From: a virus
Direction: 5' to 3' (one strand)
IMG/VR virus record: IMGVR_UViG_3300009373_000137
Coordinates: 1-27,060 of that record
DNA length: 27,060 nt
Under the pieces are notes generated by a model. The model was not told the DNA's origin and made no database searches. It saw only the letters and a program-made list of their open reading frames with translations. Made by a program: the position numbers and the translations under genes. Below, one piece after another: positions 1 to 27,060 of this stretch. Numbering within the stretch: the stretch's first letter is position 1; every line of letters begins with the position of its first letter.

Positions 1-89
1 TGCGGGGGCTGCGAGGGCTGCTGCGAGGGCTACGTGGGGGAATGCGTGGGAGGCTGCGTGGGAGGCTGCGGGGGCTGCGAGGGCTGCTG
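1..89. repeat. G-rich direct and tandem repeats
   Basis: A 23-bp sequence at 1-23 is repeated exactly at 67-89. Between them a 12-bp unit (TGCGTGGGAGGC) is tandem at 43-54 and 55-66. The plus strand has many runs of three to five G, so it could form G-quadruplexes; this is inferred from base composition only. Confidence 0.8.
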
Positions 90-90
90 A
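1..90 (+). CDS. C-terminal end of a Gly/Cys-rich protein (partial)
   Basis: Frame 1 is open from the window edge to TGA at 88-90 and encodes 29 residues, of which 9 are Cys and 12 Gly, in GGC/GC(E/V)G-like units. The DNA is repetitive: the 23 bp at 1-23 recur exactly at 67-89, and a 12-bp unit is tandem at 43-54 and 55-66. The next gene follows 54 bases later on the same strand, which fits an operon. The rest of the protein lies outside the window, so its function is unknown. The opposite strand is also open (Pro/Gln-rich), but it runs antisense to the following gene and is less likely to be coding. Confidence 0.5.
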   Translation, partial: CGGCEGCCEGYVGECVGGCVGGCGGCEGC

Positions 91-144
91 ACGTAAGTGG
101 CAGTCGGAGCACCTGCGACACTTCCTAGGAATAGGAGCCGAGTG

Positions 145-426
145 ATGCTTGAGCGAATCCAGGCAGCGATAGACGCCATGATGGAGGCGCACGATTGCCT
201 GCACGAAGGCGTCGGCAAGTACGGCAAGGAAGAGGCGTCCGCGTGGATATGGGTGGCGCGCGCCGAGCTTGAGGCCGTGCGGCGGGAGTGCGATCCGCCA
301 ACGTTCCTTGAGGCGGCTCGACAGTATCGCGAGCAACGGGAGGCGGCCCGCTGGCCCCTCGTCGAAGGCGAGATGCGCCGTTGGCGGCGAAGACATGCTG
401 GAAGCAGCAAGGGAGGCCAGCCGTGA
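145..426 (+). CDS. small hypothetical helical protein
   Basis: This 93-residue protein starts at ATG 145, with AGGAG at 133-137 giving 7-nt spacing; a GTG at 142 is only 4 nt from that site. It is rich in Glu, Arg and Ala and looks mostly helical, with a basic C-terminus (WRRRHAGSSKGG). I do not recognise a family. Its stop overlaps the GTG start of the next gene by four bases, so the two are probably translationally coupled. Confidence 0.7.
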   Translation: MLERIQAAIDAMMEAHDCLHEGVGKYGKEEASAWIWVARAELEAVRRECDPPTFLEAARQYREQREAARWPLVEGEMRRWRRRHAGSSKGGQP

Positions 427-647
427 GCACTAGGCGGTACAGCGCGGATGAAGGGCTATCGCTTTCACAGTTGGAGCAACGGTACGACCCGGATATGTAC
501 CGGGAGAAGGGTGGCCCAGAGTACGCGGAGGAAGAAGGTCGATGTGAGGAGTGCGGCGAGTGGTTCCATCGCAGGGTCTATAACCGGGAACCAGGAACAT
601 ACTCGGTGACGATGCGAACCTGCGACGATCACGGTGGTCGTATGTGA
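423..647 (+). CDS. small putative zinc-binding protein
   Basis: This 74-residue protein starts at GTG 423 in a GTGA overlap with the previous stop, with GGGAGG just upstream. The earlier in-frame ATG at 381 would overlap the upstream gene by 46 bases and is not needed. C41-x2-C44 and C67-x2-H70 (CEECGEWF...CDDH) form a four-ligand set typical of a small zinc ribbon or treble clef. Its role is unknown; such proteins are common in the early regions of phages. Confidence 0.7.
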   Translation: MSTRRYSADEGLSLSQLEQRYDPDMYREKGGPEYAEEEGRCEECGEWFHRRVYNREPGTYSVTMRTCDDHGGRM

Positions 648-787
648 CGAGCTGGCCGGGGCGCAAACAGGCGTACGATGGCTCATCGTTCCATCGAAGG
701 CCGGTCAACGCGCTGCGTTCCAAGAATGGAGGACTCGAACCGGGGTCCACTCAGCGTTCACTCCGGCCTCTCGGCCATGCTCACTAA
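644..787 (+). CDS. possible 47-residue small ORF filling the gap between two zinc-finger genes
   Basis: A GTG at 644 overlaps the preceding stop (GTGA), and the frame stays open for 47 codons to TAA at 785-787, directly before the Shine-Dalgarno of the next gene. It fits the gap between its neighbours almost exactly, which supports it. There is no strong Shine-Dalgarno and no recognisable motif; the product is basic and polar. It could also be an untranslated spacer. Confidence 0.35.
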   Translation: MTSWPGRKQAYDGSSFHRRPVNALRSKNGGLEPGSTQRSLRPLGHAH

Positions 788-803
788 GGAGAGGAGACTA
801 ACC

Positions 804-1049
804 ATGTGGAGACAACGTGGAGCACACCGGCGCTTTAAGAACGCGTGCCCTGGCACGGGGCGCATGGGAGAGTGGGCGTTGAAGTATCCCGAGAATTCCC
901 GCGCCTACGACCTGTGCCCTGTCTGCGAGACGTTCCATAAGGTGCGCAAGCACGCGTCTCGTGAGCACGACTGGCCCGCGGGCAGCTTGGTCTTCCACGT
1001 TCGCCCGCCGCTGTCGTGGTGGCAGCGGTTGTTGTGGGGATGGAGATGA
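804..1049 (+). CDS. small Cys/His protein, hypothetical
   Basis: This 81-residue protein starts at ATG 804, behind a strong AGGAGAGGAG at 787-796. An in-frame upstream ATG at 678 lacks such a site. C15 (CPGTG) with C38-P-V-C41 and nearby H45, H50 and H55 suggest a zinc-binding fold. The C-terminus is Trp-rich and basic (SWWQRLLWGWR). No function can be assigned. Confidence 0.65.
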   Translation: MWRQRGAHRRFKNACPGTGRMGEWALKYPENSRAYDLCPVCETFHKVRKHASREHDWPAGSLVFHVRPPLSWWQRLLWGWR

Positions 1050-1087
1050 ATGGCTCGACCAGTCGCGGCTGACAAGGAGGAGACAGC

Positions 1088-1816
1088 ATGACGACCATAC
1101 ACGTTGACCAGTGGCCGCACGAAGCTACCGAGGTGAAGGACGGGCGGACGAAGTTCGCAGCCGTGGACGTGACGATCAGTTACGTCTACGCCGCGGAGAC
1201 AGGGCCGCGGTACAAGTTCCGCGAGGATACGACACCGGATACGGGTAAGGACGGGAAGCTGTACAAGGGCGTGTTCTGGCAGTTGCGCGGGGCGTACATT
1301 GAAAACACGAGGGACCGCGAGGTTCCCATTGACCCCGGCTACAAGAAGGGCGACAGGGTATCGGTGCTGCTGGGCGTCGCCGTTACTCAGCAAGGCGGCG
1401 TGTACCACGACATCGTTCCGGGAGGCATAGGCCCACCGAGAAACGCCCCCGCTCCCCCGGAGAGCGCTCCGCCAGCGCCGGTTGGCACTCCGGCCCTCCG
1501 CGATGAGACGCGGGCCTCTATCGAAAGACAGGTGGCGTTCAAGGGGCAGACAGAGGTGGTGTGCGCCATCCTCGCAACTGGCAAGCCTGTCGCGGAGTGG
1601 CTGCATGGGAATAACGACGAGGTGAAACTCTGGCGCTCCATGCGCGACGAACTCTGGACCGGCGAACCACCCTTCAACCCCGAAGACTCACCGCTGGTAC
1701 GCGCAGCGCAGGAGATGGGGGCCGAGATAGTAGGCGCGGCCCGCGAGGCCCCTGTGCAGGAAACAGAGGACGACTGGGGCGACAATCCGCCGCCAACGCC
1801 AGAGGAACCGTCGTGA
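1088..1816 (+). CDS. hypothetical protein, possibly an OB-fold ssDNA-binding protein
   Basis: This 242-residue protein starts at ATG 1088 behind AAGGAGGAG. Residues ~20-115 look beta-rich, like an OB-fold domain (VFWQLRGAYIEN, GDRVSVLLGVAV). A Pro/Ala-rich linker follows at ~117-136, then a helical part and an acidic tail (ETEDDWGDNPPPTPEEPS). A beta domain, flexible linker and acidic Trp-containing tail resemble SSB-type proteins, and the gene sits among DNA-metabolism genes. The assignment is an inference from layout and composition; I see no diagnostic SSB motif. Confidence 0.6.
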   Translation: MTTIHVDQWPHEATEVKDGRTKFAAVDVTISYVYAAETGPRYKFREDTTPDTGKDGKLYKGVFWQLRGAYIENTRDREVPIDPGYKKGDRVSVLLGVAVTQQGGVYHDIVPGGIGPPRNAPAPPESAPPAPVGTPALRDETRASIERQVAFKGQTEVVCAILATGKPVAEWLHGNNDEVKLWRSMRDELWTGEPPFNPEDSPLVRAAQEMGAEIVGAAREAPVQETEDDWGDNPPPTPEEPS

Positions 1817-2178
1817 CTCCGGGCACGCATCCCGACTTGGGCTCGTGCGATATCGCCACGGACTGTCTCAAGTGCCCGCTGCCGTTTTGCAGGCACGACG
1901 ACCCGCAACTAGCAGCAAAGCTCAGGAAGCCCAGGAAGCCCGCAATCTGGAAAAGGGTTCACGAGTTGAGCGGCAAGGGTATGTCTTACGCGAAGATCGC
2001 CAGGGCTACCGGCTACTCAAAAACCCAGGTAGGCCGTATTCTGAGAGAGCAGATGAAAGAACCGAAACGCCACTACGACGAAACCAGTGGTCGCGCCTTG
2101 CTGCGTCGACTCTCCGCGTCTACATGGGCCAAGCCCTACCATCCGCCGCGGCTGCTGGCACCGGGGGGCAGGACGTGA
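1813..2178 (+). CDS. Cys-cluster and helix-turn-helix DNA-binding protein
   Basis: This 121-residue protein starts at GTG 1813 in a GTGA overlap with the previous gene. N-terminal C12, C18, C21 and C26 form a CDIATDCLKCPLPFC cluster followed by HDDP, a pattern often found in phage regulators. Residues ~55-80 (GMSYAKIARATGYSKTQVGR) read as a classic helix-turn-helix of the kind used by resolvases and small regulators. It is probably a transcriptional regulator; its target is unknown. Its stop overlaps the methyltransferase start. Confidence 0.75.
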   Translation: MTPGTHPDLGSCDIATDCLKCPLPFCRHDDPQLAAKLRKPRKPAIWKRVHELSGKGMSYAKIARATGYSKTQVGRILREQMKEPKRHYDETSGRALLRRLSASTWAKPYHPPRLLAPGGRT

Positions 2179-3680
2179 AGGTGATCTGCGGCGACTGCCT
2201 GGAAGTGCTGCCGACGTTTGAGGGCGAATCCTTCGACGCGTGCGTGACCGATCCGCCCTACGGTCTGGAGTTCATGGGCAAGGGCTGGGACCACGGTGTT
2301 CCCGGCATCCCGTTCTGGCAGGCTGTCCTGCGCGTCCTCAAGCCCGGTGCTCACCTGCTGGCGTTCGGCGGCACGCGCACCCACCATCGCCTCATGTGCG
2401 CCATCGAGGACGCGGGATTCGAGATACGCGATACCGTGCCGGAATTGGGCGGTGAAGTGCAGATGCTCATGTGGCTCTACGGGCAAGGATTCCCGAAGTC
2501 GTTGGACGTGAGCAAGGCCATCGACAAGGCGGCGGGAGCAAAGCGAGAGGTTCTGGGGCAGCGCACAGGTGCTCAGGCAAAGTCGGATGGTTTGTATGGT
2601 CGCCCGGATACATGTGGAAATGCTTGGGGCAACGACAGGGGGGATGGTGTGAGTGAGTTCGATATCACCGCCCCTGCGACCGACGCGGCCCGCCAGTGGG
2701 ACGGCTGGGGGACTGCGCTCAAGCCCGCGTGGGAGCCAATAGTGCTGGCCCGCAAACCGCTCATCGGGACCGTCGCGGCGAACGTCCTAGCCCACGGCAC
2801 CGGGGCGATCAACGTGGACGGGTGCAGGATTGGGACTGAAGGCGGCACCACGCGGAGTCATCAGTCAGAGTTCCAGCATGACGGCGAATCCGGAAAGGTT
2901 CATGCAACGCGTGGGTATCGCACAGGCCATGACATAGTGCCGGTCGACTCCGGTCGCTGGCCTGCGAACGTCATCCTCACGCACACGCCGGAGTGCCGCG
3001 AGGTCGGGACGCGGAATGTTCAGGGTGCGCCCCATCTTGGACAGAAGAATCCGGACCTAACGAAGCAATATACCGGCGGCACATTCGGAGGTGGCCGAGT
3101 TACCCCGAGCGGTGGCTATGCCGACCCCGACGGCACCGAGACGGTCGCGGCGTGGGACTGCACCCCGGACTGCCCGGTGCGGATGCTGGACGAACAGAGC
3201 GGGGAGCGGGCTACATCGAAACCGGGCACTGTTATCAAGCGCGCATCTTCTAAGGGTGGACGGCGCTCTCAGAGTATCGGAGCCGAGTCTCGAACTGCAG
3301 GCGATGTGATGGTGGCCTACGGTGACACCGGCGGGGCGTCGCGGTTCTTCTACTGTGCGAAGGCGTCACGGCGGGAACGGGAGTACGGGCTGGAAGAAAT
3401 GCCTGCCGCTCACGGAGTAGACCGTGGCAAGGCCCGCAACGACCACCCCACGGTCAAGCCCGTCGCCGTGATGCGCTGGCTCGTGAGGCTGGTCACACCG
3501 CCCGGAGGCACCGTTCTGGACCCGTTCATGGGCTCAGGCACCACGAAGCTGGCGTGCATGGCGGAGCGGTTCGACTTCACGGGCATCGACCTGGACGCGC
3601 ACTACTGCGACATCGCCGAGCACCGGAAGTTACTGCCTGACGTGGAGCGCGAGGTAGCGCAGGCGGGGATGTCCCTATGA
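2175..3680 (+). CDS. DNA methyltransferase, beta-class amino-methyltransferase (DPPY type)
   Basis: This 501-residue enzyme would methylate an exocyclic amino group of DNA using S-adenosylmethionine. The catalytic DPPY is at ~26-29 and the SAM-binding FMGSG of DPFMGSGTT at ~449-457, with HPTVKP just before it. Catalytic motif first and SAM motif last defines the beta group, and DPPY favours N6-adenine over N4-cytosine. The ~400 residues between probably hold the target-recognition region. I chose GTG 2175 because it overlaps the previous stop (GTGA) and starts right at the conserved VICGDCLEVL; the longer open frame from 1845 overlaps the HTH gene. No restriction endonuclease is adjacent. The stop lies at the edge of a repeat shared with the next two methyltransferase genes. 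Confidence 0.88.
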   Translation: MKVICGDCLEVLPTFEGESFDACVTDPPYGLEFMGKGWDHGVPGIPFWQAVLRVLKPGAHLLAFGGTRTHHRLMCAIEDAGFEIRDTVPELGGEVQMLMWLYGQGFPKSLDVSKAIDKAAGAKREVLGQRTGAQAKSDGLYGRPDTCGNAWGNDRGDGVSEFDITAPATDAARQWDGWGTALKPAWEPIVLARKPLIGTVAANVLAHGTGAINVDGCRIGTEGGTTRSHQSEFQHDGESGKVHATRGYRTGHDIVPVDSGRWPANVILTHTPECREVGTRNVQGAPHLGQKNPDLTKQYTGGTFGGGRVTPSGGYADPDGTETVAAWDCTPDCPVRMLDEQSGERATSKPGTVIKRASSKGGRRSQSIGAESRTAGDVMVAYGDTGGASRFFYCAKASRREREYGLEEMPAAHGVDRGKARNDHPTVKPVAVMRWLVRLVTPPGGTVLDPFMGSGTTKLACMAERFDFTGIDLDAHYCDIAEHRKLLPDVEREVAQAGMSL

Positions 3681-3713
3681 CCGCCGCGCCTTGCACGGGC
3701 ACCGGGAGGTAGG
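3678..3713 (+). repeat. methyltransferase-associated direct repeat, copy 1 (36 bp)
   Basis: These 36 bp begin with the stop codon of the first methyltransferase and end just before the ATG of the second. They are identical to 4870-4905 and differ by one base from 6003-6038. The GGGAGG inside also serves as the Shine-Dalgarno of the cytosine methyltransferase at 3716. Confidence 0.9.
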
Positions 3714-3715
3714 AC

Positions 3716-4909
3716 ATGAAGGCCGTGTCGCTGTTCTCTGGTGTCGGCGGGTTTGAGATTGGCTTCGACCGCGCGGGCATCGACACAGTGCTACAAGTGG
3801 AGATCAACGAAGATTGTCGCGCCGTGCTAGCGCGGCACTGGCCGGAAGTGGAGCGGATAGCCGATGTGCGAGACGTGGGCATTGATACAGCGCGGTCGCG
3901 CGGGTGGCTCAAATCTGGAGATGCAGCGGGAGTTAGCCTACGCGATCAGGGGCGAGGGCAGGTACGGGGGCGAGAGGCAATTCATCATGTGCGAGACGTT
4001 CGGAGTGGCCGAGAATCAGAGCTTCGAGTGGCAGGCAGGAACGGACGACATCAGCCTGCGCGACCCGGCCCAGGGGTTGAACGCGAACCGCCACCCTGCG
4101 ATCTTGTCTACGGCGGGTTCCCCTGTCAAGACCTATCAGTGGCCGGAAAGCGGGCCGGTCTTGGGGGAGAGCGCAGCGGTCTCTGGTTTGAGTTTGAGCG
4201 GGTGCTGTCCGAACTGCGGCCACGATGGTGCGTCATTGAGAATGTTCGTGGACTCCTATCTAGCAACGGCGGAGCTGACTTCGCCGTTATCCTCAACGCC
4301 CTGGCTGAACTCGGGTTCGATGGTGTCGCGTGGGCGGTTCTGGACGCGCAGCACTTCGGAATCCCGCAACGCCGCCGCCGCGTGTTCATTGTCGGCGGTC
4401 CTGGAGCCGCAAGTGTCCGAACGGTACTATCTCTCTGTGAAAGCTGCGGAGGGAATCCTGAGACGGGCCGAGAAGCAAGGAAAGACATTGCCCACACAGT
4501 TAGAGCGGGCACTCAAGGACATCGCCACGACGGAGACCGAGACAACTACATAGCCCGGCCTCTCAGGGCGAACCGCACCAACCCTGACAGCTACGGCGAC
4601 GAGGGGAATGTGGTGGTAGCCAGTAGCCTGAACGCAAGGGACGCAAAGGGGCCGCTGCCGAGTCGGGACATAGGTACCGTGGTTGTGGAGCAGGCTTCTG
4701 TTCGCCGCCTCACCCCGCGAGAGTGCGAACGGCTGCAAGGGTGGCCCGACTTCTGGACGCGATGGCGCGCAGACGGCACGGAAGTCAGCGACTCGGGCAG
4801 GTACAAGATGATCGGCAACGGCGTTGCATCGCCAGTCGCGGAATGGATTGGACATCGACTGGTCGCGGTTGACCGCCGCGCCTTGCACGGGCACCGGGAG
4901 GTAGGGTAG
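3716..4909 (+). CDS. C5-cytosine DNA methyltransferase with an unusual insert
   Basis: This 397-residue enzyme transfers a methyl group to cytosine C5 in DNA. Motif I is FSGVGGFEIGF (~7-17), the catalytic PCQ of GGFPCQDLS is at ~136-138 (C137), ENVRG is at ~175-179, QRRRRVFIVG at ~218-227, and GNGVASPVAEWIG lies near the C-terminus. Between IADVRDV (~48-54) and CDLVYGGFPCQ there are about 70 extra residues of basic low-quality sequence (~55-125). In the +1 frame the same DNA reads as normal protein. A 13-bp repeat (ATGTGCGAGACGT at 3864-3876 and 3987-3999) brackets part of it. The C-terminal ~14 residues are encoded by a copy of the methyltransferase-associated repeat. The enzyme may or may not be active, depending on whether the insert is tolerated. 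Confidence 0.88.
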   Translation: MKAVSLFSGVGGFEIGFDRAGIDTVLQVEINEDCRAVLARHWPEVERIADVRDVGIDTARSRGWLKSGDAAGVSLRDQGRGQVRGREAIHHVRDVRSGRESELRVAGRNGRHQPARPGPGVEREPPPCDLVYGGFPCQDLSVAGKRAGLGGERSGLWFEFERVLSELRPRWCVIENVRGLLSSNGGADFAVILNALAELGFDGVAWAVLDAQHFGIPQRRRRVFIVGGPGAASVRTVLSLCESCGGNPETGREARKDIAHTVRAGTQGHRHDGDRDNYIARPLRANRTNPDSYGDEGNVVVASSLNARDAKGPLPSRDIGTVVVEQASVRRLTPRECERLQGWPDFWTRWRADGTEVSDSGRYKMIGNGVASPVAEWIGHRLVAVDRRALHGHREVG

Positions 4910-4911
4910 GA
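4855..4911 (+). repeat. methyltransferase-associated direct repeat, copy 2 (57 bp)
   Basis: This 57-bp stretch matches 5988-6044 with one mismatch; its core 4870-4905 is identical to 3678-3713. It encodes the C-terminus of the cytosine methyltransferase (VDRRALHGHREVG). In another frame it reads DWSRLTAAPCTGTGR followed by a stop, and copy 3 keeps that reading too, so it may derive from the end of an older gene. Confidence 0.9.
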
Positions 4912-4945
4912 GAGCCGAGTCGCAGGACCTGGTGACCACAAGGAT

Positions 4946-5923
4946 GTGAATGGACCGATGGAGAACGTCCTAAACGACCTCGACTACAAGGAATGGATGA
5001 TTTCCACAAAGAGCATATGGCTGGGACCTGAGCCCGTGCATCGCAAGCTCCAGCAACTGACACTGGAGTTCAGCACCTGGCTTCGCGAACAAGGCCTAGA
5101 TGACGCGGGCGATATCCCCGAGCAACCGATCCCGAGTTTGCTGATCAGCGAATCACCGACTCGGGATAAGTTGAAGGTCCTCCACCCAGCCACGTTTCCT
5201 GAGCCAGACATAGAAAAGCTGATTCGCTTCTTCACCAAGAAAGGCGAACTCGTCGTCGACCCCTTCCTTGGGTCTGGCTCCACATGCGTGGCAGCACTCC
5301 ATGCGGGGCGAAGAGTCATAGGCATTGAGCTCTACGACCGATGGGCGGAGATTGCGCGGCAGAGAATCAAGGAAAGCTCCTCCCCCCAGTTGGATCTGTT
5401 CGGTTCCGTGGAATCCCCGGATGTGCGGGCCCTGCCGGAAGTGTGGACGGGGGACGCGTCCGAACTAGCCGCGAGCCTGGAGGACGGCTCAGTGGGATTC
5501 GTGGTGACGAGTCCACCGTATTGGGGGATTCTCGCCAAGAACACAGATCACAAGGTCAAAGCTGAGCGATTGGCCCACGACCGGCCCACCGACTACGGCC
5601 ATGACAGCCGGGACTTGAGTTCAATTGTCGACTATCAGCAATTCGTGGGCAAGATCGCAGGGGTCTTGGGCGCGTACGTGCCGAAGCTCCAGCCGGGTCG
5701 GTACATGGGTGTGATCGTGTCAGACTTCAGGCACAAGAGCGAATTCCACTCGTACCACTCTGATCTGGCTGAGTCCTTGATTCGTCAGGGGCTCACGTTG
5801 GAGGGCATCACGATTCTCGCCCAGACCAGCAAGAACCTCTATCCGTACGGCATCCCCTACGCCTTCGTGTCCAACATCCACCACCAATACGTTCTGATCA
5901 TGAGGCGTAGACAAGCCGTTTGA
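4946..5923 (+). CDS. DNA methyltransferase, SPPYW type (probable N4-cytosine)
   Basis: This 325-residue enzyme carries the SAM-binding motif DPFLGSGST at ~105-113, preceded by HPATFPE. The catalytic motif TSPPYWGIL follows at ~188-196. SPPY(W) is typical of N4-cytosine methyltransferases and differs from the DPPY of the first enzyme. The start is uncertain: GTG 4946 lies only 1 nt after AAGGA, while in-frame ATG 4958 is about 13 nt from it. The gene is bracketed by the 57-bp repeats at 4855-4911 and 5988-6044, which suggests it moved or was inserted as a cassette. No partner endonuclease is visible. Confidence 0.85.
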   Translation: MNGPMENVLNDLDYKEWMISTKSIWLGPEPVHRKLQQLTLEFSTWLREQGLDDAGDIPEQPIPSLLISESPTRDKLKVLHPATFPEPDIEKLIRFFTKKGELVVDPFLGSGSTCVAALHAGRRVIGIELYDRWAEIARQRIKESSSPQLDLFGSVESPDVRALPEVWTGDASELAASLEDGSVGFVVTSPPYWGILAKNTDHKVKAERLAHDRPTDYGHDSRDLSSIVDYQQFVGKIAGVLGAYVPKLQPGRYMGVIVSDFRHKSEFHSYHSDLAESLIRQGLTLEGITILAQTSKNLYPYGIPYAFVSNIHHQYVLIMRRRQAV

Positions 5924-5987
5924 CACGCGATGATCGGGGGCTTCCAAGTGTCGGGACACGAAAGCACAGTATCAGAGCGGGAGGACC

Positions 5988-6044
5988 TCGACTGGTCGCG
6001 GTTGACCGCCGCGCCTTGCACGGGCACTGGGAGGTAGGGTAGGA
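5988..6044 (+). repeat. methyltransferase-associated direct repeat, copy 3 (57 bp)
   Basis: This copy matches copy 2 over 57 bp with one mismatch (C to T at 6028). It lies in the non-coding gap after the third methyltransferase. A short hairpin (GTGTC-GG-GACAC, about 5948-5959) lies upstream in the same gap. The gap 5924-6043 shows no convincing gene. Confidence 0.9.
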
Positions 6045-6048
6045 TGAA

Positions 6049-6170
6049 GGTGCGTAACGTCGGAGTCGCTGGACGAACATATCGCGCTCAGGCGCAAACA
6101 GCCCCGGTTCCGGCTCTGATGTTACGCAACATTCGGCCAGCAGGGATCGGGGCTTTCTTTATGGTGGGTT
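6049..6170 (+). promoter_or_regulatory. inverted-repeat leader upstream of the primase-polymerase gene
   Basis: Two inverted repeats are present. GCGTAAC at 6052-6058 pairs with GTTACGC at 6121-6127, and AGCCCCG at 6100-6106 pairs with CGGGGCT at 6148-6154, followed by TTCTTT. The second resembles a long-loop terminator or attenuator just before the ATG at 6171. A 45-codon ORF (ATG 6044 to TGA 6181), with a Shine-Dalgarno-like GGTAGGGTAGG before it, spans the same bases; it could be a leader peptide or chance. I favour a regulatory or origin role because GTTACGC recurs at the far end of the gene. Confidence 0.4.
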
Positions 6171-8363
6171 ATGCAACCTGAACGCCTGAACGCTGCCCTT
6201 GGATATGCACAACGCGGCTGGCGCGTACTTGCGCTGTCACCGGGGGAGAAGATTCCCGTCTCAGACAAGAAGCTTCAGCCACACGGGAGTAAGTCTGCGA
6301 GCAAAGACCCGGAGCACATCACGGCACTCTTCCATCTCTACCCACTCGCCAATGTCGGCATCGCCACGGGCGAGGAATCCTTCACCGTCGTAGACCTCGA
6401 CAAGCGAGAGGCCGAAACCAACCTCAAGGCTGTCGGACTCATACCGCCTAAGACGATGACGGTTCGCACTCCGCGCGGGCTGCACCTCTACATCGAATAC
6501 GACAAACGCATCAAGCAGACCGCGGGGTTGCTAGACGGCGTAGACATCCGCGGAACCGGCGGATACGTTGTGGCCCCGCCATCCTCGGTGAACGGAACTG
6601 TCTACGAATTCGCGCGGGAGGTGCCGATCCTCGCATGGCCCGAACTGGCAGAGTTCGCAGCGAAGCCACCCATTGGCAGCAAAGCGCCCAAGGAACAGTA
6701 CGAGACCTGGGTGTCAGAACTGCTCACCAAGGGGGCTAGCCAGCCAGGGAGGGACCAGGCATGTACCCGGCTGGCAGGCTACTTCCGTGCCTTCGGCACG
6801 CCCAGAGATATAGCCCTCGCCATCCTCAAAGACTTCGCAGCCAAATGCGATCCGCCCTTCCCGGAAGCAGACGTTCTCAAGAAGGTCGCGTCGGTCTGGC
6901 GGTACGAGCAGGTCCGGCCCGCATCCTACAAAGGTCAAACGCTCATCGGCCCACAAGTAGACAAGTCGATCACCGGGCGGCTGCGCTTCATGTGGGCAAG
7001 CGAAGATATCTTTATCGAGGCCGACCGCATCAGAGAGCGGAAAGAGGGCATCAGCCTATGGCTTACCATCACCGTAGGCGCGGGCGGCGTCCTCTTCGGA
7101 CCAGTGTCACAGAACATCCTGCTACCGACGTTTGACGACCGCATGGTGAAGCAACTAAGCGAGCGCCATGAGGCAAACTGGCGGGCCATCCTCCAGCACG
7201 TCAGGGCAGAAGTGGTGAAGTCTCTGGAAGAAACAACCAGGGCGGTTGACATGGTGACGTTCCAGCCCAGCGCGCCATCCCCGTGGATCGCTTACCCGTT
7301 CGTGCGCCGGATGCAGCCAAACATCATCTTCGGCCACGGCAGCAGCGGAAAGACCACGCTGGGAGCAGCACTCTCTATCTCAATCGCTAGCGGAATCCCC
7401 CTCCTGCCTAGAGTAGACATTCGGGAGAAGGGGAACGTCCTGTACCTTGACTGGGAAACAGACGACGAAGAGTTCGCGACGGTCCGAGACGCCTTGCTTG
7501 CTCACGTTCCTGAAGCCGCAGCCAGCCTGAGCAACGAGGCCATCATCTACCGGCGACTCTCGGGGCCACTGGAATCGCAGATAGATCGCGTTATCAAAGA
7601 CGTAGTAGACCACGACATCTCAACCGTGTTCTACGACTCATTGGGCAAGGCTGTCGCCACCAATATCAACGAGCCAGATGCACCGCGTGTCTTCTATCAA
7701 TGCGTCGGCGCGACCGGGTGCTCCGCTGTCGTTTTTACCCACATCAGCTCGGAGTCGGTCGTTAGGAAGGGGTCTGAAATTAGACCCTTTGGGTCTGTCT
7801 ACTGGTGGGACTACGGACGCAACAACTGGTTTCTCAAGGCTTCGCAAGAACCGGGCGAGAAGTCCCTGCGGGTCGGCCTCTATCACTCGAAGATCAACCG
7901 CGGCCGGAAGCTCAAACCCTACGGCTATGAGATGACATTCGAGGAAGATGACGAACAGAACACGATAGGCATCTACTACCAGACCCGTGATGTCAGAGAG
8001 GACGAAGTGCTCGCAGAGGGCACATCACTGAAAGAACGCATCTTATACGTGCTGAAGCGAGGTCCGCAGACAGCCGGGGAGATAGCAGAGAGCCTAAACC
8101 ACGACCAGAACCGAACGCGGTCGTACCTCAACAAGCCAAGCTACCGGGATAGGTTGTGGATGCAAATCCCCAACACCAATCAGTGGACACTTATCTCTCT
8201 CCGCGACACCGGTTACGCGGGGGGTGACGTAACTAGTTCTCCCCCTAAGGGGGGGAGAGAACCTCTGGTTACGCGAGATAGTAACGACACTCCCGAAACC
8301 AGTGACGGAGACCGAGATCACTGGGATGCCTATGACAAGGGGGTGGCTGGTGAACCAGGCTGA
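6171..8363 (+). CDS. primase-polymerase/helicase fusion (replication protein)
   Basis: This 730-residue protein should prime and unwind DNA at the replication fork. Residues ~5-165 form an archaeo-eukaryotic-type prim-pol domain: VVDLD at 73-77 (D75, D77), GLHLYI with H105, and DIRGTGGYVVAPPS at ~125-138. A helical segment at ~175-250 resembles PriCT. Residues ~380-560 form a RecA-like NTPase of the RepA/AAA_25 kind, with Walker A GHGSSGKTT at 388-396, LYLDWET at ~424-430, Walker B FYDS with D489, and THISS at ~523-527. A small winged-helix-like segment and a low-complexity Gly/Asp tail follow. The start at ATG 6171 has GGTGGG 3 nt upstream. The tail coincides with a dense set of inverted repeats at DNA level. 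Confidence 0.9.
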   Translation: MQPERLNAALGYAQRGWRVLALSPGEKIPVSDKKLQPHGSKSASKDPEHITALFHLYPLANVGIATGEESFTVVDLDKREAETNLKAVGLIPPKTMTVRTPRGLHLYIEYDKRIKQTAGLLDGVDIRGTGGYVVAPPSSVNGTVYEFAREVPILAWPELAEFAAKPPIGSKAPKEQYETWVSELLTKGASQPGRDQACTRLAGYFRAFGTPRDIALAILKDFAAKCDPPFPEADVLKKVASVWRYEQVRPASYKGQTLIGPQVDKSITGRLRFMWASEDIFIEADRIRERKEGISLWLTITVGAGGVLFGPVSQNILLPTFDDRMVKQLSERHEANWRAILQHVRAEVVKSLEETTRAVDMVTFQPSAPSPWIAYPFVRRMQPNIIFGHGSSGKTTLGAALSISIASGIPLLPRVDIREKGNVLYLDWETDDEEFATVRDALLAHVPEAAASLSNEAIIYRRLSGPLESQIDRVIKDVVDHDISTVFYDSLGKAVATNINEPDAPRVFYQCVGATGCSAVVFTHISSESVVRKGSEIRPFGSVYWWDYGRNNWFLKASQEPGEKSLRVGLYHSKINRGRKLKPYGYEMTFEEDDEQNTIGIYYQTRDVREDEVLAEGTSLKERILYVLKRGPQTAGEIAESLNHDQNRTRSYLNKPSYRDRLWMQIPNTNQWTLISLRDTGYAGGDVTSSPPKGGREPLVTRDSNDTPETSDGDRDHWDAYDKGVAGEPG
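8212..8286. repeat. clustered GTTAC/GTAAC sites around a strong hairpin
   Basis: Within the 3' coding end of the replication gene, GTTACGC occurs at 8212-8218 and 8268-8274, and the inverse GTAAC at 8229-8233 and 8281-8285. Between them GTTCTC (8236-8241) pairs with GAGAAC (8257-8262) around a C-run/G-run stem with loop TAAG. The outer GTAAC/GTTAC also pair, extending the stem. The matching heptamer occurs upstream of the gene at 6052 and 6121. This could be an origin-like or regulatory site. Confidence 0.55.
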
Positions 8364-8568
8364 ACTCTACAACGCCGTCATCCCAGAGGATCGGCAGATG
8401 ACATGCTGGGGCGGGTGTGGTGAAGTCGAGCCAGTCTTAGAGATGCAGTGGGTGGTGGAGAACGGCAAACCGCAACTTGCGGTCACGGGCAGGTGCCCGA
8501 AGTGCGGGCTAGCCATCAGGCAGGCTAGACAGATACACCGGGGTAGCCTTGAGTCGCTACCGTGGTGA
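8332..8568 (+). CDS. small zinc-ribbon-like protein
   Basis: This ~78-residue protein carries two Cys pairs, CWGGCGE and CPKCG, separated by about 30 residues, as in a zinc ribbon. The start is uncertain: ATG 8332 overlaps the replication gene by 32 bases, while GTG 8350 is 7 nt from AAGGGGG and overlaps by 14. Its position directly behind the primase-helicase may point to a role in replication, but nothing in the sequence fixes one. Confidence 0.65.
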   Translation: MTRGWLVNQAELYNAVIPEDRQMTCWGGCGEVEPVLEMQWVVENGKPQLAVTGRCPKCGLAIRQARQIHRGSLESLPW

Positions 8569-8584
8569 GAGAGGGGAAAAACCC

Positions 8585-9025
8585 ATGACGACGCTGACTG
8601 AGGAACAGGTGCGGAGATGGACGGAAGCCTCGGCCTGGACGCTTGATCGCAATCCACAGAACGCCGAAGCAGCGTGGGCAAAGGCCCTTGGCCAAGACAG
8701 CCTGCGGCTACGGGAGGAACTGGGCGACTTGGCGAGATGCGAGGTCCGCGAGCGAACCGCTAGCAACATGGTAGATGAGGCGAACGCGCTGCAACAGGCA
8801 TTGGATGCCATGTCAAGCCATCTGATCGGGGTGTCAGCTGACCGCGACCGCCTCAAGGCTCGGCTCGCTGCGGTGGAGGCGCTGCCGGATGTGCTACGAC
8901 GGGAAGCCAACGACACCGAAGGTGGACCGTCCTACATGGCTATCTACGCCACGTTCAGACGGGCAGCAGACATCGTTGAGGAAGTTCTCGCAGCCGTCCT
9001 ATCCATAGAGGAGGAGAAGCCATGA
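8585..9025 (+). CDS. hypothetical coiled-coil protein
   Basis: This 146-residue protein starts at ATG 8585 with GAGAGGGG upstream. It is Ala/Leu/Glu/Arg-rich. Residues ~40-110 show a heptad-like pattern (LREELGDLARCEV, ALQQALDAMSSHL, RDRLKARLAAVEAL), suggesting a coiled coil and oligomerisation. I recognise no family. Its stop overlaps the ATG of the next gene (ATGA). Confidence 0.7.
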   Translation: MTTLTEEQVRRWTEASAWTLDRNPQNAEAAWAKALGQDSLRLREELGDLARCEVRERTASNMVDEANALQQALDAMSSHLIGVSADRDRLKARLAAVEALPDVLRREANDTEGGPSYMAIYATFRRAADIVEEVLAAVLSIEEEKP

Positions 9026-9297
9026 CGGACCGACGATGCGCCAACTGTGGGCTAGCTTGGGATGCCGTTGTTCACGTTCCGTTGAGCCAAGCCATTTTAC
9101 CGAAATGGTGGCGGCGGCGGATGATGCAGAAGCTTGAGTCTAGCCATGAGTTCATTCCCAGGTGTGGTTTGCCCGTCTACCGCGACGGCAAGCAGAGAGG
9201 CACCTGTGGCAGACCCGAGGGCCACGAGGACGACTGCGCCGCGAGGATGGACGACGCCCTTGCTGGGGAGGCGCTCGTAAGGAAGGATGATGGATAG
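9022..9297 (+). CDS. small Cys/His-rich protein, probable zinc binder
   Basis: This 91-residue protein starts at ATG 9022 in an ATGA overlap, with GAGGAGAAG before it. C6-A-N-C9 begins the chain, and C48, C62, H67 and C72 follow (RCGLPVY, GTCGRPEGHEDDC). The second half resembles a short Cys-Cys-His-Cys motif common in phage and actinobacterial small proteins (CGRPxGHxDxC). The function is unknown. Confidence 0.7.
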   Translation: MTDRRCANCGLAWDAVVHVPLSQAILPKWWRRRMMQKLESSHEFIPRCGLPVYRDGKQRGTCGRPEGHEDDCAARMDDALAGEALVRKDDG

Positions 9298-9523
9298 CCA
9301 AGACGGAAGCACCTACGCGATGGTTTGTGGCAACTATCCCGAGCCTTGTGGCAACGAGAAGTGTCCACTGCCCAGGAGTGACCGGAGCTTCATGCCCTGC
9401 ACAATCAAGAGGCTCGGGCAGTTGTTCGGTTGCCAGAACTTCGTGCGCGGCGAAGTGGCTCGAAAGGAACGCAAGGAACGGATGGAGAAAACAATACGAG
9501 ATGCCCTGACCGAGAGGAAGTAA
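9287..9523 (+). CDS. small Cys-rich hypothetical protein
   Basis: This 78-residue protein starts at ATG 9287 (or 9290) within TAAGGAAGGATG and overlaps the previous gene by 11 bases. It has Cys residues at ~14, 21, 26, 38 and 49 (CGNYPEPCGNEKC and later C), which could bind metal. A basic, helical C-terminus follows (ARKERKERMEKTIRD). I do not recognise the family. Confidence 0.65.
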   Translation: MMDSQDGSTYAMVCGNYPEPCGNEKCPLPRSDRSFMPCTIKRLGQLFGCQNFVRGEVARKERKERMEKTIRDALTERK

Positions 9524-9524
9524 C

Positions 9525-10067
9525 GTGACGACCGTGGACGCTTGGACCGCTGCCAACGGAATCCGCCATATCGTGCTGTTCGCGCTGGGGCGGCCTATGC
9601 CGTCGCCGCGGATGACTGGGGCCATGCTCCGCAAATCCCCGCGTGGCAGGGCCTACGCTGCGTGGAGAGGGCGGATGCGGGACCTTGTGCGGGTAGCACT
9701 CGCCGACGTGGACGGGTGGCCCTCTCCGTGGATTGTTGGCGCGGCCTGGGCCTTCGGCGCGAGTCCCGCGGCTCCCGTGGACGCGCCGCGGCGAAAGGGT
9801 GGTGAGGTTGACATGCGCCGTGTCAAGTCTGTGCTGGATTGGGATTTGACCAACCTTCAGAAAGCCGCTGAGGACGTGTGCAAGGGACTGCTGTGGGCCG
9901 ATGACAAGCAGGTGCGATTCTCAGGACCGGGGGCCGCTATCGACGAAGGAATGGACTGGTGGGCGGTGCACGCGTGGACAGGCCCGCCGGGAACCGACCT
10001 GGCATGGCGCGAAGCATGGGCCGAACGATCCGTGACAGAGACAGTGAGCAAGGAGAAGGTGACGTGA
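9525..10067 (+). CDS. rusA: RusA-like Holliday junction resolvase
   Basis: This 180-residue protein should cut branched DNA such as Holliday junctions during replication and recombination. The signature DWDLTNLQKAAEDVCKGLLW-DD-KQV at ~105-130 matches the RusA core (D-x-D-x2-N-x2-K-x2-D/E...DD), with D105, D107 and D126/D127 as likely metal ligands. GRPMPSPRM near the N-terminus matches the usual G-x-P-x-PR start. GTG 9525 follows GAGGAAG. It is longer than E. coli RusA (~120 residues). Its stop overlaps the start of a tiny ORF. Confidence 0.85.
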   Translation: MTTVDAWTAANGIRHIVLFALGRPMPSPRMTGAMLRKSPRGRAYAAWRGRMRDLVRVALADVDGWPSPWIVGAAWAFGASPAAPVDAPRRKGGEVDMRRVKSVLDWDLTNLQKAAEDVCKGLLWADDKQVRFSGPGAAIDEGMDWWAVHAWTGPPGTDLAWREAWAERSVTETVSKEKVT

Positions 10068-10141
10068 ACTACGCGATAGACGAGGCGCGCGAGGTGCTGA
10101 TGGAAGCGGCGGATGGCCTAGTGAACAGGCGGGAGGATTGA
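10064..10141 (+). CDS. possible 25-residue small protein
   Basis: GTG 10064 overlaps the resolvase stop (GTGA), with AAGGAGAAGG upstream, and the frame runs 25 codons to TGA 10139-10141, just before the next gene. The product (acidic, helical: AIDEAREVLMEAADGL) looks like real protein rather than random codons. It fills the gap between two genes exactly. Its function is unknown. Confidence 0.45.
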   Translation: MNYAIDEAREVLMEAADGLVNRRED

Positions 10142-10143
10142 CG

Positions 10144-10425
10144 ATGGGAAAAACGGCGATAGAGGAAGTGGTGGAGTGGCTTCCTGAACACGGTTTTCAA
10201 GAGGCCGACGTGTTATGTGGCTACGGCATACGGGTAATCACCACTGGGGGGGAAACGAAAGTAGTCTTGACCCTAGCCGACCTGCGTCTCGCCGCGGACT
10301 GCATCGCGTTCGTGCGGGAACTCCGCGGATGGAACGCTAGCCCTAGCGATTCGGAGCGCAAACTTAGCCACAACCTCAGCTTCGCCATCGACACCCTCGC
10401 AGCGCGCATCAAGGAGGCCGAGTGA
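10144..10425 (+). CDS. hypothetical protein, first of three related tandem genes
   Basis: This 93-residue protein starts at ATG 10144, 7 nt after GGGAGGA. It begins MGKTAIEE and contains LRLAADCIAFVREL and a C-terminal LAARIKEAE. The next gene begins MGKTAIEQ and repeats LLAADCIAWV and LAARIKGAE, so the two are clear paralogues. The AAGGAGG that encodes part of the C-terminal KEAE is also the Shine-Dalgarno of the next gene. The function is unknown. Confidence 0.7.
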   Translation: MGKTAIEEVVEWLPEHGFQEADVLCGYGIRVITTGGETKVVLTLADLRLAADCIAFVRELRGWNASPSDSERKLSHNLSFAIDTLAARIKEAE

Positions 10426-10691
10426 TGGGCAAGACGGCCATTGAGCAACAGGCTGGTGAAATCAGGTTGGCCATGAGGCCGGATGGCAGTATTTGGTCGC
10501 CACCCGTCCAAGACGTTGGCCTTGGAGACATTCTGCTCGCCGCGGACTGCATCGCGTGGGTGAGTTCGTGGTGGGAACTTGACGGTGGCGTTGAGTTGGG
10601 AACAGCGGACGAAACCACGATGAACGAATGGCGACTCGCTGGGGCCGTCCTCGCCGCGCGCATCAAGGGGGCCGAGAATGACGGGGATTGA
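10425..10691 (+). CDS. hypothetical protein, second of three related tandem genes
   Basis: This 88-residue protein starts at ATG 10425, 7 nt after AAGGAGG; GTG 10422 is also in frame but too close to the site. It shares MGKTAIE, LAADCIAWV and LAARIKGAE with the preceding gene, while the middle is different. It overlaps both neighbours by a few bases. It has no catalytic motif I can see. Confidence 0.7.
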   Translation: MGKTAIEQQAGEIRLAMRPDGSIWSPPVQDVGLGDILLAADCIAWVSSWWELDGGVELGTADETTMNEWRLAGAVLAARIKGAENDGD

Positions 10692-10902
10692 GGCACTGCT
10701 GGCGCGTTCAGACGCATCGCTCTGGTGCGGGTCGAAGGCGCATCCGCACGCGCTGGTGACGCTCTCCGACTTGCAGCACGCGGACACAGCAAGGCGGCTG
10801 CTGCGGAAGTATCTGCTGGCCCAAAGTGAGGCAACCAATATCCTAGACGTTGAGCCAGGGATATGGCTGGCCGAAGAACTCAAGGAGGCCGAGCATGGGT
10901 AA
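10678..10902 (+). CDS. hypothetical protein, third of three related tandem genes
   Basis: This 74-residue protein starts at ATG 10678 behind AAGGGGGCCGAG. Like its two neighbours it has a LSDLQHADTARRLLRKYL segment in the place of LADLRLAADCIAF and ends in AEELKEAEHG, with the same SD-containing end. Similarity to the other two is weaker, so paralogy is likely but not certain. It overlaps the previous gene by 14 bases. Confidence 0.65.
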   Translation: MTGIEALLARSDASLWCGSKAHPHALVTLSDLQHADTARRLLRKYLLAQSEATNILDVEPGIWLAEELKEAEHG

Positions 10903-11185
10903 ACCCAAACCGCCACTGCCGAAGCTCGTTAGCTGCCCAAAGGGGCCTGTGCTTAGGAAAGGGCCGTACAAGGGCAAGCGCAAGGGTCATCTGTGGAAGA
11001 TTCCACCGCCGGACGGTACGCCGCCAATCGGTAGGTGCTCGCGAAGAGGGTGTGGTGCCAAGTGCGAGTTCGTCAACAGCATCCCGGTCAGAACGTGGAA
11101 CAACCGCGCTGGCGACGCACACCTGCGCTCGGCACAGGCTACGAAGGCAGCTAACAAGAGACGGCTGGCGGAGAAGTGGAGGTGA
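10895..11185 (+). CDS. small basic Cys-containing protein
   Basis: This 96-residue, Lys/Arg/Pro-rich protein starts at ATG 10895, behind the CAAGGAGGCCGAG junction shared with the preceding genes. Cys residues occur in SCPKGP and CSRRGCGAKC, followed by RTWNNRAGD. This layout resembles the small phage proteins once grouped as restriction-alleviation Lar-like (Cys pairs, then WN-R), but that is a weak match. It may bind nucleic acid. Confidence 0.6.
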   Translation: MGKPKPPLPKLVSCPKGPVLRKGPYKGKRKGHLWKIPPPDGTPPIGRCSRRGCGAKCEFVNSIPVRTWNNRAGDAHLRSAQATKAANKRRLAEKWR

Positions 11186-11490
11186 AGCGCACACGGCCAA
11201 AGAGACGTTCGCCCCGCATGGAGGCTGTCTACGTCGAACGCAGGGCCTTCGTCGCTGAAGTTCTGAGCACGCGCAGGGTGTGCGAGGTCAAGTGGGACGC
11301 TCACTGCTGGGGCAGGGCCACGACGGTGCATGAACTCATACCGCGCTCGCAGGGTGGCGAGATACTGCCCGGTCCGAAGGCCGAAGCGCAGGGTCAGCGG
11401 TTCTACGCCGCCTGTATTCATTGCCATGACCGCGTGCATCTGAGACCGGCGGAAGGTCGGCGACGTGGCCTGTTGCGCCGCCGTGGGTGA
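11182..11490 (+). CDS. small HNH endonuclease-like protein
   Basis: This 102-residue protein starts at GTG 11182 in a GTGA overlap, with GGAG at 11170. C34 and C42 precede H50-E-L-I-P-R-S-x-G-G, and C78-x2-C81-H82-x3-H86 ends the motif (ACIHCHDRVHLRP). This is the Cys-supported HNH/beta-beta-alpha-metal fold seen in many phage nucleases. The central Asn is not obvious, so activity is uncertain. It could nick or cut DNA in packaging or replication, or be a homing-type nuclease. Confidence 0.75.
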   Translation: MKRTRPKRRSPRMEAVYVERRAFVAEVLSTRRVCEVKWDAHCWGRATTVHELIPRSQGGEILPGPKAEAQGQRFYAACIHCHDRVHLRPAEGRRRGLLRRRG

Positions 11491-11502
11491 TGCGATACAC
11501 TC

Positions 11503-11805
11503 ATGACCATGATAAGGGTCACACAGAAAAGGTGCTTCAGGTGCAACCACTCATGGCTCCCGCGGAAGCCTGGAAAGCCAGCGGCCTGCCCGAAGTGCCA
11601 CTCGCCACTCTGGAGCAAGCCCAAGATCGATGGGTTCGGCAGGTTCGTCTCGCCCAAAAGACGGATAAGCAGGCCAACCCCAACCTCAGAAACCGTTATG
11701 GAGCGGATCAAGCGCGTCAAGCCAGAGTTCGTCGAGGAATCGTTTGACGCTGCCATGCGGGGCGAAGGTGACCTTCCGCTAGAAATGGACGTCAAGCGCG
11801 AGTGA
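11503..11805 (+). CDS. small zinc-ribbon protein
   Basis: This 100-residue protein (ATG 11503; ATG 11509 also possible) has C11-x2-C14 and C29-x2-C32 in the familiar layout RCFRCNHSWLPR...CPKCHSPLW, a zinc ribbon widespread in phages and bacteria. The C-terminal half is charged and helical. There is no clear Shine-Dalgarno. TTGCGC (11473-11478) and TACACT (11496-11501) are 17 bp apart and could form a weak promoter giving a nearly leaderless message; this is speculative. Confidence 0.7.
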   Translation: MTMIRVTQKRCFRCNHSWLPRKPGKPAACPKCHSPLWSKPKIDGFGRFVSPKRRISRPTPTSETVMERIKRVKPEFVEESFDAAMRGEGDLPLEMDVKRE

Positions 11806-11967
11806 GAGGATTTGACGGGGCAGGGTGGCGGCCTAGCGCGAGGGTCTCGGCAGTCATTGCGAAGGTGGTAGTGATGGCGTTTGTTTGCCGGAGTCACCGA
11901 CCCACAGTGCGGCACGGACACGAAGCGTGCGGGCTGTTGCAACCGATTCCGGCCCGCCCTGCCCCTG
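11806..11967. other. non-coding stretch with hairpins
   Basis: I see no convincing gene here. The only long open frame is Trp/Arg-rich and continues into the gene at 12222 with no good start. GCGGGC near 11927 pairs with GCCCGC at about 11951-11956. The stretch leads into the first structured element. Confidence 0.5.
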
Positions 11968-12133
11968 TATTTCGCAACCGTAGCGGCGTGCCAACGCCGG
12001 GGTTGAAGGTCCATGAGAGAACAGCCCAGTCACGTTCTTGGCAGGACGGAGCCTCATGGGATGATAACCGGGACTGGCGGGACATCTTCTGCGAGGAAGA
12101 CAGGTATGCCGGGTGGGGAATCCGGCCTGCGGT
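11968..12133 (+). ncRNA. candidate structured RNA, element A
   Basis: The element reads in order: leader TATTTCGCAA (11968-11977); closing stem P1 CCGTAG (11978-11983) pairing with CTGCGG (12127-12132, one G:U); P2 CGGCGT-GCCA-ACGCCG (11984-11999); linker GGGTTGA (12000-12006); a stem CCATGAG/CTCATGG around 12011-12056 with an inner AGAAC/GTTCT; TCTTC-TGCGAG-GAAGA near 12087-12102; and P5 GCCGG(GTGGGGAAT)CCGGC (12108-12126). Element B repeats leader, P1, P2, linker and P5 in the same order, with P2 changed in sequence but still paired. I cannot name a known RNA family. The strand is taken from the surrounding genes. Confidence 0.55.
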
Positions 12134-12171
12134 TGTTCAGCGGCCTACCGGCTGTGACAGGTGGGGCAGAT

Positions 12172-12201
12172 GGTGGCAGGGTAGTTTCTTACCCACCCAC
12201 C
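12172..12201 (+). other. strong hairpin before the small conserved gene
   Basis: GGTGG (12172-12176) pairs with CCACC (12197-12201) and GGGTA (12179-12183) with TACCC (12190-12194) around a GTTTCT loop. It is followed by TATATCGCAAA and then the GGGGGAG Shine-Dalgarno of the gene at 12222. It could control translation or act as a processing site. Confidence 0.6.
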
Positions 12202-12221
12202 TATATCGCAAAGGGGGAGAC

Positions 12222-12572
12222 ATGGAAAACGTAACCGTCCCGAAGGCCGAGCTGTTAGAGGCTCTGAGGAAGAATCGTGCGGGCCATCGCACGGTATTCG
12301 AGAAAGCACTGAGAGGTTGGCGGGCAACCGTCATTGAGGAACTGGACCGGCGTCTAGCCGACGCACGGGCCGGTCGCAAAGTGGCGGCTGTCTTCTCAAT
12401 TCCCGAACCAGAGGACCATACTGGCGATTACGACCGGGTCATTCTCATGGTCGAGATGGAAGTGAACGAAACCATCTCCATTCCAGAGCATGACTTCAGG
12501 TGCTACGTGATGGACGACTGGGAGTGGAAGGCCCAGTGGACAGCCTCAAACATCGGGTACTTGGGCAGGTAG
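12222..12572 (+). CDS. conserved hypothetical protein
   Basis: This 116-residue protein starts at ATG 12222, behind AAGGGGGAGA; the open frame extends upstream to 11802, but that part lies across the structured element. It is a charged protein with a long helical N-terminal half (VPKAELLEALRKNRAGH, FEKALRGWRATVIEELDRR) and a C-terminal half with IPEPEDHTGDYDRVILMVEM and YVMDDWEWK. I recall this pattern as a widespread hypothetical family in phages and bacteria with no known function. It is flanked by the two structured elements and by the repeated CCACCTATATCGCAAA (12197-12212 and 12574-12589). Confidence 0.75.
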   Translation: MENVTVPKAELLEALRKNRAGHRTVFEKALRGWRATVIEELDRRLADARAGRKVAAVFSIPEPEDHTGDYDRVILMVEMEVNETISIPEHDFRCYVMDDWEWKAQWTASNIGYLGR

Positions 12573-12573
12573 T

Positions 12574-12690
12574 CCACCTATATCGCAAACCGCAGCCCGC
12601 GGCAGCGGGGGGTTGAGCATCCGAAAGGGTTGTTAGGGAAGTCTGCCGACTAGTCCCGTCAGAAGCCGGGTGGGGAATCCGGCCTGCGGT
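12574..12690 (+). ncRNA. candidate structured RNA, element B
   Basis: The order is: leader TATATCGCAAA (12579-12589); P1 CCGCAG (12590-12595) pairing with CTGCGG (12684-12689); P2 CCCGC-GGCA-GCGGG (12596-12609); linker GGGTTGA (12610-12616); a stem ATCC-GAAA-GGGT with a GNRA loop; a stem GGGA/TCCC enclosing GTC-TGCC-GAC; and P5 at 12665-12683, identical to that of element A. P5 plus the adjoining 3' end (12665-12690) is a perfect 26-bp match to 12108-12133. The element is shorter than A (about 100 against 155 nt inside P1). Confidence 0.55.
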
Positions 12691-12697
12691 GAGCACA

Positions 12698-12778
12698 GCA
12701 GCGGGTGGTAGCGGCCCATGGTCCTAGTGGCCTCAAGCAGACCGTTCACCGCATATTGGCTTGCGGGCCACCCGCTGC
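12698..12778 (+). other. large inverted repeat before the phosphoesterase gene
   Basis: GCAGCGGGTGG (12698-12708) pairs perfectly with CCACCCGCTGC (12768-12778). Inside, GTGGCC (12727-12732) and CAAGC (12734-12738) can pair with GGCCAC (12766-12771) and GCTTG (12759-12763). The two pairings share bases, so alternative folds are possible. There is no U-run after it, so a simple terminator is unlikely. It directly follows element B and precedes the ribosome-binding site of the next gene, so it may control that gene. Confidence 0.6.
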
Positions 12779-12798
12779 ACTAGTAGGAGAGAGGGAGA

Positions 12799-14187
12799 CT
12801 GTCTAAGAAGGAGCGCATCATTGAGCTTCTGGGCGAGGGGCTGTCCCCGCGGCAGATTACCGACAGGCTAGGCGGGTCTCCCAGCTACGTGCGCGAGGTG
12901 CGCCAGCAAGTCAAGGCTGGCCCGCCGAAGGAGAAGTACGGCAGAGAGCCAAAGAAACGCCTGCGCATCCTAGAACTGCACCGCGAGGGACTCACGCCGA
13001 GAGAGATAGCGCCAGCAGCGAAAGCCTCCGTTGGCTACGTGCGCCACGTCCTCAGCGACGCAAGACTCACGAGCAACATCCCGCCCCAAGAAGAGCAACC
13101 CGTCGAAGAAGCCGTTGACGCGGATATCCAAGCGGAGCGAGAGCGCCTTGAGTCGGAGCGTATCAAGAAACAGTATGCCGCTCTTGTCAAACAACGTGCT
13201 GCTGACGAGATGCTCGTCGATGCGTTCCGTGATGCCATCGTTCCCTTGCCACAGGTGCAAGTCTACAAGAGGCGCGCGTCGCGCGAGGAGTCGGGGGGGA
13301 AGCACGTGGCGGTAGCGATGCTCTCGGACACACACGCAGGGGAGGTGGTGAAGGCGGAGGCGGTTGGGGGGCTTGGGGGGTACGACTGGCAGACGTTTCG
13401 CGAGAGGCTGGGGTTGTGGACGCAGGTTGTCATTGACCTGACGACGGACAAGCGTAGGGGTGGGCAAAAACTAGACGAACTCGTTTTCCTCATGGACGGG
13501 GACATGGTGAGTGGGGAGATACACGATGACGCAGCGGGGACGAACGAACTCAGCCCCATTGCCGCTAGTGCTGCAACGGCACAACTGCTCTCCCACAGCG
13601 TGGCTCAGTTATCAAGACACTTCGACAACATCCTCGTTTCTTGTACTGTGGGAAACCACGGTAGGATGGACAGGAAACCCCGCCACAAAGAAGCCGTAGA
13701 GCGCAACTGGGACTGGCTCACCTATCAGCAAACCCGACAGCACTTGCTCAACCAAGAGCACGTAACGTTCCACATCCCGAAGGCCAAGTACGCCATCACC
13801 AACGTGCTCGGCACACGCATCCTGCACATGCACGGCGACGGTATCCCGTCGTGGCTGAACTTTCCCTACTACGGGATCGACAGGGTGACGAAGCGGCTCA
13901 GGGAAACACTACTCCCCGCCGATCAACACTTCGACGTGGTGTGCATGGGCCACTTCCACGCCAGCACCAAACTCCCTACCCCTGTCGGGCCTATCTACAT
14001 CAACGGTTCGTTCCCTGGCGTGACAGAGTTTGCGCTGAACAAGATGCACTCGGCGCTTCCCCCTACGCAGTGGCTACTAACAGTCCACGAGAAGCACGGC
14101 GTTGTCAAGGGGGAGGAGATTTTCCTGGATCGCGCGGTGCCGGAGGACGCAAAGGGTTTCCCAGATGGGTTAGCGGAGGTATGGTGA
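12799..14187 (+). CDS. calcineurin-like metallophosphoesterase with two N-terminal HTH repeats, probable CTG start
   Basis: The 462-residue protein would hydrolyse phosphodiesters with a two-metal site. Two similar HTH segments come first: SKKERIIELLGEGLSPRQIT and KKRLRILELHREGLTPREIA. An acidic linker follows, then the phosphoesterase motifs SDTHAG (~D177/H179), DGDMVSG (~D235), GNHGR (~N286/H287), HMHGD (~H345) and GHFH (~H385/H387). The frame is open from the TAG at 12784, and the first HTH is coded before the first in-frame GTG (12889). No ATG, GTG or TTG precedes it, so CTG 12799, 9 nt after AGGAG, is the best start. The domain is related to Mre11/SbcD-type nucleases and phage phosphoesterases; the substrate is unknown. 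Confidence 0.82.
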   Translation: MSKKERIIELLGEGLSPRQITDRLGGSPSYVREVRQQVKAGPPKEKYGREPKKRLRILELHREGLTPREIAPAAKASVGYVRHVLSDARLTSNIPPQEEQPVEEAVDADIQAERERLESERIKKQYAALVKQRAADEMLVDAFRDAIVPLPQVQVYKRRASREESGGKHVAVAMLSDTHAGEVVKAEAVGGLGGYDWQTFRERLGLWTQVVIDLTTDKRRGGQKLDELVFLMDGDMVSGEIHDDAAGTNELSPIAASAATAQLLSHSVAQLSRHFDNILVSCTVGNHGRMDRKPRHKEAVERNWDWLTYQQTRQHLLNQEHVTFHIPKAKYAITNVLGTRILHMHGDGIPSWLNFPYYGIDRVTKRLRETLLPADQHFDVVCMGHFHASTKLPTPVGPIYINGSFPGVTEFALNKMHSALPPTQWLLTVHEKHGVVKGEEIFLDRAVPEDAKGFPDGLAEVW

Positions 14188-14390
14188 GGCACGTCGTCCT
14201 TGCCGGAGACCCGGATGGTGAGCAGATGTGGGTTGCGTTCGACAAGCAGGTGGTCATCGGCACCACGATGCGCGACGACCGCGGGAACATGAGGAAGCGG
14301 CACCTGGCTACACTCAGCAAGATGGCCGCGATGACCCTCTGGCGTGAACTTGGGCTGGTACGTGAGGAGTGGGTAAGGAGGAACCGATGA
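14181..14390 (+). CDS. small hypothetical protein
   Basis: This 69-residue protein starts at ATG 14181 or GTG 14184, both close to GGAGG at 14175, and overlaps the phosphoesterase stop. It begins with a short beta-rich segment (RHVVLAGDPDGEQMWVAFDKQVVIGT) and ends basic and helical (MTLWRELGLVREEWVRR). I do not recognise a family. It overlaps the next start by four bases (ATGA). Confidence 0.65.
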   Translation: MVRHVVLAGDPDGEQMWVAFDKQVVIGTTMRDDRGNMRKRHLATLSKMAAMTLWRELGLVREEWVRRNR

Positions 14391-14554
14391 GTGAGCAGAG
14401 CAACTACGAGAAGGCACTTGCATCTTTTCACGGAAGAGCCGACTACCCGTGGATTTTCCATGCTCTCCTCGCCATAGCCGACGAGTTGCGGGCGCTACGG
14501 GAGCGGATGACAGCCCTAAAGCAACAGGAAACGGGAAGGTGGACGGCAGAGTAA
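14387..14554 (+). CDS. small hypothetical helical protein
   Basis: This 55-residue protein starts at ATG 14387, 5 nt after AAGGAGG, overlapping the previous stop. It is acidic and mostly helical (FHALLAIADELRALRERMTALKQQ), possibly a short coiled coil. It is the last plus-strand gene before the convergent terminator. Confidence 0.65.
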   Translation: MSEQSNYEKALASFHGRADYPWIFHALLAIADELRALRERMTALKQQETGRWTAE

Positions 14555-14576
14555 CTGCGGCACATTGTTGGCCCCT

Positions 14577-14614
14577 GAAAACGAAACGCCCCCGGTGTGC
14601 GAGCCGAGGGCGTT
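14577..14614 (-). terminator. convergent hairpin terminator
   Basis: AACGCCC (14585-14591) pairs with GGGCGTT (14608-14614), extended by CCGG/CCGA partial pairing. On the minus strand the hairpin is followed by TTTCGTTTT, a U-rich tract, so it should end the late operon. On the plus strand no U-run follows, so termination there would be weaker. Confidence 0.7.
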
Positions 14615-14631
14615 CCGCGGGAGGGGGGTAT

Positions 14632-14835
14632 TCAGCGTTTGCGGTTGATGTCCCAAGGGTAGATGGACGTGCGTTCCTCAAGGCGGGCTACGCGGTCAGT
14701 GAAAACATGGATAGCGTCGTTGAATCGTGTCTCCAAGCTGTTCAGGCGGTTCTCAATCCGGCGCAGTAGATAGCTGCCGCCCGCCCCAACGACGGCGATC
14801 AACCCTCCAATAATACCAACTGCCAGCGCATCCAT
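14632..14835 (-). CDS. small membrane protein, possible holin or spanin-like partner
   Basis: This 67-residue protein starts at ATG 14835 (complement). An N-terminal hydrophobic segment (~5-24: AVGIIGGLIAVVGAGGSYLL) is followed by a basic and helical tail (RRIENRLNSLETRFNDAIH...RVARLEERT) with a coiled-coil pattern. One transmembrane segment plus a coiled coil at the end of the late operon is typical of lysis-related proteins. No endolysin is visible nearby, so the role is inferred. An upstream in-frame ATG would overlap the next gene more and lacks a good site. Confidence 0.65.
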   Translation of the reverse strand: MDALAVGIIGGLIAVVGAGGSYLLRRIENRLNSLETRFNDAIHVFTDRVARLEERTSIYPWDINRKR

Positions 14836-14842
14836 GCAACTT

Positions 14843-15082
14843 CTACCCCTCGTTATCGTCGCTGCGGTCAGACGGGTTCGATGCAATAGCGGTCACGATG
14901 GTCGCGAGACCAGTCGCCAAGCCCCCGGTGATTGTGCCCAGCAGGGCCACCAGCGCAGGTTCGGTGTCTGACGAGGTAAGTTCCTTGAGCAACACCACCA
15001 GTGCTGCCACAAGCGCCACGGTAAGCAGCGTCGCCAGCCACACGCGGGTATAGGCCCTGACCAGGATTACCCTTTTGTCCAT
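14843..15082 (-). CDS. two-transmembrane protein, holin candidate
   Basis: This 79-residue protein starts at ATG 15082, with GGAG 8 nt upstream. It has a basic N-terminus, a hydrophobic segment at ~14-33 (VWLATLLTVALVAALVVLL), a short polar turn (KELTSSDTEP), a second hydrophobic segment at ~43-66, and a charged acidic C-terminus (NPSDRSDDNEG). This is the usual layout of class II holins. Its place at the end of the late operon supports the idea; no lysin gene is seen to confirm it. Confidence 0.7.
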   Translation of the reverse strand: MDKRVILVRAYTRVWLATLLTVALVAALVVLLKELTSSDTEPALVALLGTITGGLATGLATIVTAIASNPSDRSDDNEG

Positions 15083-15121
15083 GCCTTTTTCTCCAAGTTG
15101 CGCCCTTTTTTGAGCGGCACC

Positions 15122-15337
15122 CTACGCTTCTAGTTCGTCCAGCACGGCCTGAGCCGCGTCGCGCGCCGCCGTGACTTGTTCGGTGAACCGCTCCTTGAGC
15201 ACCTGCTTCTGCTCTGTGGACAGGTCCAGTTCCGCGGCCTTGCCCTGTTGGAAGAAACGGAAGGTGGAAGTAGCCGCAGAGGAACCGCTGTCCGCCTTGT
15301 CGAGTTCCTCCGCGATCTTCTCAAGGTTGATTGCCAT
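15122..15337 (-). CDS. small hypothetical protein downstream of the tail fibre
   Basis: This 71-residue protein starts at ATG 15337, with AGGAGA just upstream. It is acidic and helical (LEKIAEELDKA, EQKQVLKERFTEQVTAARDAAQAVLDELEA). It follows the large tail-fibre gene by only a few bases, so it could be a fibre chaperone or assembly factor, but no motif supports this. Confidence 0.65.
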   Translation of the reverse strand: MAINLEKIAEELDKADSGSSAATSTFRFFQQGKAAELDLSTEQKQVLKERFTEQVTAARDAAQAVLDELEA

Positions 15338-15346
15338 GTGCGTCTC

Positions 15347-18052
15347 CTATGCGGCTGCGAGTTGCGCCTTGAGGTCGTCGATCTCATCTTGCATGGCCCT
15401 GAACGCGGCTACGGTGTAGCCAAAGGCGCTGACCGGCGAGAAGATGCGCCCGTGCTGGTGCATCACCCACGGGGCTTCGTCGGCCATGACACCTGCGTAG
15501 GTTGTCTCGTAATCTCCGGTCGTGATGGCGTGTCCGCCGCCCTCTGTCTCACGGCGGTACGTGAACAACCTTGCTGGGGCTGAGAGGATGGCAGAGAGGG
15601 CCTTCTGCGGATTGAGCGTTTCCCCGATGTTCTTGAACTCTCGGAGCGACCCAGCCGCGGCCCAGTCCATCGCCACATTGTCGCCGCCAGACGTAAGCTG
15701 CTCGCCGTCTGCGCCCATCCCGTCGGGCGTGTTGAGGGCCTTCGCACAGTAGAGGTCTTCGGCTATGCCTACGCCGCCATCGGTCTGAATAGCGCCCGTT
15801 GTGCCGCTTGTGGCGTTCGTCGTGTCGTCACTGATGATTTTGCCGTCAAAGCGGGAGTCGCCAGCGTCCACGACGAGAGCGTAGGGGCCGTTTGTTATTG
15901 TGCCTGCGAAAGATGGCGCATCAGCGATGTAGACCGTCGCAAGGGTCGTGATGGTAGCCCCGTTGTTCGGAATCGCTCCTGCACCCTGCACTCGGAAGTA
16001 CGCGCCGGTGACAATCCCGTGCGTCCCGGATGAGTGCGGCGTGAACGAGGGGTCGTTGTAGAGGCCGTGTGCGACGTCGCTGATGGCGATGGTAGTGTCG
16101 CCACGAATCCAAAGCTGCTTTCCCTCCGAGGACGTCGTAAAGTCTCGGTCGATGGCGACCGTCGCATCCGCAGTCAGGGCGATGCCGTTCCCGAACGCTG
16201 CGTACCCCTCCACGTCCAGGTTGGCCGCGGTGTTGATGTTCAGCTTCGATGCGATGCCACCCTCTGTTTGGATGGAGCCGGTCGTGCCGCCTGTGCCCGC
16301 GTCGGTGGTGTCGGTCAGCACGACCACGCCGGTGAACGTGGCCTTCTGAGCGTTGGAGATCGTCAGGGCTGTGGTGACCGCCCCGGAATCACCTTCGGTT
16401 GAGGTACGGAACAGCAATTCTCCGCCGATGTGTCCTGTCTCGAGAGTGGCATCGTCTACATACGCCACAATCTCGGCAATCAGAGTATCCGAATCGGTCG
16501 CGTCGTCGCCGAAGAACCGGATGCTCCCGAGCAATTCGTTGTTGACAACCGCCCCGTGGGAACCAACGGTCCCGTGATGGCTCTTTATGAACCGCATTTC
16601 AGGCGCAACCGCTGCGTTGGTGCTGTACGCAAGCATGTACAGGTCGGTGTCGCCGGTCCCGGTCCCGATTATCTGTGCCTTGGCGTTGTCCCCAACGGTA
16701 ATCAGCCCTGTGTGTCCAACAACGAACCCGCCACCGTCCGCAACTGTAAGCGAAGAAACTCCGTCGATGGTCCCGCCGTTGATGTCGAACGCAGAACCCT
16801 CAATCTCCGTGCCCCCCGCGGTCAGTTTGCCCGTCAACTCGAAGGCACCCAGCTTCGTGACAGTCAGCGTGTCCGTGGCGAACGTCATGTCCGCGTCGTC
16901 GGACAGCAGGCCAGACGCACCAGCGAACACCACGCGCCCAGCGGTCAGGCCGTCCGCCGTCAACGTGGCAGCACGGAAGTCGTGAGCGCCGATGTCGAGG
17001 TCGCCGGAAGAGGTCAGCGAGGAGATGCCATCCACCGTTCCGCCGTTGATGTCCACAGTGCCGATAGTGACCGTACCGCCATTGGCAGTGACTGCCCCGG
17101 CGAAGGTGACAGTGGTGGTTCCCGTGGCGATACTGATAACCGTGCCGTCAGCATCGTTTTTGATGGTGACATCCGTGCTCGAACCCTGCCCGGTCAGGAC
17201 CAGCCCCTCAGTACCCGTGTAGCCGAGTGCCGCCCTATCACCTGCCGCGGTGTCCCCGGTGACGTGGATACCTCCACCCGTGATGTCACCAGTCGTCGTG
17301 ATGGTGTTGGCCCCGAGACCAAGGGCCGTGGCGCTCAGAGTCATCTCGGCCACATCGTTCACAGACCACTCGAATGTCGCGCCTGTGGGTACGTTGGCGT
17401 GCATCACGTTGCCGTCGTCCCGGCCAAACTGGTACGCGGCAGCCGTGGTAGCGGCACCAGCCGTGTCCCAGCGAGCGAGTTCGTTCAGTTCGAGAACCAC
17501 CCCGTCCTTCACGTCAAGCAGGGCACTGTCCACTGAAAGTACGGTGCCCAGCGACGCGTTTGCTATAACGCCTATGTCGAGCCTGCCGTCCTCGGTTGTA
17601 GTGGTTTCGTCTACAGCCACCCATGAAAACCGCACGAACTCGTCTTGGTTTCCAGCAGAGTCGGAAAGCTTCAGTGAGAAATATGCTGCATCGCCAGCGG
17701 CAGGCGTGGCGCGGTTGCCCTGAAACTCAGCTACTTCAACCGACGCTGCATCTTCCGCGCGTACGACGGAAAGCGCGTACTCATTCGCGTCCCCGTTCCA
17801 TATCTGGACGGTTTTGACTTGCACTTCGTCGCGCGCGTTCCACCACCAGTACTTGCTGCTGGGATGCGTGAGTTTCAAGTCATACGCACCGTCAGTCGCG
17901 TAGCTGATATCGAACTCACCGCTTGAGTCCGTCGTATCCCCGGCAAGGGATGTCGCCGTATCTCCCTCAGCGTAGATATCGACGTTCTGGCTAGCGCCCT
18001 CAATGGCGGTGCCGTCGTCGTCCTTCAAGCGCCCTGCGAACCGTATCGCCAT
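15347..18052 (-). CDS. tail fibre/spike with S74-type chaperone C-terminus
   Basis: The 901-residue protein should be a host-binding fibre at the virion tail. The N-terminal ~70 residues resemble a beta-sandwich anchor. A long Thr/Gly/Ala/Asp-rich middle carries repeats such as VDINGGTVDGISSL and FDINGGTIDGVSSL, and SIQTEGGI and AIQTDGGV. The last ~100 residues match the peptidase S74 intramolecular chaperone: S802-LREF-K807-NIG as the likely Ser-Lys dyad, then FTYR, YAGVMADE, and the terminal coiled coil AFRAMQDEIDDLKAQL. This domain trimerises the fibre and then cuts itself off in known phages. The segment around residues 460-590 is related to the fibre gene at 23156-24421. Confidence 0.88.
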   Translation of the reverse strand: MAIRFAGRLKDDDGTAIEGASQNVDIYAEGDTATSLAGDTTDSSGEFDISYATDGAYDLKLTHPSSKYWWWNARDEVQVKTVQIWNGDANEYALSVVRAEDAASVEVAEFQGNRATPAAGDAAYFSLKLSDSAGNQDEFVRFSWVAVDETTTTEDGRLDIGVIANASLGTVLSVDSALLDVKDGVVLELNELARWDTAGAATTAAAYQFGRDDGNVMHANVPTGATFEWSVNDVAEMTLSATALGLGANTITTTGDITGGGIHVTGDTAAGDRAALGYTGTEGLVLTGQGSSTDVTIKNDADGTVISIATGTTTVTFAGAVTANGGTVTIGTVDINGGTVDGISSLTSSGDLDIGAHDFRAATLTADGLTAGRVVFAGASGLLSDDADMTFATDTLTVTKLGAFELTGKLTAGGTEIEGSAFDINGGTIDGVSSLTVADGGGFVVGHTGLITVGDNAKAQIIGTGTGDTDLYMLAYSTNAAVAPEMRFIKSHHGTVGSHGAVVNNELLGSIRFFGDDATDSDTLIAEIVAYVDDATLETGHIGGELLFRTSTEGDSGAVTTALTISNAQKATFTGVVVLTDTTDAGTGGTTGSIQTEGGIASKLNINTAANLDVEGYAAFGNGIALTADATVAIDRDFTTSSEGKQLWIRGDTTIAISDVAHGLYNDPSFTPHSSGTHGIVTGAYFRVQGAGAIPNNGATITTLATVYIADAPSFAGTITNGPYALVVDAGDSRFDGKIISDDTTNATSGTTGAIQTDGGVGIAEDLYCAKALNTPDGMGADGEQLTSGGDNVAMDWAAAGSLREFKNIGETLNPQKALSAILSAPARLFTYRRETEGGGHAITTGDYETTYAGVMADEAPWVMHQHGRIFSPVSAFGYTVAAFRAMQDEIDDLKAQLAAA

Positions 18053-18054
18053 GC

Positions 18055-18360
18055 CTACATCCCCCTGACGAGCCGGGAGGCTATCTGGTCAGAACTCCGT
18101 AGCGCCTCGGCTTCGTCAACTATGTCCAAGTGTATACTCTGTCCCAGACTCGCAGCACGTATCCCGAGAACCGCCGAGCGTGTCTCGCCCGTCGCTATCA
18201 CTGCGAGCGCCCGCGGAACCTTTTGCATCACGAAGTCAACCGCTCCACCCATGAATACGAAGTCCTCCGGTTCCTTCTGGTTGGCCCGAACCAACGCCCG
18301 GTACACAGAGAGATGCCCTTCACCTCCACCACGTAGTGCAATATCCTCCCTAAGCGTCAT
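18055..18360 (-). CDS. hypothetical protein between tail genes
   Basis: This 101-residue protein starts at ATG 18360, overlapping the stop of the upstream gene by four bases (ATGA). It contains DFVFMGGAVDFVMQKVPRALAVIATGETRSAVLGIRAASLG, a mixed alpha/beta-looking segment with no motif I know. Tight coupling to the nozzle-like and fibre genes suggests a tail or tail-assembly role. Confidence 0.65.
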   Translation of the reverse strand: MTLREDIALRGGGEGHLSVYRALVRANQKEPEDFVFMGGAVDFVMQKVPRALAVIATGETRSAVLGIRAASLGQSIHLDIVDEAEALRSSDQIASRLVRGM

Positions 18361-20264
18361 CGGCTTGTACTCTGCACCGGCTCAATGGCCTCAAAGACTA
18401 CCTCGCTGCTGTACAGACGGCCTGTTTCTTCCAGTGAACGCAGGTTCCGTGGTCTCATGTAGTAGTTCTGCGTATCCCCGTCGTCATCGCGCCAGGTGAC
18501 TTCGACAAGTTCTCCCGTCGCTGAACCCTGCATAGCGGAGCGAAGATTGCCCAACTGATCTTTGGCGTTCACACCGTTCACCCTGTCCTTCACGGCGAGG
18601 TGCGCCTGGATGCCCCAGAGCAATTGCAGGTTCACCTCGTAAGAGAGAGACAGCAGGCGCAGAACCGGCGTGCTTGTTATGGTAGTCCCGCGCGCGAGGG
18701 TAATCTTGAACCGAATGGACCTGAACGGCACACCCTTACGGTTCGTTCCAAAGTAGTACGTGGTCTCTCCACTCGCCGTGATAGCGTCAAAGGCTGTCTC
18801 GTATGTGGACGATTTGTTCAGAGCATACTCAACTTTGGCCGTCTCGGATGTTGAGGGGTTAGTTGTCTCCACCTTCACAGACAGAGCGTTCTTGACCTGG
18901 TGGGCGGTGCCCGCGTCAAACCAGCCTGTTTCTACAACACCGGACGTGCCGTAAGCCGTGGTGGATACCTTCAGCGGGTTCACAGCATCCACGGGCAGGG
19001 CGATGTAGTAGACCTCCTGGTTGTGCGCCCACCACAGGCGGTACTGCCCGTAGGCGTTGCAGACTCTCATAGCGGAGATGGAGCGAGCACCGGAAGCCCC
19101 AGCCCAAATCACCTGCCAGCCGCGTTCATCCCAGCCGAGAATCAACGAGTAGCCCGCCGCCGCCCCGAACGTGCTCATACGGGAGTTCCCAAAGCCCCCA
19201 GAGGACCGTGCGGAGACATTCTCCCACCCAACCCCGGTAGTGGCGTCCAAGGCCGCTAGAAGCTCATTGTGAGACCCTTCTAGGGCAATGATGTTCCCGT
19301 GGTAGTCCGCAGGGAGGCCATGATCCCTGTCGGGACCTATGGGAGCCGCATACGGCACGTCGGCAGTCATACTGATGTCGTACAGACCCATGCCCGCGGG
19401 GTAGAAGATACGGTTGCGCCATTTCTTAGTGCCCTTGCCGCCGTGCGCGTGGTAGGGCATCTCTGCCCAATCAGTCTCCACGAATTGAGCATCCTCGTCG
19501 TGATGGACGTACAACCCCACCTTCGTGGCCGCGTATAGATGTGTCTTGCGATCAGCACCCCGAGCTACGAACAAGCCACTGATATCCCCGGCGGGACGCT
19601 GAAGAAGTGCATCGCTTGTCCACGCCGCCGAGAGGTCGTCCGTGTAGTAAAGCTGCCCGGTGTTGTCCATGCCCCAGAGCAGATCTTTGTAGCCGAAGGT
19701 GACATACCTGATATCAGTTGTGTTGCGCGCCCACGTATCGGCATCGGTAGCGTAGTCGCACTCCGACCCCGTGGAGACAACCAGCGTTTCCGTTCCGCTC
19801 AACAGGCCGACGGCCCAATCCACCGCGGAGTTCAGCAGCGTTCGCTTGCTCGTGTACGAATCGTTGGAGTTGTTGTAAATCGAAACGTCGGTGCTCCGAG
19901 ATACGTAAACGGAGTCCTTGAAGTTGGCGATGACGCCGATATCGTTCTTCGTGGTAGGTGCAGTCGTGGTGATGACCCTTCGGGGCAGAACCACCTGACC
20001 CACCTGCCTCAGCCACGCGGTAGCCCACCAGCACCGCTCCATATCGGCGGGGTTGTTGATGTCGATTTCCTCAAGGCCGATACCTTGTCGGAACGACCGC
20101 CACGTAACGGTGCTGGCGTGAGGGTTAGTCTCGTCCCGGTAGGGGCCAGTGGCGACTTTCCCCGGCTGCTGCCCTGCGAAGAAGAACTGCACACCGCGAT
20201 TGGCAAGGCGGTAGAGATTCTCGTTGATAGAGATGTGGCCCTTTTCGACAACGCGGCTAGGCAC
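18357..20264 (-). CDS. large tail structural protein, beta-propeller-like (nozzle candidate)
   Basis: The 635-residue protein is beta-rich with repeated Trp/Tyr/Gly/Asp blades (for example FKDSVYVSRSTDVSIYNN, TFGYKDLLWGMDNTGQLYYTDDL, ATKVGLYVHHDED, RIFYPAGMGLYDI), as in a propeller. A C-terminal beta region (FRSIRFKITLARGTTITSTPVLRLLSLSYEV) follows. In short-tailed phages such as T7 the adaptor gene is followed by a large nozzle protein that contains a propeller; this gene follows the adaptor-like gene at 20601-21851. The nozzle assignment is by position and fold impression only. Confidence 0.7.
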   Translation of the reverse strand: MPSRVVEKGHISINENLYRLANRGVQFFFAGQQPGKVATGPYRDETNPHASTVTWRSFRQGIGLEEIDINNPADMERCWWATAWLRQVGQVVLPRRVITTTAPTTKNDIGVIANFKDSVYVSRSTDVSIYNNSNDSYTSKRTLLNSAVDWAVGLLSGTETLVVSTGSECDYATDADTWARNTTDIRYVTFGYKDLLWGMDNTGQLYYTDDLSAAWTSDALLQRPAGDISGLFVARGADRKTHLYAATKVGLYVHHDEDAQFVETDWAEMPYHAHGGKGTKKWRNRIFYPAGMGLYDISMTADVPYAAPIGPDRDHGLPADYHGNIIALEGSHNELLAALDATTGVGWENVSARSSGGFGNSRMSTFGAAAGYSLILGWDERGWQVIWAGASGARSISAMRVCNAYGQYRLWWAHNQEVYYIALPVDAVNPLKVSTTAYGTSGVVETGWFDAGTAHQVKNALSVKVETTNPSTSETAKVEYALNKSSTYETAFDAITASGETTYYFGTNRKGVPFRSIRFKITLARGTTITSTPVLRLLSLSYEVNLQLLWGIQAHLAVKDRVNGVNAKDQLGNLRSAMQGSATGELVEVTWRDDDGDTQNYYMRPRNLRSLEETGRLYSSEVVFEAIEPVQSTSR

Positions 20265-20604
20265 TACCGCCCACCTTCTCGGAGATTCCGTAGGCCGTGA
20301 ACGTCAGCGCATCTCCTGTCGCAGAACGGACAGCAATTCGCCCGCTGGGGTTATCCGCGGCAATCCAGCCGTCTGATGGAACCTCAGTACTGGTGTTCGC
20401 TGCGAGACTCACGTCGTAGGCGAGGGCTGTACTCTGGTCATACGTGGTGCCGTCATCGTCGTGGAAGATGCGGTAGGCGATGGCCCCCGCGGTGTTGTTC
20501 GCGACGATTATCTTGAACCGATAGTGGAACCCGCGAATCGGTGTCAGCAAGACGGTGTTGTTCGTATCCGCGGGGCGGGTCTGCCCTAGCTGCTTGTACC
20601 TCAA
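20257..20604 (-). CDS. small virion-associated beta-sandwich protein
   Basis: This 115-residue protein starts at ATG 20604, overlapping both neighbours. It is all-beta by appearance: RGFHYRFKIIVANNTAGAIAYRIFHDDDGTTYD, then LAANTSTEVPSDGWIAADNPSGRIAVRSATGDALTFTAYGISE. Small proteins of this look sit beside tail adaptor genes in many uncultured phages. It is likely a tail or decoration protein; the exact role is unknown. Confidence 0.7.
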   Translation of the reverse strand: MRYKQLGQTRPADTNNTVLLTPIRGFHYRFKIIVANNTAGAIAYRIFHDDDGTTYDQSTALAYDVSLAANTSTEVPSDGWIAADNPSGRIAVRSATGDALTFTAYGISEKVGGSA

Positions 20605-21851
20605 TTGTCAACCCACCTCATACCTTGCGGCGTCCCCATGCGCGCCATCGCCCTTTGCGCGATGCCCTCCCACCTATCCGCTTCCTGATGCGCCACCTCA
20701 CGCCTATCAGAGAGCCTGTCGCCCGTCGCACGCATAGCGATGGCCGTGGCTTTGGCGATTATCCAAGCAGGTACGATATCGCACTCGGTAGCATCTGCGT
20801 TCAACTCCGTTGGCTTCTGAGCACCCGTGAGTTTCAACCAGTGGTACGAGGGCGGACCATAGTCAAAGACGAGTTCTCGCGCGTCCGAATCAATTGACCA
20901 GTGGTTCCGGTTGATTGGAACCCACGTGCCCGTGTTGTCCATCGCAGCCTGAACGTGGTCGATCCAAAAGTAGGCGTCTGCGAGGTCCGTAACTTGCACG
21001 AGGGCGACGGAGATGATGGCGGTATCTAGATGCGGGTTTGCAAGCGCCACCCTGCATCGCTTCCACGTATTCGCAACCAGGGCTGGAACCGAGAGGTCGT
21101 CTGTCGAGGAGGCCCCATCTGCCGTAGCGGAAAGACGCAGCACCAAATCCCCAGCCGAAGTCGCCACGGTGCTCTTTATCCAGAACTCGACGTGCGTGTA
21201 GCCGGAGAGGTCTAGCGAGACTACCTCGGAGGCCAGAACGGTGTCTGCGCCAATGCTGACCGTGGCGAAACGGTTGGAGGCAGCCCCGTGGCGGCAATCC
21301 TCGTCGTCAAGAACGACCGTGACGCCAGAAACCGTTTGCTCATTCCATGCGTCGTCACACTCTTCGATGTTCTCGCCCGTGGCCGAAGCCAGAACCTCCA
21401 CCTTCCGTATCCCAATCACCGTCGAGGGAATGGCGAAGCTACGGATGCTTTGCCCTGTGTGAAGACTCTCGTCGGTTACTGATGGCGCACCCTTGCGCGG
21501 GACAGAGCGAATCGCCTGGTTGATGGCGTTGTGAACCAGCGCGGGACGAACGTCACCATCCCAGAGTTCGTAGGTGTCGCCATCCGCCGTGGCGGTTAGG
21601 GCATCCCCACGTATGGTCCCCGTCGTAGTGCCTCCGTCGTAGTCATCGACCGGGCGTACCTTTGCATCGTTGTTCCCAGACGTGCCCCTCCACCACTTCC
21701 CGTTGATGTAGTCATCGGAGTTCTCAAGCTCCGCGTCTACCCACGTAGTGGTGCTTCCTGTGCCCGTACAGGTGCCCAGATAGAGACAGCCGAGGTTGTA
21801 CCCTATACTTACGGCTATCTCTTCCCTCGTTTGACTGATGAGGGTCGCCAC
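20601..21851 (-). CDS. adaptor-like structural protein with an inserted carbohydrate-binding-like domain
   Basis: The 416-residue protein starts at ATG 21851. Its ends resemble a head-tail adaptor: an N-terminal TREEIAVSIGYNL helix and a C-terminal helical part (AWIIAKATAIAMR...EADRWEGIAQRAMARM). Between them, residues ~165-305 form a jelly-roll-like domain (VVSLDLSGYTHVEFWIKS, LVLRLSATADG, WKRCRVALANP, AYFWIDHVQAA) of the kind found in CBM4/9-type carbohydrate-binding modules. The domain could bind host surface sugars or stabilise the neck. The assignment is from pattern only. Confidence 0.7.
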   Translation of the reverse strand: MATLISQTREEIAVSIGYNLGCLYLGTCTGTGSTTTWVDAELENSDDYINGKWWRGTSGNNDAKVRPVDDYDGGTTTGTIRGDALTATADGDTYELWDGDVRPALVHNAINQAIRSVPRKGAPSVTDESLHTGQSIRSFAIPSTVIGIRKVEVLASATGENIEECDDAWNEQTVSGVTVVLDDEDCRHGAASNRFATVSIGADTVLASEVVSLDLSGYTHVEFWIKSTVATSAGDLVLRLSATADGASSTDDLSVPALVANTWKRCRVALANPHLDTAIISVALVQVTDLADAYFWIDHVQAAMDNTGTWVPINRNHWSIDSDARELVFDYGPPSYHWLKLTGAQKPTELNADATECDIVPAWIIAKATAIAMRATGDRLSDRREVAHQEADRWEGIAQRAMARMGTPQGMRWVDN

Positions 21852-21860
21852 GGTGCTGCC

Positions 21861-22544
21861 TCACTTCTTAGAGTGCGCGTACCTCTTGTGCGAGCCGAGC
21901 TTTCGGTTCAGTTTCGCCTCCGAGTCAGCGGTAATGATCTTGCCACACTCCGGGCACGACTTCGAGTATGCGGGTGTGGTCTCGACGGGGACAGGTGTGG
22001 GTGCGGTACTCCTGTCGATGATCGCCCGCCGAACCTGTCTCTCTTCTTCCTCCGTCTGTTTGCGCCTCTCGTCCTCAAGGACAGCCCACTCACTCCTGTG
22101 CCGGTGCTGCATGTGGAGACGGACGTTGTACTCGTTCCGCAGATGTCCGGCAGGGCATGTGGGCAAACCGAGAGCATCGTGGAACACCCTGTCAGGGTGG
22201 TCCTTGTGGAGCATACAGAGGAAGTTCCCGCGCGCCGGTCGGATACCGGGGTCTTGCGTGGTGAACACCCGTCTCCCCTGCTCGTCCCGCTTCAGAAGCT
22301 GTGTGCCCAGGGTGTTCCGGTTACAGAGACTCCGGTCGCCGGTAAACTGGTTCCAGACGTACACCCAGCCTGCGCTGGACAACTCTCCCACCGTCATGGG
22401 GAGCGGAACGTCCGCGCTTGGGCGGTTCACCACCGTTTCTCTACTGCCGGGTTCTGGGGCTTCTTCGGCATCAAGCATCATTTCCTCAAGAGCCTTCTCG
22501 CCCTCTTGAATGACGCTCTCGTTTTCTGCGTGTCGCGTTACCAT
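21861..22544 (-). CDS. double C2H2 zinc-finger protein in the structural operon
   Basis: The 227-residue protein starts at ATG 22544. The middle has C110-x2-H113 and C130-PAGH134...H144-x2-H147, and the C-terminus has C197-PE-C200...H219-x4-H224. These look like C2H2 zinc fingers, the first joined to a HMQHRHRSEW helix. Between them is a strongly charged helix (LEDERRKQTEEEERQVRRAI). I recall similar proteins in phage structural clusters of uncultured lineages. The role is unknown; it may bind DNA or other structural proteins. Confidence 0.72.
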   Translation of the reverse strand: MVTRHAENESVIQEGEKALEEMMLDAEEAPEPGSRETVVNRPSADVPLPMTVGELSSAGWVYVWNQFTGDRSLCNRNTLGTQLLKRDEQGRRVFTTQDPGIRPARGNFLCMLHKDHPDRVFHDALGLPTCPAGHLRNEYNVRLHMQHRHRSEWAVLEDERRKQTEEEERQVRRAIIDRSTAPTPVPVETTPAYSKSCPECGKIITADSEAKLNRKLGSHKRYAHSKK

Positions 22545-22551
22545 TTGAGCC

Positions 22552-22968
22552 TCACTTTGCTACCGGGAGCGTCTTATGCGTCCTAGCGCGGCGCTCCCTT
22601 TCTTCGTGGTATTCTGTCCTCCAGTCGCGTTCCGGCACTTCACCGTATATGGCGTCCCACTCCGCTTTCGTGCGGTTGCGGATGCCCTCGGCTATCTCTC
22701 TGAGCGTGCCGACGGTCTCGTAGACATGCCCTCTCCCGTTCGTATCTACAAACCCGCCTCGTATGAAGATGGGACGCGCGTGCGGAAAGAGGGAAGCGTC
22801 TCCGAGATCGTCTTTCCACACTACAAGACGGTCGTTGCGGGCCACGGTGATGAACTGATGACGGCGGACAAGATTTGAGAAGGGAATGTGGACGGTCCGC
22901 TCCTCAAGTTGCCACGCCGGTTCGTCACTTCTTACCGTTAGCGCCGCTACCTCTAGGCTTGGGGGCAT
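22552..22968 (-). CDS. hypothetical protein
   Basis: The 138-residue protein starts at ATG 22968, with GGAGAAGG just upstream, overlapping the end of the neighbouring gene by 44 bases. The core is beta-rich (RTVHIPFSNLVRRHQFITVARNDRLVVW, ARPIFIRGGFVDTNGRGHVYETVGTL), followed by a charged helix (EWDAIYGEVPERDWRTEYHEERERRAR). The first ~14 residues may not be translated if the start is further in. Its function is unknown. Confidence 0.65.
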   Translation of the reverse strand: MPPSLEVAALTVRSDEPAWQLEERTVHIPFSNLVRRHQFITVARNDRLVVWKDDLGDASLFPHARPIFIRGGFVDTNGRGHVYETVGTLREIAEGIRNRTKAEWDAIYGEVPERDWRTEYHEERERRARTHKTLPVAK

Positions 22969-23137
22969 CCTTCTCCTCCGGCGGGCTTACGCTGAGTCCC
23001 TGTGCCGTGACCTCAACCTGGTCAAGCGATACGTCTCCCTCCTTGAGTTGCTGGAGCAGACCCAGCAAAGCGCGAGCCTGCTCCTCAGCGTTCTCGGCCC
23101 TCTCAACGGCTCTTCCAATGACTTCATGGGGGTTCAT
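22925..23137 (-). CDS. small helical protein
   Basis: This 70-residue protein starts at ATG 23137, with AAGGAGAGG 4 nt upstream. It has an N-terminal helix with heptad-like spacing (VIGRAVERAENAEEQARALLGLLQQL) and a Pro/Lys/Gly-rich C-terminus. It may be a fibre chaperone or assembly factor; nothing more specific is visible. Confidence 0.65.
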   Translation of the reverse strand: MNPHEVIGRAVERAENAEEQARALLGLLQQLKEGDVSLDQVEVTAQGLSVSPPEEKDAPKPRGSGANGKK

Positions 23138-23155
23138 AGACCCTCTCCTTTGCTG

Positions 23156-24421
23156 CTAAGCGGTCGCCGCTTCCAATGACGCTATCCGTTTGTCCAGCGC
23201 GTCGTACTGGCCGTCCATCCGCCAGCGGTTCTGGTAGATTCCGCCAGCGAGAAGTCTGTCCATTGCGGAGCGCCGGTACTTCATCCCAGAGGGGAAGTCG
23301 GGGTCTCTCTCGAAAACTCCAAGTTCGACCATCCGCTCTCGGTTTGCCATTCGCTGGTCTTCGGTGACTTCGGGGGCGACTAGGTGCACCCCAGGCGTCG
23401 TGTAGGCGAAACGCTGAAGTTCCACAGCGTCGTCGTACTCATCGAATAGGTTTATCCCATTCGTCAGGTACGCGCCTCCATCGGCATCTACGTCAGCAAA
23501 CAATTCCCCGTTCGCCTCAACGTAGAACGCTCGGTTGCCATTGACGATGACATCCAGGCTTGTTGAGGCGTTTCCCCCGAGACCTGTCGTCGTGCTGGCC
23601 CGGTCTGGGCAAAGCGTCGGGGCGGTCGTGGAAGCTGCCCCGGCCATCAGCGCGTAGCCACCGGCGTCGTCCGAAAGCAAGTCCTGATTCACATCGAAGG
23701 TAGCGCAGGCCGTCAGGGTCTCGCCGCCATCCGCCGTAGTGTAGAACTCAATGCTGCCGCCCATCTCGCCTGTGGCTGGGGTGTCGTCTACTACGAAACG
23801 AATCTCAGCCGCCGGAGACTCTAGGTCCGTTCCATCGTCTCCGAAGGCCACGATGCGCCCAAGGTACTCGTTATCGGCTACGGTGACGTGCGAGCCATCA
23901 ATGGCCGCGTCACCGCTCTTCACGAAGGCGAGCATCGGACCCGAGGCGTTGGTGGCATTGAACTGAGCAATCATCAGGGTAGAGTCTGCCTGAGTAGTGC
24001 CGAGGATTTGCACCTCGGGGACCACATCAGTGTCTCCACCACCATCAGAGATCGTCTCCTGCGACTCATCCCCCACAACTATGCCTTGCCCATCAGCGAC
24101 TATGAGACCTGCGGAGTTGATCACCGTCACCACTGTGGTTCCGGCGATATCAAAGTCCAGCGTGGTCCCGCCGACGACATCAATTGTCGCCTCAGTACCG
24201 TCGTGGTCGCCGATCTTCAGGTAGTCCGTGGACGGCGTTGTTTCGCTGTGGATGAACAGGGTGGGGTGCGTAGCCGCGGACACCGCCCAGTCAGTCTCAG
24301 CATCCGCCGCTGTTGCAAAGTGCAGTTGTTTGCTGGTGTCGTCCAGCACTGCGACGAGAGTCGGGTTGGACGCGTCGCGCGTGCTCCAATGCCAACCCTT
24401 GTACTTGGGTGGAAGTGCCAT
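23156..24421 (-). CDS. tail fibre-like protein
   Basis: The 421-residue protein starts at ATG 24421, behind GAGGAG. The beta-rich middle (ADNEYLGRIVAFGDDGTDLESPAAEIRFVVDDTPATGEMGGSIEF) aligns with VNNELLGSIRFFGDDATDSDTLIAEIVAYVDDATLETGHIGGELLF in the 901-residue fibre. It ends in a short coiled coil (YDALDKRIASLEAATA) and lacks the S74 chaperone. It is probably a second fibre or a base for the long one. Confidence 0.82.
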   Translation of the reverse strand: MALPPKYKGWHWSTRDASNPTLVAVLDDTSKQLHFATAADAETDWAVSAATHPTLFIHSETTPSTDYLKIGDHDGTEATIDVVGGTTLDFDIAGTTVVTVINSAGLIVADGQGIVVGDESQETISDGGGDTDVVPEVQILGTTQADSTLMIAQFNATNASGPMLAFVKSGDAAIDGSHVTVADNEYLGRIVAFGDDGTDLESPAAEIRFVVDDTPATGEMGGSIEFYTTADGGETLTACATFDVNQDLLSDDAGGYALMAGAASTTAPTLCPDRASTTTGLGGNASTSLDVIVNGNRAFYVEANGELFADVDADGGAYLTNGINLFDEYDDAVELQRFAYTTPGVHLVAPEVTEDQRMANRERMVELGVFERDPDFPSGMKYRRSAMDRLLAGGIYQNRWRMDGQYDALDKRIASLEAATA

Positions 24422-24436
24422 TTCTGTTTCTCCTCA

Positions 24437-24453
24437 GTGCCGAAGGTCGGCAC
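24437..24453 (-). other. intergenic hairpin before the fibre gene
   Basis: GTGCCGA (24437-24443) pairs with TCGGCAC (24447-24453) around AGG. On the transcribed strand it is followed at once by the GAGGAG of the fibre gene and not by a U-run, so it is more likely a processing or regulatory stem than a terminator. Confidence 0.6.
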
Positions 24454-24520
24454 CTGAACCGAGGGTTGTATGAAGGGGACTAATTTCGGCCCAGCCCCCG
24501 TTAGATGGCCAGCCTGGTTC

Positions 24521-25171
24521 TTACAGGCCCATCTCGTCAGCGTCCAGTTCCACCCATGTGCACTCCATGTACCCCTCGGGGTCAGTGGTAGTTGCGATGA
24601 CGTGAAGCTGAAGCGTTGCAGGACCGAGAAGCAACGGCATGTCCGGGTCGTTGATAGACCACGGGCAGTCGTGCAGGTTGAAGCCGTCAGTCACCGCTGC
24701 CGAGGCGAACGGGCGGTAGAACCGCTTGACTTCAACAAGGCCGGTGGCCGCCGTAGCGTCGCCGGAATACAGCTTCGCCACCTTCACCGTGGGGGCTGCC
24801 TTGTTGTCTCTTCGGTAGTTCACGGGCGTTACGCTCGTGGAAGTACCGTCGCCGATGTCGTTGTCGGTCTTGGACCAGACAGCGTGGCTCTCTGTTCCCG
24901 CTAGGTCTTCGAGCGTCACGTTCAGCGCCAGCGGGATCATCAAAGTCCCCTCCGGCACTCGCATCGCCCACGACGGCTGGTCTTCGTCGTAAGTCGTCTC
25001 TACGAAGGCTTCCTTGGTGGCCGCGTCGCCAAACTGGGCAAAGAACACCTTGCCTTCCAGCTTCCACTGGAGGATCGAGTCGCGGGTGATGGCTACGCTG
25101 TCTTGAGTTAGGGCCGCAGGCTCCGCGTTTCCAACGGAGGACTTGCGGCGACCAACCTTGAACTCTGCCAT
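24521..25171 (-). CDS. structural protein
   Basis: The 216-residue protein starts at ATG 25171. It is beta-rich (ITRDSILQWKLEGKVFFAQFG, APTVKVAKLYSGDATAATGLVEVKRFYR, PATLQLHVIATTTDPEGYMECTWVELD), as expected for a virion protein. It is encoded two genes after the capsid protein, so it could be a decoration or head-completion protein. I see no family motif. Confidence 0.7.
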   Translation of the reverse strand: MAEFKVGRRKSSVGNAEPAALTQDSVAITRDSILQWKLEGKVFFAQFGDAATKEAFVETTYDEDQPSWAMRVPEGTLMIPLALNVTLEDLAGTESHAVWSKTDNDIGDGTSTSVTPVNYRRDNKAAPTVKVAKLYSGDATAATGLVEVKRFYRPFASAAVTDGFNLHDCPWSINDPDMPLLLGPATLQLHVIATTTDPEGYMECTWVELDADEMGL

Positions 25172-25199
25172 GTCGTTCCTTTCCTGTTTTGTCTCATAA

Positions 25200-25237
25200 C
25201 CGGGGCCAAGTCACGGTTGCCCGCCAAGAGGCCCCGG
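25200..25237 (-). other. 8-bp inverted repeat between two structural genes
   Basis: CCGGGGCC (25200-25207) pairs with GGCCCCGG (25230-25237) around a 22-nt loop. It sits between the structural genes at 25254-25979 and 24521-25171. There is no U-run after it on the minus strand, so it may tune transcript levels or processing. Confidence 0.6.
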
Positions 25238-25253
25238 CTAGACGACTTTGGGG

Positions 25254-25979
25254 TTAGATGGACCAGTCCCTCGCTGCCTCAGCGAAGAAGTAGTCCACTT
25301 CCAGTTCCTTAGCCGCGCCCTCGCGGTTTTCGAGCATCAGCACGGCGTAGAAGAAGTCCGTGGTCGTCAAAAGCGTTCCTGTGTCGAACCTTTTGACCAC
25401 CTCTTCATCCAAGTACACACTGCCGCTGCCGTCCGAGTGGAGCTCCACGCGAACGACTTGGTACTCATCCGCGACCGGCGCATCGCTGGCCCGAACCCCG
25501 GTAGTGCCGGAATCCGAGATCGCCGCGCCACCGTCGCCCATGACCGCACGCCAGTCAGACGTGGTGCTGTCCAAGTCGTACTGGAGACCGACCATGCCGC
25601 CCGAACCTTGATAGGTCATGGTGGCTGTCGCGTGCTCCGCAGGCATGACAGGCGTGTCGAAAGCCATCGTCTCAGTGAAGCCGACGAAGAAGGCCACGTT
25701 CGTGTCGTCAGCGACCGTAAACCGCGCCTCCATAACGGGGTGTTCAGCAGGACGGAACTTCCCGGCGAGCAGACACACATTGTCGTTGTCGCCGGTGTCC
25801 GTAAGGAACTGAAGCTTGCCGTTTCCCTCGTCGGTGATCTCGTTGACAGTGCCCTCGTTTACGGACACAAAGCCGACTCCACCGCCAAGGTCTACCTGTC
25901 CAGACCCCCAAGAGATGTCACCCATTGGCGAGGTGAAGTCATTGAAGGCCCGGACCTTTCCGAATTGTCCCTGTGGCAT
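25254..25979 (-). CDS. structural protein, jelly-roll (concanavalin-like) candidate
   Basis: The 241-residue protein starts at ATG 25979. It is built of beta strands with alternating hydrophobic residues (HPVMEARFTVADDTNVAFFVGFTETMAF, YQVVRVELHSDGSGSVYLDEEVVKRF, FFYAVLMLENREG), which resembles a lectin/concanavalin-like jelly roll. It follows the capsid gene directly, so it may be a capsid decoration protein that could bind surfaces. This is a pattern-level call. Confidence 0.72.
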   Translation of the reverse strand: MPQGQFGKVRAFNDFTSPMGDISWGSGQVDLGGGVGFVSVNEGTVNEITDEGNGKLQFLTDTGDNDNVCLLAGKFRPAEHPVMEARFTVADDTNVAFFVGFTETMAFDTPVMPAEHATATMTYQGSGGMVGLQYDLDSTTSDWRAVMGDGGAAISDSGTTGVRASDAPVADEYQVVRVELHSDGSGSVYLDEEVVKRFDTGTLLTTTDFFYAVLMLENREGAAKELEVDYFFAEAARDWSI

Positions 25980-25991
25980 TTCTCTCTCCTA

Positions 25992-26026
25992 GTCCCTTTC
26001 GGGGACCATCAGGCTAATGAAAGCCT
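25992..26026 (-). other. paired hairpins after the capsid gene
   Basis: GTCCC (25992-25996) pairs with GGGAC (26002-26006), and AGGCT (26011-26015) pairs with AGCCT (26022-26026). They lie between the capsid stop and the next start. They may lower read-through so that capsid protein is made in excess. Confidence 0.5.
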
Positions 26027-26040
26027 ACTCGTTGTTACGC

Positions 26041-26925
26041 CTAACTGGTGGGCACGGTCGCGTCACTCTGAATCTCGTACAACCAATTCCCCGCGGACCT
26101 CTCCGCGTAGGCGTATTCGTCGCGGTGCAGGACTTCCGTAGCCCCGCCACCGTACTTCTTGTTCTCGACCACATCCACCCAGGGCTGCCGCGCCTGACAG
26201 AGCACGAGAGCACCGTTCTTGCCCGACGCAAAGACGCCACCTTTGGCGTCCGGTGTCCCGTCGATGGTGATGTTGTCGTCTGTGAAGCCCGTCGCGTTCG
26301 CGATACGTAGGTTGAAGCCACCCTTGAAGACCTCTGCCGTCGTGCCTGCGGGCACAGGGTACGTCCCTACGCCTGCAACCAGTTCGTCGTACAGGTCTTT
26401 CATCTGGAAGCTGTGCAGGACGAACGCAATCGGCCCGTCCCACGCCTCAGTCGTGTTGCCGCGAATACGGGAGGCCGCAGCCGCAATGTGCCCGGAGGCG
26501 AGCGTGGTGCCCGTCCCGCACAACGAAGTGGTCGCAGCGTCAAGGGCGGTGATACCGTCCTCATCTTTCTTCCGTTCGATGGCGTTCTGACCGAGTGAAC
26601 CTGTCTTCGCAAAGACGTTCTTCGAGATGTTCCGGGCCGCCCTATGCGTGATGACAGTGTGGACCTCGAACATCGTCGGCGTGATCGAGAAGTCGGTGTC
26701 GGAAAGCTGCTGAGGGTTCTGAGACTCCGTGTTTTCCGTGATCGCGCTCGCGGTCAACTGCGAAAGCGAAATCTCGTGCCACGTATTTCCGACACCTTCT
26801 CCCAGCGTCACCCTGTCGGCAAGCTGAGTCATCACGCCCTTGTACTCGCGTATGATGCGAGCCTGAGCAATTACCGACGGCAACGAATCAGCGAGTGATT
26901 GAGTTACCGTTTCGCCACTAGGCAT
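26041..26925 (-). CDS. major capsid protein
   Basis: The 294-residue protein starts at ATG 26925, behind AGGAGAAAG. It begins with a helix (TQSLADSLPSVIAQARIIREY), then VMTQLADRVTLGEGVGNTWHEISLSQLTASAITENTE, a capsid-like E-loop/strand pattern. The segment ITPTMFEVHTVITHRAARN and the C-terminal beta part (GGVFASGKNGALVLCQARQPWVDVVENKKYG) fit HK97-fold capsid proteins of uncultured phages. A likely scaffold end lies directly upstream. The assignment rests on sequence character and order; no structure or alignment was run. Confidence 0.8.
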   Translation of the reverse strand: MPSGETVTQSLADSLPSVIAQARIIREYKGVMTQLADRVTLGEGVGNTWHEISLSQLTASAITENTESQNPQQLSDTDFSITPTMFEVHTVITHRAARNISKNVFAKTGSLGQNAIERKKDEDGITALDAATTSLCGTGTTLASGHIAAAASRIRGNTTEAWDGPIAFVLHSFQMKDLYDELVAGVGTYPVPAGTTAEVFKGGFNLRIANATGFTDDNITIDGTPDAKGGVFASGKNGALVLCQARQPWVDVVENKKYGGGATEVLHRDEYAYAERSAGNWLYEIQSDATVPTS

Positions 26926-26934
26926 GTCTTTCTC

Positions 26935-27060
26935 CTATACGGGGCTTTGGCCCCGCTTCCTAAGCACCTCCACAGCCCTAGTCATGTCGTTCTCCGGGTG
27001 GTCGGGGTTGGAGAAGTTGGCAAGGAACTGATCGTCCGTTTGCACGGGTCTCCCAGCCCC
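26935..27060 (-). CDS. C-terminal end of a gene upstream of the capsid gene (possible scaffold, partial)
   Basis: The frame on the minus strand is open from the window edge to TAG at 26935-26937 and ends QFLANFSNPDHPEND and then MTRAVEVLRKRGQSPV. A small, charged protein directly before a capsid gene is usually a scaffolding protein or protease, but only about 40 residues are visible. Its start lies beyond the window. Confidence 0.55.
   Translation of the reverse strand, partial: GAGRPVQTDDQFLANFSNPDHPENDMTRAVEVLRKRGQSPV
26940..26955 (-). other. hairpin at the end of the upstream gene
   Basis: CGGGGC (26940-26945) pairs with GCCCCG (26950-26955) around TTTG. It overlaps the last codons of the partial gene and lies ~15 nt before the capsid start. 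There is no U-run after it, so it is probably a processing or attenuation site. Confidence 0.6.

Follow-up and report, generated by a model that had tools for sequence, protein, structure and literature searches.

Loop-loop contacts within a junction closed by a P1 stem are found in the purine, lysine and cobalamin riboswitches. Integron attC sites, for their part, lie between codirectional genes right after stop codons, with ends that are conserved per genome and an interior that is variable. In phages, the put RNA of HK022, about 70 nt long and made of two stem-loops, acts alone through the zinc-binding domain of the polymerase (PMC9378689).

The window analysed here, a whole virus record of 27,060 bases, contains two copies of one structured RNA, elements A and B, which can be compared with each of these systems. 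Like the purine, lysine and cobalamin riboswitches, this RNA has a closing stem, abutting hairpins and kissing loops, and its P5 hairpin resembles the cobalamin hairpin by eye. However, the Rfam models of these riboswitches give no match, and the interior, the linker and the conserved loop are different. With attC sites, the phage elements share the location after stop codons, ends that are alike throughout a genome and a variable interior, but they have a multibranched, RNA-type fold with a conserved canonical interior, the stem is entirely different between genomes and most records lack an integrase. As in the put case, one deals with a phage-borne structured RNA present in few copies per genome, located in operons before unrelated genes and with no dedicated protein seen. 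Unlike put, the RNA is larger (about 80-200 nt across the family), carries a closing stem, a kissing loop and an invariant P5 loop, and shows no terminator enrichment. HEARO and transposon guide RNAs are also mobile-looking structured RNAs of similar size. Finally, some copies adjoin tRNA genes, which recalls phage tRNA genes and theta ribozymes (PMC10879173), but no ARAGORN tRNA and no Rfam ribozyme was matched at the elements.

The two elements are organized as follows, the kissing hairpins being assigned by sequence reading.

11974-12136, plus strand: element A (72.5 bits with the R1 model; alignment A2)
11974-11983 and 12127-12136, plus strand: arms of P1 of element A
11984-11989 and 11994-11999, plus strand: arms of P2 of element A
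12000-12006, plus strand: linker GGGTTGA on the 3' side of P2 of element A
12033-12048, plus strand: putative kissing hairpin of element A, CGTTC-TTGGCA-GGACG, whose loop pairs with the P2 loop GCCAA (11990-11994)
12108-12112 and 12122-12126, plus strand: arms of P5 of element A, with the loop GTGGGGAAT at 12113-12121
12586-12693, plus strand: element B (68 bits with the R1 model)
12586-12595 and 12684-12693, plus strand: arms of P1 of element B
12596-12600 and 12605-12609, plus strand: arms of P2 of element B
12610-12616, plus strand: linker GGGTTGA on the 3' side of P2 of element B
12640-12651, plus strand: putative kissing hairpin of element B, AGTC-TGCC-GACT, whose loop pairs with the P2 loop GGCA(G) (12601-12605)
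12665-12669 and 12679-12683, plus strand: arms of P5 of element B

All the parts named in the original prediction, that is the leaders, P1, P2, the linker and P5, were recovered in both elements, two of them with amendments. The leaders (TATTTCGCAA at 11968-11977 in A, TATATCGCAA at 12579-12588 in B) are indeed present but they are not a feature of the family, the motif being also found at 12202-12211 before the small gene. P1 had been described as a stem of 6 bp; the stem exists, though with 10 positions in A and a family mean of about 11.8. Its 5' core is CCGTAG in A (11978-11983) and CCGCAG in B (12590-12595), both opposite CTGCGG, and P2 pairs CGGCGT with ACGCCG in A and CCCGC with GCGGG in B. 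The 26-nt 3' end, GCCGGGTGGGGAATCCGGCCTGCGGT, is identical in A (12108-12133) and B (12665-12690). The kissing partner had been overlooked: the L2 loop of A, GCCAA, faces TTGGC at 12038-12042, and that of B, GGCAG, faces CTGCC at 12643-12647, so that neither half of this contact is common to A and B, each element being matched within itself. TCGCAA followed by GGGTTGA at a distance of 5 to 30 nt occurs twice in the window, versus 0.04 expected, and none of 100 shuffles contained two occurrences. Single-sequence folding only mildly beats shuffled sequences (z-scores of -2.07 for A and -1.60 for B). Because these scores are unremarkable, the case rests on homologues.

For this purpose, IMG/VR was scanned with sequence patterns and the matches were then scored and aligned with the R1 model. 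Three viral contigs were retrieved with a pattern derived from the 3' hairpin common to A and B, and 91 with a looser one. Most of the latter matches lie in intergenic DNA of unrelated contigs, where gGNGCCGGGTGGGGAATCCGGCc is followed each time by a different sequence. This variable stretch pairs with an upstream segment that directly precedes another conserved block, CGGCGTGGCAGCGCCGGGTAAG. Scanning independently with the latter brought members with an altered 3' hairpin, such as GCCAG..CTGGC in L117 and TCGG..CCGA in L108. Altogether, the search of metagenomic phages proposed with the original prediction, carried out here with patterns, revealed the RNA in about 70 further viral contigs, with 81 aligned model hits; the 49 records searched with the model hold 1-3 copies each. 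Across the family, the linker has the consensus GGGTAAG/GGGTTGA and the P5 loop, GUGGGGAAU, is near-invariant. Among about 85,000 bacterial and archaeal genomes, only 2 contigs were found, both from MAGs, and a model search of 148 + 150 genomes from the phyla of these two MAGs gave nothing beyond them. INPHARED phages yielded no credible match: a 36-nt BLAST probe found nothing and a second probe gave weak matches only, two of which, one from a phage of Roseobacter and one from a phage of Raoultella, did not match when rescored with the model. Weak matches were also obtained in PLSDB plasmids, and the two checked with the model (E of 0.8 and 0.92) were not credible. The exact element sequence was not found in open papers. 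The family is apparently restricted to uncultivated phages.

Covariation was assessed on two alignments, A2 with 37 members, selected partly by P1 pairing, and A3 with the 81 model hits, fitted to the model. In A2, 96.1% of the cells are paired (74.8 after shuffling and at most 42 after sliding), and double changes occur at 14 of the 21 pairs, with a score of 0.589 as compared with 0.167 for shuffled and at most 0.139 for slid alignments. In A3, 95.5% of the cells are paired and 18 of 21 pairs show double changes, distributed over P1 (10/10), P2 (5/6) and P5 (3/5). Since the members of A2 had been chosen in part by P1 pairing, P1 was retested without that choice, its arm positions being set in 34 members by the P2 and P5 motifs. 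An average of 8.65 of 9 pairs is formed under these conditions, versus 4.49 (sd 0.26, maximum 5.68) with permuted arms. Moreover, in the sense orientation G-T cells (129) far outnumber A-C cells (19), which indicates that it is the sense strand that folds, as expected of RNA. P1, P2 and P5 thus all covary among homologues, as anticipated when the elements were proposed to be a selected RNA fold, and that A and B are such a fold is practically certain.

The loop of P2 is usually GGCA, with GTCA, GACA, AGCA, GGTA and GCCA as variants. Together with the next base, it is complementary to 5 nt of the variable middle, often placed inside a hairpin loop. This complement is present in 31 of the 37 members, versus 16.8 (sd 2.3, maximum 25 in 2000 permutations) when loops are permuted and 6.1 (sd 2.2, maximum 14) when middles are shuffled. 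Among members with a loop other than GGCAG, 12 of 16 contain the complement of their own loop and 3 of 16 that of GGCAG. The held-out members behave similarly (38/44; permuted 20.2, sd 2.8, maximum 30 of 1000). Four parts of the architecture are therefore shown by covariation: P1, P2 abutting P1, a middle hairpin kissing the P2 loop, and P5 abutting the other side of P1. In one member (L044, 3206-3367, minus strand), a degenerate tRNA-like sequence occupies the middle of the RNA, with a putative kissing hairpin in its D-loop as read from the sequence; ARAGORN called no tRNA or tmRNA at the elements, including this tRNA-like middle.

The elements had initially not been matched to a known family. 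Rfam 15 gave no match in the window at the gathering threshold, a single sub-threshold chance match on the other strand in a search of 1.1 kb at E<=10, and nothing at the elements of the homologue loci. The suggestion of a HEARO or transposon guide RNA was not borne out: besides the lack of an Rfam match, no TnpB-type zinc-ribbon domain passed the cut-off in 41 records, with one sub-threshold match. The IscB-domain search was silent in the 41 records, but so was its control. The RNA family is new and matches no known family tested; unpublished or supplementary lists could still contain such an RNA. A strongly covarying RNA family with a varying kissing loop is thus absent from Rfam.

The position of the elements gives indications on what they may do. 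Out of 73 elements, 32 have their start at -15 to +60 nt relative to a stop codon on the same strand, mostly within 22 nt (control 15.5%), and 36 of 60 are followed within 90 nt by a ribosome site and a start codon (control 19%). The upstream gene is divergent in 3 of 60 cases. An element usually begins a few nucleotides past the stop codon of one gene and precedes a second, codirectional gene, on the transcribed strand. The downstream genes encode unrelated small proteins, and the search for a common neighbour protein gave a largest cluster of 4 loci. In L048 and L061, the element and the ribosome site are common whereas the flanking genes are unrelated; in L028, L067 and L089, the element and the downstream gene are retained behind unrelated upstream genes. 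Beside one copy (L004, 2060-2480, minus strand), a DGR-type variable protein (YWSSTTYADYTYNAW..) was noticed by eye directly before the element, in a record without reverse transcriptase.

Considering these properties, we tentatively favor the idea that A and B are compact four-helix RNA domains of intercistronic spacers, which may act in cis on a polycistronic phage mRNA. The domain would fold co-transcriptionally, the kissing loop would lock the fold, and P5 together with the GGGU linker would offer a fixed surface to a protein, either the ribosome, RNA polymerase or an RNase. The 5' end, the stability or the translation of the accessory gene that follows would thereby be determined. As for P1, its genome-specific sequence would either be recognised by a factor specific to the phage or be kept alike by recombination. 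With such a cis action, phage genes would be under a so far unrecognised level of control. A small molecule bound by the junction that the kissing loop holds together might also be imagined. A P1-closed junction, a covarying kissing loop, a nearly invariant loop and linker and a location just before the ribosome site would suit a riboswitch, but with unrelated downstream genes, no alternative P1 pairing identified and an external loop whose near-invariance equally fits docking of a protein or an RNA, this is very unlikely.

Several observations speak against the cis reading. Phage genes being dense and codirectional, an independent spacer RNA would also precede a gene. The conserved interior calls for a conserved partner. 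Furthermore, some copies are not leaders: L026 abuts a tRNA-Ala gene, L034 comes about 12 nt after tRNA-Trp, L036 precedes a tRNA cluster, L160 is located 25 nt behind a tRNA, and in L071 and L039 a terminator comes next. These tRNA-adjacent copies, the terminator found 40 nt past the element of L071, the strong tertiary constraint and the absence of a constant neighbour gene would fit a structured phage RNA acting in trans, as a decoy or as a ribonucleoprotein component, processed from operon transcripts and placed before genes only incidentally. If so, a new phage ribonucleoprotein or decoy would be at hand. Yet the elements usually lack their own terminator or a clear promoter, and up to eight differing copies per genome at gene boundaries would be unusual for such an RNA, so that a trans role appears rather unlikely. 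In L071 (13463-13581), the terminator-like hairpin after the element is accompanied by another one just before it, as seen by eye. Intrinsic termination by the element itself was considered and rejected, P1 being without a following T-tract.

A further possibility would be an RNA-only antiterminator of the put type, in which the nascent RNA, bound to the polymerase, would keep it from pausing or terminating in early operons. The elements are codirectional within operons, most of the larger neighbours that were tested are DNA-metabolism genes and some are terminases, and a structured RNA with an invariant loop and variable stems in few copies per record is reminiscent of put, which needs no other factor than the polymerase it contacts. 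However, terminators downstream are barely above expectation (3 in 68 elements), the larger size and the kissing loop set the phage family apart, and series of up to eight copies would be left unexplained. Antitermination is thus improbable.

The closing stem shows another regularity. In 6 of the 9 pairs of copies from the same contig, at most two of eight P1 positions differ, as against 5.8% of between-contig pairs, while the middles of same-contig pairs are as dissimilar as random ones (0.36-0.65 versus a background of 0.48, sd 0.09). Searching with a genome's own stem arms uncovered extra elements with non-canonical interiors; foreign arms gave 0.088 per locus. In the L043 phage, eight framed elements line up at gene boundaries on one strand within 3.7 kb, and several of them begin 4-14 nt past stop codons. 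The same search gave four in the L021 phage, two with identical 14-bp stems in L044, and two each in L040, L070 and L039. Conversely, L031 and L071 have an identical interior and a P1 changed with compensation. Duplication followed by slower change at paired bases could account for part of the stem sharing, not for unrelated interiors. P1 as a guide to targets elsewhere in the genome was also envisaged and discarded, the outside matches being partly more element copies and the rest scattered. In L178 (381-4058, minus strand), the stem ATGGCGG/CCGCCAT is identical in eight elements whose interiors differ; two of these elements, 68 nt long, are alike and may represent a second interior type.

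It is possible, though doubtful, that some phages punctuate their operons with arrays of framed RNAs, in which one genome-specific closing stem, read by a factor particular to the phage, would surround exchangeable domains. The domain of the window, with P2, the kissing loop and the P5 loop, would then be the most widespread interior found. We know of no obvious precedent for a genome-specific stem around changing interiors, and with such arrays the expression of phage genes, or gene cassettes, would be organised in a new, modular and RNA-based way. Sharing of P1 within a genome despite differing interiors, sites after stop codons and elements common to unrelated gene contexts would also be explained by a folded single-stranded DNA recombination site akin to attC, with stem ends recognised by an enzyme in a genome-specific manner, a free interior, and the gene plus its site forming a movable cassette. 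But no enzyme is consistently present: in 41 incomplete records, a tyrosine recombinase (Phage_integrase domain, the integron type not being distinguished) occurs in 8, and Y1 HUH and reverse transcriptase (DGR or retron) in none. With, in addition, a conserved canonical interior and an excess of G-T that suits RNA at least equally, recombination sites have little probability. A DGR or retron RNA was likewise rejected on the 0/41 records with reverse transcriptase.

Around A and B, the window contains the following features.

12222-12572, plus strand: small gene phrog_34511, a context gene between A and B, outside the RNA family
12197-12212 (before the small gene) and 12574-12589 (before B), plus strand: 16-nt exact repeat CCACCTATATCGCAAA
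11817-11965, plus strand: possible neighbour of A, of degenerate or non-canonical type, multibranched, with a 12-bp closing stem
12698-12778, plus strand: possible neighbour of B, of degenerate or non-canonical type, beginning 4 nt after B, with a 12-bp closing stem

The single small gene said to be flanked by the two elements is thus phrog_34511. The RNA was not found in the records of four of its relatives, so the gene is not part of the system. An open frame (11802-12572) crosses A into the small gene and leaves element B uncovered. Known relatives align only from the ATG at 12222, and a coding explanation of A is rejected on this ground; no known conserved frame extends across the elements. 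The CCACCTATATCGCAAA repeat may be a promoter or a recombination seam of this phage. The stretch at 11817-11965 begins about 12 nt past a stop codon, ends 8 nt before P1 of A, and is the third-best model match of the window, a weak one (11.9 bits, E of 0.48 over the window); the score of 12698-12778 is also weak (8.1 bits). That both are further stem-closed elements adjoining A and B is suggestive only. Elsewhere in the window, a 62-nt repeat, ACCGCCGCGCCTTGCACGGGCAC(C/T)GGGAGGTAGG, occurs near three gene ends (3658-3719, 4850-4911 and 5983-6044) in copies that are 69-97% identical; it is a second repeated intercistronic element of the same phage. Among inverted repeats with long spacing, the two that score highest in the window lie outside A and B, at about 5900-6200 (score 42) and 21420-21740 (score 36).
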